This document shows, piece by piece, positions 1 to 64,000 of a stretch of DNA of 64,000 nt. The stretch spans positions 372,001-436,000 of the forward strand of contig NZ_SAUF01000002.1 of assembly GCF_004023665.1 (NCBI RefSeq), written 5' to 3'. Numbering within the stretch: the first letter of the stretch is position 1; each line of letters opens with the position of its first letter. A program made the position numbers and the translations under genes. The notes under the pieces were generated by a model. The model searched no databases. It was not told the DNA's origin and saw nothing but the letters and a program-made list of their open reading frames with translations. The DNA comes from Afifella aestuarii. GTDB taxonomy: Bacteria > Pseudomonadota > Alphaproteobacteria > Rhizobiales > Afifellaceae.

Positions 1-1075
1 TCACTTCCGGCGTGAAGCGCCCGAGGAAGATCGCGCCGGCATGGCGGATCTTCGGCAGAAGCCGCTCCGGATCCTCGATGGCGATCTCCAGATGCTCCGC
101 CGCGATGCGGTCGGCGAGCTCTGCCGCTTCGTCGAAATGTTTGACCGTGATGACGGCGCCGAAATCGCGCCAGCTCGCCTCGGCGATCTCGCGGCGCGGC
201 AGGAGTGCTGCCTGGCGATCGACTTCCCGGGCGACGGCTTCGCCGAAGGCCTGATCGTCCGTGACGAGGATCGACTGCGCCACCTTGTCGTGCTCGGCCT
301 GCGACAAAAGGTCGGCGGCGAGCCAGGCCGGATCGTTTTCGGCGTCGGCGATGACGAGAATTTCAGACGGCCCGGCGATCATGTCGATGCCGACCGTGCC
401 GAAGACGCGCCGCTTGGCGGCGGCCACATAGGCATTGCCGGGGCCGACGATGATGGAGACGGGCTTGATCGTCTCCGTGCCGTAGGCAAGCGCGGCGATC
501 GCCTGCGCCCCGCCGACGCGGTAGATTTCATCGACGCCGGCAAGCTCGGCCGCGACGAGAACGAGCGGGTTGAAGACGCCGTCGGGCGTCGGCACCGTCA
601 TGGCGAGCCGTTCGACGCCGGCGACCTTCGCCGGCACCGCGTTCATGATCACCGAGCTCGGATAGGCGGCGGTGCCGCCGGGCACGTAGAGGCCGGCGGA
701 ATCGACCGCCGTCCAGCGCGTGCCGAGCGTGACCCCGAGCGCATCTTCGTGGCGCGTATCCTCCGGCATCAGCCGCTCCTGGCCGGCCTTGAGCCGGTCG
801 CGGGCGAGCGTCAGCGCCTCGAGCACGTCTTTCGGGCAATCCTCGACCGCGCGCTCGATCTCCTCGCGGCCAATGGCGGTGCCGCGGGCCTCGAGATCGA
901 CCTTGTCGAAGCGCGCCGTGAGTTCGGCGAGCGCTTCGTCGCCGCGGGCGCGCACATCGGCGATGATGTCGCGCACGGCCTCGTCGACCTCCGCGGCCAT
1001 CTCGCGCTTGGTGGCGAGAAACGCGGCGAAGCGCGTCTCGAAATCGTCATCCGTCGTGGAAAGTCTGAGCGCCAT
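1..1075 (-). CDS. hisD: Histidinol dehydrogenase, C-terminus cut by window edge
   Basis: Catalyses the last two oxidations of histidine biosynthesis, L-histidinol to L-histidine, with NAD and a bound zinc. About 358 of the usual ~430 residues are visible. The frame starts at an ATG on the minus strand (MALRLSTTDDDF) and reads through family blocks: YVPGGTAAYPSSVIMN near residue 130, the zinc-ligand segment SQAEHDK, and the catalytic Glu-His pair in AAEHLEI near the cut end. It lies 19 bases behind the DUF2948 gene and the same way round as murA, an order common in Rhizobiales. No frameshift is seen. The missing end is only the window boundary. Confidence 0.96.
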   Translation of the reverse strand, partial: MALRLSTTDDDFETRFAAFLATKREMAAEVDEAVRDIIADVRARGDEALAELTARFDKVDLEARGTAIGREEIERAVEDCPKDVLEALTLARDRLKAGQERLMPEDTRHEDALGVTLGTRWTAVDSAGLYVPGGTAAYPSSVIMNAVPAKVAGVERLAMTVPTPDGVFNPLVLVAAELAGVDEIYRVGGAQAIAALAYGTETIKPVSIIVGPGNAYVAAAKRRVFGTVGIDMIAGPSEILVIADAENDPAWLAADLLSQAEHDKVAQSILVTDDQAFGEAVAREVDRQAALLPRREIAEASWRDFGAVITVKHFDEAAELADRIAAEHLEIAIEDPERLLPKIRHAGAIFLGRFTPEV

Positions 1076-1094
1076 GGATCAAGCCCCGCGATCT

Positions 1095-1547
1095 TCAGGA
1101 TGTCATGTGACGCGGCTGGCGCGGCGTCGACCAGGCGGGGCCAAGATCGGCAAGCCGCGCTTCGCAGCATTCGACCTTGAGCTTGATGGCCGCATCGCCG
1201 GCAAAGACGAGGGTCACCTCGCCGGCCGGGGCCGCGGTCGGAGCGAATTGCACGGCAAGCAGCGACAGAACGCGTTCGCCATCGTTGCGATCGATGCCGA
1301 AGCTTTTCGCCTCTTCCACGCGCTCGAAATGCAGGACGGCGCGCCGCCGTTCGAAGACGCGCGAAAGGGCCCGCCGCTCGGGCGCCGCCTCCCAGGCAAA
1401 CCGGTTCATCGGGAGGAGGAGGCGCTTTTCCTGCGGCAGCCATTTGATGTCGCCGACCTTCACCACCGCATCCTGAACATACGCGGAGATGATCTGCAGA
1501 TCTTCCTCGTCCATTGCCATGAGACGCAGACGACCGCTCGAAGCCAT
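1095..1547 (-). CDS. DUF2948 family protein
   Basis: A 150-residue protein of the alphaproteobacterial DUF2948 family, whose biochemical role is unknown. The N-terminal part contains the typical stretch DEEDLQIISAYVQDAVVKV followed by IKWLPQEKRLLLPMNRF and later RRAVLHFERV; the C-terminal part has the FAGDAAIKLKVECCEARLADLG block. No signal peptide or membrane segment is visible. The first ATG is preceded by an AAGGGG ribosome site. It sits between murA and hisD on the same strand, its standard place in this group, so it is probably co-transcribed. The family assignment is from remembered sequence pattern and synteny; no function can be inferred. Confidence 0.85.
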   Translation of the reverse strand: MASSGRLRLMAMDEEDLQIISAYVQDAVVKVGDIKWLPQEKRLLLPMNRFAWEAAPERRALSRVFERRRAVLHFERVEEAKSFGIDRNDGERVLSLLAVQFAPTAAPAGEVTLVFAGDAAIKLKVECCEARLADLGPAWSTPRQPRHMTS

Positions 1548-1632
1548 GAACCCCTTCCCGATCTGACCTTATTGGCCGCTTCCGTTGTGGCCGCACCGAT
1601 CTTAGCGAAGCCGCAGGCTCACGCCTGCCGCT

Positions 1633-1650
1633 CCGCCATCGCGATGGCGG
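1633..1650. repeat. 18-bp perfect palindrome
   Basis: CCGCCATCGCGATGGCGG is a perfect inverted repeat in the gap between murA and the DUF2948 gene. It could fold as a hairpin in the murA-DUF2948 transcript or be a protein site. It directly follows a 19-base segment (1617-1635) that recurs at 5830-5848. Confidence 0.5.
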
Positions 1651-1678
1651 CCCAAAATCTCCCTTTTAGGCTCTAGGG

Positions 1679-1694
1679 CCTCACCGCGGTGAGG
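1679..1694 (-). terminator. Terminator-like palindrome after murA
   Basis: CCTCACCGCGGTGAGG is a perfect 16-base palindrome lying 28 bases beyond the murA stop codon in the direction of murA transcription. No T-run follows on the minus strand, so it may attenuate or stabilise the transcript and not end it. Confidence 0.4.
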
Positions 1695-1721
1695 GCAAGG
1701 CGCGAACCGGTCCAGGATGCC

Positions 1722-3011
1722 TCAGGCGCGGACGCGCTCGATCTCGGCGCCGCAGGCGGAGAGCTTCTCTTCGAGGAGCTCAAAGCCGCGGTCGAGATGG
1801 TAGACGCGGTTGACCGTCGTCTCGCCTTCCGCCGCAAGACCGCCGATGACGAGCGACACGGAGGCGCGCAGATCCGTCGCCATGACCTGTGCCCCCGTCA
1901 GCTTCTCCACGCCGCGGATGGTCGCCGTCTGCCCGTCGAGACGGATATCGGCCCCAAGACGCGACAATTCCTGCACATGCATGAAGCGATTTTCGAAGAT
2001 CGTCTCGGTGATGTGGGAGGTGCCTTCCGCCCGCGCCATCAAAGCCATCAACTGCGCCTGAAGGTCGGTCGGGAAGCCGGGGAAGGGCTGGGTGGTGACT
2101 TCGACGGCCTTGAGCGGGCCGCCATTGCGCGCCACGCGGATGCCTTCGTTGGTCTCCGCGATCTCGATACCGGCGTCGACGAGCGTGTCGAGCGCGGCAC
2201 GCAGGAGATCGGGACGCGCGCCGGTCAAGGTGACCTCGCCGCCGGTCGCCGCCACCGCCATCGCGTAGGTGCCGGTTTCGATGCGGTCGGGAAGCACGGA
2301 ATGCTCCGCCGCGGAGAGCGACGGCACGCCCTCGATGTGGATTTCGCGGGTGCCGGCGCCTTCGATCTGAGCGCCCATCTTCATGAGGCATTCGGCGACA
2401 TCGACGACTTCCGGCTCGCGCGCGGCGTTTTCGATGACGGTTTCGCCCTTGGCGAGGGCGGCCGCCATCATCACCGTATGCGTCGCGCCGACCGAGACGC
2501 GCGGAAAGATCACGCGTCCGCCGACGAGACCCTTCGGCGCACGCGCCTCCACATAGCCGCCTTCGACGGACAGCTCCGCACCGAGCGCCTGAAGCCCATG
2601 CAGATAGAAATCGACCGGGCGCGTGCCGATGGCGCAGCCGCCCGGCAGCGACACGCGCGCTTCGCCCATGCGGGCCAAGAGGGGGCCGATCACCCAGAAC
2701 GAGGCGCGCATGCGCGACACGAGTTCATAGGGCGCCGTCGTATCGACGATCTCGCGGGCGGAAAGCTCCACCGTCTCGCCGGCCACGACCTCGTGCGTGG
2801 AGCGTTTGCCGCGCACCGTGTGATCGACGCCGTGATTGCCGAGAATGCGCTTCAGCAGGGACACGTCGGCGAGATTCGGCACATTCTTGAGCGTCAGCGT
2901 CTCCCGGGAGAGGAGGCTTGCGATCATCAAGGGCAGGGTGGCGTTTTTGGCGCCTGAAATCGGGATCGTCCCGTTCAGGCGATTGCCGCCACGAATGCGA
3001 ATACAATCCAT
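1722..3011 (-). CDS. murA: UDP-N-acetylglucosamine 1-carboxyvinyltransferase
   Basis: Transfers enolpyruvate from PEP to UDP-GlcNAc, the first committed step of peptidoglycan synthesis, in the cytoplasm. The 429-residue length is normal. The N-terminal lobe has [16 protein letters not shown] with the catalytic Lys-Asn pair; the loop [17 protein letters not shown] carries the active-site Cys (about residue 126), the residue alkylated by fosfomycin, so the enzyme should be the ordinary Cys form. The chosen ATG has AGGAG five bases upstream; a TTG one codon earlier is less likely. A small conserved gene precedes it and DUF2948-hisD follow on the same strand, a typical rhizobial order. Confidence 0.97.
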
Positions 3012-3059
3012 CAATGCTCCTCTTGCGGCGTCTCGCCCGGGTTCGTCCCGCTTTGCCGC

Positions 3060-3236
3060 TTACGTCTTGTCGGAAACCGCGTCCGCGGATCGATCCGCCG
3101 CAGACCCGTCGCTTGCCGCGCGGGCCTTTTCCTTGCGTCGTTTCAGATTCGCCCTCAGCGCCTCGGCGAGCCTTTGCTCGCGCGCCTTGCGCGCCGCGTC
3201 TCGCGCCTCGTTCTTGTCCGGTTTTGCGCCCCGCAT
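3060..3236 (-). CDS. Small basic conserved hypothetical protein
   Basis: A 58-residue, highly charged protein starting MRGAKPDKNEARDAARKARE and continuing with the block RLAEALRANLKRRKEKARA, then an Asp/Ser/Ala-rich tail. Short Lys/Arg-rich proteins with this central block are common upstream of murA in alphaproteobacteria; no function is known to me. The start at 3236 has AAGGA close upstream; the in-frame ATG at 3263 has no ribosome site. It lies 48 bases before murA on the same strand, so it is probably in the murA operon. The basic helix might bind nucleic acid, but that is only a guess. Confidence 0.7.
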   Translation of the reverse strand: MRGAKPDKNEARDAARKAREQRLAEALRANLKRRKEKARAASDGSAADRSADAVSDKT

Positions 3237-3590
3237 CGATCCTTCATAGACGAGCTGCCGCATGCAAGGAAGTCCAGTTGCAATCGGGCGAAAACGAGGC
3301 TCGGGCGGGATGGATAGAGAGGATGCGGTCCTGCGTGTCCTTGTCGCAACAGGGGGCGTGCCAGACGCCTGTTACAGGGGCAGGCGACACCGATGCTGCA
3401 GAGACGGACCCATTGAACCGGTGCTCGGAAGGAGGAGCAGGGGGCGTTGCCTCGGGTCGAAATCGCCCAGGCAGGGCTGCTGGCATGTGTCGAGCTTGCC
3501 TCAGGGGTGAGATTGCGCGCCTTCGCAGTTGCATGGCGCGGGCGCTTGTGGCATGGACCGGGCGCCTGAGGAACGGTTGCGCCGGTCCGG
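3237..3590. other. Intergenic stretch without a convincing gene
   Basis: About 350 bases between the small murA-upstream gene and the terminator before tRNA-Thr. Short open frames exist on both strands but none has a recognisable product and a good ribosome site together. Because an intrinsic terminator on the plus strand closes this stretch, an unrecognised plus-strand RNA could end here. The promoter of the small gene and murA presumably lies near 3240-3300. Confidence 0.4.
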
Positions 3591-3611
3591 GACGCCCCGC
3601 GGGCGTCTTTT
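3591..3611 (+). terminator. Intrinsic terminator upstream of tRNA-Thr
   Basis: GACGCCC-CGC-GGGCGTC forms a perfect 7-bp stem with a 3-base loop, followed at once by TTTT. It points along the plus strand and ends 20 bases before the tRNA. No plus-strand gene precedes it in the window, so it either closes an unannotated short RNA or shields the tRNA promoter. Confidence 0.65.
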
Positions 3612-3631
3612 GGACAGCACGGTCACCGAAA

Positions 3632-3706
3632 GCCGCAGTAGCTCAGTGGTAGAGCGCACCCTTGGTAAGGGTGAGGTCGGGAGTTCAATCCTCCCCTGCG
3701 GCACCA
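3632..3706 (+). tRNA. tRNA-Thr (anticodon GGT)
   Basis: A full cloverleaf is visible: acceptor arms GCCGCAG / CTGCGGC pair perfectly, the D arm is GCTC-AGTGGTA-GAGC, the anticodon stem CACCC / GGGTG encloses loop TTGGTAA with anticodon GGT (reads ACC, threonine), and the T arm is GGGAG-TTCAATC-CTCCC. The discriminator A and an encoded CCA follow. Its 3' end is the attachment site of a small integrated element: 29 bases from 3680 are repeated at 4792-4820. Confidence 0.97.
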
Positions 3707-3708
3707 TT
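3680..3708 (+). repeat. attL: 3' end of tRNA-Thr, 29-bp direct repeat copy 1
   Basis: Bases 3680-3708 (T arm, acceptor end, CCA and two more bases) recur exactly at 4792-4820. An integrase remnant lies directly inside. This is the classic signature of site-specific integration at the 3' end of a tRNA gene, which keeps the tRNA intact and leaves a partial copy on the far side. Confidence 0.85.
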
Positions 3709-3787
3709 GCCAACCCGTTGGGTATCCTCAACTATCTGGTTTTGCTAGGCCTTTGGACGCTGCTCTTGGTACACAGGAGCGGTACAC

Positions 3788-4268
3788 ATGGTTCTGCGAA
3801 TGGCTTCCCCGAGACGAAATCCTACGACCGGCATCTACGAGCTGCGCAAGCGCGTTCCGGCTGATCTGCGCGAGAAGGCGCGTGGCCGAATGATCACACT
3901 TCCCGTTGCTGGAGAAACTCGGCGGGTCCGAGCTGGCGCGGAGGTGAAAGTTTCGCTGTCCACGAGGGAGGCGACGGAGGCGAAGAAGCGGTTCAGAGAG
4001 GCCGAGGTGGCTCTGGAGTGGTTCTGGGAGGCGTTGCGCAACGGTCCTCAGAAGCTCAGCCATAAGCAGGCTCTGGCATTGGCCGGAGAGATTCGCGCCG
4101 AGCGGATCGCTGCGTTTGATGAGGAGCCCGCGACGGAAGCAATCTGGCAACGTCATTCGTGCAAATGCTCTTGCTCAGGAGGGTCGCCGGACGCCTTTGT
4201 CCATTCCTACCGAGCATGAACGCGACCTCGCTATCGAGAAGCGATTCGGGAAGATCACAGACATATAA
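3788..4268 (+). pseudogene. Tyrosine-type integrase remnant (DUF6538-like N-terminus)
   Basis: The frame opens with MVLRMASPRRNPTTGIYELR and PADLREKARGR, then VKVSLSTREATEAKKRFREA, matching the N-terminal SAM-like/DUF6538 region of phage-type site-specific integrases. Near 4140-4160 the reading frame breaks: the first frame runs to a stop at 4219, but the next frame from about 4143 gives the expected continuation (ANALAQEGRRTPLSI, then DLAIEKRFGKITDI) and ends at a TAA at 4266. The core-binding continuation and the whole catalytic domain with the Arg-His-Arg-Tyr residues are absent. It lies directly behind the tRNA-Thr attachment site, as expected of the element's own integrase. It cannot be active. 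Confidence 0.85.
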
Positions 4269-4327
4269 AAGGCTGAATGCCACCCCTCGCGCTTACGGAC
4301 CTCCTTCAACGTTGATATGCTTAAGTG

Positions 4328-4666
4328 ATGCAAACCAGCCGCCTCCTGTCCGCCGAAGAATTTGAGGCTTGCTTTGCGCAGCCCATGCTCAACGTGACGG
4401 AGAATGCTGAGGCAGTTCTAGACATCTGGCCTTATGTCGATAGCCTTGATCTTAACGCGCTGGGCTTACCCAGCCTTAATGACGTGCATTACGTCTACAG
4501 AGATGCTCACGAACGCTTCGATCACGTTCTGATCGGCACCGGACGTTTCAACACTCTATTGATCATCGTTGTGGATCGACATCTTAGAACTGTGCTGGGC
4601 CATCATTTGCTTGATTTGAACGAGGCATATGGAAGACACGGCGGTCATCTCAAGCCAGTGCCTTAG
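4328..4666 (+). CDS. Hypothetical protein, cargo of the tRNA-Thr element
   Basis: A 112-residue protein of unknown function. Its start is MQTSRLLSAEEFEACF; the middle has DLNALGLPSLNDVHYVYRD and the C-terminal half reads FDHVLIGTGRF followed by LLIIVVD and VLGHHLLDLNEAYG, which looks like a small alpha/beta domain with a hydrophobic strand and a His-rich turn. No signal peptide or membrane helix. A start one codon earlier (GTG 4325) is possible; no clear ribosome site is seen. The base composition is lower in GC than the flanking chromosome, which fits foreign origin. I vaguely recall similar orphan proteins in rhizobial genomes but cannot name a family. Confidence 0.55.
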   Translation: MQTSRLLSAEEFEACFAQPMLNVTENAEAVLDIWPYVDSLDLNALGLPSLNDVHYVYRDAHERFDHVLIGTGRFNTLLIIVVDRHLRTVLGHHLLDLNEAYGRHGGHLKPVP

Positions 4667-4791
4667 CCGATACCGCTGTTTGAATTTATGAGTTCACGGC
4701 CTAGCTTGACCTCGGCCACAGCCTAGGTACACAGGCAAAGACGGCGGCTCCAAAAACGCTTGATAAATCAGGTGGTTGAAGGTGTTGGGGT

Positions 4792-4820
4792 GGAGTTCAA
4801 TCCTCCCCTGCGGCACCATT
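4792..4820 (+). repeat. attR: 29-bp direct repeat copy 2
   Basis: Exact copy of 3680-3708, carrying the T arm and acceptor end of tRNA-Thr including CCA, without the rest of a tRNA. It marks the distal junction of the integrated element. Normal chromosomal genes (phhB) resume about 95 bases later. Confidence 0.85.
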
Positions 4821-4914
4821 TTTCGGTTTTCGAAAAAGAGATGACGGTTTGGCCCCGTGCCAGCGGCCGATGGCCGCCGACACGCGTCCGCCAAGATGTC
4901 GGCGTCGAGGCAGA

Positions 4915-5208
4915 CTATCCGAGCATTCCCTCGATCTTCTCTGCGAGCGCAAAGTCTTTTTCTGTCAGGGAATCGGCGTCGTGGGTGCGCAGCGCGACGT
5001 CGAGGGTGCCGTATTTGACGGTGAGGTCGGGGTGGTGGTCGGCGGCTTCGGCGAAATGGCCGATGGCGTTTGCGGCCAGCAGGCTTTTGGCGAAATTCTT
5101 GGTTTTGTAGCTGCGGCAAAGATAGCCGTCTTCGACGCGCCATTCCGGCAGACGGGTCTTGGCTTGTGCGGTGGCGTCGTGATCTGAGAAGCGGCGGGTT
5201 TCGGCCAT
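4915..5208 (-). CDS. phhB: Pterin-4a-carbinolamine dehydratase
   Basis: Dehydrates 4a-hydroxytetrahydrobiopterin, the product left by aromatic amino acid hydroxylases, so the pterin cofactor can be recycled. At 97 residues it has the normal length. The signature EAADHHPDLTVKYGTLDVAL holds the conserved His-His-Pro and downstream aromatic; the tail LTEKDFALAEKIEGML matches the family's last helix. The ATG is preceded by GGGAG. The next gene on the same strand is a dihydroneopterin-aldolase-like enzyme, giving a two-gene pterin pair. No aromatic hydroxylase is in the window. Confidence 0.93.
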   Translation of the reverse strand: MAETRRFSDHDATAQAKTRLPEWRVEDGYLCRSYKTKNFAKSLLAANAIGHFAEAADHHPDLTVKYGTLDVALRTHDADSLTEKDFALAEKIEGMLG

Positions 5209-5247
5209 GAAAGGCTCCCTCGGCTGGCCGCGGGGGCCCTCAGCGTC

Positions 5248-5670
5248 CTATGCGCCGGGCGCCTCCTTGCGGCGGATGATCGTGGTGCCGGCGCGCGCCT
5301 TTTCCAGTTCGAGCTTTTCCACCCGAAGCGCGACGATCGCGGCAAGCGGCTCTTCCAGGATCCGGGCGGCGATTTTCTCCGCCAGGGTCTCTACAAGGTC
5401 GAAATGCCCTTCGGCGACGATGGTTTCGATCGCATCCGTCAAAGCGTCATAAGAGAGAACGTCTTCGAGCTTCACCGGTTCGCCGGCAGGAGGAGCCGCG
5501 CGCGGCCGCGTCGCGACCGTCATGTCGAAGCGCACCTGTTGTGGCCCGTGCCTCTCACGCTGATAGGCGCCGATGCGCACCGGCAGAACGAATTCCGACA
5601 CGAAGACGAGGTCGGCGCCTTCTTGCGCGGCAAGCCGCAACATGTCTTCGGCTTTGGCCAACATCGTCAT
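5248..5670 (-). CDS. folB: Dihydroneopterin aldolase family protein
   Basis: Probably cleaves 7,8-dihydroneopterin to 6-hydroxymethyl-dihydropterin in folate synthesis. The 140-residue sequence has the FolB core: VFVSEFVLPVRIGAYQRER, then VLSYDALTDAIETI (conserved DY-like turn) and GHFDLVETLAEKIAARIL (VE-LAE active-site helix). An N-terminal extension of about 20 residues precedes the core. The start ATG has AAGG upstream. It could be a second, divergent FolB copy serving a pterin other than folate, because it sits with phhB and not with folP/folK; the sequence alone cannot decide. Confidence 0.85.
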   Translation of the reverse strand: MTMLAKAEDMLRLAAQEGADLVFVSEFVLPVRIGAYQRERHGPQQVRFDMTVATRPRAAPPAGEPVKLEDVLSYDALTDAIETIVAEGHFDLVETLAEKIAARILEEPLAAIVALRVEKLELEKARAGTTIIRRKEAPGA

Positions 5671-5831
5671 CGGTCCTTAGGAGATTGCTGTGAGGTTGCG
5701 GCTGATATTGCGGCGGCTGCGAGGACGCCCGCCCAGGCAGGTTTGTAACCGCTAGATGCTTGAAAGGCTCCACGGAACGCGCCGCCCGATGGCGCTGTGG
5801 ACAAAGGTGGATGAGCGACCGGCGGCGATGC

Positions 5832-7268
5832 TCACGCCTGCCGCTCCGGCAGCATGTCCTGAAGGCGCAGGAGAGCGATCTTTTCGACCTCGTGGCAGGC
5901 GGTCGCAAATTCCGTCTCCCGGTCATGCGCGAGGCGGTCTTCGAAGGCGGTGCGGATCTCGTCCTTGTTGCGCCCCTTGACCGCCATGATGAAAGGGAAG
6001 CCGAATTTTTCCCGGTAGCGCCGGTTGAGATCGCGGAAATGCTCGCGTTCTCCCGCATCGAGCTGGTCGAGCCCGGCGGAGGCCTGTTCGGCGGTGGAGG
6101 CATCAGTGAGGGCATGCGCCTCGGCGAGTTTGCCGGCGAGGTCGGGATGGGCTTCGAGCACAGAGAGGCGTTTTTCTTCGCTGGCCGAACGGAAGGCGGC
6201 CGCCATTGCGCCGAAGAGGCCGCGCGCCGTGTCATGCGCCGGCCCAAGCTCACTCTTATAGGTGCGCTTGGCGACCCAGGGCGAGGATTCAAAGACGCTG
6301 CCGAAGCGCATCATAAAGGCCTCGCGACCCATCTGGCTCGGCCGCACGAAACCATGCGGCGGGTGGTGGGCATGCCAGTGGCGGGCGATGTCGATGCGCC
6401 GTGCGATCCACACATCGTCGAGGCTCTGGATGTAGCCGAGGAAGCGCTTCAGCGCGGCGAAGCGGCCGGGGCGCCCGGCAAGGCGGCAATGCAGCCCGAT
6501 CGACAGCATTTTGGGCTCGCCCGCGAGCCCTTCCGCACGCAACGTGTCGAAGGCGTCCTTGAGATAGGTGAAGAAATCGGTGCCTGACCCGAAGCCCTGC
6601 GCGGCGACGAAGCGCATGTCGTTGGCTTCGAGCGTGTAGGGGACGATGAGATGCGGGCCCGTCTCCCCTTCCACCCAATAGGGGAGGTCGTCGGCATAGG
6701 AATCGGAGGAATAGACGAAACCGCCTTCCTCCATCGCGAGCCTCGCCGAATGTTCAGACGAGCGGCCCGTATACCAGCCGAGGGGGCGTTCGCCGGTTGC
6801 CGCCTGATGCAGCGCAATCGCCTTTTCCATATGGGCGCGCTCGTCGGCGGCGGAGAAATCCTTGTAGTCGATCCATTTGTAGCCGTGCGAGGCGATCTCC
6901 CAATCGGCCTCCTGCATGGCGGTGACGGCTTCGGGATTGCGGGCGAGCGCGGTCGCGACGCCGAAGACGGTGACCGGCACCTGGCGCTGGCTGAACAGCC
7001 GCCACAGCCGCCAGAAGCCGGCGCGCGAGCCGTATTCGTAATGCGATTCCATGTTCATGTGGCGCTGGCCGGGCCAGGGCTGTGCGCCGACGATGTCGGA
7101 GAGGAAGGCTTCCGAGGCCTCGTCGCCGTGGAGAAGCGCGTTTTCGCCGCCCTCTTCGTAATTGACCACGAACTGGACCGCGATCGCGGCGTCTTGAGGC
7201 CAGTTCGCCTTGGGGGGCGTGCGTCCGTAACCGAGGAGATCGCGAGGGTAACGGTTGGAACTGGTCAT
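5832..7268 (-). CDS. puuE-uraD: Fused PuuE allantoinase and UraD OHCU decarboxylase
   Basis: One 478-residue chain with two enzymes of urate breakdown. Residues about 1-310 are a cofactor-independent allantoinase of the polysaccharide-deacetylase fold (PuuE), with [31 protein letters not shown] and [12 protein letters not shown]. Residues about 315-478 are 2-oxo-4-hydroxy-4-carboxy-5-ureidoimidazoline decarboxylase (UraD), with [25 protein letters not shown] and [12 protein letters not shown]. UraD makes S-allantoin and PuuE opens it to allantoate, so the fusion joins consecutive steps. It is divergent from uraH, which makes the UraD substrate. The 5' leader is GC-rich and can fold. No allantoicase is seen in the window. 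Confidence 0.95.
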
Positions 7269-7562
7269 GATGTCAAATCCGTAGGCTCTTGCCTGAGATG
7301 GCCTGCCGCCGGCGAAGGGCTTGCCGCGCGGGCCTTTGCGTTTGCACCCCCGGGCGCTGGCCCGTCAATCCGCTCGCGACGGCACGTGGCGGTCGCGCGA
7401 GAGCCTGCCGCGGGATCGAGGCGGGTTTTTCGGACCCTGCGCCTCGCCTCGGCAAGCCCCTCGCGCGCGGAAACGGGCGAGGCGTTGCGCGAAGGGGTTG
7501 TGCAAAGATTGGCTGTGGCGCACCTTTGGGCAGAGGGGCAGACAAGATCGCGCGGAGTGTGC
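7269..7562. promoter_or_regulatory. Divergent puuE-uraD / uraH control region, structured leader
   Basis: The 294 bases between the two divergent purine transcripts hold both promoters. In the puuE direction several stems are visible: CGGGC-GCTG-GCCCG near 7352-7366 and CTCGCGAC pairing with GTCGCGCGAG (bulged) near 7371-7402. Just before the puuE start the minus strand reads CATCTCAGGCAAGAGCCTAC, where AGGC and GCCT can pair around AAGA and mask the weak ribosome site. A purine-responsive leader is possible; I could not match it to a known riboswitch consensus by eye. Confidence 0.35.
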
Positions 7563-7913
7563 ATGAGCCAAGGCCGTTTGACCACGCATGTCCTGGATAC
7601 GGCCGCGGGCCGTCCCGCATCGGGCCTCAGGATCGAGCTGTTCGATGCGGCGGGCGAAAAGCTTCGCGAGGTTTCCACGAACGCCGACGGGCGCTGCGAC
7701 GCCCCGCTTCTCGAAGGCTCCGATTTCAAGGCGGGGCGCTACGAGCTTCTTTTCCATGTGGGCGATTATTTTCGCGGGAGCGGCGTGGATCTGCCAGGTC
7801 CCGCCTTTCTCGACGTGGTGCCCGTGCGCTTCGGCATCGCCGATCCCGGCGCGCATTACCATGTGCCGCTTCTCGTCTCGCCCTACGGCTATTCCACCTA
7901 TCGGGGGAGCTGA
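7563..7913 (+). CDS. uraH: 5-hydroxyisourate hydrolase
   Basis: Transthyretin-like enzyme that hydrolyses 5-hydroxyisourate to OHCU in the urate pathway. The 116-residue protein starts [19 protein letters not shown] (catalytic His of the LTTHVLD block), has an Arg in the strand [12 protein letters not shown], and ends with the diagnostic YSTYRGS. Several in-frame start codons lie far upstream but only this ATG gives the family's N-terminus. The stop TGA overlaps the ATG of xdhA (A of TGA is A of ATG), so the two are translationally coupled. Confidence 0.95.
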
Positions 7914-9391
7914 TGGGCAAGGCGATCTGCTTTCTTCTCGGCGACGAGCCGCGCCGTGTCACGGATCGTCCGCCCACGGAAACGATCCTCGAATATTTGC
8001 GCCGGGAGGAACGTCTGCCGGGCACCAAGGAAGGCTGCGCGGAGGGTGATTGCGGCGCCTGCACCGTGGTTCTGGGCGAGCCGGACGAGACAGGCGGCAT
8101 CACCTATCGCAGCGTCAATTCCTGCATCCAGTTTCTGCCCTCGCTGCATGGGCGCCAGCTTCTCACCGTGGAACATCTGAAACGTGACGATGGCAGCCTC
8201 CATCCGGTGCAGCAGGCGATGGTCGAGCATCACGGCTCGCAATGCGGCTTCTGCACGCCGGGCTTCGTGATGCAGCTCTATGCTGGCTTTCTGACCGGTG
8301 AGGCGACGAGCCGGCAGGAGGTGAAAGACTGGATTGCCGGCAATCTCTGCCGCTGCACCGGTTATGGGCCGATCATCGAGGCCGGCGTCGCCGCGCTGAA
8401 GGATGGCGGGCATGGCCGCGGCGCGGAACGGCCCGAGGCGGCGGAGACGGCCGCAAAGCTCCGCGCGCTCGACAACGGCGCCATGCTGCGCATTTCGTAT
8501 CGCGACGAGACGGGCCGCGAGCAGCGCTGGTTCACGCCGCGCTCCATCGAGGAACTTGCCGTCACCTATTCCGGCTATCCCGACGCAGTGCTGGTTGCCG
8601 GCGCCACCGATGTCGGGCTCTGGGTGACGAAGAAAAGGCGGTTTCTGCAGACGGTGATCGACGTCACCCGGGTCGAAGAGCTCCAGGAGATCGCCGAGAC
8701 CGAGGAGACGCTGTCGTTCGGCGCGGCCGTGTCGCATCGCCGGGCGGCGGAGCGGCTCGGAGTGCTCCACGCGGATCTCGGCGAGCTGATGCGCCGCTTC
8801 GCTTCCGTGCAGATCCGCAATACCGGCACGGTCGGCGGCAACATCGCCAACGGCTCGCCGATCGGCGATCTGCCGCCCGCGTTGATGGCGCTTGGGAGCC
8901 GTCTTTATCTGCGCCGGCGCGACGAAGAGCGGAACGTGCCGCTTGAAGATTTCTTTCTTGCCTATGGCCGCCAGGACCGCTGGCGCGGCGAATTCGTGGA
9001 AAAGGTGGTGATCGACAAGCTGCCGAAGAATGCACGCTTCGGCTGCTACAAGATCTCCAAAAGCTTCGACCAGGATATTTCCGCCGTGATGGGCGCCTTC
9101 CGCGTCGACCTCGACGGCGAGAAGATCGTCGCGGCAAGGCTCGCCTTCGGTGGCATGGCGGCGACACCGAAGCGGGCGGCGAAGGCCGAGTCGGCCCTCA
9201 TCGGCGAAAATTTCGGCGAGGCCGCGTTTCGGAAGGCCGCGGCGGCGCTTGCTGAGGATTTCACCCCGCTCGACGATATGCGCGCCTCCGCCGCCTATCG
9301 GTTGAAAGTGGCGCAGAATTTGCTCGTTCGGTTTTCCATGGATCGAACCGATGACGGAGAGCGCGTGCCCAGCGTCCTGGAGCTTGCCTGA
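7913..9391 (+). CDS. xdhA: Xanthine dehydrogenase small subunit (2Fe-2S and FAD)
   Basis: Electron-transfer subunit of xanthine dehydrogenase, which oxidises hypoxanthine and xanthine to urate. The 492-residue protein has two 2Fe-2S clusters: Cys42, 47, 50 in KEGCAEGDCGACTVVL with Cys71, and Cys111, 114, 146, 148 in QCGFCTPGF and NLCRCTGYG. The FAD domain follows, with VLVAGATDVGLWVTK and VQIRNTGTVGGNIANGSPIGD. The start overlaps the uraH stop and its own stop overlaps the xdhB ATG. Upstream in-frame starts would run through uraH in another frame and are rejected. Confidence 0.96.
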   Translation: MGKAICFLLGDEPRRVTDRPPTETILEYLRREERLPGTKEGCAEGDCGACTVVLGEPDETGGITYRSVNSCIQFLPSLHGRQLLTVEHLKRDDGSLHPVQQAMVEHHGSQCGFCTPGFVMQLYAGFLTGEATSRQEVKDWIAGNLCRCTGYGPIIEAGVAALKDGGHGRGAERPEAAETAAKLRALDNGAMLRISYRDETGREQRWFTPRSIEELAVTYSGYPDAVLVAGATDVGLWVTKKRRFLQTVIDVTRVEELQEIAETEETLSFGAAVSHRRAAERLGVLHADLGELMRRFASVQIRNTGTVGGNIANGSPIGDLPPALMALGSRLYLRRRDEERNVPLEDFFLAYGRQDRWRGEFVEKVVIDKLPKNARFGCYKISKSFDQDISAVMGAFRVDLDGEKIVAARLAFGGMAATPKRAAKAESALIGENFGEAAFRKAAAALAEDFTPLDDMRASAAYRLKVAQNLLVRFSMDRTDDGERVPSVLELA

Positions 9392-11796
9392 TGGATGAAA
9401 ACCTCATCCAGGACCGCGGTGTCGCCGGCACCGCGCGGCAGGAAAGGCCGCATGCGGCGGCGCGGCACGAGAGCCGGGAGAGGATCGCGGGCGGCGTCGC
9501 CCGGCCCGAGCCGCATGACAGCGGCGCAAGGCATGTCTCGGGCGAGGCCCGCTACATCGACGACATGGCCGAATTGCCGGGCACGTTGCACATCTATGTG
9601 GCGATGAGCGACCGCGCCCATGCCGAGATCAAAAAGCTGGATCTTGAAAAAGTGCGCGCCGCCCATGGCGTCGCCTGCGTGCTGACGGCCGCCGACATTC
9701 CGGGTGAAAACGATGCAAGCCCGGTCTTCGGCGATGATCCGGTGTTTGCCGACAAGATCGTGGAATATCACGGCCAGTCGATTTTTGCGGTGGCGGCCGA
9801 GACGCTGGCGCTGGCGCGCGCGGCGGCCGACAGCGCGGAGATCGTCTACGCGGACCGAGATGCGGTGATCACGCTGGACGAGGCGCTCGAAGCCGGTGCG
9901 GATCTTCTGCCGCCGCACGAAATGCGGCTCGGCGATTGCGATGGGGTGCTCGCACAAGCGCCGCACAGAGTTTCAGGCCGCGTGCGCATCGGCGGCCAGG
10001 ATCATTTCTATCTTGAAGGCCAGATCGCCTATGCGCTGCCGGGCGAGGATGGCGACATCGTTGTGCATTCCTCCACCCAGCATCCGAGCGAGGTGCAGCA
10101 CAACGTGGCGAAGGTGCTGGATCTGCCCGATCATGCCGTGACGATCGAGGTGCGGCGCATGGGCGGCGGCTTTGGCGGCAAGGAAAGCCAGCCCGCACTC
10201 TTTGCCGCGATCGCAGCACTCGTCGCGGCGAAGACGGGAAGGCCCGCCAAACTCCGCCTCGACCGCGACGACGACATGGTGATGACCGGCAAAAGGCACG
10301 ATTTTCTCATCGATTACGAGGCGGGGTTCGACGGTGAGGGGCGCATTGCCGGCGCGGCCTTCGACCAGGTGATGCGTTGCGGCTATTCCGCGGATCTTTC
10401 AGGCGCGATTGCCGATCGGGCGATGTTTCATGCCGACAATGCCTATGCCTTGAACGCGGCGCGCATCCGCTCGCGGCGCATGAAGACGCATACGGTGTCG
10501 AACACCGCCTTTCGCGGCTTCGGCGGGCCGCAGGGCATGGTGGCGACGGAGCGCATGATCGAGAAGATCGCCTTCGCGCTCGGCAAGGACCCGCTCGATA
10601 TCCGCAAGGCGAATTTCTATCCGGCGGCGGGTGGTGCGCTCACGCCCTATCATATGGAGGTGACGGACAGCGTCATCGCCGAGATGGTGGAGGAGCTGGA
10701 AAAGAGCTCCAACTACCGCGCGCGGCGGAAGGCGGTCCGCGCCTTCAACGCCACGAGCCCGGTGGTGAAGAAGGGGCTCGCTCTGACGCCGGTGAAATTC
10801 GGCATTTCCTTCACGACCCGGCATCTCAATCAGGCCGGCGCCCTCGTCCATGTCTACAAGGACGGCTCCGTCATGCTCAATCACGGCGGCACGGAGATGG
10901 GGCAGGGGCTCTTCGTCAAGGTCGCGCAGGTGGTGGCGGAGGAGTTCCAGATCGATCTCGCCAGGGTGAAGATCACTTCAACGCGCACCGACAAGGTGCC
11001 GAACACCTCGGCGACGGCGGCCTCCTCCGGCTCCGACATCAACGGCATGGCGGCGCAGGCGGCGGCGCGCACCATCAAGGAGCGGCTCATTGCCTTTGCG
11101 GCCGAAGCGTACGGGGTGTCGCGCGAAAAAATCGTCTTTCGGCCGAACCGGGTTGAGATCGGCGACGAGGAGATGAGCTTCGCCGAACTCGTGGAGGAGG
11201 CCTATCTCGCCCGCATCTCGCTTTCGGCGACGGGCTTCTATGCGACGCCCGGCATCACCTATGACCGCGAGACGGCGACGGGCCATCCCTTCTTCTATTT
11301 CGCCTATGGCGCCGCCTGTTCGGAGGTCGCGATCGACACGCTGACCGGCGAGAACAAGGTCTTGCGCGTCGATATCCTTCATGAGGTCGGCCGCTCGCTC
11401 AATCCGGCCGTCGATATGGGCCAGATCGAGGGGGGCTTCATTCAAGGCATGGGCTGGCTGACGACGGAAGAGCTCTGCTGGAACGGCAAAGGCGAGCTCA
11501 CCACGCATGCCCCCTCGACCTACAAGATCCCGACGGCGAACGATCGCCCGGACGATATGCGCATCAAGATCTGGGAGAAGGGCGAGAGCCAGGCGGAGAC
11601 GATCTATCGCTCCAAGGCCGTCGGCGAGCCGCCCTTGATGCTGGCGATTTCCGTTTTCTCCGCCCTCGCGGACGCGGTTTCGGCGGCCTCCGATTACAAG
11701 GTCTTCCCCGATCTCGACGCGCCGGCAACGCCCGAACGCATTCTCTTTGCCGTGGAAGACGTGCGCCGGCAGGCGGCGGAAGCGACGGCCGCATGA
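9391..11796 (+). CDS. xdhB: Xanthine dehydrogenase molybdopterin-binding subunit
   Basis: Large catalytic subunit (801 residues) carrying the molybdenum cofactor. Visible family blocks are SGEARYIDDM near the start, RIGGQDHFYLEGQ, RRMGGGFGGKESQ, NTAFRGFGGPQGM with the substrate-site Arg, GGTEMGQGLFVKVAQV, and the C-terminal KAVGEPPLML with the catalytic Glu. Length and order match bacterial XdhB. It is tightly coupled to xdhA in front and xdhC behind (4-base overlaps). The product of the reaction, urate, is the substrate of PuuD encoded 6 kb downstream. Confidence 0.97.
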   Translation: MDENLIQDRGVAGTARQERPHAAARHESRERIAGGVARPEPHDSGARHVSGEARYIDDMAELPGTLHIYVAMSDRAHAEIKKLDLEKVRAAHGVACVLTAADIPGENDASPVFGDDPVFADKIVEYHGQSIFAVAAETLALARAAADSAEIVYADRDAVITLDEALEAGADLLPPHEMRLGDCDGVLAQAPHRVSGRVRIGGQDHFYLEGQIAYALPGEDGDIVVHSSTQHPSEVQHNVAKVLDLPDHAVTIEVRRMGGGFGGKESQPALFAAIAALVAAKTGRPAKLRLDRDDDMVMTGKRHDFLIDYEAGFDGEGRIAGAAFDQVMRCGYSADLSGAIADRAMFHADNAYALNAARIRSRRMKTHTVSNTAFRGFGGPQGMVATERMIEKIAFALGKDPLDIRKANFYPAAGGALTPYHMEVTDSVIAEMVEELEKSSNYRARRKAVRAFNATSPVVKKGLALTPVKFGISFTTRHLNQAGALVHVYKDGSVMLNHGGTEMGQGLFVKVAQVVAEEFQIDLARVKITSTRTDKVPNTSATAASSGSDINGMAAQAAARTIKERLIAFAAEAYGVSREKIVFRPNRVEIGDEEMSFAELVEEAYLARISLSATGFYATPGITYDRETATGHPFFYFAYGAACSEVAIDTLTGENKVLRVDILHEVGRSLNPAVDMGQIEGGFIQGMGWLTTEELCWNGKGELTTHAPSTYKIPTANDRPDDMRIKIWEKGESQAETIYRSKAVGEPPLMLAISVFSALADAVSAASDYKVFPDLDAPATPERILFAVEDVRRQAAEATAA

Positions 11797-12686
11797 GCGG
11801 GCTCTGCCAGAAGATGCGCGCCGCGCTCGACGAAGGCCGGAAGGCGATCCTCATCGAAGTCGACGAGGCGAAAGGCTCCACGCCGCGCGAGGCGGGGGCG
11901 GCGATGCTGGTGACGGAGACGGACTTCGCCGGCACGATCGGCGGTGGCATGCTCGAATATGAGGCGCTGGCCGAGGCCCGCCGGATGCTGGCGGGTGAGC
12001 GAGGCTCGGACGCGCGCGAGGTTCCGCTCGGCCCCGATCTCGGTCAGTGCTGCGGCGGCCGTGTCGGCCTCTCCTTCCGGCGCGTCGATCGGGCGCTGGC
12101 GGCGGAGATGGAGGCCCGTGAGATGGCCGAGCGCGAGATCTCTCCGAGCGTCGTCGTCTTCGGGGCGGGCCATGTCGGCCGGGCGCTCGCCATGGCTCTG
12201 GCTCCACTCCCCTTCCGCACGACCATCGTCGATCCACGCGAAGAAATGCTCAGCGACTTGCCGGAGGGCGTGGCGACGGTCTGGACGGCGCTGCCGGAGG
12301 CTGTCATCGCCGAGGCGGCGCCGGGTTCGGCCGCGATCATCGCCACGCACAGCCATGCGCTCGACTTCGCCGTCGCCTATGCCGCACTGAAACGCGGTGA
12401 TTTTGCCTATACCGGGATGATCGGATCGAAAACGAAACGGGCACAGTTCGAGCGCTGGGCTTGCGGGGAAGGGCTCGCGCGCGCCAATGTGGACCGGCTG
12501 ATCCTGCCGATCGGAAGCAGAACCTTGAAGGACAAGAGGCCGCCTGTGATTGCCGCGCTCGTCGCGGCGGAGGTGGCGGTCTGCTTGTTGGAAAAACGGC
12601 CATCCGTGCAGGCGGATGCGATAGCCACACGGACATGCAGGGAAAGACATGGCGACGGAAGGCAAACCGCCACGGCTCGCGCTTGA
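11793..12686 (+). CDS. xdhC: Xanthine dehydrogenase accessory protein XdhC
   Basis: Chaperone that binds the molybdenum cofactor, promotes its sulfuration and delivers it to XdhB. The 297-residue protein has the N-terminal XdhC/CoxI domain (VDEAKGSTPREAGAAMLV with GTIGGGMLEYEAL, and LGQCCGGRV holding the conserved Cys pair) and the C-terminal Rossmann domain (VVVFGAGHVGRALA). The last ~35 residues (after VIAALVAAEVAVCLLEK) are unconserved and overlap the start of the next gene by 38 bases. The ATG overlaps the xdhB stop. Confidence 0.93.
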   Translation: MSGLCQKMRAALDEGRKAILIEVDEAKGSTPREAGAAMLVTETDFAGTIGGGMLEYEALAEARRMLAGERGSDAREVPLGPDLGQCCGGRVGLSFRRVDRALAAEMEAREMAEREISPSVVVFGAGHVGRALAMALAPLPFRTTIVDPREEMLSDLPEGVATVWTALPEAVIAEAAPGSAAIIATHSHALDFAVAYAALKRGDFAYTGMIGSKTKRAQFERWACGEGLARANVDRLILPIGSRTLKDKRPPVIAALVAAEVAVCLLEKRPSVQADAIATRTCRERHGDGRQTATARA

Positions 12687-14241
12687 AGGTATTACCAAGC
12701 GTTTTCCGGGCGTTCTCGCCAATGATGATGTGAGCTTCTCCGTCGCGCCGGGCGAGATCCACGCGCTTCTCGGCGAGAACGGGGCGGGCAAATCGACGCT
12801 CGTCAAGATCATCTACGGCGTCCTGCAGGCCGACGAAGGCCGGGTGCTGTGGGACGGCGAGCCGGTTTCGATCGCCAATCCTAAGGCCGCGCGGCGCCTC
12901 GGCATCGGCATGGTCTTTCAGCATTTCTCGCTGTTTGAGGCGATGACGGTTCTGGAAAACATCGCCCTCGGCCTCGACCATTCCTTCAGCTGGCGCGAGT
13001 TGCAGCAGCGCGTCGGCGACATCCTCAAGACCTACGATCTGCCGCTCGATCCGAACCGCGAGGTGCACACTCTGTCGGTGGGCGAGCGCCAGCGCATCGA
13101 GATCGTGCGCTCGCTCCTGCAATCGCCGAAACTTCTGATCATGGACGAGCCGACCTCCGTGTTGACGCCGCAGGAGGTGGAACGGCTTTTCGAGACCTTG
13201 CGCCGGCTGGCCGCGGAAGGCTGCTCGATCCTTTATATCTCCCACAAGCTCAACGAGATTCAGGCGCTCTGCGACACCGCCACGATCCTGCGCGGCGGGC
13301 AGGTCGTCGCCACCTGCGACCCGCGCGAGGAATCGGCGAGATCGATGGCCGAGATGATGATCGGCGCCTCCTTGCGCGACGTGAGCCGCAAGCCCGGCAC
13401 CGACTTCGGCCCGGAACGGCTGCGCGTCACGCATCTTTCTGCGCCGGGCGAGGGGCCGTTCGGCGTTCCCCTCAAAGACATCAATCTCTCGGTGCGCGCC
13501 GGCGAGGTCGTGGGGATCGCGGGCGTTGCCGGTAACGGCCAGAACGAATTGCTGGCGGCTCTCGTCGGCGAGATCGAGGGCGCGGAAAGCGGCAACATCT
13601 TTCTCGACGGGGTGCCCTCCATCGCCGCACATGTTGGCGACAGGCGGCGCGACGGCATGTGCTCCGTGCCGGAAGAGCGCAACGGCCACGGCGCCGTTCC
13701 GGCCTGCTCACTCACCGACAATGCCGTCTTGACCGCGCGCCATCGCATGGAACTGGCGAGCCACGGCTTCATCCGCTATGGGGCGGCGGAGAAATATGCC
13801 GAACAGGTGATTGCGGCCTTCGACGTGAAGGCGACGGGGCCGCGCGCACCGGCGGCGAGCCTGTCCGGCGGCAATCTGCAGAAATTCATCATGGGCCGCG
13901 AGATCCTGCAAAAGCCGGACGTCCTCATCGTCTCGCAGCCGACCTGGGGCGTCGATGCGGGCGCGGCGGCTGCCATCCACCAGGCGCTCGTCGACCTTGC
14001 CGCCGCCGGTTCGGCGATCCTCCTGATCAGCCAGGATCTCGACGAGCTTCTGGCGTTGTGCGATCGCATCGCCGTCATCAATGGCGGCGTCTTGTCGGAG
14101 ATGCTCGACGTGGAGGGGATCTCGATCGAAAGAGTGGGCCTGTTGATGGGCGGCATGCATGGCGAGGATGCCGCCGGGAGTGGCGGCGACGGCGGCGGGC
14201 CGCGCCAGGGGCCCCGCGAGGAGCAAGTTCATGCGGCTTAG
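12649..14241 (+). CDS. ABC transporter ATPase for purines/nucleosides (two nucleotide-binding domains)
   Basis: A 530-residue double ATPase of the sugar/nucleoside type (YufO/NupO-like) that powers the BMP-type importer encoded by the next three genes. The first domain has Walker A GENGAGKST, signature LSVGERQRIEIVRSL and Walker B LLIMDEPTSVLTPQE. The second has a degenerate P-loop GVAGNGQNELLAAL, signature LSGGNLQKFIMGREI and QPTWGVDAGAA. An asymmetry between the two ATP sites is usual in this family. The ATG follows AGGGAAAG and lies inside the xdhC end. Its place between xdhC and puuD points to xanthine, urate or purine nucleosides as cargo, an inference from context. Confidence 0.93.
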   Translation: MATEGKPPRLALEGITKRFPGVLANDDVSFSVAPGEIHALLGENGAGKSTLVKIIYGVLQADEGRVLWDGEPVSIANPKAARRLGIGMVFQHFSLFEAMTVLENIALGLDHSFSWRELQQRVGDILKTYDLPLDPNREVHTLSVGERQRIEIVRSLLQSPKLLIMDEPTSVLTPQEVERLFETLRRLAAEGCSILYISHKLNEIQALCDTATILRGGQVVATCDPREESARSMAEMMIGASLRDVSRKPGTDFGPERLRVTHLSAPGEGPFGVPLKDINLSVRAGEVVGIAGVAGNGQNELLAALVGEIEGAESGNIFLDGVPSIAAHVGDRRRDGMCSVPEERNGHGAVPACSLTDNAVLTARHRMELASHGFIRYGAAEKYAEQVIAAFDVKATGPRAPAASLSGGNLQKFIMGREILQKPDVLIVSQPTWGVDAGAAAAIHQALVDLAAAGSAILLISQDLDELLALCDRIAVINGGVLSEMLDVEGISIERVGLLMGGMHGEDAAGSGGDGGGPRQGPREEQVHAA

Positions 14242-15403
14242 GCTGGAGCCGCGCCGCGAGGCGAGCCGGGCGATGCTCTACGGGACGCCGGTTCTCGCTG
14301 TCGCGCTCACCGTCCTTGCGGGTATCCTGATCTTTTCGCTCATGGGCTATGACGGGCTGGCGGCGATCTATCAGATCTTCGTCGCGCCGATCGCCGATCC
14401 CTATCGCTGGCAGGACCTCTTCGTGAAGGCCGCGCCGCTCATCACCATCGCGCTCGGGCTGGCCATCGGCTTTCGCGCCAATGTCTGGAACATCGGCGCG
14501 GAGGGCCAGTATATCGTCGGCGCACTCGCCGGCACGGGGGTGGCGCTCGCCACCTGGGACATGGAAGGCTACTGGATCCTGCCGGCGATGGTCGCGGCGG
14601 GCATTCTCGGCGGTCTCCTCTGGGCCGCGATCCCGGCGTTTCTGAAGACGCGCTTCAACGTCAACGAGATCCTGACCAGCCTGATGCTGACCTATGTGGC
14701 GGTGCAGCTTCTCTATTATCTGATGCGCGGACCCTGGCGCGATCCGGAAGGCTACGGCTTCCCGCAGACGCGCCTGTTCTCCGAATGGCAGACGCTGCCG
14801 ACCGTCGTGCAGGGCACGCTCGTGCATCTGGGTGTCCCCGTCGCCTTCTTTCTGGCAATCGCCGTCTGGATCGTCCTGTCGCGCACGGTGACGGGCTTTC
14901 AGGTGCGGATCGTCGGCCTCGCCCCGCAGGCGGCGCGTTATGGCGGCTTTTCCGCCCGCGGCACGGTCTGGCTGACGCTTCTCACCTCCGGCGCCTTTGC
15001 CGGGCTCGCCGGCATTTTCGAAGCGGCCGGTCCGTTTCAGCAGATGACGCCGCAGTTTTCCGTCAATTACGGCTTCACGGCGATCATCGTCGCCTTTCTC
15101 GGGCGCCTGCATCCGCTCGGCATCGTGCTTGCGGGCATGGTCCTGGCCGTGTCCTATGTGGGCGGCGAGAACGCTCAGACGGCGCTCGGCCTTCCCTATG
15201 CGGCGACCGGCATGTTTCAGGCGATGATGCTGTTCTTCCTGCTCGCGGTCGACATTCTCGTGCGCTACCGCCTGCGGGTGGTGGTACCGGCCGATCTCAG
15301 CCGGCCGGCGGAGGCGCGCCATCCGCACATAAGGCAGGCCGACGAAGGCTCCCGGACGTCATCCACTCCCCTCGACAAGCAAAGAGAAAGTCTCAGCGCG
15401 TGA
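14231..15403 (+). CDS. ABC transporter permease 1, BMP-type purine/nucleoside importer
   Basis: Inner-membrane permease of about 390 residues in the branched-chain amino acid/ribose-like family (YufP/NupP-like). Several hydrophobic segments are clear, from VLAVALTVLAGILIFSLMGY onward. Family blocks are ITIALGLAIGFRANVWNIGAEGQ, FNVNEILTSLMLTYVAVQLLY and the late GFTAIIVAFLGRLHPLGIV. The ATG at 14231 starts MRLRLEPRREASRAML; an in-frame ATG at 14159 would add a Gly/Ala-rich stretch overlapping the ATPase and is less likely. The coding ends overlap the ATPase by 11 bases and permease 2 by 4 bases. Confidence 0.92.
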   Translation: MRLRLEPRREASRAMLYGTPVLAVALTVLAGILIFSLMGYDGLAAIYQIFVAPIADPYRWQDLFVKAAPLITIALGLAIGFRANVWNIGAEGQYIVGALAGTGVALATWDMEGYWILPAMVAAGILGGLLWAAIPAFLKTRFNVNEILTSLMLTYVAVQLLYYLMRGPWRDPEGYGFPQTRLFSEWQTLPTVVQGTLVHLGVPVAFFLAIAVWIVLSRTVTGFQVRIVGLAPQAARYGGFSARGTVWLTLLTSGAFAGLAGIFEAAGPFQQMTPQFSVNYGFTAIIVAFLGRLHPLGIVLAGMVLAVSYVGGENAQTALGLPYAATGMFQAMMLFFLLAVDILVRYRLRVVVPADLSRPAEARHPHIRQADEGSRTSSTPLDKQRESLSA

Positions 15404-16326
15404 CGACGGCGATCTTCATTTCGATCATCATGACGCTTGTCGGCGCGGCGACGCCGATCCTTCTGGCGGCGCTCGGCGAGCTCGTCGTGGAAAAGAGCGG
15501 CGTGCTCAATCTCGGCCTCGAAGGCATGATGCTGATCGGCGCCGTCACCGCCTTCGGCGTGACCTTTACGACCGGCAGCGCCTCGCTCGGTCTCGTCGCC
15601 GCGATGGCGGCGGGGGCCGCCGCCTCGATGATTTTTGCGTTCCTGACGCTGACCCTGACCGCCAATCAGGTGGCGACCGGGCTCGCGCTGACGATCTTCG
15701 GCATCGGCCTTTCCTCCCTCATCGGGCAGAATTTCGTCGGCCGCACGGTGAGCGGGCTCGAGCATATCTTCCCCGCCGCGCTCGCCGACGATCCGATCGG
15801 GCGCGTCGTCTTCGGCTATTCGCCGCTCGTCTATCTTTCGCTCGTCATGACGGCGTTCGTTGCCTGGTTCCTCACGCGCTCGCGCGCCGGCCTCATCCTG
15901 CGGGCGATCGGGGAAAGCGACGAGGCGGCGCATTCGATCGGCTATTCGGTCATCCGCGTGCGCTATCTCGCGGTCGCCTTCGGCGGGGCGATGGCCGGGC
16001 TTGGCGGCGCCTATTACTCGCTGGTGATGACGCCGATGTGGGCCGACCGGCTGACGGCGGGGCGCGGATGGATCGCGCTGGCGCTCGTCGTCTTCGCCTC
16101 CTGGCGGCCGCTCCGGCTTTTGGGCGGCGCCTATCTCTTCGGCGCGGTGATGACGCTCGAACTTCACGCCAAGGCCGCCGGCATCAATATCGTGCCGCCG
16201 GAATTTCTGGCGATGCTGCCCTATCTTGCGACCATCGTGGTCCTGACCTTGATTTCGATCGCGCCGTCCGGCCGCCGCAACGCGGCCCCGGCCTGTCTCG
16301 GCAAACCCTTCCGCGCCACCGGTTGA
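15400..16326 (+). CDS. ABC transporter permease 2, BMP-type purine/nucleoside importer
   Basis: Second permease (308 residues; YufQ/NupQ-like) that pairs with the preceding one. It has the family block LVVEKSGVLNLGLEGMML, LTANQVATGLALTIFGIGLS, and RVRYLAVAFGGAMAGLGGAY, with about eight to ten hydrophobic segments. The chosen start is a GTG (VTTAIFISIIMTLVG) whose bases overlap the TGA of permease 1, a typical coupled arrangement. A basic, Pro-rich tail follows the last helix. Fifty bases separate it from the binding-protein gene. Confidence 0.91.
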   Translation: MTTAIFISIIMTLVGAATPILLAALGELVVEKSGVLNLGLEGMMLIGAVTAFGVTFTTGSASLGLVAAMAAGAAASMIFAFLTLTLTANQVATGLALTIFGIGLSSLIGQNFVGRTVSGLEHIFPAALADDPIGRVVFGYSPLVYLSLVMTAFVAWFLTRSRAGLILRAIGESDEAAHSIGYSVIRVRYLAVAFGGAMAGLGGAYYSLVMTPMWADRLTAGRGWIALALVVFASWRPLRLLGGAYLFGAVMTLELHAKAAGINIVPPEFLAMLPYLATIVVLTLISIAPSGRRNAAPACLGKPFRATG

Positions 16327-16376
16327 GAGCGCGCGTTTTTGATCCCGCACCTCGTGAACACCAGGGAGTTTTGTCA

Positions 16377-17456
16377 ATGAGTAGAATGAACAGGCGCCAG
16401 ATCTTGGTCGGCAGCGCCGCGACCCTTGCTCTTCCCGCTCTGATCGGCCGGGCCGCCGCCCAGGACGGGCCGCTCAATGTCGGCTTCGTCTATGTCGGGC
16501 CGATCGGCGATTACGGCTGGAGCCACGCCCATGACGAGGCGCGCAAGAAAGCGCAGGAGCATTTCGGCGACAAGATCAAGACGAACTACGTCGAGAACGT
16601 CGCCGAGGGCCCGGATGCGGAACGCGTCATCCGCCAGCTCGCGCAGCAGGGTAACAAGCTCATCTTCACGACGTCGTTCGGCTTCATGAATTCGACGATC
16701 AAGGTCGCGAAGCAGTTTCCGGACGTGCATTTCGAGCATGCCACCGGCTACAAGACGGCCGACAATGTCGGCATCTACAATGCCCGCTTCTATGAAGGCC
16801 GCGCCGTCATCGGCACGATCGCCGGCATGATGTCGAAATCCGGCAAGGCGGGCTATGTCGGCTCCGTGCCGATCCCGGAAGTGGTGCGCGGCATCAACGC
16901 CTTCACGCTCGCCGCGCAGAAGGTCAATCCGGACTTCACCACGCAGGTCGTGTGGGTGAACTCCTGGTACGATCCGGCCAAGGAAGCCGACGCCGCCAAG
17001 GCGCTGATCGACCAGGGCTGCGATATCATTTCCCAGCACACCGATTCCCCGGCGCCGCTGCAGGCCGCCGAGCAGCGCGGCGTTTATGCCTTCGGCCAGG
17101 CCTCCAACATGATCGACTTCGCGCCGAAGGCGCATCTGACGGCGATCACCGACAATTGGGGCCCCTATTACATCGACCAGATCCAGAAACAGCTCGACGG
17201 CGAATGGGAGCCGGGCAACATCTGGTGGGGCATCGAGAAGGGTCTCGTCGGCATCGCGCCCTACAACGACATCATGCCGGCCGATGTGAAGGAAGCCGCC
17301 GACAAGGTGAAGAACGGCATCGCCTCGGGCGAGATCCATCCCTTCTCCGGCCCGATCACCGACCAGTCCGGCGAAGTGAAGGTGCCGGAAGGCGACACGA
17401 TCCCGGACGAGCAGCTCCTGGGGCTCGACTGGTACGTGAAGGGCGTTCAGAGCTAA
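16377..17456 (+). CDS. BMP family substrate-binding protein of the purine/nucleoside importer
   Basis: Periplasmic receptor (359 residues) of the Bmp/PnrA family, which binds purine nucleosides or related bases and passes them to the two permeases. The N-terminus MSRMNRRQILVGSAATLA carries an Arg-Arg pair and a hydrophobic stretch ending AAAQ, a Tat-like signal peptide. The mature part has LNVGFVYVGPIGDYGWSHAHDE, KLIFTTSFGFMNSTIKVAKQ and FPDVHFEHATGYK, all family blocks. It closes the importer operon and is followed by strong hairpins and a T-run. Placement with Xdh and PuuD suggests xanthine/urate or their nucleosides as ligand. Confidence 0.93.
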   Translation: MSRMNRRQILVGSAATLALPALIGRAAAQDGPLNVGFVYVGPIGDYGWSHAHDEARKKAQEHFGDKIKTNYVENVAEGPDAERVIRQLAQQGNKLIFTTSFGFMNSTIKVAKQFPDVHFEHATGYKTADNVGIYNARFYEGRAVIGTIAGMMSKSGKAGYVGSVPIPEVVRGINAFTLAAQKVNPDFTTQVVWVNSWYDPAKEADAAKALIDQGCDIISQHTDSPAPLQAAEQRGVYAFGQASNMIDFAPKAHLTAITDNWGPYYIDQIQKQLDGEWEPGNIWWGIEKGLVGIAPYNDIMPADVKEAADKVKNGIASGEIHPFSGPITDQSGEVKVPEGDTIPDEQLLGLDWYVKGVQS

Positions 17457-17497
17457 GCCATCGCCGTGGCGGAGGCGGTTTCCGGCCGCCTTCGCCA

Positions 17498-17521
17498 GCA
17501 GGCGACGCCTGCAGCTTTTTA
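17498..17521 (+). terminator. Intrinsic terminator after the importer operon
   Basis: GCAGGC-GAC-GCCTGC forms a perfect 6-bp stem closely followed by AGCTTTTT. A second, larger near-perfect stem (11 bp, one mismatch; 17468-17496) lies just before it. Together they should end most transcripts coming from the binding-protein gene. Confidence 0.75.
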
Positions 17522-17528
17522 AATGAGG

Positions 17529-17612
17529 ACGGAGCGCTGCCCTGCGCTCCGTTGAGTCTCCCCTTGGGAGACGGTGACGGATGGGCAGCATGATTGCATC
17601 GCGCCTATCCGT
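17529..17612 (+). promoter_or_regulatory. Stacked hairpins in the puuD leader
   Basis: Three more stems follow the terminator: a perfect 9-bp stem at 17529-17552 (ACGGAGCGC/GCGCTCCGT), a perfect 7-bp stem at 17556-17572 (GTCTCCC/GGGAGAC), and a 10-bp stem with one G-U at 17577-17612 (ACGGATGGGC/GCCTATCCGT) whose 16-base loop can fold further. The last ends 18 bases before the puuD ATG, close to the ribosome site GGGAGAAAG. Candidate for RNA-level control of puuD. Confidence 0.4.
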
Positions 17613-17630
17613 GCGTGATCGGGAGAAAGA

Positions 17631-18857
17631 ATGGGTGCGATCGTCTGGGAATGGCTGAGCCTTGCCGTGCGCTTCGTGCACGTGATCACCGGCATCGCCT
17701 GGATCGGCTCATCGTTTTATTTCATCGCGCTCGATCTCGGCCTCAGGCGCCGTGAGGGACTGCCGGACGGCGTCACCGGCGAGGCCTGGCAGGTGCATGG
17801 CGGCGGCTTCTACCACATGCAGAAATATGCCGTGGCGCCGCATTTCATGCCGGACGAGCTCACCTGGTTCAAATGGGAGAGCTATTTCACCTTCCTCTCC
17901 GGCTTCGTGCTCCTCTGCATCGTCTATTATTTCGGCGCCGAGCTCTTCCTGATCGACCCGTCGATCGCCGATATTCCCGAATGGGGCGCGGTTCTCATCG
18001 GCCTTGCCGGTCTCGGCTCCGGCTGGCTCGCCTATGACCGGCTCTGCCGCTCGCCGCTCGGGCGCCACGACACGCTTCTTTTCGTCGTGCTCTTCGTCTT
18101 TCTGGTCGTGGCCTTCTTCCTCTTCTGCCACGTCTTTTCCGGGCGCGGCGCCTTCATCCATTGCGGTGCGCTCATCGCCACGATCATGACGGCGAACGTC
18201 TTCTTCGTGATCATTCCGAACCAGAAGATCGTGGTCGCCGACCTGAAGGCGGGGCGGGAGCCGGCCGCGCATCTCGGCAAGGCGGCGAAGCAGCGCTCGC
18301 TGCACAACAATTATCTGACGCTGCCCGTCCTCTTCTTCATGCTGTCGAACCATTATCCGCTCGCTTTCGCGACAGAGTGGAACTGGCTGATCGCCATTCT
18401 GGTGCTGCCGACAGGCGCGCTCATCCGGCATTTCTTCAACACGATGCATCGGACGGGCCGGAAGCTCTGGTGGCCCTGGGCGGTGGTCGCCGTGCTCGTC
18501 GCCGCGATCGTGGCGCTGTCGCGCTTTCCGGGCTACGGGCCGCAGGAGGCGGCGGATGCCAGGATCGACAAGGATCCCGAGCTCGCTCTGATGGCCTCGA
18601 TGCATTTCGACGAGGCGCAGGCGATCGTCATGGGGCATTGCTCCATGTGCCACGCCGCCGAGCCTTTGTTTGAAGGGGTTCACACGGCGCCGAAGGGCGT
18701 GCTCCTCGACACACCCGAAGAGGTGGCCCGCAACTGGCAGAGGATCGACATGCAGGCGGTGCGCTCCAAAGCCATGCCGCCGCCGGGGGTTGCCGTGATC
18801 AGCCCCGAGGAACGGCAGACGCTCGCCGCCTGGATCGGAAGCCGGTCGGCATGGTGA
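17631..18857 (+). CDS. puuD: Urate hydroxylase PuuD with cytochrome c domain
   Basis: Membrane-bound urate oxidase that converts urate to 5-hydroxyisourate and passes electrons to the respiratory chain, replacing soluble uricase. The 408-residue protein starts MGAIVWEWLSLAVRFVHVITGIAWIG and has about eight membrane segments with conserved HGGGFYHMQKY, FKWESYFTFLSG and SNHYPLAFATEW, then a C-terminal cytochrome c domain with the haem site CSMCH and distal Met candidates near KAMPPPG. The family fits this design. It lies between the purine importer and guaD and shares a 7-base overlap with guaD. Its product feeds UraH and the PuuE-UraD fusion. Confidence 0.94.
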   Translation: MGAIVWEWLSLAVRFVHVITGIAWIGSSFYFIALDLGLRRREGLPDGVTGEAWQVHGGGFYHMQKYAVAPHFMPDELTWFKWESYFTFLSGFVLLCIVYYFGAELFLIDPSIADIPEWGAVLIGLAGLGSGWLAYDRLCRSPLGRHDTLLFVVLFVFLVVAFFLFCHVFSGRGAFIHCGALIATIMTANVFFVIIPNQKIVVADLKAGREPAAHLGKAAKQRSLHNNYLTLPVLFFMLSNHYPLAFATEWNWLIAILVLPTGALIRHFFNTMHRTGRKLWWPWAVVAVLVAAIVALSRFPGYGPQEAADARIDKDPELALMASMHFDEAQAIVMGHCSMCHAAEPLFEGVHTAPKGVLLDTPEEVARNWQRIDMQAVRSKAMPPPGVAVISPEERQTLAAWIGSRSAW

Positions 18858-20191
18858 GCACGAAATCCGCCGCTCCGGGCCGGGTGGACGCGATCCGCGG
18901 CCGGCTTCTGTGGTTTGAGGCCGATCCCTATCTCGCCGGCGAGCGCGAGGCCGTGCGCTATCTCGAGGACGGGCTTCTCGTTCTGAAAGACGGGCGGATC
19001 GCGGCCGTGGGTGAAGCGGGCGCGCTCGCGACGACGCTGCCCGAAAATGCCGTCATCGCCGATCACCGCCCGCATCTCGTCATGCCGGGCTTGATCGACC
19101 CGCATCTCCATATGCCGCAGACGCAGGTGATCGCCTCCTACGGCGCGCATCTTCTGGAATGGCTGGAGAAATACACGTTTGTCGAGGAGCAGAAATACGC
19201 CGATCCCGGCATTTGCGCGGTGGCCTCGACCTTCCTTCTCGACGAGCTTTTGCGCTCCGGCACGACGAGCGGCGCGGTTTATGGCTCGGTGCATCCAGAA
19301 TCCGCCGACGCGCTCTTTGCCGAGGCGTTCAAGCGGAACATGCGGCTTGTCGCCGGCAAGGTGATGATGGACCGGGCCGCACCGGACGCGCTCCTCGATA
19401 CACCGGAGACGGGATATGAGGAGTCAAAGGCGCTGATCGAGAAATGGCACGGGCACGGCCGGCTCTCTTATGCGATCACGCCGCGCTTTGCCGTCACGTC
19501 GTCGGAGGCACAGCTCGAGGCGGCCGGTGCGCTCGCGGCGGAATACCCTCAGATGCACATCCAGACGCATCTGTCGGAGAACACGCTCGAGATCGAAACC
19601 GTCGCCCGCGATTTTTCATGGTCTGAGGATTATACCGCCGTCTACGAACGCTACGGGCTGGTGCGGAAGAAGGCGCTGTTCGGCCATTGCATCCATCTCT
19701 CTAAGCGTGAACGCCAGGCGCTGGCGCAGGCCGGGGCCTCCGCGATCTCGTGTCCGACCTCGAACCTTTTCCTGGGCTCCGGTCTTTTCGATCTTGCGGC
19801 CATGCGCGCGGCCGAACCGGCGGTGAAGGTCGGGGTCGCAACCGATATCGGCGGCGGCACCTCCTATTCGATGCTCCAGACGGTGTCGGAATTCTACAAG
19901 GTGCTGGCGCTCAAGGAGCAGCGGCTGACGCCGTTCGAGGCCTTTCACATGCTGACGCTCGGCAATGCCGAGGCGCTCTGCCTCGACGATCGTATCGGCA
20001 CGTTCCGGCCCGGGATGGAGGCCGATTGCGTCGTGCTCGACAGTGCCGCGACACCGGCCATGCGCTGGCGCATGGAGAGGGTGGAGACGCTCTTTGAAGA
20101 GCTCTTCGTGCTGATGATGCTGGGCGATGATCGCGCGGTTGCCGCGACTTATCTAATGGGTGCGCCCGCTTACAGTTCCGAAAAGGCTTAG
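18851..20191 (+). CDS. guaD: Guanine deaminase
   Basis: Zinc amidohydrolase that deaminates guanine to xanthine, the XDH substrate. The 446-residue length is normal. Metal and substrate motifs are in order: PGLIDPHLHMPQTQVIASYG, later HIQTHLSEN, ALFGHCIHLS and VATDIGGGTSYSML with the catalytic Asp. The ATG overlaps the end of puuD, so the two are coupled. Its position completes a route from guanine through xanthine and urate to allantoate. The downstream neighbour (DUF4112) is convergent and its stop codon overlaps that of guaD by 4 bases. Confidence 0.95.
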   Translation: MVSTKSAAPGRVDAIRGRLLWFEADPYLAGEREAVRYLEDGLLVLKDGRIAAVGEAGALATTLPENAVIADHRPHLVMPGLIDPHLHMPQTQVIASYGAHLLEWLEKYTFVEEQKYADPGICAVASTFLLDELLRSGTTSGAVYGSVHPESADALFAEAFKRNMRLVAGKVMMDRAAPDALLDTPETGYEESKALIEKWHGHGRLSYAITPRFAVTSSEAQLEAAGALAAEYPQMHIQTHLSENTLEIETVARDFSWSEDYTAVYERYGLVRKKALFGHCIHLSKRERQALAQAGASAISCPTSNLFLGSGLFDLAAMRAAEPAVKVGVATDIGGGTSYSMLQTVSEFYKVLALKEQRLTPFEAFHMLTLGNAEALCLDDRIGTFRPGMEADCVVLDSAATPAMRWRMERVETLFEELFVLMMLGDDRAVAATYLMGAPAYSSEKA

Positions 20192-20673
20192 CGGCGCTTC
20201 TGCGCCGTCGCATTCTTCGGGGTCACGTCGCGCATGTGTGCATCGCCGGTGACGTCGACCATGCCGATGCCGTGCTTTTCCCGAAGATGCTCGGTCAGAA
20301 GCCGGACATTGCGCAGATTGGCCTTGAAATAGACGTCGCCGAGATCGCCGACGAGGGGCACGAGGCCGAGCGCGAAGTCGAAGCCGGCATTGCGCACCAT
20401 CTTCGCCTTCACGTCCGTGTCGGCGCCGAGCTGATGGGCGCGGTAGATGAGATAGGCGGAGATGATGCCGCCCGCCGCATCGCCGATGCCGGGGATGAGG
20501 CCGATCAGGGAATCGAAGCCGAAACGGAAACCGGGCACGCCGAAGCGCGCATCCATCATCTTCGCCAGCGATTCAAGCCGGTTGAGCTCGCGCTCGATTT
20601 CTACAGCGCTGTGCTGGCGCGAAGAGGTGCGGTCGAAGCCGGTGTCGAAACGAGATGAAGCGGTGCGGTCCAT
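20188..20673 (-). CDS. DUF4112 domain protein
   Basis: A 161-residue protein with the DUF4112 core: ELNRLESLAKMMDARFGVPG, FRFGFDSLIGLIPGIGDAAG, ISAYLIYRAHQLG, and FDFALGLVPLVGDLGDVYFKA. The two LIPGIGD/LVPLVGD repeats sit in hydrophobic helices, so it is probably a small inner-membrane protein. Function unknown. The N-terminal 25 residues are Ser/Thr-rich and the C-terminus is basic. It converges on guaD with a 4-base overlap and runs the same way as the puuB-like gene behind it. Confidence 0.85.
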   Translation of the reverse strand: MDRTASSRFDTGFDRTSSRQHSAVEIERELNRLESLAKMMDARFGVPGFRFGFDSLIGLIPGIGDAAGGIISAYLIYRAHQLGADTDVKAKMVRNAGFDFALGLVPLVGDLGDVYFKANLRNVRLLTEHLREKHGIGMVDVTGDAHMRDVTPKNATAQKRR

Positions 20674-20733
20674 GAAGCGATAACGCGCTCGCGTTGTGCG
20701 TGTTCCCGCGCGCGTCTTCGCCTTGCGCCGTGC

Positions 20734-22008
20734 TCAGAACCGGTCGACGAGCTGGCCGTGCCAGATGGCGAGGCTCACCATGGCGCGGCGGAGTGCGGTG
20801 ATGCCGGGCACGCGGCCGACCTTGAGGTCGGTGTAGAGGGCGAGTTCCTGCGGCACACGGCCGAGCGCCTCTTCGGCGAGGAGCTTGCCGACATAGGGCG
20901 CGAGCGCCACGCCCTGGCCGGAAAAGCCGGCGGCCGTCATGACGCCCGGCGCGATCTCGCGGATGAAGGGCATGCGCGCCGGCGTGATCGAGACGACGCC
21001 GCCCCAGCCATGGGCGATCTTGATGTCCTTCAGCTGCGGATAGACGCGCAGGAAATGCGGCCGCACGAAGCTGCCGATGTCGGAGGGGATGCGCCCGGCG
21101 CTGCTTTCGCCGCCGCCGAAGAGGAGACGACCGTCCGCCGATTTGCGCCAGTAGCAGATGACGAAATAGCTGTCGGAGGCGCATTCGCCGCCGGGCAGCA
21201 CGGTTTCGGCGAGATCGCCGAGCGGTTCCGTCGCCACCATGAAGCTGTTGACGCCGACGGTGCGCCCGCGGGTGACGGCCTCGAACGGGCCCGAGCGCCC
21301 GTTGGTGGTGACGATGAGGCGCTCCGCCGTCACCTCGCCGGACGGTGTTTGGACGCGAAAACGCCCGTTCTCTTTCCTGTAGGAGAGGGCGGGGCTGTCT
21401 TCGTAAAGGCGGGCGCCTGCGGCCTCGGTCGCGCCGGCGAGGCCAAGGAGAAAGGCGTAAGGGTCGAGATGGCCGGCGCCTGTGTCGCGACAGCCGCCGT
21501 AATAGGAGGGCGAGCCGACCGCCGCTGCCGCTTCCTCACGGCTCAAGACCTCGATGTCGGGATAATCGTAGCGCTCCCGCAGCGTCTCGACGAAATGGGC
21601 GTTTTCCTTTTCGTCGGCCGGCCGGTGGAAGACGTCGATGAGACCGTTGGTGATGTCGCAGCCGAAGCGGGCGGCAAGGCCGCGCACGAGCGCTTTTGCC
21701 TCTTCGCCCACCTGCCAGAGCGCCTTGGCACGCTCAAAGCCGTAATGCTTTTCGAGCCAGAGAATGTCGCGGCGCTGGCCGGAATGGATCTGGCCGCCAT
21801 TGCGCCCCGACGCGCCGTAGCCGAGGCGGTCCGCCTCCAGCAGCACCACCCGCGTCCCCGCTTCGGCGAGATGCAGGGCCGCGGAAAGGCCGGCGAGGCC
21901 GCCGCCGATAACGCAGACATCGGCGTCCGTCTGTCCCGAGAGCATCGGCCTTTCGGGGCGGTCACCGGCTGTCAGATGGTACCAGGAGGGCGGGAAAGGC
22001 CGCGGCAC
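20734..22008 (-). CDS. puuB: FAD-dependent oxidase, PuuB/gamma-glutamylputrescine oxidase-like
   Basis: Flavoprotein amine oxidase (424 residues) of the DAO family. It has the FAD-binding VCVIGGGLAGLSAALHLAEAG, LLEADRLGYGASGRNGGQ (typical of PuuB/OrdL-type enzymes), the substrate-domain YWRKSADGRLLFGGGES, and the C-terminal GFSGQGVALAPYVGKLLAEE. Likely oxidises gamma-glutamylputrescine or a similar glutamylated amine. Support for PuuB comes from the adjacent upstream PuuA-like gene (gap 23 bases). Other DAO substrates cannot be excluded. An aldehyde dehydrogenase and PuuD-type amidase of the polyamine pathway are not in the window. Confidence 0.85.
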   Translation of the reverse strand: MPRPFPPSWYHLTAGDRPERPMLSGQTDADVCVIGGGLAGLSAALHLAEAGTRVVLLEADRLGYGASGRNGGQIHSGQRRDILWLEKHYGFERAKALWQVGEEAKALVRGLAARFGCDITNGLIDVFHRPADEKENAHFVETLRERYDYPDIEVLSREEAAAAVGSPSYYGGCRDTGAGHLDPYAFLLGLAGATEAAGARLYEDSPALSYRKENGRFRVQTPSGEVTAERLIVTTNGRSGPFEAVTRGRTVGVNSFMVATEPLGDLAETVLPGGECASDSYFVICYWRKSADGRLLFGGGESSAGRIPSDIGSFVRPHFLRVYPQLKDIKIAHGWGGVVSITPARMPFIREIAPGVMTAAGFSGQGVALAPYVGKLLAEEALGRVPQELALYTDLKVGRVPGITALRRAMVSLAIWHGQLVDRF

Positions 22009-22031
22009 GGCTTGCTCGAAAGTTGGAGGGG

Positions 22032-23447
22032 TTAGACGCTGAGAAGGAGGTATTCACGCTCCCAGGGGCTGATCACCCCCATGAAGGTTTCGTATTCGGT
22101 TTCCTTGATGCCGCGATAGATGCTGACGAAGGGGCTGCCGAAGATTTCCACCAGTTCCGGTGTGTTCTCCAGAAGCTGGACGGCATCGAGAATGGAACGC
22201 GGCAGGGTGAAGGGCGCGTCATAGCCCGTGCCGGCCGCCGGTTCGTCCGGTTCGAGCTTGTTGACGAGACCGAGATAGCCGCAGGCGAGAGAGGCCGCGA
22301 TCGCGAGATAGGGATTGGCGTCGGAGGAGGGGACGCGGTTTTCCACGCGCCGCGCCGCAGGATCGGAAAGAGGCACGCGCAGCCCGACGGTGCGGTTGTC
22401 GTAGCCCCAGCGCATGTTGATCGGCGCCGAGGTGTGCGGCGTGATGCGGCGATAGGAATTCACGAACGGCGCCATCATCGCCATGGCGCGCGGAATGTAG
22501 GTCTGCAGGCCGGCGATATAATAGAGGAATTCCTTGCTGGCCCCGCCGTCCGGCGTGGAGAAGATGTTGTCGCCCGTCTTAAGGCTCACCACCGAATGGT
22601 GGATGTGCATGGCCGAGCCCGGTTCGGCGGCAATCGGCTTCGCCATGAAGGTCGCGTACATCTCGTGGCGCAGCGCCGCCTCGCGGATCGTGCGCTTGAA
22701 CAGAAACACCTGGTCGGCGAGTTCGACGGGATCGCCGTGGCGCAGATTGATTTCCATCTGCGCCGTTCCCGCCTCATGGGCGAGCGTGTCGATCTCGAGC
22801 CCCTGGGCTTCTGAGAATTCGTAGATGTCGTCGAAGAGGGCCTCGAACTCGTTGACCGCGGAGATCGAATAGGCCTGGCGGGCGCGCTCCGTGCGCCCGG
22901 ATCGTCCGACCGGCGGCTCGAGCGGATAATCCGGATCGAGATTGGGTTTGACGAGATAGAATTCGAGCTCGGGCGCGACCACCGGCTGGATGCCGGCGTC
23001 GTTGTAGAGCTGGATGACCTGCTGCAGCACCCGGCGCGGGGAAACTTCCACCGGACGCCCGTCGCGGTGATAGGCGTTGTGGATGACATGCGCGGTCGGG
23101 TCGGACGCCCAGGGCACGACGGCGAGGGTGGAGAAATCCGGGCGGAAGATGAGATCGCCGTCCGTGATGGATTCGGCGTATTCCTCTTCGTCGCGGTCCG
23201 GATAATCGCCGGTGATGGTCTGGGTGAAGATCGCCGCCGGCAGCGTCATCGGCTTGTCGTCGAAGAATTTTCCGGTCGGCATCAGCTTGCCGCGGGCGAC
23301 ACCGGCCTGATCGGGCACGATGCATTCGATGTCTTCGATGGCCCGTTCCCGGCACCAGCGCCGGGCTTCTTCACTGTTGGCGACGCCGCGTCGGAGAGAG
23401 GTTTCCGGGTCCGTCGGCGTGGCCGTGGCTTTATGCGATTCGGTCAT
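22032..23447 (-). CDS. puuA: Glutamine synthetase family, gamma-glutamylputrescine synthetase-like
   Basis: ATP-dependent ligase (471 residues) of the GS-III-like PuuA/GlnA4 family, which joins glutamate to putrescine or another amine. The N-terminal beta-grasp part reads IECIVPDQAGVARGKLMP; the catalytic part has APELEFYLVKP, LAHEAGTAQMEINLRHGDP, GSAMHIHHSVVSL with metal His, and NRTVGLRVPLSDPAARRVENRVP. The ATG at 23447 has GAGG eight bases upstream; longer frames run into the neighbouring gene's region. It precedes the puuB-like oxidase on the same strand. A putrescine-type importer (37-41 kb) may supply the substrate. Confidence 0.87.
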   Translation of the reverse strand: MTESHKATATPTDPETSLRRGVANSEEARRWCRERAIEDIECIVPDQAGVARGKLMPTGKFFDDKPMTLPAAIFTQTITGDYPDRDEEEYAESITDGDLIFRPDFSTLAVVPWASDPTAHVIHNAYHRDGRPVEVSPRRVLQQVIQLYNDAGIQPVVAPELEFYLVKPNLDPDYPLEPPVGRSGRTERARQAYSISAVNEFEALFDDIYEFSEAQGLEIDTLAHEAGTAQMEINLRHGDPVELADQVFLFKRTIREAALRHEMYATFMAKPIAAEPGSAMHIHHSVVSLKTGDNIFSTPDGGASKEFLYYIAGLQTYIPRAMAMMAPFVNSYRRITPHTSAPINMRWGYDNRTVGLRVPLSDPAARRVENRVPSSDANPYLAIAASLACGYLGLVNKLEPDEPAAGTGYDAPFTLPRSILDAVQLLENTPELVEIFGSPFVSIYRGIKETEYETFMGVISPWEREYLLLSV

Positions 23448-23530
23448 GATCACCTCGCCCCCTTCATACCCGATGATGAGGCGAAGGCGAAGCTCGACGA
23501 ATGGGCGGTCAAACGGGCCGCCGGCACAGC

Positions 23531-24406
23531 TCAGTCGAAGAGGTCGAGACCGAATTTGTAGGTGAGGCCGAGAGCCGCCGTGAACTGGTTCTCGCTGCCG
23601 ACATCGGTGATCGGCGAATCCGCGGCATCGCCGATGAGCCGCTCGTAGTTGGCCTGGCCGACGACCGACCAATTCTCGGTGAAGGCGTAACGCGCTTCGA
23701 GCGAAGCCCCGACACCTTTGATGCCGCCGTCGGGATCGAAGACCGCAAGCCCCGAGGCCGCCGCCTGCTCCGGCGTGATGCCGAGATAGGTCTGCAGATA
23801 TTCCGCATCGGCGAAGGAAAGCCGGGGGCCGGCCGTGATTTCGAGCTTGTTGGTCGGATGCGTCACGAGATTGACGCCCGTCTCGCCGACGAAGCCGTCA
23901 TGGCCCGTCACGCCGCGGCGCAGCGCGAGATAGGCTTCGAGATCGTTCCACCGGTATTTGACGGCGCCGCCGAGTTCGACCGCCGTATCGACGTCGCCGA
24001 TGCCGCGAAGCTTGGAATAATCGCTGTCGTCGCGCTCGCGCACGACGCGGAAGGACGGGCTGACCGAAAGCCCCTGTTCCGGCTTGCCGCCGAACTCGCC
24101 GAAAACCGGCAGGCTGAGATAATGCAGGGCGACGAAGGGCTGCGGCTGGACCGTATAATCGTCCGCGCCCTCATAGGCGGGCTGGACCGAGGCGCCGGCG
24201 CCGAGCTCCAGAATGAGATCGTGGCTGCTCTTGTCCGCGGGAACGGGTGTTTCCTGCGCGGCAACGGGCGTGGTGGCCGACGAGGCGGCGATGAACGCTG
24301 CCAGGACACTGCCTGCGAACGCACGGATCGCAGCGCGCGGGTGAACCCGCCGCTTTTTCCCGGATCTGTCGGCCGAATTCTCGATGATGTCGCCAAGCTC
24401 TTGCAT
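23531..24406 (-). CDS. MipA/OmpV family outer membrane protein
   Basis: A probable outer-membrane beta-barrel of about 290 residues. A hydrophobic signal segment (IRAFAGSVLAAFIAASSAT) ends in AAQE. The mature part has LILELGAGASVQPAYEGADDY, typical of MipA/OmpV, alternating strands such as EITAGPRLSFADAEYLQTYLG, and ends with FTAALGLTYKFGLDLFD, a C-terminal aromatic as in barrels. Start is uncertain: ATG at 24406 or GTG at 24436; neither has a clear ribosome site, and both leave about 30-40 residues before the signal core. It lies downstream of the efflux operon but 121 bases away. Confidence 0.8.
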   Translation of the reverse strand: MQELGDIIENSADRSGKKRRVHPRAAIRAFAGSVLAAFIAASSATTPVAAQETPVPADKSSHDLILELGAGASVQPAYEGADDYTVQPQPFVALHYLSLPVFGEFGGKPEQGLSVSPSFRVVRERDDSDYSKLRGIGDVDTAVELGGAVKYRWNDLEAYLALRRGVTGHDGFVGETGVNLVTHPTNKLEITAGPRLSFADAEYLQTYLGITPEQAAASGLAVFDPDGGIKGVGASLEARYAFTENWSVVGQANYERLIGDAADSPITDVGSENQFTAALGLTYKFGLDLFD

Positions 24407-24527
24407 GGAACAATCGCTACCGACTCCACGCTGCACAGCAAAGAAACGAATCGTCCGGCGATGGGCTTTTTCGGAAACCGTGGCGGCGCGGCCACGCCCG
24501 ATGCCGCAGAGGGTGGTCGCTCTGCGC

Positions 24528-25661
24528 TCAGTCGAGGGTGTTGCGGAAGCGGATGAGGGCGAGCGCGGCGATGACGCCGAGGAAGGCGAGGATCGGCCAG
24601 ATTTCCGGCCAGACGAAGGAGAGGTCGCTGCCCTTCAGCATGATGCCGCGCACGACGCGCAGGAAATGCGTGAGCGGCAGGACATTGCCGAGGATCTGCG
24701 CCCATTCCGGCATGCCGCGGAAGGGGAACATGAAACCCGAGAGAAGGATCGACGGCAGAAAGAAGAAGAACGTCATCTGCATCGCCTGGAGCTGCGTGCG
24801 GGCGAGCGTGGAGAAGGTGTAGCCGAGCGTCACATTGGCGGCGAGGAAGATGGTGACGGCGACGAGAAGGGCGAGATAATTGCCGAGCATCGGCACGTTG
24901 AAGAGCGTGAGCGCGGCGGCGAGGATGACGACGACCTGGATGAGGCCGAGGCCGATATAGGGCACGATCTTGCCGATCATGATCTCCACCGGTTTGACCG
25001 GCATGGAGAGGAGATTCTCCATCGTGCCGCGTTCGATCTCGCGGGTGAGGGCGAGCGCCGTCATCAAGGTCGTGGTCATGGTGAGGATGGTGCCGAGAAG
25101 GCCCGGCACGATGTTGTACTGGCTGATGCCCTCCGGATTGTAGAGGCGGTGGATGATGACGTCGGCGCTGCGCGCCTGTGCGCTTTTTGAACCGAGCGGG
25201 CCGCTCAGGACATGGGCGATGGCGCGGCTGACGATCTCCGGCATGGCGGCGAGCGCATTGGCGGAGGCGGCGGGATCCGTCGCGTCGGCTTCCACGACGA
25301 CTTCGGGGGAAAGCCCGCGCACGAGATCGCGCTCGAAATTCTGCGGAATGGTGAGAACGAAGGAGAGCGAGCCGTCTTCGAGGGCTGCGCGCGCGTCCGT
25401 CTCGCGGGCGAGCGGGGCGGCAATGTCGAAATAGCCGGAGGTTTCCATGCCCGCGACGATGGCGCGCGACACCGGCCCGCCGTCGAGGACGAGGACGCCC
25501 GTCGGCAGCATCTTCGGATCGGTGTTGATGGCATAGCCGAAGAGGATGAGCTGCAGGATGGGGATGCCGATGATCATCGCGAAGGTGAGCCGGTCGCGGC
25601 GCATCTGGATGACTTCTTTGAGGAGCACCGCCTTGATGCGGGAGAGCGAGATCAGGCCCAT
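24528..25661 (-). CDS. ABC-2 type export permease (YhhJ/YbhS-like)
   Basis: Inner-membrane permease of 377 residues. It begins with ISLSRIKAVLLKEVIQMRRDRLTF, then a transmembrane helix ending GYAINTDPKMLP, a large periplasmic domain (about residues 55-175), and five helices in the C-terminal half with the ABC-2 block EIERGTMENLLSMPVKPVEIMIGK and FFLPSILLSGFMFPFRGMP. It is the last gene of tetR-hlyD-ATPase-permease, one base behind the ATPase. E. coli ybhGFSR has two permeases; here only one follows, so it probably works as a homodimer. Confidence 0.92.
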   Translation of the reverse strand: MGLISLSRIKAVLLKEVIQMRRDRLTFAMIIGIPILQLILFGYAINTDPKMLPTGVLVLDGGPVSRAIVAGMETSGYFDIAAPLARETDARAALEDGSLSFVLTIPQNFERDLVRGLSPEVVVEADATDPAASANALAAMPEIVSRAIAHVLSGPLGSKSAQARSADVIIHRLYNPEGISQYNIVPGLLGTILTMTTTLMTALALTREIERGTMENLLSMPVKPVEIMIGKIVPYIGLGLIQVVVILAAALTLFNVPMLGNYLALLVAVTIFLAANVTLGYTFSTLARTQLQAMQMTFFFFLPSILLSGFMFPFRGMPEWAQILGNVLPLTHFLRVVRGIMLKGSDLSFVWPEIWPILAFLGVIAALALIRFRNTLD

Positions 25662-25662
25662 C

Positions 25663-26610
25663 TCACCCCTCCAGCGCCTGGGCCTGGCTCATCAGGCGGA
25701 TGAAGACGTCTTCGAGCGTCGTTTCGCCCTGGCGCACGGCGATGTCGTGGTCGCTCTTGACGGCATCGATCGCGGTTTTGAGGGCTTGCGCATCGGAGCC
25801 GACGACATGCACCTCGCTGCCGAAGGGCGCCACCTGTTCCACGCCCTTTGCCCCCGTCAGCGCTTTGGCGGCCGCCGGGGCGCCTTTGCCGCTCAAGATG
25901 AAGGTCGTAAGCTTCGACTGGTCGATGATCTCTGAGACCGTGCCGCGCGCCACGATGGTGCCATAGGCGATATAGACGATGCGGTGGCACCGCTCCGCCT
26001 CGTCCATGTAATGGGTGGAGACGAGGACGGTGAGGCCCGTTTCTGCGAGCTCGTGGATCTCGTCCCAGAATTCGCGCCGCGCCTTCGGATCGACGCCCGC
26101 CGTCGGCTCGTCGAGGAGAAGGAGCTCCGGCGTGTGCATGGTGCAGGCGGCGAGCGCCAGACGCTGCTTCCAGCCGCCCGACAACGTGCCCGCGAGCTGA
26201 CCGCGCCTCGAGGCGAGGCCGAGACGGTCGAGCGTGTCTTTGGCTGCCTTGCGCACGTTTGTCATGCCGTAGAGGCGCGCGACGAAGACCAGATTTTCCT
26301 CGATCGTCAGGTCTTCGTAGAGCGAGAAACGCTGCGTCATGTAGCCGACGCGCCGCTTGATCTCTTCGGCTTGGGTCAGGATGTCGTAGCCAAGGCAGGT
26401 GCCGCTGCCGCCGTCGGGATGCAAAAGCCCGCAGATCATGCGGATGGTCGTGGTCTTGCCGGAGCCGTTCGGACCCAGGAAGCCGACGATCTCGCCGCGC
26501 GCGATCTCAAGGTCGATGTCCTTGACGACCGCCTTGCCGCCGAAGCGCTTGGTGAGATCCTCGACCTCGATGACGGGCGCGCGATCGCTTTGGCTGGTGC
26601 CCGACCTCAT
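25663..26610 (-). CDS. ABC-2 exporter ATP-binding protein (YbhF-like, single domain)
   Basis: ATPase of 315 residues driving the adjacent permease. It has Walker A GPNGSGKTTTIRM, Q-loop GYMTQRFSLYEDLTIEENL, signature LSGGWKQRLALA, Walker B LLLLDEPTAGVDP and switch His in VSTHYMDEAERC. The C-terminal 70 residues form the extra domain common in ABC-2 exporters. The ATG at 26610 (MRSGTSQSDRAPVIEVEDL) overlaps the hlyD-like gene's stop by 4 bases; longer frames enter that gene. Unlike E. coli YbhF it has one nucleotide-binding domain. Confidence 0.93.
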   Translation of the reverse strand: MRSGTSQSDRAPVIEVEDLTKRFGGKAVVKDIDLEIARGEIVGFLGPNGSGKTTTIRMICGLLHPDGGSGTCLGYDILTQAEEIKRRVGYMTQRFSLYEDLTIEENLVFVARLYGMTNVRKAAKDTLDRLGLASRRGQLAGTLSGGWKQRLALAACTMHTPELLLLDEPTAGVDPKARREFWDEIHELAETGLTVLVSTHYMDEAERCHRIVYIAYGTIVARGTVSEIIDQSKLTTFILSGKGAPAAAKALTGAKGVEQVAPFGSEVHVVGSDAQALKTAIDAVKSDHDIAVRQGETTLEDVFIRLMSQAQALEG

Positions 26611-27587
26611 GATCCGGGCTCCGCAGCGACGAGGCGCACATCGACCGGCTGCCCGACGCGCAGGCGTGCCGTGTCGCCGACCGGCCGCGCCTCGGCGCGG
26701 AAGAGAAGCTTGTCGCGGCGTTTTTCGGAAAAAATGACCGGCGGGGTGAATTCCGCTTCCGCCGAGACGCGCGTCACTTTTGCGGTGAGACCGGCCGGGC
26801 AATTGTCGCAGGAGATGGCGATTTCGGCATTGTGCGGCAGTTGTGCGAGCTGCGGTTCCGGCACGAAGAAGACGATCTTGCGCTCGCTCTGCGGCAGAAG
26901 CGAGAGCACGGGCTCGCCGGCGGCGACGACCTCGCCCGGGCGATAATAGACATCGTCGATGAGGCCTGCTTCCGGGGCGCGGACATTCGTCTTCGCAAGC
27001 TTCGTCTTCGCCTGAGTGACGCCGGCGCGCGCCGCCTCGACCTGGCGTTCCGCCGCCTCGATCTGGGCTTTGCGGGCCGGCAGCGTGGCGACGTCTTTCT
27101 GACGCCGCGCCTCGGCAAGCTGCGCTTCGGCGACGGACAGGGTTTCGCTCGCCTGATCGAGGCGCGCCTTGGCGATGACGCCGCGCTGGAAAAGATCCTG
27201 CTGGCGCTGAAACTCCTTTTCCGCCTGATCGCGGGAGGCGCGCGCCTTGTCGATCTGCGCCTCGATGACGGAGAGTTCGACGGGCCGCTGGCCTTCGCGC
27301 CGGTCGGCGAGTTCGGCCTCGGCAGCGGCGAGTTCCGCCTCCGACTGGCGCAACTCCGCCTCGATCGTCTGGCGGTCGAGCGTGAAGAGGAGGGCGCCGG
27401 CCTCAATCTGCGCCCCTTCCTGAACCTTTATCTCGGCAAGACGCCCGGCGATTTCGGGCGCCGCATAGACGAAGTCGCCTTCGACATAGCCTTGCAGGGG
27501 CGGCGCATCGGCTTCGCCGGCACGCCCGCAGGCGGACAGGGTCGCGACGGCCGCAAGGACGACGAAAAGGGCACCGGCGACACGCAT
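26607..27587 (-). CDS. HlyD/YbhG-like membrane fusion protein, probable lipoprotein
   Basis: Periplasmic adaptor of 326 residues. It starts MRVAGALFVVLAAVATLSACG, a signal peptide ending in a lipobox (LSAC), so it is probably lipid-anchored. A biotinyl-lipoyl-like hairpin (residues ~25-65), a long Ala/Glu/Gln-rich coiled coil (ELRQSEAELAAAEAELADRR onward to ~195), and the returning lipoyl half (NVRAPEAGLIDDVYYRPGEVV) follow, then a beta-barrel. The ATG has GGAGG close upstream within the end of tetR. It should couple the ABC-2 exporter to an outer-membrane channel encoded elsewhere. Confidence 0.92.
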   Translation of the reverse strand: MRVAGALFVVLAAVATLSACGRAGEADAPPLQGYVEGDFVYAAPEIAGRLAEIKVQEGAQIEAGALLFTLDRQTIEAELRQSEAELAAAEAELADRREGQRPVELSVIEAQIDKARASRDQAEKEFQRQQDLFQRGVIAKARLDQASETLSVAEAQLAEARRQKDVATLPARKAQIEAAERQVEAARAGVTQAKTKLAKTNVRAPEAGLIDDVYYRPGEVVAAGEPVLSLLPQSERKIVFFVPEPQLAQLPHNAEIAISCDNCPAGLTAKVTRVSAEAEFTPPVIFSEKRRDKLLFRAEARPVGDTARLRVGQPVDVRLVAAEPGS

Positions 27588-27588
27588 C

Positions 27589-28410
27589 TCATGCCTCCAC
27601 CTTGCCACCGCGCAGCTCCGTCACGACGAGATGAAGATGCGTCCGGAGCATCGCCTTGATCTCGTCGAGGAGCGATGGGGTATACCGGTCGGCCCCGAGC
27701 CGGCGCAGAACCACGGCCTCGGCAACGCGCAGAAAAATGCCCTGGCCGATGAGGAGAAAGGTTCTGAGGCGCACAGTCTCGCTGTCGGGATCGAGGCCGG
27801 TCGCGATGCCGAAATTGAGGCACACCGTGCGGTGCATGCGCTCCATCACCTGCGCGTAGATGATGTCGAAGGCCGCCGTCGGGCTCATCTGCTCGCGCAG
27901 GATGAAACGGGCGACGCGGCGCATGTCCTCATGGCCGACGATGACGTCGACGATCGTGTCGAAGGCGAGCTCGAGATGGGCAAGCGCCTCCTGCGGGTTC
28001 GCGGGCGGGGCGGAATTGACGATCTGCGGCGCGCGTTCCGCGATCCGGCTTCCCATGATCGCGGCGACATAGCCGGCGACGGCGAGATAGAGCTCCTCCT
28101 TGCCGCCGAAGTGATAGGAGATCGCGGCGACATTGGCCTTGGCGAGCTTGGCGACATCGCGCACCGAGGCGGCATGCAGGCCGCGTTCGCCGAACAACTC
28201 CAAAGCGGCATCGAGAATGCGCTCGCGCGTCGTGTCGCCCGGAACGTTGGCCGGGCTCGCCGGCGAGCGGCGGGGCGCTGCGGGTTTCTCCGCGGGCGTT
28301 CTGGACGCGCCGGTGGCTTTCTCCGAGGATTTCGGCCGGCGAGCGCCTTCCTTGGGATGCAGCATGGGGGGCTGCATCATGGGGGGCTGCGACGCGGGGT
28401 TTCTGCTCAT
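27589..28410 (-). CDS. TetR family regulator with CecR-type C-terminal domain
   Basis: A 273-residue repressor heading an efflux operon. After a Pro/Ala-rich 55-residue lead, the TetR DNA-binding domain reads TRERILDAALELFGERGLHA, then VRDVAKLAKANVAAISYHFGGKEELY. The C-terminal domain (about 130-260) resembles DUF1956 of CecR/YbiH, whose genes also stand before ybhG-ybhF exporters. A 39-bp double palindrome lies 38 bases upstream of the start and is probably its operator, implying autorepression and drug- or metabolite-induced export. The gene is one base from the hlyD-like start. An ATG a few codons into the lead could be the true start. Confidence 0.9.
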   Translation of the reverse strand: MSRNPASQPPMMQPPMLHPKEGARRPKSSEKATGASRTPAEKPAAPRRSPASPANVPGDTTRERILDAALELFGERGLHAASVRDVAKLAKANVAAISYHFGGKEELYLAVAGYVAAIMGSRIAERAPQIVNSAPPANPQEALAHLELAFDTIVDVIVGHEDMRRVARFILREQMSPTAAFDIIYAQVMERMHRTVCLNFGIATGLDPDSETVRLRTFLLIGQGIFLRVAEAVVLRRLGADRYTPSLLDEIKAMLRTHLHLVVTELRGGKVEA

Positions 28411-28448
28411 GGATAGGACTTTTCGGCCTTTGATCTAGGGGTAATCAT

Positions 28449-28487
28449 CAATCAAACGATCGTTTAAGTCAAACGTTCGTTTGATTG
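28449..28487. promoter_or_regulatory. Double palindromic TetR operator
   Basis: Within 39 bases lie AAACGATCGTTT (perfect palindrome) and AAACGTTCGTTT (palindromic but for the centre), inside outer arms CAATC/GATTG, so the whole is also an imperfect palindrome. It is AT-richer than the flanks and 39 bases in front of tetR, where TetR-family dimers in pairs usually bind and repress their own promoter. Confidence 0.75.
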
Positions 28488-28540
28488 CGTAATGTCGTGG
28501 CTGCGCAGGTCCGCGGAACATGCTAGCCGGGGCGCAGGAA

Positions 28541-28619
28541 GGCGGTCGCCGCCACCGGGGAGCTGGACGGCAGTCGCACCCGGGGACAGAGACGGCGGTT
28601 GCCGCCACCAGGGGAGGCG
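28541..28619. repeat. Three imperfect 25-29 bp tandem repeats
   Basis: Three adjacent units, starting at 28541, 28566 and 28591, share a GGCGGTCGCC...CCGGGGA pattern; the first and third are closest (GGCGGTCGCCGCCACC versus GGCGGTTGCCGCCACC). The last unit supplies the GGGGAGG ribosome site of the next gene. Possibly expanded by slippage. Confidence 0.5.
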
Positions 28620-28623
28620 GGAT

Positions 28624-28989
28624 TTGACCTACGAGGAATTCAACGCTTTCTGTGGCGCGCTGCCGGCAACGACCCATGTCGTGCAATGGGGCGGGGCGGA
28701 TGTCTGGAAGGTCGGCGGCAAGGTCTTTGCGATCGGCGGCTGGCACGAGGAGCGGCCGGCCTTCACCTTCAAGACGACGGAGATCTCGTTCGAGATTTTG
28801 AAGGAGGAGCCGGGACTGTGCCCGGCGCCCTATCTCGCCTCGCGCGGCCTCACCTGGATCCAGGATTTTGCGCAAGGCCTCTCCGATGAAGACCTCCGCG
28901 CCTATCTCCGCGCCTCTCACCGCCTGGTGGCCCACGGGCTTTCGAAGAAAAAGCGGAAGGAATTGGGTCTCGACCAGGAGGATGGGTGA
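28624..28989 (+). CDS. MmcQ/YjbR family DNA-binding-like protein
   Basis: A 121-residue protein of the MmcQ/YjbR family, whose CyaY-like fold binds DNA in some members; its role is unclear. The N-terminus TYEEFNAFCGALPATTHVV, middle WGGADVWKVGGKVFAIGGW and C-terminus LSDEDLRAYLRASHRLVAHG match the family. The start is a TTG with GGGGAGG about eight bases upstream; no ATG is available in frame. It is divergent from tetR and shares that 210-base intergenic region, but is not clearly part of the efflux unit. Confidence 0.85.
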   Translation: MTYEEFNAFCGALPATTHVVQWGGADVWKVGGKVFAIGGWHEERPAFTFKTTEISFEILKEEPGLCPAPYLASRGLTWIQDFAQGLSDEDLRAYLRASHRLVAHGLSKKKRKELGLDQEDG

Positions 28990-29230
28990 GGCGTGGGACC
29001 GCCGGACGCCGGTCTCGCTGGGCGGGCAGGCTGAGAGGGATAGGCGGCGGCATCCGCGTTCAGTGACCGAGTGCGCGACGTTCGAGATCGCCGCGGCCAA
29101 AGTCTTCCCCCTCCTGCATTAGAGATAAAGCCGTTTTGCGCAGTGCGTCGGACTATCCGAAGTCACCGTTTTAAGATTTGCTTGGATTTCGGCGTCGTGC
29201 CGGTCGAGCAAACGGTTTATTCGTCTCTTC

Positions 29231-30898
29231 ATGCCTCGACCGCTATGCATCGATGACGTGCTCGCACTCAGTTCCTTCGAGGGTTTCTACGGTTCGCAGT
29301 TTGCTCTTGATCCTTCCGGCCGCTATCTCGCCTTCTCAGTCCAGACGGGCGCCGCGTCAGCGCCTCGCTTCGGGGTGCCATTTCTCGTCGGCGCTGAGCG
29401 TGGAAAACTGCATCTTCTCGACCTCCAGCTGGGCGATGTGCGACTGGTTCCTTCTCCGCAAGGACTGGGACTTTTTTCTCCGGTTTTCTCGCCTGATGGG
29501 GCCCGAATCTCTCTTGCCGTGACGGACGGGCGTTTCGTGCGTCCCTGCGTTTTCGATCTCGATACCCAGAGCATCCGCGTTCTGACCGATCGAAATCTCG
29601 CTCTACGGGCACACAGACCGCCGACCGGCTGGTTGAACGAACGAGAGATTGGATGTGAACTCTTGCCCGAAGGTCAGACTCCTTTGGGAATCGAGGCCGA
29701 ATTTCGGGGTGTGAACGCCGCCGTTGCTGCCCTTCAAAGTGCCCAAGCCGGCCAAGATGTTACGGCAAGCGTCCTTTCGGACCGGATGGAAAGCCCGCGG
29801 TCAGCGGAGGGGGAGCTGGCGCAGATCAACGCCAGCAGCTCATCGCTCCAATCGTTTCCAGATGCGGAAAAGGCTCCGACTTCGTTGCAGTCATTCGCGC
29901 GACGAGAACGTGTCGTATATCCGCCCCCAGTCGACAAAAACGGAGCTCAGATTGTCCTTGCCGATAAACAGTCCGGACAAGAGGTGCTCGTCGAACGTGT
30001 GAACGATGCGACACGCGTTCTTATAGGGGGCGGTGCGGCACGGCGGACGGTCTTTGAGACGGATCGGCATCTCAAAGAGGTGTGCCCCGGCAGCATTCAC
30101 AGCTTCGTCTTCGAGACGAGGAGCGGCCATAGAGCTTTTGCGAATGTCATCCAGCCTCCCGTGCGTCGAGAGGGTGACCCGAATCCTGGGCTCGTTTGGC
30201 TTTACCCGGGCGCGGACGTTCCTGAAGGCGGCGGTGAGCAGGATCGTCTCAACAGTTTCCGTTTCATAAACTTGCAGCTTCTTGCCGCGAGAGGCATCAC
30301 GGTGATCCGGCCGAGTGTGCCTATCGAAAATGAAGCCGCCGACAAGCGCCCGATGGTCGATCAGGTTTGCGATGCAGTCCTCCCCGCGATCGAGGCGGCC
30401 GTGCAGAACGGGTATGTGGACCCGGACCAACTCCACGTAGGTGGGCACAGTTTAGGCGGCTGGGCCGCTCTTGCACTTCTGGCGGAAACGGATCGCTTTC
30501 GTTCAGGAATTGCTATTTCCGCGGCCTCTAATCTGATCTCTCTGCACGGCGTCTGCGATCCGCGTGATCGATATGCGGAGGAGCCGCACTTCAATAGCGA
30601 TTTATGCGAAAGGAACTGGCAGCTTCCTGGCCCTCCGTGGCGTCATCTCGAAGCTTATGTTCGTAACAGCCCCCTCTTTTCGGTGGAGCGGATAAAAGCT
30701 CCGCTTCTGCTTATTCACGGCGATCTTGATTATTGCCCGATCGAACAATCCGAGACGATGTTTGCCGCGCTGCGCGATCGCAAGCAGAGAGTGGAATTCG
30801 TGCGTTACTTCGGTGAAGGGCACGTCCCGTCGAGTCCAGCTAACATTCGCGATCTCATCGAGCGCATGATTCGCTGGCTGAAAATCCATTCCGTGTAG
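29231..30898 (+). CDS. S9/prolyl-oligopeptidase-like alpha/beta hydrolase
   Basis: A 555-residue protein with an N-terminal beta-propeller-like region (about 1-280; blocks such as FALDPSGRYLAFSV and PVFSPDGARISLAVTDGRF) and a C-terminal alpha/beta-hydrolase domain with nucleophile GGHSLGGWAAL, acid LLIHGDLDYCPI and His in YFGEGHVPSS. It should cleave peptides or esters; substrate unknown. A low-complexity Ser/Ala/Gln-rich insert lies around residues 165-240. Codon choice and base composition look less GC-biased than the neighbours, suggesting transfer. No ribosome site is visible before the ATG, and there is no signal peptide. It stands alone. Confidence 0.82.
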   Translation: MPRPLCIDDVLALSSFEGFYGSQFALDPSGRYLAFSVQTGAASAPRFGVPFLVGAERGKLHLLDLQLGDVRLVPSPQGLGLFSPVFSPDGARISLAVTDGRFVRPCVFDLDTQSIRVLTDRNLALRAHRPPTGWLNEREIGCELLPEGQTPLGIEAEFRGVNAAVAALQSAQAGQDVTASVLSDRMESPRSAEGELAQINASSSSLQSFPDAEKAPTSLQSFARRERVVYPPPVDKNGAQIVLADKQSGQEVLVERVNDATRVLIGGGAARRTVFETDRHLKEVCPGSIHSFVFETRSGHRAFANVIQPPVRREGDPNPGLVWLYPGADVPEGGGEQDRLNSFRFINLQLLAARGITVIRPSVPIENEAADKRPMVDQVCDAVLPAIEAAVQNGYVDPDQLHVGGHSLGGWAALALLAETDRFRSGIAISAASNLISLHGVCDPRDRYAEEPHFNSDLCERNWQLPGPPWRHLEAYVRNSPLFSVERIKAPLLLIHGDLDYCPIEQSETMFAALRDRKQRVEFVRYFGEGHVPSSPANIRDLIERMIRWLKIHSV

Positions 30899-31022
30899 TC
30901 ACTTGGGCCGTTTGGGCATTACCCAAGTCGGGTTTGACGAAGGAGGAGGCCGACGCCTCCAGCGTCGCTCAGTGCTTCAGCGGTCAGGTGTTTTTATGCA
31001 GGGCGAGCAGGAGCGATAAGAA

Positions 31023-31052
31023 AAGGGCACGATCGTTGCCGATCGTGCCCTT
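31023..31052 (-). terminator. Intrinsic terminator of katG
   Basis: A perfect 13-bp stem (AAGGGCACGATCG pairing with its complement) around a 4-base loop. Read on the minus strand, the stem ends in CCCTTTTC, giving a short U-tract, 54 bases after the katG stop. It may also stop transcripts from the hydrolase gene on the plus strand. Confidence 0.85.
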
Positions 31053-31105
31053 CGAAAAATCTGCGGCCGCGCTCTTTAGGGGGCGAGGCCGCAGGTGGGC
31101 GGAGC

Positions 31106-33638
<2,533 letters not shown>

Positions 33639-33872
33639 CTAGCGCTGCTTCACCACGATCGGTACCAGCAGGTCGCCCCAGAAGCCGTCTTCGGAATGGT
33701 GGCGGGCGGTGCGCTGCAATTCGACCGAAAGGCCGGCATCGACGCAGCCGATTACGGCCTGATTCAGCCGGTGCAGTTCGTTGGCGAGCACGCGGATGGC
33801 CGCCTGCTGCGCGTCAGTCATTTCGGACGAAAGCGCTTCGGCGCGCTCCTTCACCGGCGGTTTGGTCAACAT
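33639..33872 (-). CDS. Small hypothetical protein downstream of aceA
   Basis: A 77-residue protein starting MLTKPPVKERAEALSSEM and containing DAQQAAIRVLANELHRLNQAVI and a C-terminal FWGDLLVPIVVKQR. No signal peptide or membrane helix; mostly helical in appearance. The ATG at 33872 has GGAG eight bases upstream; a GTG three codons earlier is possible. It runs the same way as aceA, 117 bases behind it, and ends before a strong hairpin, so it may be co-transcribed. I do not recognise the family. Confidence 0.6.
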   Translation of the reverse strand: MLTKPPVKERAEALSSEMTDAQQAAIRVLANELHRLNQAVIGCVDAGLSVELQRTARHHSEDGFWGDLLVPIVVKQR

Positions 33873-33989
33873 CGTCTCCACTTTCTTTGCGCGCCCAGTT
33901 CGGTCGCCGGGCTCAATTGCGACCGCGGGAGAGGATCGCTCTCCCGCGGCCTTTAGGTTGCGCGTCTTCTGACCGGAAAATCAACCCGG

Positions 33990-35297
33990 TCACGCCGCGC
34001 GCGTTTGGGCCTTCTCCTCCCCGGAGTGGAACTGAGCGGATTCCGTCGATTCGCCCATGGCCGTGGTCGACGACAGGCCGCCCGTGATCGCCATCGACAC
34101 GGCGTCGAAATAGCCGGTGCCGACTTCGCGCTGGTGGCGGGTCGCCGTGTAGCCGACGGATTCCGCCGCAAATTCTGCCTGCTGCAGCTCCGAATAGGCC
34201 GCCATCTGGCGATCCTTGTAGCCGCGGGCGAGCTCGAACATGCCGAAGTTCAGCTGGTGGAAGCCGGCGAGCGTGATGAACTGGAATTTGTAGCCCATCG
34301 CACCGAGCTCGCGCTGGAACTTGGCGATGGTCTCTTTGTCGAGATTCTTCTCCCAGTTGAACGAGGGCGAGCAATTGTAGGCCAGCATCTTATCCGGATG
34401 CGCCTTGCGCACGCCTTCGGCGAAGCGCTTCGCCTGTTCGAGGTCGGGCTTCGACGTCTCGCACCAGATGAGGTCGCAGTAAGGGGCGTAAGCGATGGCG
34501 CGCGCGATGCAGGGCTCGAGCCCGTTCTGCACCCGGTAGAAGCCTTCCGCCGTGCGGCCGGCGTCGTAATCGACGAAGGGCCGGTCGCGCTCGTCGATGT
34601 CGGAGGTGAGAAGCTTCGCCGCTTCCGCATCCGTGCGGGCGATGACGAGGCTCGGCACGCCGCAGACATCGGCCGCAAGACGCGCCGCCGTCAGGTTGCG
34701 GATATGGGCCGCCGTCGGGATCAGGACCTTGCCGCCGAGATGGCCGCACTTCTTTTCAGACGCGAGCTGATCCTCGAAATGCACGCCAGCCGCGCCGGCC
34801 TCGATATAGGCCTTCATGATCTCGAAGGCGTTGAGCGGGCCGCCGAAGCCGGCTTCCGCGTCGGCGACGATCGGGGCGTACCAGGTGTCGACCGAATGCT
34901 TGCCTTCGGACGTCTCGATCTGGTCGGCGCGCTGGAAGGTCCGGTTGATCTTGCGGGCGAGCTCCGGGCCGGAATTGGCCGGGTAGAGCGACTGGTCGGG
35001 ATACATGGCGCCGGCGACATTGGCGTCGGCCGCGACCTGCCAGCCGGAAAGGTAGATGGCTTTCAGGCCTGCACGCACCATCTGCATGGCCTGGTTGCCG
35101 GAGAGCGCGCCGAGAGCATTGACGAAGTCGTCTTCATGGAGAAGCTTCCACAACCGGTTGGCGCAGTGCTCGGCCACCGAATACTCGATCTTCAGAGATC
35201 CGCGCAGCCGCTTCACATCCTCTGCGGTATAGGGCCGCTCGATCCCCTCGTAGCGATCGGCCGGAGCGTTCGGAAGAAGGCTCTGAAAATCGGTCAT
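33990..35297 (-). CDS. aceA: Isocitrate lyase
   Basis: Splits isocitrate to glyoxylate and succinate, the entry step of the glyoxylate shunt needed for growth on acetate and fatty acids. The 435-residue enzyme has the signature [15 protein letters not shown] with catalytic Cys184, the metal site [10 protein letters not shown]-like block [16 protein letters not shown], and [11 protein letters not shown]. The ATG follows AAGGAG; the longer open frame upstream is antisense to the regulator and not coding. It is divergent from an ScfR/RamB-type regulator, with palindromes between them. The acetoacetyl-CoA synthetase at 43-45 kb would yield acetyl units for this pathway. Confidence 0.97.
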
Positions 35298-35444
35298 GTC
35301 AATCTCCTTACTAGACTTCTTGTGTCTGTTCCCGTCTTTGTGAGGCTCATTTACAATGCGGCGCACAAAATGCCAGGGCGAAAAGCCGGAAAATCGCGTG
35401 AAACGGGTGAACTTGTAAGTCTTGCACGCGCGTTTTTGTCGAAG

Positions 35445-35461
35445 TTGTAAGGAATTTACAA
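35445..35461. promoter_or_regulatory. Inverted repeat in aceA/regulator gap
   Basis: TTGTAA-GGAAT-TTACAA is a perfect inverted repeat, extendable to 8 of 10 matches with flanks GAAG/AGTC. Related half sites TTGTAA (35413-35418) and TTTACAA (35350-35356) lie nearby. Their position between aceA and a RamB/ScfR-like gene makes them likely operators for that regulator. Confidence 0.55.
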
Positions 35462-35519
35462 AGTCTCGCGGCGGCCGTAAATTGACAGCCGTTGCAACGA
35501 CGCGATGGGGGAGGCGATC

Positions 35520-36935
35520 GTGGCGGAACGCAAGATATTCGCAGGTCCGCGCATCAGGCGCGTCAGAAACGGCCTCGGCCTGACCCAGGCCGACATGGCC
35601 GAAGCCCTCGGCATCTCTTCGAGCTACCTGAATCTCATCGAGCGCAACCAGCGGCCTCTGACCGTGCAGGTGCTGTTGAAGCTGCAGGCGGCGTTCAAGA
35701 TCAGCGCGAGCGAGCTCAAGCTCGACGAGGAGGGGGTCGATCTCGACGCTCTCAAGGCGGTGTTCGCCGATCCGCTTCTGGCCGCGGAAGTGCCGAGCCC
35801 GTCGGAGCTGGAAGAGGTGGCGGAGGCGGCGCCCAACGTGGTGCGCGGCATCTCGCGTCTCTACGAAGCCTATATGGAAGGGGCCGGGCGGCTTTCGGAA
35901 CTGTCGCAGCTTCTGGCCGAAGGCGGCGAGATCCGCACCGAGATGGGCGCGCGGCTGCCCTTCGACCGGGTCGCGACCTGGTTCGAGGAGGCGGGGCCGT
36001 GGTTTCCCGAACTCGAGGAGACCGCAGCAGCGCTGGCGGAGGAGCTGACCCCGCGCGACGATCCCTTCGCCGCCTTGAAGGCGCATCTGCGCGAGCGCCA
36101 CGGCATCGATCTCAGGATCCTGCCCGCCCATGCGCTGCCGGACGAGCGCGCCCGCTTCGATCGCCATTCGATGCGCTTCTTCATCGCCGAATCCGTGCCG
36201 CTCGTCGATCGCGCCTGGCTCGTTGCGCTGCAGGTCGCCTATTCCGGCCATACGCCGCTTTTGAACAAGCTCGCCGCCCAGGCCGCGCCGAAGGATACCG
36301 AATCGCAGCGTCTCCTGCGGGCGGGCTTCGCGCGTCGTCTTGCCGACGCGATCCTGATCCCGGCCCCGCGCCTTGCCGCGGCGGCGCGCGAATTCCGCTT
36401 CGATCTCGCCGGGCTCAGCCAGCGCTTCCAGACCCGCAATGCCCGCATCATGGCGCGCCTTGCAGCCCTTGCCGGCAATCCGGAGGGCGACGTCGACGAG
36501 GCCGCCCTCGTCGTGCTCGACGGCGCCGGCACCGTGATCACGCGCATCCGAGGCGCGGGTTTTCCCTTTGCCCGTTTCGGAGCCGCTTGCGGGCGCCTGC
36601 CGATTTTCGACCGGCGGACGGAAAGCGGCGTGCTCGCCGCTCGCCTGTCCTTTCCCGACGGGGCGACCTTCTTCGCGCTCGCCATGCGGGAATCCGAAGC
36701 GCTTGCCGACAAGACGCTGCCGCCGCCTTTGCGGGCGACGCTTCTCGTCTTCCCCGAGCGTTTCGCCGAGGCGACCGTCTATGATTTCGTTCGCTCCGCC
36801 CCGGCCCGGCCCGTCGGCGTGACCTGCCGGCTGTGCGAACGGGAAGGCTGCGCCCATCGCGCCCAGCCGCCGGCGACCCGGCCAGCGAGCTTGCACGATT
36901 ACCGCATCGGCAAATCCGACCGGGAGATCCCTTGA
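35520..36935 (+). CDS. XRE-family regulator, ScfR/RamB type
   Basis: Short-chain fatty acyl-responsive regulator of about 471 residues. An N-terminal helix-turn-helix ([20 protein letters not shown] through [15 protein letters not shown], residues 4-55) is followed by an IrrE-like/DUF2083-type body and a C-terminal Cys-rich end, [15 protein letters not shown]. Known relatives include RamB, which controls aceA and acetate genes in corynebacteria. The GTG start has GGGGGAGG seven bases before it and gives the family start [13 protein letters not shown] 35505 is an alternative. Divergent placement next to aceA strongly suggests it regulates the glyoxylate shunt. Confidence 0.9.
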
Positions 36936-37002
36936 GAGGAAAATCCCGACGCACCTGCGACTTTCGTTACCCTGAAACGCGGCGTTTTTGGCCTCGCGGC
37001 GA

Positions 37003-37032
37003 TTGAAGCTTGCCGCGGCTTGCCCCTATGTT
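37003..37032 (+). promoter_or_regulatory. Possible promoter of potFGHI
   Basis: TTGAAG and TATGTT with an 18-base spacer, 55 bases before the potF start and followed by a GGGGAGG ribosome site. It resembles a sigma-70 promoter but is read by eye only. Confidence 0.3.
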
Positions 37033-37087
37033 GCCAGGGAATGGCCGCTATGCGTGCAGTGAAAGCCCACCAACAGGGGAGGTGCTC

Positions 37088-38182
37088 TTGTTCAGAGCTC
37101 TTTGTCTCGTCTCCACCCTGGCGATCGTCGCTGCCTCCGGCAGTCCGGCCTTGGCCCAGGACGAGGAGAAAGTCGTCAACGTCTACAATTGGTCGGACTA
37201 TATCGACGAATCCATCCTTGAAGATTTCACCAAGGAAACCGGCATCAAGGTCGTCTACGACGTCTACGATTCCAACGAGATCCTGGAAACCAAACTGCTC
37301 TCCGGCGGCACGGGCTACGATGTGGTCCTGCCGTCCGCCTCGCCGTTTCTCGCCCGCGAGATCCAGGCCGGCGCCATGCAGAAGCTCGACAAGTCGAAGC
37401 TCCCCAATCTCAGCCATGTCTGGGACACGATTGCCGAGCGGGTATCGAAATACGATCCCGACAACGAATACTCGGTCAATTACATGTGGGGCACGACCGG
37501 CATCGGCTACAATGTCGATATGATCAACGAGCGCATGCCCGATGCGCCGGTCAATTCCTGGGATATGGTCTTCGACCCTGACGTCATCTCGAAGTTTCAG
37601 GATTGCGGCGTCTACATGCTCGACGCGCCGACAGAGATGATCCCGGCCGCCCTCAACTATCTCGGTCTCGATCCGAATTCGACGAAGCCGGACGACATCG
37701 ACAAGGCGGAAGAGTTGTTGAAGTCCGTGCGCCCTTACATTCAGAAGTTCCACTCCTCCGCCTATATCGATTCTCTCGCCAACGGCGACATCTGCATGGC
37801 CGTCGGCTGGTCGGGCGATGTCTTTCAGGCGATCGATGCGGAGGCCGAAGGGATCAACGTCAAATACGTGATCCCGAAGGAGGGCGCGCAGATGTGGTTC
37901 GACCAGATGTCGATCCCGGCCGACGCGCCGCATCCCGACAACGCTCATGCCTTCATCAATTACATCCTGCGTCCCGATGTCATCGCCAAGGCATCGAACT
38001 ATGTCTTCTATGCCAACGGCAACAAGGATTCGCAGCAATATCTCGATGAAGAGATCATCGGCGATCCGGCGATCTATCCGCCGAAGGACGTGATGGACAA
38101 GCTCTACACGGTCGACCCGTACAATCCGAAGGCGCAGCGGCTCATCACGCGCGCCTGGACGAGCGTCAAGACCGGGCAGTAA
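37088..38182 (+). CDS. potF: Polyamine ABC transporter substrate-binding protein (PotF-like)
   Basis: Periplasmic receptor of 364 residues for putrescine or a related polyamine. The proposed TTG start, six to seven bases behind GGGGAGG, gives the signal peptide MFRALCLVSTLAIVAASG ending ALAQ. The mature part has VVNVYNWSDYIDESILEDF, ETKLLSGGTGYDVVLPSA, YMWGTTGIGYNVDMI and ICMAVGWSGDVFQA, all PotF/PotD-type blocks. Longer starts (GTG 37082 and upstream) lack a proper ribosome site. It heads potFGHI; a stable hairpin after it may raise its level over the rest. Confidence 0.92.
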   Translation: MFRALCLVSTLAIVAASGSPALAQDEEKVVNVYNWSDYIDESILEDFTKETGIKVVYDVYDSNEILETKLLSGGTGYDVVLPSASPFLAREIQAGAMQKLDKSKLPNLSHVWDTIAERVSKYDPDNEYSVNYMWGTTGIGYNVDMINERMPDAPVNSWDMVFDPDVISKFQDCGVYMLDAPTEMIPAALNYLGLDPNSTKPDDIDKAEELLKSVRPYIQKFHSSAYIDSLANGDICMAVGWSGDVFQAIDAEAEGINVKYVIPKEGAQMWFDQMSIPADAPHPDNAHAFINYILRPDVIAKASNYVFYANGNKDSQQYLDEEIIGDPAIYPPKDVMDKLYTVDPYNPKAQRLITRAWTSVKTGQ

Positions 38183-38197
38183 GAGGCCGCAAAATGG

Positions 38198-38218
38198 CCG
38201 GGCAGGCATCCTGCCCGG
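38198..38218 (+). terminator. Hairpin between potF and potG
   Basis: CCGGGCAGG-CAT-CCTGCCCGG, a perfect 9-bp stem with a 3-base loop, 16 bases after potF. There is no T-run, so it likely protects potF mRNA or partly ends transcription, favouring excess binding protein over the membrane parts. Confidence 0.6.
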
Positions 38219-38242
38219 TCTTCAACGAGGGAAGGGTTACGT

Positions 38243-39400
38243 ATGGCCAAAATGCTCGGGCCCGTGAGGCGCGCTTTTCAGCCGTGGAACGATCCGAGTC
38301 AGCCGCCCTTCATCGAATTCAGGAACGTCACCAAACGCTTCGGCGATTTCACCGCCGTCGACAACCAGTCGATCACCGTCTACGAGCGCGAATTCTATGC
38401 CCTGCTCGGGCCATCCGGTTGCGGCAAGACCACCTTGTTGCGGATGCTGGCCGGCTTCGAGGAGCCGAGCGAGGGCGAGATTTTTCTGGATGGCCGGCCG
38501 TTGACGGGCGTGCCGCCGCACAAGCGGCCCGTCAACATGATGTTCCAGTCCTACGCGCTCTTCCCGCATATGAACGTTGCCGACAACATCGCCTTCGGCT
38601 TGAAGCAGGAGGGGATGGCGAAGGCCGATATGGCGGTGCGCGTCGACGAGATGCTGCGCCTCGTCAAATTGCAGGATTTCGCCCGCCGCAAGCCGGCGCA
38701 ATTGTCCGGCGGCCAGCAGCAGCGCGTGGCGCTCGCCCGCGCGCTCGCCAAACGTCCGAAAGTGCTGCTTCTCGACGAGCCGCTCGGCGCGCTCGACAAG
38801 AAGCTGCGCGAGGAGACGCAGTTCGAGCTGACCGACCTGCAGGAGAGCCTGGGCCTCACCTTTCTCATCGTCACGCATGACCAGGAAGAGGCGATGACCA
38901 TGGCCGACCGCATCGCCGTCATGGATCATGGCCGCGTCATCCAGGTGGCGACGCCGGCCGTCATCTACGAGGCGCCGGCCTCGCGCTACATCGCCGATTT
39001 CGTCGGCGACGTGAACATTTTCGAAGGCCGCATCGCGCATCTGGAAAATGGTGGCCTGACCATGACGACGGCGGCCGGCTTTACGGTCGAAGTGGCGGAG
39101 ATGCCGCAAGGCGTGGCCCGCCCGCAGGCCGGCGAGACGATCTGGTTCGCCATCCGCCCCGAAAAGATGGTGATCAGCCACGAGCGGCCGCCAAACGCCA
39201 CCACCAATCTCATCGAAGGCGAAGTCTGGGATATCGGTTATCTCGGCGATGTCTCGATCTACAACATCAAGCTCGATTCCGGCGACGTGGTGCGCGCGAC
39301 GCGGCTCAACGCCTCGCGCGAAGTGGAGCGTCCGCTCACTTGGGAGGACCGGGTCTTCCTTTCCTGGCGGCCGGACGCCGGCACCGTTCTGGTGCGATAG
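38243..39400 (+). CDS. potG: Polyamine ABC transporter ATPase (PotG-like)
   Basis: ATPase of 385 residues for the putrescine importer. Walker A GPSGCGKTTLLRM, Q-loop MMFQSYALFPHMNVADN, signature LSGGQQQRVALARALAK, Walker B LLLDEPLGALDKKLRE and the switch HDQEEAMTMADR are all intact; a C-terminal TOBE domain (residues ~290-385) follows. The N-terminal lead FQPWNDPSQPPFIEFRNV is typical of PotG. Ten bases separate it from potH. Confidence 0.94.
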   Translation: MAKMLGPVRRAFQPWNDPSQPPFIEFRNVTKRFGDFTAVDNQSITVYEREFYALLGPSGCGKTTLLRMLAGFEEPSEGEIFLDGRPLTGVPPHKRPVNMMFQSYALFPHMNVADNIAFGLKQEGMAKADMAVRVDEMLRLVKLQDFARRKPAQLSGGQQQRVALARALAKRPKVLLLDEPLGALDKKLREETQFELTDLQESLGLTFLIVTHDQEEAMTMADRIAVMDHGRVIQVATPAVIYEAPASRYIADFVGDVNIFEGRIAHLENGGLTMTTAAGFTVEVAEMPQGVARPQAGETIWFAIRPEKMVISHERPPNATTNLIEGEVWDIGYLGDVSIYNIKLDSGDVVRATRLNASREVERPLTWEDRVFLSWRPDAGTVLVR

Positions 39401-39409
39401 GGGGGCGGC

Positions 39410-40303
39410 ATGCACGCTTTGCGCAGCTTTTTCGCCCGCCGCATCGTCATCGCCATTCCGTATCTGTGGCTCGCCGTCTTCTTTCTGGCGCCGTTTCTGA
39501 TCGTCCTGAAGATCTCGTTTTCAGCGACCGCGATCGCCATGCCGCCCTATACGCCGGTCTTCGACGGGCTGGCGACGCTTTGGGAGAGGGCGAAGGATCT
39601 CTCCTTCGACAATTACGTCTGGCTGACGGAGGATGCGCTTTACATCAAAGCCTATCTCTCCTCGGTCAAGATCGCGCTCATTTCGACGGCGATCACGCTC
39701 CTTATCGGCTATCCTCTGGCGCTTGCCATGGCGCGTGCGCCGGACCGCATCCGCCCGCTCCTCTTGATGGCGATCATCCTGCCGTTTTGGACCTCGTTTC
39801 TGATCCGCGTCTATGCCTGGATCGGCATCCTGAAGCCCGAGGGTCTGTTGAACCAGCTGCTTCTGTCGCTCGGCGTCATCGACCAGCCCCTCACCATCAT
39901 CAACACGGATTGGGCCGTCTATATCGGCATCGTCTATTCCTATCTGCCCTTCATGGTGCTGCCGCTCTACGCCACCTTGGAGAAGATGGATTACCGGCTG
40001 ATCGAGGCCGCGAACGATCTCGGCGCGACGCCGCTCGGGGCTTTTTGGAAGATCACCGTGCCTTTGTCGGTGCCGGGCATTCTGGCGGGTTCGCTCCTCG
40101 TCTTCATTCCGGCAGTCGGCGAATTCGTCATCCCGGATCTTCTCGGCGGCTCCGACACGTTGATGATCGGGCGCACGCTCTGGGTCGAGTTCTTCTACAA
40201 TCGCGACTGGCCGGTCGCGAGCGCGGTTGCGATCGTGCTCCTGCTGCTCCTCGTCGTGCCGATCGTCATTTTCCAGAAGATGCAGCAGAGGGCGTCGAGC
40301 TGA
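39410..40303 (+). CDS. potH: Polyamine ABC transporter permease (PotH-like)
   Basis: Inner-membrane permease of 297 residues with about six helices. The first helix begins IAIPYLWLAVFFLAPFLIVL; the ABC permease EAA loop reads LIEAANDLGATPLGAFWKITVPLSVPG, followed by FIPAVGEFVIPDLLGGSDT, characteristic of PotH. A periplasmic loop after helix 1 contains DNYVWLTEDALY. Its TGA overlaps the ATG of potI. Confidence 0.94.
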   Translation: MHALRSFFARRIVIAIPYLWLAVFFLAPFLIVLKISFSATAIAMPPYTPVFDGLATLWERAKDLSFDNYVWLTEDALYIKAYLSSVKIALISTAITLLIGYPLALAMARAPDRIRPLLLMAIILPFWTSFLIRVYAWIGILKPEGLLNQLLLSLGVIDQPLTIINTDWAVYIGIVYSYLPFMVLPLYATLEKMDYRLIEAANDLGATPLGAFWKITVPLSVPGILAGSLLVFIPAVGEFVIPDLLGGSDTLMIGRTLWVEFFYNRDWPVASAVAIVLLLLLVVPIVIFQKMQQRASS

Positions 40304-41094
40304 TGCGCCGCTTCACATCCTTCAATCTGGTCGCGCTCGTCTTCGGCCTCGCCTTCCTCTATCTGCCGATCCTCATTCTGATCATCTATTCGTTCAATGC
40401 CTCGCGCATCGTCACCGTCTGGGGCGGGTTTTCGACGCGCTGGTATGTCGAGCTCATGCACAATCAGAGCATTCTCGATGCGGCATGGGTAACGTTGCGT
40501 GTGGGGCTTTTGTCCGCGACGCTCGCCACCTTCCTCGGCACGCTTGCAGGACTCGCGCTCGTGCGCGGGGGTCGTTTTTGGGGGCGCACGCTCTTCTCCG
40601 GCATGGTCTTCGCGCCTCTCGTCATGCCGGAGGTGATCACCGGCCTGTCGCTCCTGCTTCTCTTCGTGGCGGTCAATTTCGACCGCGGCTTCTGGACGGT
40701 GACGATCGCGCATATCACCTTCTCGATGTGCTTCGTCGCCGTCGTCGTGCAGTCGCGGCTTCTCTCCTTCGACCGCTCCTTGGAAGAGGCGGCGCTCGAT
40801 CTCGGGGCGACGCCGGTGAAGACCTTCTTTGCCGTCACGCTGCCCTTGATTGCGCCTGCCGTCGTCGCCGGCTGGATGCTCGCCTTCTCGCTCTCGCTCG
40901 ACGATCTCGTCATTGCGAGTTTCACGACCGGCCCGGGCGCCACCACCTTGCCGATGAAGATCTACAGCCAGGTCCGCCGCGGCGTGACGCCCGAGATCAA
41001 CGCGGTGTGCACCATCCTCGTGGCGCTGGTGACGCTGGGCGTACTGACGGCCTCGATCCTCGGCAAGGCCCGCGCCCCGGCGCGGGCTCCATAG
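40303..41094 (+). CDS. potI: Polyamine ABC transporter permease (PotI-like)
   Basis: Second permease, 263 residues, pairing with PotH. It starts MRRFTSFNLVALVFGLAFLYLPILI, has FVAVVVQSRLLSFDRSLEEAALDLGATPVKTFF as its EAA region, and SLDDLVIASFTTGPGATTLPMKI, typical of PotI/PotC. The ATG shares its A with the potH stop. The operon ends here; the next gene is convergent 28 bases away. Confidence 0.94.
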   Translation: MRRFTSFNLVALVFGLAFLYLPILILIIYSFNASRIVTVWGGFSTRWYVELMHNQSILDAAWVTLRVGLLSATLATFLGTLAGLALVRGGRFWGRTLFSGMVFAPLVMPEVITGLSLLLLFVAVNFDRGFWTVTIAHITFSMCFVAVVVQSRLLSFDRSLEEAALDLGATPVKTFFAVTLPLIAPAVVAGWMLAFSLSLDDLVIASFTTGPGATTLPMKIYSQVRRGVTPEINAVCTILVALVTLGVLTASILGKARAPARAP

Positions 41095-41122
41095 ACGCCG
41101 ACGCCATCGGGCAGTGCGGGCC

Positions 41123-42868
41123 TCAGTTCGAGGCGGGCGCGCTCGAGGTCAGCTCCGGGCTTGCCAGCGTGCCGATGATGTCGACCGGGATCGCCGGCTG
41201 ATCCGTCTTCGGCGTGAGCGTTCCGGACAGGTCGAGGCGACGGTCATGAAGACCGATCTCGCCGGCAAGCGAGGCGGTGTAGCGCGACGTCTCCACCAGG
41301 CCGTCGGTGAGTTCACACTGCCCGTCGGCAAAGGTGAGGCCCGCCTTGAGCTGCGTGAAGGGCGTGCTTGCGGTTGCCTTGAGGAGCGGCTGTGCCCCGC
41401 CTTCAGGCGCTTTGGCTGCAGCTTCGAGGTCGAGATACGGCAGGCGGCCGTTCTTGGCGTCGACAGTGAGGCGCCCGGTCGCGGTCTGCAGCATGGCGCC
41501 GACATCTTCTCCGGAGCCGGTCAATTCGACCATGATATCGGCCGTCCCCTCGATCGGCGCGGTGCCGAGCATGGAGGTGAGGCCCGCGGTCTTGAGCTCG
41601 TGGGCGCGCAAAGCGGTCTGCAGACGCGGCAGGCCGTCATCCACATCGAGGGTGATGTTGCCGCTGAGGCGCCCCCCAGAAAGCTCCGCCTCGCCGATCG
41701 TCAGAAGGGCGTGGCCGTTCTGGACGAGAAGCGATGCCCCGACCTGATGCAGGCGGGCCGCATCGACCCGGACTTCGCCGGCCGAGACGCGAAGATCGGC
41801 CTTGAAATCGTCGAGCCAGCCGGTGGTGAGGCGCGTCTTGAGGATCGCCGGCGCCTCGCCGTCGTCGACGCTGAAGAGATGATGCAGGACCGGCGTCGTA
41901 TCGAAGGAGGGGAAGGCGAGCGTCCCGGACATGGACGGCGTGCCGGTGAAATCGAGCCGCAGGGCGCCCTTGCCCGAAACGCCGTTCAGATTGAGGGTGG
42001 CATCGGAAAACGTCGCCATATTGCCGGCGATGTCGGCGTCGCTATCGAGGCGAATGGTCTGAAAGGGCGAGGCTTCGGCATAACGGTTGCTGAACCAGGA
42101 GAGCACTGTGGGTGCGTCTTCGAGGTTGAGGGCGAGCCTGCCGAGGAGATGCGGATCGCGCGGGTCGCGCACGGTCCCGCTGAAGGAGGCGTTGAGGCTT
42201 TTCGCCTGCACATCGAGATTGAGCGTCGTTTCGCCGGCCCGGATGAAGCGGTAGGGCTGCTGGGCGGAGGCGGTGATGCGCATCTCTTCGCCATGCCGCA
42301 CGAAGCGGCCGGAAACTTCGATCGGTTTCCTGACGCTGTCCCATTGCAGATTGAGGTTGACCTTGGAGAAGACCTCGCGGCGTCCGCTTAGTTCGTCGCT
42401 GTAGACGATACGCCCGTTCTCGATGACGAAGGAACCGAGGCGCACATCGCCGGCAAAGGCCAGTTGCAGCGCGGCGGCACTCGTGTCGAAATCCCAGCTC
42501 TCCGCCCCGTCGGCGGCACGGCGCAACGAAATGACGGGAGCGACGATGGTGAAATCCTCGATCTCGACCTCGCCGATGAGAAGCGGCAGGAGGCGCACCG
42601 AGGCTTTGAGGAAGGCCATCTGGACGAAAGGCGTGTCGTCGCCCGGAGGTCCGGCGATCTCCACATCCTTGAGCTTGACGCTGAGGCGCGGCAGGAGCGT
42701 GATGACGGCTTCGCCCTCGAGCGAGACTTCCCGCCCGGTCCAGGCCGATATCTGCTCGGCGACCCGACGCTTGACGTCTTCGGGCGAGACGAGTTGGCTA
42801 GCGAGGAATGCCAGCCCGCCCACGAGAACGACCAGGAGGCCGAGGGCGATAAGCAGCCGCCGCATCAT
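41123..42868 (-). CDS. AsmA family protein
   Basis: A 581-residue AsmA-like protein, a family now thought to bridge inner and outer membranes and carry lipids. A single N-terminal membrane helix ([20 protein letters not shown]) is followed by [21 protein letters not shown] and [22 protein letters not shown], the AsmA N-terminal block, then long beta-rich repeats. The C-terminal AsmA part has [20 protein letters not shown] and NGRLPYLDL. Codes alone between potI (convergent) and the acetoacetyl-CoA synthetase (divergent). No phenotype can be predicted from the context. Confidence 0.9.
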
Positions 42869-42996
42869 GGGGACCTATCTCCGTTGTCATCGCGATAGGG
42901 GCTTTGCCGCCCGAAGGCAAGGCGCTTGGGGTTTTCTGCACGCCTTCCTTTAAGAGGCAAGAGCGCCCCTACAGAACACGAGCCGAGGAAACGCTG

Positions 42997-44955
<1,959 letters not shown>

Positions 44956-44986
44956 GAGCGTTCGAAAGTTCGGAAATTGGCGAACG

Positions 44987-45655
44987 TCAGAAGACGCGGC
45001 GCAATTCGGCGTTCGCCTTTATCATGTACATCAACGTCTCGCCTTCGGTGCGTACCGCGCGCAGATCGGCCGTTGCCAGTTTGACTGTCTTGAAGCGGGC
45101 GTACTGCACCTTGGTGGCCGACAGCGCGGTCGCATAGGCAAGCTCGAACAGGCTCTTGCCCTTGTTGGGGCCGCTGTCGACGACCTTGCTTCCTTCCGTC
45201 GAACTCGGGCTGTCCTTGTTGAGCTGGCTGTGGCTCGGTGCATTCGGTCCGCACAGTTTCGGCGAGCCGAGCGCCCATGTGCCGCTGACGATATCTGCGG
45301 GCAAGGTCGCAAGCGTCTGGTCCCAGACAGGGATCGGCGCGTCGTCCACATGCAGTTCGACCCAGTTCGAATGCGCGTAGAAGTCCTGTGTCGTATGAAG
45401 GAGCGCGCCGAAAGCGGCGAGCGCGGGATCCCCGTACTTGTCGCCGACCGTGTCGATGAGGTTCCATTCATCGGCGATATGCTGGATCCCGCCTGGGAAA
45501 TCGCAATTGTCGAAATGCACGCAGCTTTGGGTCTGCAGCAGGTCTTGCGCCATATTGGCGAGAACCACGTAGCCGAGCTGTTGCTGATCGAGGACGCCGT
45601 CATTGGCCTCTTGGGTCAGTTCTGCATGATAGTTGATATCGAACTTTACGGACAT
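44987..45655 (-). CDS. Het-C/VWA7-like putative zinc hydrolase in RiPP-like operon
   Basis: A 222-residue protein with the signature of the Het-C/VWA7 N-terminal region, related in pattern to zinc-dependent phospholipase C/S1-P1 folds. Candidate metal ligands are His10 (NYHAELT), His59 and Asp62 (IQHIADEW), His87, Asp91, His95 and Glu100 (LLHTTQDFYAHSNWVEL). A second conserved block SHSQLNKDSP (141-150) and the helix FELAYATALSATKVQYARF fit the same family. No signal peptide is seen, so it should be cytoplasmic unless exported otherwise. It starts 35 bases after the radical SAM gene and ends the operon. It could process, activate or confer immunity to the peptide; this is inference. Confidence 0.75.
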   Translation of the reverse strand: MSVKFDINYHAELTQEANDGVLDQQQLGYVVLANMAQDLLQTQSCVHFDNCDFPGGIQHIADEWNLIDTVGDKYGDPALAAFGALLHTTQDFYAHSNWVELHVDDAPIPVWDQTLATLPADIVSGTWALGSPKLCGPNAPSHSQLNKDSPSSTEGSKVVDSGPNKGKSLFELAYATALSATKVQYARFKTVKLATADLRAVRTEGETLMYMIKANAELRRVF

Positions 45656-45690
45656 GGGCTTGGCCTTTCCCGGGGGGCCTGGAAGATTGC

Positions 45691-47097
45691 TCAGGAGAAA
45701 AACGGGCCGCCGCAATGCGGATCCTTGGCGTAGTAGCTGCCGGTGGCGTTGAACGAATCCACGAAACACGAGGTGCGGCAGGCATAGAGCTTGGAGCAGC
45801 GCGCGCATTCCGGATCGATCAGAGCGGGTGCCACCGTGCGCTCACGCAGCGCTGCGAACGCGTCCCCGTTCCAGATCGCTTTCAGTCCGGCCTCGAAGAC
45901 GTTGCCGTAGGTGAAGTCCTTCACGCCATGCATCTTGTCGCAGACGGAGACATCGCCGGTCGGAAAGATCGACATGCCCATATTGATACCGCCACAGGGA
46001 TACCAGTCGTCTTCACTCCATTTGCGGCTGGTGTCTTTGGGGGGATGAACGCGGCATAGAGCGGCATAATCGTCGCGCTTCTTCGCCACCTTCTGGCGCA
46101 CCTGCGCGAGCTCTTCGTCCGTGACGTTCGTCTCTGAATTGGCGCCGGAATGGATGGCGCCGGTCTCCATGTAGGAGATGCCGATCTCCGCAACGCCGAG
46201 CGTGACGAGAAGGTCGATCATCGTCTCGACGCCGTGTTGTGTCCTGGGTGTGAGCACGCTCTTCACGACGACCTTGATGCCGGCGTCGGTCAGATAGTGG
46301 ATGGCGTTGAGCACGCGCTGGAATTGACCGCGGGAGCGCGTCACCGCGTCGTGAAGCTCTGCCGTGGGCGCGTCGAAGGAAATCGTGATCTCCTCCATCC
46401 CCGCTTTGGCGAGACGTTGCGCGATCCTCTGATCCGAGCCGATCACCGTGCCGTTGCTGGTGATCGTCGGAATCATGCCGCGGCTGAGGCCGCGCTCGAT
46501 GACCTCCAGCCAGCCCTTGAAGAGCGTGGGTTCGCCGCCCGTGAGGCCCAGGAACACGACACCCCAATCCGCCGCCTCGTCGACCACCTCCAGACACTTC
46601 GTCAGGTCCCAGCGCGGGTCTCCCTTTTGCTGGAGGTCCTGGTAGCAATAGGTGCAGTCAAAATTGCATTTGAAGGTCAGCGTGATGTTGATGCCTGCGG
46701 GCACCGGCCATTGCCCATGCATGGCGCTCGCGATGACCGCGTCGTTTCCGGGATAGAGAAAGCTCTTCGGTTCGAAGCGCGGTTTGACGTGCAGATCAGG
46801 CCCCGGCTCTCTGACCGGCACATGATCTTCCGTCAGGAACATCCGGTTCTGCTCGATGAGCCGGAGCACCTGCGATCGCGCGTTCGCCGGAGAAAGCCCG
46901 AAGGTCTCTCCATACAGAAAGGCGATCTCGGTGGACGTCATCTGGCCGTGGCAGAGCGACAGAAAAAACGCGTGTGAGGGATGGATCATCCGGATGAGCG
47001 AAGGATGATAGCCATGTGCCAGCGCGTAGCCTTGCATCGGCTTCAGCCGCACATTGTCCTTCAGGACAGGAACGGAGTGCTTCGCTTCAACGCCCAT
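45691..47097 (-). CDS. Radical SAM/SPASM peptide maturase
   Basis: A 468-residue enzyme likely to modify the peptide encoded just upstream. Residues ~10-95 look like a PqqD-type winged-helix recognition domain (VLKDNVRLKPMQGYALAHGY onward). The radical SAM cluster is Cys144, 148, 151 in KCNFDCTYCYQ, followed by LTGGEPTLF. The C-terminal SPASM domain has all seven cysteines in canonical spacing: Cys368-x12-Gly-x4-Cys386, then Cys431-x2-Cys434-x5-Cys440-x3-Cys444, and Cys462. GGGAGGAGG precedes the ATG. Such enzymes form thioether or C-C crosslinks in sactipeptides, ranthipeptides and relatives. No transporter gene accompanies it. Confidence 0.93.
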   Translation of the reverse strand: MGVEAKHSVPVLKDNVRLKPMQGYALAHGYHPSLIRMIHPSHAFFLSLCHGQMTSTEIAFLYGETFGLSPANARSQVLRLIEQNRMFLTEDHVPVREPGPDLHVKPRFEPKSFLYPGNDAVIASAMHGQWPVPAGINITLTFKCNFDCTYCYQDLQQKGDPRWDLTKCLEVVDEAADWGVVFLGLTGGEPTLFKGWLEVIERGLSRGMIPTITSNGTVIGSDQRIAQRLAKAGMEEITISFDAPTAELHDAVTRSRGQFQRVLNAIHYLTDAGIKVVVKSVLTPRTQHGVETMIDLLVTLGVAEIGISYMETGAIHSGANSETNVTDEELAQVRQKVAKKRDDYAALCRVHPPKDTSRKWSEDDWYPCGGINMGMSIFPTGDVSVCDKMHGVKDFTYGNVFEAGLKAIWNGDAFAALRERTVAPALIDPECARCSKLYACRTSCFVDSFNATGSYYAKDPHCGGPFFS

Positions 47098-47165
47098 TGT
47101 GGCCTCCTCCCGGCGTGCGAATTGGGCCCGTCTTCGCCGCACGGAAGGCGGCGTGGCGGAGAAGA

Positions 47166-47192
47166 TCCGGCGTCCGGGGAACGGACGCCGGA
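47166..47192 (-). terminator. Hairpin between peptide gene and radical SAM gene
   Basis: An 11-bp perfect stem (TCCGGCGTCCG with its complement) around GGGAA, starting 10 bases after the peptide stop. It has only a weak T-tract (ATCTTCTCC) on the minus strand. Partial termination here would give many peptide transcripts per maturase transcript, as commonly needed in peptide clusters. Confidence 0.6.
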
Positions 47193-47201
47193 CGCTTCAT
47201 G

Positions 47202-47387
47202 TCAAAGCGGTTGCACCTGAATGCAGGTGGAAAGGACGTTCCAGCAGCCGGGATCGCAGCCGACGGCTTCCTTTCCAGTCTCCAGGTTCTTGGCGCGGGC
47301 CTCCGCCCGGTCCGCTTCCTCGCGCAACTGCTTGGCGAGGCCACGCAAATAGTCAGGCTGATGCAGATGTCCGGCTTCAGTTGCCAT
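47202..47387 (-). CDS. Putative RiPP precursor peptide with Cys-rich C-terminus
   Basis: A 61-residue peptide. Residues 1-43 are a charged, helix-forming leader (ending NLETGKEAVG); residues 44-61, CDPGCWNVLSTCIQVQPL, hold all three cysteines (44, 48, 55) with Trp, Asn, Ser and Thr as possible modification sites. The Ala/Glu/Arg-rich helix YLRGLAKQLREEADRAEARA may be the recognition element. GGAGGAAG lies in front of the ATG. It is the first gene of a three-gene operon with a radical SAM/SPASM enzyme, the usual layout of such clusters. I do not know this peptide family. No double-Gly motif precedes the core; Val-Gly before Cys44 is a possible cleavage point. Confidence 0.75.
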   Translation of the reverse strand: MATEAGHLHQPDYLRGLAKQLREEADRAEARAKNLETGKEAVGCDPGCWNVLSTCIQVQPL

Positions 47388-47429
47388 AATGACTTCCTCC
47401 TCGTGTGCGTGACGCAACGCGAGAATAAC

Positions 47430-47560
47430 GTTCTAAATCAGAAGCAGAGTCAAGTAGAAATACTCAATAGTAAATATCTTAAAAAAATAGAGCTGCGCGC
47501 TAATTCGAAATTAACGTACAATAATTCAATATTTACATTTTTATACAAAGCGAGCGCAGG
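47430..47560 (-). promoter_or_regulatory. AT-rich promoter region of the RiPP-like operon
   Basis: About 130 bases of very low GC (long runs such as TTAAAAAAATAG and ATTCAATATTTACATTTTTA) in an otherwise GC-rich window. It lies directly upstream of the peptide gene and holds several TTGAAT/TATAAA-like elements on the minus strand, so no single promoter can be picked by eye. Such islands attract MucR/Ros- or H-NS-like silencers and often mark acquired genes. Confidence 0.55.
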
Positions 47561-47673
47561 GGGCGGAGATGTTGAGCGGCGCCGGTTTCAGTCGCGTGGA
47601 TGTGTGGCCGCTAATTGGACAGCGGGGTCAGGAGAACAGTTTGCCGGCAGGCGCTCGTGCGAGGCCTTGCGCG

Positions 47674-48267
47674 CTAAAGGGCCGGCGTGAAGATGCTTGC
47701 CGTGATCACGAGGGCGACGGCGGCGAGGCCTGTGGCGGCGATCATCAGGGCACCGTCGCAGACGAGGAGCGCGAGCCCGATGAGCGCGATGGCGCCCATC
47801 GGCGCGCTGCTCGCAAACGGGATGAGTTCCAGGGGCGGCACGGTCAGCGTCATCACGATGCAGATGAAGGCCGCGACCCGCACGAAGGGGCCGCTGGCGT
47901 AGCGGGTGAGCCGGCCGTGGAACAAGCGGTCGAGGCGGCGCGCGAAGGCGCGCATGGATTGTGTCGCCTCGCCCAGTTTCCTGGCGGAGACGCTTTGGCG
48001 CGAGACGAATTCCGGGATCCAGAAATGGTCGCGGCCGAACAGCATCTGGCCTGCGAAGAGCGCAACGATGGCGGCGAGGAAGGTGGGGACGCCCGGTATC
48101 CCGCCGATCGGCGAAAGCTCGATCAAGGCGGGGACCAGGAGGAAGGGGCCGTAGCTGCGGTGGCCGAACGTGTCCATCATCTGTCCAATGGAGACACGCT
48201 CGTGCTGGCGTGCCGTTTCGGCGAGGCGATCGACGACCTCGGTGGTGTTGCGGGGACTGGATTCCAT
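47674..48267 (-). CDS. exoD: ExoD family exopolysaccharide synthesis protein
   Basis: A 197-residue membrane protein of the ExoD family, linked in rhizobia to exopolysaccharide and alkali tolerance; molecular role unclear. The start MESSPRNTTEVVDRLAETA is followed by VSIGQMMDTFGHRSYGPFLLVPAL and IGGIPGVPTFLAAIVALFAGQML, the diagnostic block, then FVRVAAFICIVMTLTVPPLELIPF and further helices, about four to five membrane segments. The ATG at 48267 is preferred over a long Arg-rich upstream extension. It lies beyond the AT-rich region, same strand as the RiPP-like operon but not part of it. Confidence 0.9.
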   Translation of the reverse strand: MESSPRNTTEVVDRLAETARQHERVSIGQMMDTFGHRSYGPFLLVPALIELSPIGGIPGVPTFLAAIVALFAGQMLFGRDHFWIPEFVSRQSVSARKLGEATQSMRAFARRLDRLFHGRLTRYASGPFVRVAAFICIVMTLTVPPLELIPFASSAPMGAIALIGLALLVCDGALMIAATGLAAVALVITASIFTPAL

Positions 48268-48508
48268 GAACGCCGAACGGCGGAGGAGAGGGTGGGTTCC
48301 ACGCCGCGCCTGACCACGCCGGCCTGCCGGCGCTGCGCCTCGAAGCCCGGCTCCGGCGAACTTCAAAGGGGTTAACGGAATTTCCGCTATCTCCAGCCGG
48401 AGCCTCCCGAATTCGCGATGGCAGCTATCGCGTAAGGTACGTTGTGCAGTGCGGCGAGCGGGCGTAGGGCAGCGGCAAGAATAGAAGGGTCAAAGCAGGA
48501 GTGATCCG

Positions 48509-48718
48509 ATGCGCACATCCCCCTCAACCCCCCAACCCCATCTCGCTGGAGCGCACTGGCACGACGCGCTCGCACGTCAGGGCCGTTCGTTCGCTCAGAT
48601 GATGTCGACCTTTGCCACCGCCTGCGATCTCGCGGCCGAAGCGGAAGCGACCGGGCACGCCCCGGCCGACGCGTTCGAGCGTCTGTGCGGCAACAAGAAA
48701 ATGGCCGCGCGCCACTGA
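48509..48718 (+). CDS. Small hypothetical protein before glpK
   Basis: A 69-residue protein (MRTSPSTPQPHLAGAHWHDA to LCGNKKMAARH) with a central helix FAQMMSTFATACDLAAEAEA. GGAG lies ten bases before the ATG and a strong hairpin follows 25 bases after the stop, so it looks like a real, separately ended unit. I do not recognise a family; no signal or membrane segment is seen. Confidence 0.55.
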   Translation: MRTSPSTPQPHLAGAHWHDALARQGRSFAQMMSTFATACDLAAEAEATGHAPADAFERLCGNKKMAARH

Positions 48719-48743
48719 CCGCCTTTCAGCGCTGACTGGCCTC

Positions 48744-48783
48744 GCAATATGCCGGTTCCGGGTTGTCGGGGCCGGCATATTGC
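48744..48783 (+). terminator. Hairpin after small gene
   Basis: A perfect 12-bp stem (GCAATATGCCGG with its complement) closing a 16-base loop. It lacks a T-run and is AT-richer at its base than usual here; it may end the small transcript or be a protein site upstream of glpK. Confidence 0.5.
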
Positions 48784-48916
48784 ATTCAGAAGATGAGGAT
48801 TTCCGGGCTTTTGCCCGCCGAGTGCCGATTTCCTTCCCTCTATCCCGCCCTCGCCCTTGAGCATGACGGGCGCTCGCCCAATAACGGTCGAGACGAAAAA
48901 TAAGGAAGGGTAGGAT

Positions 48917-50410
48917 ATGGGCGGTTACGTCCTCGCCATCGATCAGGGCACGACATCGACACGAGCGATCGTCTTCGACGATCGCGCCCACGTCATGGGC
49001 GTCGGGCAGCTGGAATTCCAGCAGCATTTCCCGCGTTCCGGCTGGGTGGAGCACAATCCGGAAGACCTGTGGCGGACCACGGTGGAGACCGTGCGCCGCG
49101 CCTTGGCCGAAGCCCGGCTTTCCGCGCCGGATCTCGCCGGCATCGGCATCACCAATCAGCGCGAGACCACGCTCGTCTGGGATCGCAAGACAGGCAAGCC
49201 GGTCCACAACGCCATCGTCTGGCAGGATCGCCGGACGGCGCGGCTTTGCGAGCGCCTCATCAAAGAGGGGCATGCCGAGCCGGTCGCCGAGAAGACCGGT
49301 CTTCTGATCGACAGCTATTTCGCCGGCACCAAGGTCAACTGGATTCTCGACAATGTCGAAGGTGCGAGGGCGCGCGCGGAGGCGGGCGATCTTCTCTTCG
49401 GCACGGTCGACACCTGGCTCATCTGGAAGCTGACGGGCGGGCGCGTCCACGCGACCGACGCGACCAATGCGGCGCGGACGCTGATGTTCGACATTCGCCG
49501 CAACGAATGGGACGACGAGCTTCTCGCCATGCTCGGCGTGCCGCGCTCCATGCTGCCGGAGGTGAAGGACAGCGCCGCGGAATTCGGCGAGACGGATCCT
49601 GCGATCTTCGGCACGGCGATCCCGATCCGCGGCGTTGCCGGCGACCAGCACGCCGCCACCCTCGGCCAGGCCTGTTTCACGCCCGGCATGGTGAAGTCGA
49701 CCTACGGGACCGGCTGCTTCGCCGTCCTCAATACGGGTGACGAATTCGTCCGCTCCAAGAACAAGCTTCTGACCACGATCGCCTACCGCCTCGACGGGCG
49801 CACCACCTACGCGATCGAGGGCTCGATCTTCGTCGCCGGTGCCTCCGTGCAGTGGCTGCGCGACGGGCTCAAAATGATCGACCGCGCCGAAGAATCGGGT
49901 GAGCTCGCGGGCCGCGCCGATGACGGCCAGGACGTCTATCTCGTGCCGGCCTTCACCGGGCTTGGAGCTCCCTGGTGGGATTCCGATGCGCGCGGCGCCC
50001 TGTTCGGCCTGACGCGTTCGACGGGCCCGGCGGAACTTGCCCGTGCGGCGCTCGAATCGGTGTGTTTCCAGACGGCCGATCTCGTGTCCGCGATGCAGGG
50101 CGACTGGCAGGGCGCCGACAATCCGGTTCTGCGCGTCGATGGCGGCATGGTGGCGAGCGACTGGACGATGCAGCGTCTCGCCGATCTTCTCGATGCGCCG
50201 GTCGACCGCCCGGTGGTTCTGGAGACGACCGCTCTTGGCGCGGCATGGCTCGCAGGCCGGCAGGCCGGCGTGTGGCCGCAGGAAGAGGAGTTCGCCAAGG
50301 CCTGGCGCCCGGAACGCCGCTTCACGCCGCAGATTTCCGAGGACGTGCGGACCGCAAAGCTTGCCGGCTGGCGCGATGCCGTGCGCCGCACGCTGACCCG
50401 GCAGGACTGA
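48917..50410 (+). CDS. glpK: Glycerol kinase
   Basis: Phosphorylates glycerol to glycerol 3-phosphate. The 497-residue FGGY kinase has the N-terminal ATP loop [48 protein letters not shown], the substrate-site [35 protein letters not shown] and C-terminal [21 protein letters not shown]. All active-site blocks are intact. No glpF or glpD is adjacent, so glycerol uptake must be encoded elsewhere. A strong hairpin follows 35 bases after the stop. Confidence 0.97.
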
Positions 50411-50445
50411 CGCCTCGATCTCTGCCAAATGATCTCTGACGAAGA

Positions 50446-50473
50446 CGGCCGCCGCGCGACAGCGTGGCGGCCG
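50446..50473 (+). terminator. Terminator-like hairpin after glpK
   Basis: A 12-bp stem (CGGCCGCCGCGC with GCGTGGCGGCCG, one G-U) around GACA, with only scattered T bases after it. It probably ends or stabilises the glpK transcript. Confidence 0.55.
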
Positions 50474-50531
50474 GTCTCGTTGTGGGCGCGGCGAAGGGGC
50501 GCGGCATTCGGGCTTTACAGACCTCATCACA

Positions 50532-50557
50532 ATCATATTCTTGAAAGTGAATGTGAT
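50532..50557. promoter_or_regulatory. Inverted repeat upstream of dsrE-like gene
   Basis: ATCATATTC and GAATGTGAT form a 9-bp inverted repeat with one mismatch and an 8-base spacer, in a short AT-rich stretch ending 18 bases before the ATG. The ATATTC...GAAT pattern resembles operators of ArsR-type (BigR/SqrR-like) repressors. Confidence 0.4.
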
Positions 50558-50575
50558 GATTTGCGGAGAACCCTG

Positions 50576-51010
50576 ATGCGCAAGATCCTTGCCCTCGCGA
50601 GCCTCGTCCTGGTTTTCGCTACGCCCGCCGTGGCGCAGGAAAAGCCGTCGCTCGTGACCGTCGTGACATCGCCCGAGCCGCAGACGCAGCTGATGGCGAT
50701 GGTGCTCACCATGCAATCCGTGCAGCAGGGGGCGAAGGCGCGGGTGCTTCTGTGCGGGCCGGCGGCCGATATCGCCCTCACGAATGCGCCGGCGAGCGCG
50801 ATGGCGTTGCAGAAGCCGAAAGGCATGAGCCCGAAGGGGCTGATGCAGACGATCCTGCAAAAGACGGACACGGCCGTCGACGTCTGCGCCCTCTATCTGC
50901 CCAACAAGGGGCGGAACGAGGATGCGCTGATCGAGGGCGTCGGCGTCGCTGAGCCGCCGCAGATGGCGGAGCATCTCCTGGCGGAGAACACGCGCATTCT
51001 GAGTTTTTGA
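50576..51010 (+). CDS. Secreted DsrE/DsrF-like protein
   Basis: A 144-residue protein with signal peptide MRKILALASLVLVFATPAVA ending at AQE. The mature part reads LVTVVTSPEPQTQLMAMVLT and GAKARVLLCGPAADIAL, resembling the DsrE/YchN-like sulfur-relay fold; KPKGMSPKGLMQTIL and VDVCALYLPNKG follow, with a Cys (DVC) at the usual active-site place. It likely works in the periplasm, perhaps in sulfur or metal handling. GGAG precedes the ATG. It stands alone with an AT-rich operator-like repeat in front. Confidence 0.75.
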   Translation: MRKILALASLVLVFATPAVAQEKPSLVTVVTSPEPQTQLMAMVLTMQSVQQGAKARVLLCGPAADIALTNAPASAMALQKPKGMSPKGLMQTILQKTDTAVDVCALYLPNKGRNEDALIEGVGVAEPPQMAEHLLAENTRILSF

Positions 51011-51192
51011 GGCACCCTCCGGCGCATCGTGGCGTCCCGGTGCGTCATTCGGGGTCCATCTGCAACTGGGGAGGCCACAACCGAGAGCATGCCCCGCCGT
51101 TGACCGGAAAACCCGCCGCTTGTAGGCGTGTCGCTTAGCATTTGGAGGACGGTTGCCGACACATCGCCCCCCTGCCTGATCGTGACCATCGC

Positions 51193-52482
<1,290 letters not shown>

Positions 52483-54017
52483 CCGGTTCGGTGGCGTAGG
52501 CGCGGCGCTCCCAGTCGCTGTCGCGAAGCCGGTCGTAATCGTCGTCGAGCCGCACGACGTCGTCTTCGGCGAGATAGGCGCCCGATTGCACCTCGATGAG
52601 CTCGAGCGGGATCTTTCCGGGGTTTTCGAGGCGGTGCACGGCACCAATCGGGATGAACGTCGATTCGTTCTCGTAGAGGAGCTTTTCGGTGTCCCCGATC
52701 GTGACGAGCGCCGTGCCGCGAACCACAATCCAGTGCTCGGCGCGGTGAAAATGCCGTTGCAAAGAGAGCCGGCCGCCGGGCTTCACCTCGATGCGCTTGA
52801 CCTGGAAACGCTCACCGCGATCGATCGCCTGATAGCTTCCCCAGGGGCGATAGACATAGGCCGGCTCTTCGATCTGCGGCCGACTGCTTTCCTTGAGCAT
52901 GGCAACGAGAGGTTTGAGCGCCTCGGCTTTCGATCGATCTGTGACGAGGGTCGCATCCCGTGTCTGAACGACCGCGAGACCCGAAAGGCCGACGATGGCG
53001 ACGAGGCTGTCGCCGAGGACGTAATTGTCCTGCGCCTCGACGAAGAGCGCCTCGCCCCGCGCCGCATTGCCGTCCCCGTCCTTTTCGGTGAGCGACCAGA
53101 GCGCCTCCCAGGAGCCGATATCGCGCCAGCCCATGGAGACGGGAAGAACGCGTATGGTCTTCGTTTTCTCCAAGACGGCGACATCGATGGAGGCGGGCGT
53201 CGTGCGGGCGAAACTCGTTTCCTCGAGCCGCAGGAAGCCGAATTCGCATCTCGCGCCGGCCACGGCTTCGGCGGCGGCTGTGACCGTCTCGGGATCGAAG
53301 CGGGCGTATTCGGCAAGGAGCTGATCGGCGCGAAAGACGAGGTTGCCGGAGTTCCAGAGATAGCCGGCAGCGACATAATCCTGCGCCGCCGCAGCGTCGG
53401 GTTTTTCGATGAAGGCGGCGACGGCACGTATGGCCGACGTCTCACCGGCGCCATCGGGCCGGATATAGCCATAGCCGGTGGCGGCATGGTCGGGACGCAC
53501 GCCGAAGGTCACGATATGGCCGTGCTGCGCGCTGGCGACGGCCTCCTGCGCGGCCGCCTGGAAGCTTGCCACATCCTCCACCATGTGGTCGGCGGCGAGC
53601 ATCATGACGACCGCCTGGGGGTCTTGCCCGGCGATGAAATGGGCTCCGGCCGCGACCGCCGGCCCGGAATCCCGGCCTTCAGGTTCGAGGAGAATGGTGG
53701 CGGTCAAGCCGAGTGCCGCCAATTGCTCTGCCACCATGTGGCGATAGCGGGCGGCCGTGACGATCACGGGCGGCGCGAAAATATCCGGCGCGCTGACGCG
53801 ATGGATCGTTTCTTGGAAGGTCGAGCGTTTGCCCAGGAAGTTGATGAATTGCTTTGGCGCGGATACGCGCGAGGCCGGCCAAAGGCGCGTGCCTGATCCT
53901 CCGCACAAAATGAGCGGAACGATTGCCCCCATCGGTTCATCCCCCTGAACCCCAGGTAGCGATCGCAGGTTTTCGCAACTTATGCAAGGACGGCGCGCCG
54001 CCCTTCGTGGCCTGCGC

Positions 54018-55166
54018 TCAGGCGGCGCGCTGTGCGACGAAGGAGCTCTCCGCGTAGACGCAGATATTGGCGCGTCCCTGACGTTTCGCCTGGTAGAGGG
54101 CCTGATCCGCCATGGTGTAGAGCTGCTTTGCGCCGAGCTCGCCGGAGACGAAGGTCGCAAGTCCGGCGCTCGCGCCGATGCGGATATCCTCGTGTCCGAG
54201 GGCGAAAGGCTGTGCGACGGCCGCGAGGATCGCTTTGCCGCGCGCGAAGGCTTCAGCGCCCCCCATGCCGACCGGCATGATGACGGCGAATTCGTCGCCG
54301 CCGATCCGCGCGGCGAAAGCCTCCAATGGCAGGGCCGTGCGGATACGCTCCGCCGAGGCGCAAAGAAGCTGATCGCCGATGACGTGGCCGAACGTGTCGT
54401 TGACCGGCTTGAAACCGTCGAGGTCGAGGACGATGAGCGCGAAGCCTTCACCCCGGGCGCCGGCCTCGCAGATCGCCGTCGCCATTTTCTCTTCGAAATA
54501 GGCACGGTTCGGCAGCTTCGTGAGATGATCGTGGCGTGCGAGCAGGCTCAAGGAGCGCTCCGCCTGAAGGCGCGCGACCATGGTCTGCGAATTGTAGACG
54601 ATGAGCTGTATGGCGCCGACCGCAAACATGACCTCGATGAAGGCGAGGGCGATGTAACTCGAGCCGCCGAGCGTCAGCGACATGGCAATGACCGGCAGCA
54701 GCACGAGAAGGAGCTGCGCGATGGCGATCTGCGGCCGCACGACACGCACGACGATGCCGGTGAAATAGGCCATCGTAAGCGTCATTACGAGGACATCGGC
54801 CATGTGGTTCTGGAAGATGAGGGTGCGCGCCGCCAGGGCCCCGAGACAGGCGGAAAATACCCAGCCGCCCGCCATATAGGCGTGCTCCCAGCGGCGCCAG
54901 TCGCCGACAAGGCGCGAAGCGCTTCGGCGCCAGCGCCGGTAATGCAGGCAAATGGCGATACGTGCCAGACCGACGACAAACCCGAAGATCGTGATGGCAC
55001 CGAGGATCTGGTCGCCCGTGTCCATCGCGGCGATCGTTCCGGCAACGGCGAACCCGATCAGAATGAGGGTGATGGAAGGCAAGGCGCCGTAAACGAGATC
55101 GAGCAGCTGGGGGAGGATCGCCTCCTCTCCATCGCTCCGCGATATGAGCATTGTCTCTGCCGTCAT
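54018..55166 (-). CDS. Membrane diguanylate cyclase (GGDEF)
   Basis: Makes cyclic di-GMP. The 382-residue protein has about six N-terminal membrane helices (residues ~20-195, for example ALPSITLILIGFAVAGTIAA and LLLVLLPVIAMSLTLGG) with no recognised sensor domain, then a GGDEF domain: LLARHDHLTKLPNRAYFEEK, IVLDLDGFKPVNDTFGHVIG and the active site ARIGGDEFAV. No RxxD inhibitory site is evident right before the motif. Next to manC and the sugar dehydrogenase it may tune polysaccharide output; that link is inferred from position. Confidence 0.92.
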   Translation of the reverse strand: MTAETMLISRSDGEEAILPQLLDLVYGALPSITLILIGFAVAGTIAAMDTGDQILGAITIFGFVVGLARIAICLHYRRWRRSASRLVGDWRRWEHAYMAGGWVFSACLGALAARTLIFQNHMADVLVMTLTMAYFTGIVVRVVRPQIAIAQLLLVLLPVIAMSLTLGGSSYIALAFIEVMFAVGAIQLIVYNSQTMVARLQAERSLSLLARHDHLTKLPNRAYFEEKMATAICEAGARGEGFALIVLDLDGFKPVNDTFGHVIGDQLLCASAERIRTALPLEAFAARIGGDEFAVIMPVGMGGAEAFARGKAILAAVAQPFALGHEDIRIGASAGLATFVSGELGAKQLYTMADQALYQAKRQGRANICVYAESSFVAQRAA

Positions 55167-55555
55167 GGCTCCGCCCCACCTGTACGGCGAATGGGCTACA
55201 GGAGTTTAGAAGTCTTGAATAGAACCGTGAGAATGCGCACGGCCTGAGCGGAAAGGGACGATGACGGTGTGCGTTTCGTTTGTTCGTTCAGAGACATGTC
55301 CAGATTGTCGCAGGCGCTGGCCCGGAGAAATTCGCGTGACGGAGCTGCCGTTCCTCCTCGGGAGGTGAGCGCGATGCGCTTGCGGCGAGCGGAGTAAGGG
55401 CAGAGGCGGATTGTCCTTTGTCTCGACCTTGAGACGCGGCCGCATCGGGCTTGCGAAGCTTGCCGCGGCGGAAGGGATCGAATAGGCCTTTGCCGTCAGC
55501 CGGTTCGGCATTGTCCAGAGCCGCATCAAGAGGAATTTGAAGGGGAGGATCGGAC
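55167..55555. other. 389-bp gap between diguanylate cyclase and TAXI-TRAP genes
   Basis: Divergent promoters for both neighbours must lie here. The first 100 bases are AT-richer. No frame has a recognisable product, and no strong terminator or riboswitch-like fold stands out. GGGGAGG at about 55540 is the ribosome site of the next gene. Confidence 0.5.
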
Positions 55556-56527
55556 ATGAGGAACAGAGCTGGATGGCGCGTTTGGGCGGCCGGCGGAGCG
55601 CTGATCGCGGCGGCCGTGATCGCAGGCGGAGCGCAGGCGGAAACCCGCATCACCTATAAGTCGGCGAAGGCCGGCACCTCCTATTATCAGATGGGCGTGG
55701 AGCTCTCCGAGGCGATCAAGCAGGGCACCGACGGCGATGTGATCCTGACGGTCGAAGAAAGCCAGGGTTCGGTCCAGAACGTCATGGAAGCGGCGGTTCG
55801 CCCAGGAAGCTTCATCTTCACCACGCCGCCGGCGCTCGTCGGCCTCGCCCAGGCCGGCAAGGGCGCCTTCGAGAAACGCCCGAGCGAAAAGTTCAAGGAC
55901 GTTCGCGCCCTCTTTCCGATCCCCTCGCTCACCATGCATTTCGTCATCGCCGGCGACGAGGCGGTGCTGCCTCTGAGTGCGCTTGAAGGCAAATCGGTGC
56001 TGCTCGGCAAAGGCTCGTTCGGCGCGCGCGAGGGCGAGAAATATCTCGAGCTCTTCGATCTCAAGGACAAGGTGACGATCGCCAATGCCGAGCTCGGCAA
56101 TGCCGCCGATGCCCTGAAGAACGGGCAGATCGATGCCTTCGTGACCTCCGGCTCGTTTCCGGCGCCGAACGTCGTGGAAACGGCCGCGAGCGCCGATATC
56201 GGCCTCGTCTCCATGACGGATGAGGAAGTCGAGAAGACCGGCCGCACCCGCGCCGTCATTCCCGCCGGCACCTATGCCGGCGTCGATGAGGACGTGGTGA
56301 CGACCTCGCTTCCGGTCATCGCCTATACGACGACGGCGATGGACGCCGACACGGCCTATCTGGTGACGAAGACGTTCTGGGAAGAGAAGGCGCGCCTGTC
56401 CGAGACGGCGCCGTGGTGGAAGGCGGTGTCGCCCGAGCTTCTGTCGGAGGTCGAGGGCAAGCTCCACGAGGGCGCTCTGCGCTATTACGAGGAAGCGGGC
56501 ATCGACGTGCCGGAGCAGCTGAAATAG
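55556..56527 (+). CDS. TAXI family TRAP transporter substrate-binding protein
   Basis: Periplasmic receptor of 323 residues. A signal peptide (WAAGGALIAAAVIAGGAQAE) precedes ITYKSAKAGTSYYQMGVELSEAI, the TAXI-type start, then SQGSVQNVMEAAVRPGSFIF, GDEAVLPLSALEGKSVLLGKG and FVTSGSFPAPNVVETAA. Such receptors bind small carboxylates such as glutamate, malate or related acids; the ligand cannot be told here. GGGGAGG lies eight bases before the ATG. The permease gene follows after 53 bases. Confidence 0.9.
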   Translation: MRNRAGWRVWAAGGALIAAAVIAGGAQAETRITYKSAKAGTSYYQMGVELSEAIKQGTDGDVILTVEESQGSVQNVMEAAVRPGSFIFTTPPALVGLAQAGKGAFEKRPSEKFKDVRALFPIPSLTMHFVIAGDEAVLPLSALEGKSVLLGKGSFGAREGEKYLELFDLKDKVTIANAELGNAADALKNGQIDAFVTSGSFPAPNVVETAASADIGLVSMTDEEVEKTGRTRAVIPAGTYAGVDEDVVTTSLPVIAYTTTAMDADTAYLVTKTFWEEKARLSETAPWWKAVSPELLSEVEGKLHEGALRYYEEAGIDVPEQLK

Positions 56528-56580
56528 CGGCCCGGCTGAAACTCTCCCATTTTTCCGGCGATTGACCGAAAGGCGAGCCC

Positions 56581-58350
56581 GTGGACGATCCGCCGGCGAA
56601 GCATTGGCCATGGGTGGCGCTCGGGCTCGTCTCGATCGCCTTCCATATCGGCCTGATCTTTTACGGACTTGCGCCGGCGCTGGCGGCGCGTCCGATCCAT
56701 ATGGCGCTTCTCCTGCCGTGGATGCTGATCTTGCCCGCGAAGACGCCCTGGCAGCGTTGGAGCGGCTGGGCGCTCAGCCTTCTCGGCATAACCGGCTGTC
56801 TCTATATCGCCTTGAACGCCTCCGACATCGCCGACCAGTATGGCTTCATCGACGGGCCCTTTCAGATGGGGCTCGCCGTGCTCCTCATCGCCGTGGCGCT
56901 CGAAACAGCGCGCCGCGCCATCGGCTGGCCGCTGCCGCTCGTGGCTCTCGCGACCCTCGCTTATGGGCTCTTCGGGCAATATGTGCCGGGCGAATTCGGC
57001 CATCCCGGCCTGCCGCTCGAGAGTTTTCTGGGGACCATGACCCTTGCCGAAGGCGGCCTGTGGGGGCAGCTCACCGGCGTCTCCGTCAATGTCGTCGCGA
57101 TCTTCGTCATTCTGGGCGCGGTGTTGAATGCGGGCGAGGCCGGCAAGGGTTTCATGAATGTCGCGACGGTGGTCGCGGGCCGACTGAAGGGCGGCGCGGC
57201 AAAGGTCGCGACCTTGTCGTCCGCGCTGTTCGGTTCGATTTCGGGCTCCGCCTCCGCCAATGTCGCCTCGACGGGGGCGATCACCATCCCGGCGATGACG
57301 AAGCTCGGCTATCCGAAATCGCTCGCGGGTGCCGTTGAGGCCGTTGCCTCCTCGGGCGGGCAGATCATGCCGCCTTTGATGGGGGCGGGCGCCTTCGTCA
57401 TGGTGGAGCTGACCGGCACGCCCTACACGCAGATCATGGCGGCCGCGCTGCCGCCCGCGATCCTCTACTTCCTGACCGTGTGGGTGGGCGTCGACGCCTT
57501 TGCCACGCGCTACGATCTGCGCCCGGTGGAAAGCACCGACCAGCCGGGGCGGCGCGAGGCGCTGATCACTTCGATGTTCTTCGCCGTGCCGTTTCTGGCG
57601 CTGCTGGCTGCGATTTTCGGCGCGGGCTTCACGCCGCAATATGCGGCCTCCGTCGCCATCCTGACGGCCACGATCCTGCTCTTCTTCGATGTCCGCCTGC
57701 GCTTCTCCTTCCGCCATTTCGGCAACAGGTTCGCGATCGCCGCCGTGACGGCCGGCCGCCAGGTGGCGATGATCGGCTCCATCATCATCTGCGCCTCGAT
57801 CGTCATCGGGGTTCTGTCCTTGACCGGGCTCGGCGTGAAGGTGACGTCGACCATCCTCTCCGTCGCCAACGATTCCTTATGGCCGGCGCTTCTCCTGACG
57901 GCGCTCGCCTGCCTCATCCTCGGCATGGAGGTGCCGACGACGGCCGCTTATGTCATCTGCATTTCGGTCGCCGGTCCGGCCCTTGCCGCTCTCGGGCTGA
58001 AGCCGCTCGTCGCGCATCTCTTCGTCTTCTGGTTTGCGCTGTTGTCGACGATCACGCCGCCCGTCTGCGGGGCGGTCTTCATCGCCGCCGGCATGATCGG
58101 TGAGAACTGGCTGAAGGTGGCGGGAAAGGCGATGCTGCTCGGCATCGGGCTTTACGTGATCCCGCTCGGCATGATCGCCAATCCGTCGCTTCTCGCGCTC
58201 GGGGTGAGCCCGTTTGCAGCCCTTCTTGCCTTCGTGAAGGTGGGGGTGGGGCTATCCATGCTCTCCTATGGCATCATCGCCGCCCGCCCGCTGATGCTGC
58301 GCGTGCCTTTGGTCCTTGCAGGCGTTCTCTTCGTTTTCGTCAGCGTGTGA
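56581..58350 (+). CDS. TRAP transporter fused permease (TAXI type)
   Basis: A 589-residue membrane protein combining the small (DctQ-like) and large (DctM) TRAP subunits, as usual in TAXI systems. About four N-terminal helices are followed by the large-subunit blocks LKGGAAKVATLSSALFGSIS, GSASANVASTGAITIPAMTK, AVASSGGQIMPPLMGAGAF, and ILGMEVPTTAAYVICIS. It drives sodium- or proton-coupled uptake with the preceding receptor. The start is GTG (VDDPPAKHWPWVALGL), 53 bases after the receptor. Its stop overlaps the GTG start of the DUF1206 gene. Confidence 0.93.
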   Translation: MDDPPAKHWPWVALGLVSIAFHIGLIFYGLAPALAARPIHMALLLPWMLILPAKTPWQRWSGWALSLLGITGCLYIALNASDIADQYGFIDGPFQMGLAVLLIAVALETARRAIGWPLPLVALATLAYGLFGQYVPGEFGHPGLPLESFLGTMTLAEGGLWGQLTGVSVNVVAIFVILGAVLNAGEAGKGFMNVATVVAGRLKGGAAKVATLSSALFGSISGSASANVASTGAITIPAMTKLGYPKSLAGAVEAVASSGGQIMPPLMGAGAFVMVELTGTPYTQIMAAALPPAILYFLTVWVGVDAFATRYDLRPVESTDQPGRREALITSMFFAVPFLALLAAIFGAGFTPQYAASVAILTATILLFFDVRLRFSFRHFGNRFAIAAVTAGRQVAMIGSIIICASIVIGVLSLTGLGVKVTSTILSVANDSLWPALLLTALACLILGMEVPTTAAYVICISVAGPALAALGLKPLVAHLFVFWFALLSTITPPVCGAVFIAAGMIGENWLKVAGKAMLLGIGLYVIPLGMIANPSLLALGVSPFAALLAFVKVGVGLSMLSYGIIAARPLMLRVPLVLAGVLFVFVSV

Positions 58351-59282
58351 GGCCACGAGCCGCTCGCGCACCCCTGGTAGATCCAGATCTTCTTCTCTCG
58401 GAACCGGCCTCGCCATCTGACGTTGTCGAGGCGAAACCGAGGGGGGCGATCATCGCAGCGGAAATCTCGCAACAATTGAAATGGGGCACGCGCGGCGGCT
58501 ATGCGGCGCGTGGCGTCGTCTATCTGGTGGTCGGCATCCTGGCGGTTCTTGCCGCGATCGGGTCCACGCAGGCGGAGAACACGCGCGGCGCGCTGCGCGA
58601 AATCCTCACGCAGCCGCTCGGCGGTGTGCTTCTTGGCGTGGTCGGCATCGGTCTTGCCGCCTTCGGGCTCTGGCGCTTCGCCCAGTCGTTCGGCGATCTC
58701 GACGATCATGGCAGCGATCCAAAGGGCCTGCTTCTGCGCTTTTTCCTGTTCTGCAGCGGCGTCATCCATATGGGCCTTGCCGCCTTCGTGGTGAGTTTGC
58801 TTTTCGCCATTGGCGGCGGCGGGGGCGGCGGCTCCGGCGATCCGACGTCCGGCTGGCTGACCTGGCTTTTCGGTCAGGCCTGGGGACGCTGGGTGGCTCT
58901 TGCCCTCTGCCTCGTGCCGGTCGGTATCGGCCTTGCGCATCTCTATAAGGGCTGGTCAGCCGGCTACGAAAAATACCTCGATCTCGACCGCGACAAGATG
59001 AAGATGGTGAAACCCGTCTGTTCGCTGGGGCTGATGGCGCGCGGCGTCATCTTCATCGTGATCGGCGTTCTCGCCTTCTATGCGGGCGGCATCTACGACG
59101 CCTCGAGTGCGCCGGGCCTCGAAGACGCGCTGAGCTATATCCAGGGCCTGCCCTTCGGCACCGTTCTCTTGTTGCTGGTGGCGCTCGGCCTCGTCGCCTT
59201 CGCCGGCTATTGCTTCGTGGAAGCCGCCTTCCGCCGCATCCGCATGGGCTCCGTCACCGTCTCTGACCCGATGCCCCAGTAA
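58347..59282 (+). CDS. DUF1206 membrane protein
   Basis: A 311-residue protein with three tandem DUF1206 repeats, each of two membrane helices: WGTRGGYAARGVVYLVVGIL near 46, the SGVIHMGLAAFVVSLLFAIG repeat near 145, and LMARGVIFIVIGVLAFYAGG near 225. A Gly-rich loop (GGGGGGGSGD) lies in the second unit. Function unknown. The GTG start overlaps the permease stop (GTGA), so translation is coupled, but the family is widespread without TRAP genes. A later in-frame start near residue 35 would remove the unconserved, Pro/Ala-rich lead. Confidence 0.85.
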   Translation: MRPRAARAPLVDPDLLLSEPASPSDVVEAKPRGAIIAAEISQQLKWGTRGGYAARGVVYLVVGILAVLAAIGSTQAENTRGALREILTQPLGGVLLGVVGIGLAAFGLWRFAQSFGDLDDHGSDPKGLLLRFFLFCSGVIHMGLAAFVVSLLFAIGGGGGGGSGDPTSGWLTWLFGQAWGRWVALALCLVPVGIGLAHLYKGWSAGYEKYLDLDRDKMKMVKPVCSLGLMARGVIFIVIGVLAFYAGGIYDASSAPGLEDALSYIQGLPFGTVLLLLVALGLVAFAGYCFVEAAFRRIRMGSVTVSDPMPQ

Positions 59283-59305
59283 AGCCGGCGTCGAGCACGC
59301 CGGCT
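59283..59305 (+). terminator. Terminator-like hairpin after DUF1206 gene
   Basis: AGCCGGCGT-CGAGC-ACGCCGGCT, a perfect 9-bp stem directly at the stop codon. On the minus strand it is followed by TTTA, so it can act in both directions. Confidence 0.65.
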
Positions 59306-59330
59306 CTCTCCTCCAAATCGCCGACAAATC

Positions 59331-59353
59331 CGGGCGGAGCAAGGCTCCGCCCG
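59331..59353 (-). terminator. Terminator-like hairpin after BA14K gene
   Basis: CGGGCGGAGC-AAG-GCTCCGCCCG, a perfect 10-bp stem 17 bases behind the BA14K stop, followed on the minus strand by GATTTGTC. With the neighbouring stem it separates two convergent genes. Confidence 0.65.
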
Positions 59354-59369
59354 AACTTTGCCGTTTGTC

Positions 59370-59801
59370 TCAGCGGCAGAGCCTGCGCGGCCCGTTATAG
59401 GGGCGGTAGGTGCCTGTGCGCGGGTCGAAGCTGCGGTATTTCGACGAACAATAGGCATACCATTCGCGCGTCCACGGGCGCGGCGCGCCGTAGCGGACCG
59501 GGGGCGGGCCGTAGTACCGCGGGCGTGGGCCCCATCCCGGCGGAGGCGGTCTGCGCCAACGCGGCGGCGGGCCATAGCGCGGCGGCCCGTAACGGGGAGG
59601 ACCGTAGCGAGGGCGGTAATAGCGGGGTGGTCCGTAGCGCGGAGGTGGCGGCGGTCCCCATTGCACCGGCTGCACGATTTGTGCGGCGTCAGGCGGCGCG
59701 ACCGCAGGGGCTGAAACCGGTGCCGCCGAGGCCGAGGGGATGCTCCAGGCAAGGCCGATGGCAAGACAGCAAATTTTGACCGTGAGGCTCTTCAATCGCA
59801 T
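59370..59801 (-). CDS. BA14K family secreted protein with Pro/Tyr/Arg repeats
   Basis: A 143-residue exported protein. The signal peptide (CCLAIGLAWSIPSASA) ends at AAP. The middle is a low-complexity array of RYGPPRY/PPPRYGPP units (residues ~48-95). The C-terminus EWYAYCSSKYRSFDPRTGTY followed by NGPRRLCR is the BA14K block with its two cysteines, seen in the lectin-like immunoreactive protein of Brucella. Probably a surface or periplasmic structural protein. Single gene with its own terminator. Confidence 0.88.
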   Translation of the reverse strand: MRLKSLTVKICCLAIGLAWSIPSASAAPVSAPAVAPPDAAQIVQPVQWGPPPPPRYGPPRYYRPRYGPPRYGPPRYGPPPRWRRPPPPGWGPRPRYYGPPPVRYGAPRPWTREWYAYCSSKYRSFDPRTGTYRPYNGPRRLCR

Positions 59802-59951
59802 TGTTCACTCCCAGGTCTTGGGCCGGCATTATACGCCGTCTGCCGAGAGTGTTCCCGAGGTATGTCAAAGCGAAGGCGCTTTTGACGCGCGCGGGGCCTG
59901 CACGCCGTTTTTTTGACCCCGTCGGAAAGAGGCCGATTCGGGCTGTCGCGC

Positions 59952-61142
59952 TCAGGCCGGCCGTTCGATCGCCATCGCCGTCGCCTCGCCGCCGCCGATG
60001 CACAAGGAGGCGATGCCCCGCTTCACATCGTATTGGCGCATCGCGGCCAGAAGCGTCACCAAAACCCGCGCGCCGGAGGCCCCGATCGGATGACCGAGCG
60101 CGCAGGCGCCGCCATGCACGTTCACCTTCTCCTGCGGCAGGTCGAGATCGCGCATCGCCGCCATCGCCACGACGGCAAAAGCTTCGTTGATCTCGAAGAG
60201 ATCGACGTCGCGCAGATCCCAGCCCGTGCGTTGGACGAGTTTCTCGATCGCGCCGATCGGCGCCGTCGGAAAGAGATTGGGCGCCTGGGCATGGGTGGCG
60301 TGCCCGGCGATCACGGCAAGTGGCGTGAGCCCGCGCCTGTCCGCTTCCGAACGGCGCATGAGAACGAGCGAGGCCGCGCCGTCTGAAATCGAGGACGAAT
60401 TGGCGGCCGTCACCGTGCCGCCCTCGCGGAAGGCGGGCTTCAGGCTCGGGATCTTGTCGATCCTCGCCTTGGGCGGCTGCTCGTCCTGGCGCACGGTGTC
60501 CTCGCCCTTGCGGGTCTTCACCGTGACCGGCACGATCTCGTCTTCAAAGCTGCCGTCGGTGATCGCCTTTTGCGCTTTTTCCAGCGAGGCGATGGCAAAG
60601 GCATCCTGGGCGGCGCGGGTGAACTGATAGGCCTCGGCGCAATCCTCCGCGAAGGTGCCCATGAGCCGGCCCCTGTCATAGGCGTCTTCCAGGCCGTCGA
60701 GGAACATGTGGTCGATGACCTTCTGGTGGCCCATGCGGTAGCCGGAGCGTGCCCGGTCGAGGAGATAGGGCGCGTTCGTCATGCTCTCCATGCCGCCGGC
60801 CGCGGCCACTTCGACAGAGCCGGCGAGGATCGCGTCGTGGGCGAGCATCGCCGCCTTCATGCCGGAGCCGCACATCTTGTTGACGGTGGTGGCGCCGGTG
60901 GCGAGCGGCAGGCCGGCAGCGAGCGCCGCCTGACGCGCGGGCGCCTGGCCCTGACCGGCGCTGAGGACGCAGCCGAAGATCACCTCGTCGATGGCCTCCG
61001 GCGTGACCCCGGCCCTCTCCAGCGAGGCTTTGAGGGCAGCGGCGCCGAGCTCTGGAGCCGTGGCATCCTTGAGATCGCCCTGAAAGCCGCCCATGGGCGT
61101 GCGGGCGGCACCGACGATGACGACAGGATCGGGATTTTGCAT
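59952..61142 (-). CDS. Acetyl-CoA C-acetyltransferase (thiolase)
   Basis: Thiolase of 396 residues that condenses two acetyl-CoA or cleaves acetoacetyl-CoA. It begins MQNPDPVVIVGAARTPMGGFQ, has the nucleophile in TTVNKMCGSGMKAAMLAHD (about Cys90), the oxyanion NEAFAVVAM, and catalytic His and Cys in VHGGACALGHPIGASGARVL and SLCIGGGEATAMAIE. The length fits biosynthetic or short-chain degradative types. It lies 130 bases behind the acyl-CoA synthetase on the same strand. It could split acetoacetyl-CoA from the synthetase at 43-45 kb. Confidence 0.95.
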   Translation of the reverse strand: MQNPDPVVIVGAARTPMGGFQGDLKDATAPELGAAALKASLERAGVTPEAIDEVIFGCVLSAGQGQAPARQAALAAGLPLATGATTVNKMCGSGMKAAMLAHDAILAGSVEVAAAGGMESMTNAPYLLDRARSGYRMGHQKVIDHMFLDGLEDAYDRGRLMGTFAEDCAEAYQFTRAAQDAFAIASLEKAQKAITDGSFEDEIVPVTVKTRKGEDTVRQDEQPPKARIDKIPSLKPAFREGGTVTAANSSSISDGAASLVLMRRSEADRRGLTPLAVIAGHATHAQAPNLFPTAPIGAIEKLVQRTGWDLRDVDLFEINEAFAVVAMAAMRDLDLPQEKVNVHGGACALGHPIGASGARVLVTLLAAMRQYDVKRGIASLCIGGGEATAMAIERPA

Positions 61143-61274
61143 GGCATGTCTCGCTTTCTGACGCGGGCGGCAAGAATGCCGTGCGCCGAAGCGCACGGGC
61201 TGAGTTCGGACAAGAGGCCAGAAGGCCGGGAGTTGGCGGCCGGGAGTGGGCGGCCCAGCTCCGGGGCCGGTGGC

Positions 61275-62951
61275 TCAGGCGGCGTCGCTGTCGGTCTTCG
61301 CCTTCTCGCGGTTGCGCAACATGAAGCGCTGCAGCTTGCCGCTCGGCGTCTTCGGCAGAGCCTCGGTGAACTCGATCTCGCGCGGATAGGCATGCGCGGA
61401 GAGCCGCTCCTTGACGTAGAGGCGCAGCTCTTCGGCGAGCTCCGTCGAGGCTTCCGTCCCCTCGCGCAGCACCACATAGGCTTTGACGATCTCGGTGCGC
61501 TCCGGATCGGGCTTGCCGATGACTGCCACCTCGATGACGGCCGGATGCTCGATGAGCGCGCTTTCCACGTCGAAGGGGCCGATGCGATAGCCCGACGAGG
61601 TGATCACGTCGTCGGCACGACCGACGAAGCTGATGCGCCCGTCCTCTTCCATCTCCACCGTATCGCCGGTGCGGTAATAGCCGTCGGCGATCGCCGGCGT
61701 CGGCTGCTGCCAGTAGCCGGAGAACCAGAGAAGCGGTGATTTCGCGATGTCGACGGCAAGGATGCCGGGCTTGTGCGCCGGCAGTTCGCGGCCGCCATCG
61801 TCGAGGACGGCGACGCGGTAGCCGGGCATGGCATGGCCGGCGGAGCCCGGATGCACATGGTGGCGGAGGCGGTGATGGTTGTTCACCACCATGCCGAGTT
61901 CCGTCTGCCCGTAATGATCGTGGATCGGGGCATCGAGATGCTCGGCGAACCAGCGGATGACTTCCGGGTTGAGCGGCTCGCCGGCGCTCGAGACGGCACG
62001 GAGCTGACCTTTGACCTCGGCGGCGGCCTCGGGTCCGGCGGCGATCAGAAGCCGGAAGGCCGTCGGCGAGCCGGCGAGATTGGTGATGCCGTAGCGCTTG
62101 ATGATGTCGTAGGTGCTCGCCGCCGTGAACGGCCCGTCATAGAAGGTGGTCGCATGGCCGAGGACGAGCGGGCCGGTGACGGCGTAATAAAGGCCGTAGG
62201 CCCACCCCGGATCGGCGATGTTCCAGAAGACGTCGTCCGCCCGCAATTCCACGGCATCGCGCATATAGACGAGGAAGGCGGCAAGCGCCTTGAGCGGCAC
62301 CGGCACGCCCTTGGGGAGCCCCGTCGTGCCGGAGGTCGACATCATCAGGAAGAGATCGTCGCCGGAGCGCATCACCGGCGCAAATTCCTCCGACTGGCGC
62401 GCCATGGCGCTGTCGAAGTCGAGGTCTCCCGATGACGACGCCGTGCTGTCCCCACTACCGACGAGGACGACGCGGGGAAGAGCCGCGATCCCCTCGAGCT
62501 TGCCGCGATTGGCCGTGTCGGTCACGACGAGGCGGGCGTCCGACATCTGGAGCCGGTGCTCGATCGCTTTCGGGCCGAAGGCGGTGAAGAGCGGCTGGTA
62601 GACGGCGCCCGCCCGCCAGGTTCCGAGAATGATGGCAAGGAGTGCCGGCGTGCGCGGCAGCATGCCGGCGACGACATCGCCCGGCTTGACGCCCTCCTCG
62701 GCTAGAAGATTGGCAAAGCGCGCCGAGAGCTTTTGCATCTGCGCGAAGCTGTAGGTCTCCTGACGGCCATCGGCGCTGATATAGTGAAGCGCCGTGCCGC
62801 CGCCGGCCACATGCCGGTCGCAGCATTCGACGCAGGCGTTGATCCCAGTTTCGAGATCGCCCGAGAGAAGCTTCGTGATGTCGTCGAGACGAAAGTTCGC
62901 GATCGCGTCGGCATAATCGTCGCGGTCTTCGCTGCCAGAAGGCGCGGCCAT
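61275..62951 (-). CDS. AMP-forming acyl-CoA synthetase
   Basis: ANL-family ligase of 558 residues that activates a carboxylic acid to its CoA ester. It has the ATP loop MMSTSGTTGLPKGVPVP, DVFWNIADPGWAYGLYYAVTG (typical of acetyl/propionyl-like and medium-chain synthetases), HDHYGQTELGMVVNNHH, YYRTGDTVEMEEDGRISFVG, GRADDVITSSGYRIGPFDVE and the terminal Lys in PKTPSGKLQRFMLR. The chain length preference cannot be read with certainty. It is divergent from an AraC-type regulator and precedes the thiolase, suggesting a small regulated acid-degradation unit. Confidence 0.92.
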   Translation of the reverse strand: MAAPSGSEDRDDYADAIANFRLDDITKLLSGDLETGINACVECCDRHVAGGGTALHYISADGRQETYSFAQMQKLSARFANLLAEEGVKPGDVVAGMLPRTPALLAIILGTWRAGAVYQPLFTAFGPKAIEHRLQMSDARLVVTDTANRGKLEGIAALPRVVLVGSGDSTASSSGDLDFDSAMARQSEEFAPVMRSGDDLFLMMSTSGTTGLPKGVPVPLKALAAFLVYMRDAVELRADDVFWNIADPGWAYGLYYAVTGPLVLGHATTFYDGPFTAASTYDIIKRYGITNLAGSPTAFRLLIAAGPEAAAEVKGQLRAVSSAGEPLNPEVIRWFAEHLDAPIHDHYGQTELGMVVNNHHRLRHHVHPGSAGHAMPGYRVAVLDDGGRELPAHKPGILAVDIAKSPLLWFSGYWQQPTPAIADGYYRTGDTVEMEEDGRISFVGRADDVITSSGYRIGPFDVESALIEHPAVIEVAVIGKPDPERTEIVKAYVVLREGTEASTELAEELRLYVKERLSAHAYPREIEFTEALPKTPSGKLQRFMLRNREKAKTDSDAA

Positions 62952-63099
62952 ATCTGTCCTCCCTGAGTTCCTTTCCGCTGCGGCGGAGGAACCGTGTTCT
63001 TTTGTGAAGTCAGGTTAGCGATGAAGAGATATGGCGTGCGATGACCGAATTGCTCTAATTTCATGATCGGTTTCGCCACTTTTTGGGGAGTGGGCTTGA

Positions 63100-64000
63100 T
63101 TGGAACGGCGCATGATCGCCCCGTGTTTCGTCGAAGACGCGCTCGCCTGTCTGGACCGGCGCGGCATCGCGCGAGAGCCGCTCCTGCGCCAGGCCGGCAT
63201 GCCGCCAATCGTGGTGGAGCCGGTGTCGGCCGAGCAATATGGTGCGCTCTGGCTGGCGGTGGCGCTTGCGGTCGATGACGAGTTCTTCGGCGAGGCGGCA
63301 AGGCCGATGCCGCGCGGCAGTTTCACACTTCTGTGCCATGCGATCCTGTCGGCCAAAAGCCTGGAGCAGGCACTGCGGCGGGCGCTGCGTTTTCTGCGGG
63401 TCGTTCTGGAAGACCCTTATGGCGAGCTCTGCGTCGCCGACGGGCTCGCCGAAATCGTCCTCAAGGACAAAGCCAGTCCGCGCTCCGCCTTCGCCTACCG
63501 CACCTATTGGATCATGGTGCACGGGCTCTCCTGCTGGCTGATCGGGCGGCGCATTCCGCTCCGCCGGGTCGACTTTCGCGGACCTCCGCCACCATATGAG
63601 GCCGAATACCGCTTGTTCTTCGGTGCGCCTGTGCGTTTCGATCAGCCGGAGAGCGGGCTCGTCTTCGATGCCGATTTTCTGAAGCTTTCACCGATCCGCG
63701 ACGAGCGGGCGCTGCGCGAGTTCCTGCGCCAGGCGCCCGCCAATATTCTGGTGCGCTACCGCCACGATGCGGGGCAGGCCGCGCGGCTGCGCGAGCGCCT
63801 GCGGGCGATGCCGCCCTCGGCCTGGCCGGGCTTTGAGGAACTCGCCGCGCAGATGCGTCTGCCCGCCTCCACCTTGCGGCGGAAGCTACGTCTCGAAGGC
63901 CAGACCTACAACGACATCAAGGACGAGCTGCGCATGGCGGTGGCGACGCAGGAGCTTCTCCACGGCCATTCAAAGGTCGGCGAGCTTGCCGCCGATCTCG
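63100..64000 (+). CDS. AraC family regulator, C-terminus cut by window edge
   Basis: About 300 residues are visible of a regulator with an Arabinose_bd/OruR-type N-terminal domain: FVEDALACLDRRGIAREPLL, PRGSFTLLCHAILSAKSLEQ, IMVHGLSCWLIGRRIPL and VRFDQPESGLVFDADFL. The start of the helix-turn-helix follows: ELAAQMRLPASTLRRKLRLEG. The rest lies beyond the window. A TTG at 63100 stands nine bases after GGGGAG; the ATG at 63112 has no ribosome site but is possible. It is divergent from the acyl-CoA synthetase (148 bases apart) and probably controls it in response to an acid. Confidence 0.88.
   Translation, partial: MERRMIAPCFVEDALACLDRRGIAREPLLRQAGMPPIVVEPVSAEQYGALWLAVALAVDDEFFGEAARPMPRGSFTLLCHAILSAKSLEQALRRALRFLRVVLEDPYGELCVADGLAEIVLKDKASPRSAFAYRTYWIMVHGLSCWLIGRRIPLRRVDFRGPPPPYEAEYRLFFGAPVRFDQPESGLVFDADFLKLSPIRDERALREFLRQAPANILVRYRHDAGQAARLRERLRAMPPSAWPGFEELAAQMRLPASTLRRKLRLEGQTYNDIKDELRMAVATQELLHGHSKVGELAADL

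Follow-up and report, generated by a model that had tools for sequence, protein, structure and literature searches.

A putative precursor peptide and radical SAM/SPASM maturase common to Afifella and rhizobia, with a Het-C-like neighbor in Afifella

Closest described systems and layout of the locus

In sactipeptide and ranthipeptide systems (StsB, AlbA, SkfB, PapB, SCIFF), a small precursor with C-terminal cysteines is encoded upstream of an enzyme that combines an RRE-like N-terminus, a CX3CX2C motif and a seven-Cys SPASM domain. The PqqE/PqqD and mycofactocin systems bring together a PqqD-type recognition domain and a PqqE-like radical SAM/SPASM enzyme. All of these traits recur at a locus of Afifella aestuarii within the 64,000-nt stretch of DNA analyzed here (contig NZ_SAUF01000002.1, positions 372,001 to 436,000; hereafter "the window"). 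Reading along the minus strand, a gene for a Cys-tailed peptide is followed by the gene for a radical SAM/SPASM protein and by a third gene, whose product resembles the VWA7_N/Het-C families (Table 1). The locus differs from the sactipeptide and ranthipeptide systems in that its maturase falls well short of the cut-off of every model listed, no exporter is seen and the crosslinks are putative. The resemblance to the PqqE/PqqD and mycofactocin systems extends to a conserved window-type core, pointing to one product; unlike in those systems, the PqqD-like domain is fused to the enzyme and the block shared between loci includes no further biosynthesis gene.

A preliminary description of the window had reported three same-strand genes with short gaps, and its coordinates and open reading frames proved correct, the gaps measuring 104 bases (peptide to maturase) and 35 bases (maturase to Het-C-like gene). 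Its remark that no exporter is adjacent agrees with the open reading frames of the window as judged by eye. In Afifella pfennigii, an ABC-transporter-like permease (so named by eye) lies upstream of the locus; the flanking genes are ones that we take, by eye, to be acetoacetyl-CoA synthetase-like, ABC-transporter and ExoD genes. A search of positions 44500-48000 with Rfam gave no match. The AT-rich tract at 47400-47560, upstream of the peptide gene, is perhaps a promoter region, and A. marina looks alike by eye.

Overall, the data are best explained if peptide and maturase form an undescribed radical SAM RiPP family, of which the Het-C-like protein is a genus-specific neighbor or optional accessory. 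We give this explanation a probability of roughly 0.65. Searched at the level of listings, the open-access literature names no such precursor/maturase family. The leader of the peptide (about 43 residues) would bind the PqqD-like N-terminal domain of the maturase, whose radical SAM center and SPASM clusters would then install crosslinks in the C-terminal 18 or so residues, most likely at the core cysteines. The Het-C-like protein would probably be co-transcribed with the pair in most Afifella. Being small and tractable and having natural core variants, the precursor/maturase pair is suited to co-expression.

Table 1. Features of the locus spanning positions 47387 to 44987 of the window.
Feature	Position	Start codon	Stop codon	Strand	Basis
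Precursor peptide, 61 aa	47202..47387	ATG 47387	47202	minus	ORF, homologues, purifying selection
Stem-loop directly 3' of the peptide stop codon	47134..47204			minus	Predicted fold compared with shuffles
Radical SAM/SPASM maturase, 468 aa	45691..47097	ATG 47097	45691	minus	Pfam, alignment
VWA7_N/Het-C-like protein, 222 aa	44987..45655	ATG 45655	44987	minus	Pfam, alignment

Precursor peptide and maturase

As first described, the cysteines of the peptide are confined to its C-terminus (positions 44, 48 and 55 of 61). Placing the border from the alignment, the leader would comprise residues 1 to about 43 and the core residues 44 to 61, approximately (CDPGCWNVLSTCIQVQPL). Three Afifella genomes encode an identical protein. 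At the DNA level, the window and A. marina genes do not differ at all, and the third gene departs from them at 5 codons, each time by a synonymous change. Comparison with A. pfennigii gives dN/dS values of 0.10-0.12. Synonymous-only changes, low dN/dS and the related peptides encoded ahead of the rhizobial maturases all make this look like a real gene and not a chance reading frame. One could still argue that the genes are chance neighbors and the peptide frame untranslated, as the Mesorhizobium records list no gene there (their gene table is incomplete); with purifying selection acting at the codon level, and with same-leader relatives lying upstream of rhizobial maturases, we consider this scarcely credible.

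Twelve leader residues (G6, H9, L17, Q20, L21, R22, E24, A25, E29, R31, A32 and E40) are invariant in all rows of an 11-row alignment in which the A. marina row is identical to that of the window. The core falls into three types. Type 1, C..GCWN.LSTCI..Q.(L/I), is found in Afifella, Mesorhizobium, Sinorhizobium and the genomes G740 and G876. Type 2, RRPDWPGCWN...NCTEH, has two cysteines and occurs in Rhizobium spp. CB3171 and CB3090 and in genome G819, while type 3, SKQPCCSPILCASVGG, occurs in R. etli and lacks the GCWN motif. Altogether, GCWN is present in 10 of the 11 aligned peptides and only one Cys is invariant. With R. etli and the CB3171/CB3090/G819 group departing from the type 1 core, a Cys chemistry common to the whole family would be a supposition.

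Within type 1, the core is generally better preserved than the leader. Afifella and Mesorhizobium peptides are identical at 16 of 18 core positions and at 23 of 41 leader positions, and the core is the more conserved part in 8 of the 10 pairs that can be formed from the five type-1 peptides (divergent cores were left out of this comparison). The exceptions are a tie between Sinorhizobium and G740 (core 0.61, leader 0.60) and a reversal between Mesorhizobium and Sinorhizobium (core 0.72, leader 0.74). Such conservation fits a constrained product, while the existence of three core types speaks against one single product for the whole family. For the window-type peptide, a single defined product (a cofactor, metal ligand or signal) is more probable than a fast-evolving toxin. 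The peptide family is fitted by no NCBIfam model. The best match has an E value of 0.078; it is a weak match to methanobactin, given by two of the 11 peptides, which we regard as due to chance.

In Pfam, the maturase matches Radical_SAM with 87.4 bits and SPASM with 40.2 bits, each above its cut-off. Its CX3CX2C motif (C144/C148/C151) is conserved in 9 of 9 aligned homologues, and so are the seven SPASM cysteines (C368, C386, C431, C434, C440, C444 and C462); this bears out the original assignment of a radical SAM motif and a complete SPASM domain. Among NCBIfam models, 88 match at E ≤ 1, and none of the 25 matches listed reaches its cut-off. The highest score among those listed is for StsB (NF045574; 108.5 bits, cut-off 625), which leaves the maturase outside the sactipeptide class as this model defines it; PqqE (TIGR02109) gives 107.7 bits (cut-off 381.35) and the mycofactocin maturase model 95.3 bits, again far below cut-off. 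These last two are among the better matches and, together with the finding of a single invariant Cys alongside the widespread GCWN, they lend some weight to the idea of a chemistry other than Cys thioethers, such as epimerization, C-C links at Trp or Asn, or use of the peptide as the source of a small cofactor (as for PQQ and mycofactocin). Since StsB scores highest, if also far below cut-off, this case is indistinguishable here from that of sactipeptide-type maturases, and we view a different chemistry as possible, though doubtful.

The preliminary description had also recognized a PqqD-like N-terminus. The Pfam PqqD model failed to support this assignment, with no match to the maturase N-terminus among matches up to E 10; the likeness did emerge at the profile-profile level. 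When a profile of 11 maturase N-termini was compared by hhalign with one of 28 PqqD domains (of 39 matches listed), a domain at about residues 34-85 was aligned with a probability of 88.7 and a score of 34.9. In control runs, the best of 30 column shuffles scored 16.9 and two unrelated alignments scored 12.5 and 11.8. An AlphaFold model of the maturase built on a three-row alignment (mean pLDDT 39.6) was too poor for use.

The segment that follows the peptide stop codon in the window is predicted to fold into a stem-loop with an MFE of -39.8 kcal/mol (z -5.14; none of 200 shuffles as good). Of 11 loci, eight outperform their shuffles over the corresponding 64-71 bases, with z values from -2.68 to -6.44; among the eight are three near-identical Afifella sequences. 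The M. loti stem-loop is weak (z -1.45), and none is seen within the first 71 bases in CB3171 and G819 (2 of the 11 loci), whose peptide-maturase gaps are longer and give a stable fold as a whole (computed without shuffle control). Stem sequences differ from lineage to lineage. The structure might act as an attenuator or as a 3'-end stabilizer. By analogy, a stem-loop in this position would place the level of the peptide above that of the enzyme.

Distribution outside the genus

Searching plasmid records with the maturase at E ≤ 1e-5 yielded 442 matches, 11 of which extend over 80% or more of the query. Six of the 11 are 58-64% identical and come from Mesorhizobium loti, M. huakuii, Rhizobium etli IE4803, Rhizobium spp. 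CB3171 and CB3090 and Sinorhizobium fredii SMH12; the other five are about 25% identical or less. In a sample of the order, 7 of 397 genomes contain a match at E ≤ 1e-30, five strong (four Afifella and G740) and two weak. Within the family of G740, 3 of 394 genomes (G740, G819 and G876) contain a match at E ≤ 1e-60, with 61-66% identity to the window maturase. A peptide with the same leader lies upstream of the maturase in all nine rhizobial loci (six plasmids and three genomes), two of the three rhizobial core types differing from that of the window (two Cys; no GCWN). The small Cys-tailed peptide that had been expected beside maturase homologues is thus present, and a precursor with its own radical SAM/SPASM maturase recurs in independent genomes (9/9 rhizobial loci, 4/5 Afifella). 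Used alone as the query, the peptide recovers 3 of the 6 plasmids.

When Afifella and rhizobial loci were compared at the protein level, peptide and maturase made up the one shared block. Other shared pieces were short and scattered, the longer ones occurring only between some rhizobia. Since no further block is common to all loci compared, genes for an exporter, for immunity or for a protease are not seen as shared components. This weighs against the proposal of a narrow-spectrum, bacteriocin-like RiPP as the product of the pair, with core diversity among rhizobia reflecting strain competition, as does the window-type core, whose conservation between genera exceeds that of the leader in 8 of 10 pairs. 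The proposal would account for the three core types among rhizobia and for the patchy occurrence in G740's family, yet we hold it to be unlikely.

NodA is found in four of the six pair-bearing plasmids and in all three rhizobial genomes, and in none of the five Afifella. The background is 233 of 72,556 plasmids, but a fair background would be rhizobial plasmids, so that 7 of 9 records is a lead and not an enrichment. The two Mesorhizobium plasmids are without NodA, though both strains were isolated from root nodules. Through its location on plasmids with nodA, the pair lends itself to tests of a role in nodule bacteria. A further reading, which we consider unlikely, is that a conserved and crosslinked peptide common to Afifella and nodulating rhizobia, with its gene in the latter on nodA-bearing symbiosis plasmids, serves as a peptide-derived cofactor or signal in the symbiotic lifestyle, Afifella having additionally recruited a Het-C-type protein. 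Upstream of the pair in the two Mesorhizobium loci (L061/L062, 1-6086) are genes annotated as tyrosinase and as FAD- or NAD(P)-binding oxidoreductase; in M. huakuii they also include one annotated as a LodA/GoxA-type oxidase. Scans of viral contigs and phage records, the viral ones beginning from short conserved patterns, returned no Het-C-like protein; the radical SAM proteins that they did return are all distant.

The Het-C-like protein in Afifella

The third protein had been assigned to the Het-C/VWA7 type. The VWA7 part of this assignment stood, with Pfam VWA7_N (PF25107) matching at 43.4 bits (cut-off 27.5) and recognizing all five Afifella copies (best E 2.3e-12), whereas the Het-C model PF07217 remained below its cut-off (16.6 bits against 21). 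PF07217 presumably represents the other, Neurospora-type HET-C protein. Podospora HET-C is a glycolipid transfer protein (PMC10197012). The HTTQDFYAHSNW and HSxLNKD blocks of the window protein recur in modified form in two distant Pseudomonadota proteins: an alignment of these two with the five Afifella proteins has the blocks H..QD.Y.HSN and H..LNKD in common, and the N-terminal YH...T and HxDN are common with one of the two. The shared blocks resemble metal-binding motifs, and H10, H47, D49, H87, D91, H95 and H142 are candidate metal ligands. In contrast to the VWA7_N and Het-C families, the window protein is only 222 residues long, with no evident signal peptide (by eye) and no VWA domain found. 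The zinc hydrolase of the preliminary description is at most a putative assignment. As a probe for an S1-P1/phospholipase C-type zinc hydrolase fold, comparison with three S1-P1 nucleases by hhalign gave a score of 14.2, shuffles (n = 30) reaching up to 17.5; no sequence relative was found in the PDB up to E 10, and a structure model from a three-row alignment (mean pLDDT 35.8) was too poor for use.

Some match to the maturase exists in 60 of 61 genomes representing the window's own genome, genus, family and order, but full-length proteins with at least 67% identity are found in four, all of them Afifella (G000-G003), the other matches listed being at most 37% identical. Identity to the window maturase is 97% in A. 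marina and 66% in A. pfennigii. The peptide scores high in the same four genomes (21 searched). The Het-C-like protein is present in five of the 61 genomes, that is, in the five Afifella. All three genes occur together in four of the five, in the same order and on the same strand, with the peptide upstream of the maturase in every case and 12-43 bases between the maturase and Het-C-like genes.

The pair may be of recent horizontal origin in Afifella. Between the window and A. pfennigii, the maturase is 66% identical, compared with 78% for the Het-C-like protein and 80% for the acetoacetyl-CoA synthetase-like gene in the flank. Against such an origin, the operon does not stand out from its flanks in base composition, and a branch of the unrooted tree separates the four Afifella maturases from the rest (support 100/99; 100% of 200 bootstrap trees).

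In G004, the fifth Afifella genome, the flanks of the locus correspond to those of A. pfennigii and the Het-C-like gene sits at the same place. No maturase is found at the locus, nor any above 25% identity elsewhere among the matches listed. The Het-C-like frame is intact, its product being 69% identical with every candidate ligand kept. Just before it lies a 32-residue leader-like peptide fragment (E 5.2e-4), part of an open reading frame (L036, 5510-5686) whose stop overlaps the start codon of the Het-C-like gene by four bases, possibly a remnant or a reused short gene. These features suggest that the pair was probably lost in G004 and the Het-C-like gene stayed.

Outside Afifella, no Het-C-like gene accompanies the pair in any of the nine rhizobial loci, a search that covered six whole plasmids and 9-14 kb around the three genome loci, the chromosomes of the plasmid strains being left out. 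Neither the 72,556 plasmid records nor the 50,697 phage records contain a match to the protein; at E ≤ 1e-5 it is found in one of 385 genomes of a class sample, the window's own, and at E ≤ 1e-3 in three of 299 genomes of a phylum sample (the window's own, plus two distant matches that lie within longer reading frames). The Pfam model search gave matches in 2 of 180 genomes. Co-occurrence with the pair beyond the window's genome, which the preliminary description had anticipated, holds within one genus only in the records searched. We reject a general three-gene class with Het-C as defining partner, because the rhizobial pairs searched showed no Het-C-like gene and G004 has kept the gene without the pair. 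Evolution can separate the Het-C gene from the pair, which corrects the eye-catching three-gene idea. Elsewhere the pair can probably do without the Het-C-like protein and, to judge from the G004 sequence, that protein without the pair in this one relative.

A separate matter is whether the three genes make up a true system in Afifella, with the Het-C-like protein, perhaps a metal-dependent hydrolase, processing, activating or detoxifying the modified peptide, or being controlled by it. Conservation of operon order with short gaps in four Afifella favors a link there. The best evidence for such a link is the dN/dS of the Het-C-like gene, which is 0.10-0.15 among the four genomes with the pair, a sign of purifying selection, and 0.24-0.29 between G004 and three others; the higher values could mean that constraint was relaxed after loss of the pair, and the G004 gene is perhaps under weaker constraint. 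Set against this are the intact G004 protein, retained without a close maturase and with the peptide reduced to a fragment, and the lack of any such gene beside the rhizobial pairs or, at E ≤ 1e-5, in the other genomes of the class sample. A three-gene system in Afifella appears improbable, in an assessment that already allows for the raised dN/dS in G004, and we favor the reading of the Het-C-like protein as a genus-specific neighbor or optional accessory.

Other sets of peptide and radical SAM genes were noticed as well. On the Rhizobium sp. CB3171 plasmid (L064, 1999-5206, minus strand), a second, RiPP-like set adjoins the pair. It combines a Cys-tailed peptide of 77 aa (...CDSCTVCPCMICW) with two radical SAM genes, of which one resembles TIGR04463 (242.2 bits, cut-off 525). 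Another Afifella peptide, of about 104 residues, Gly/Ser-rich and with repeated Cys motifs, lies upstream of a different radical SAM protein in G004 (L037, 6476-8408) and in A. pfennigii (G002; L038, 6449-8230). Between these two genomes the peptides are 78% identical and the radical SAM proteins 74%.
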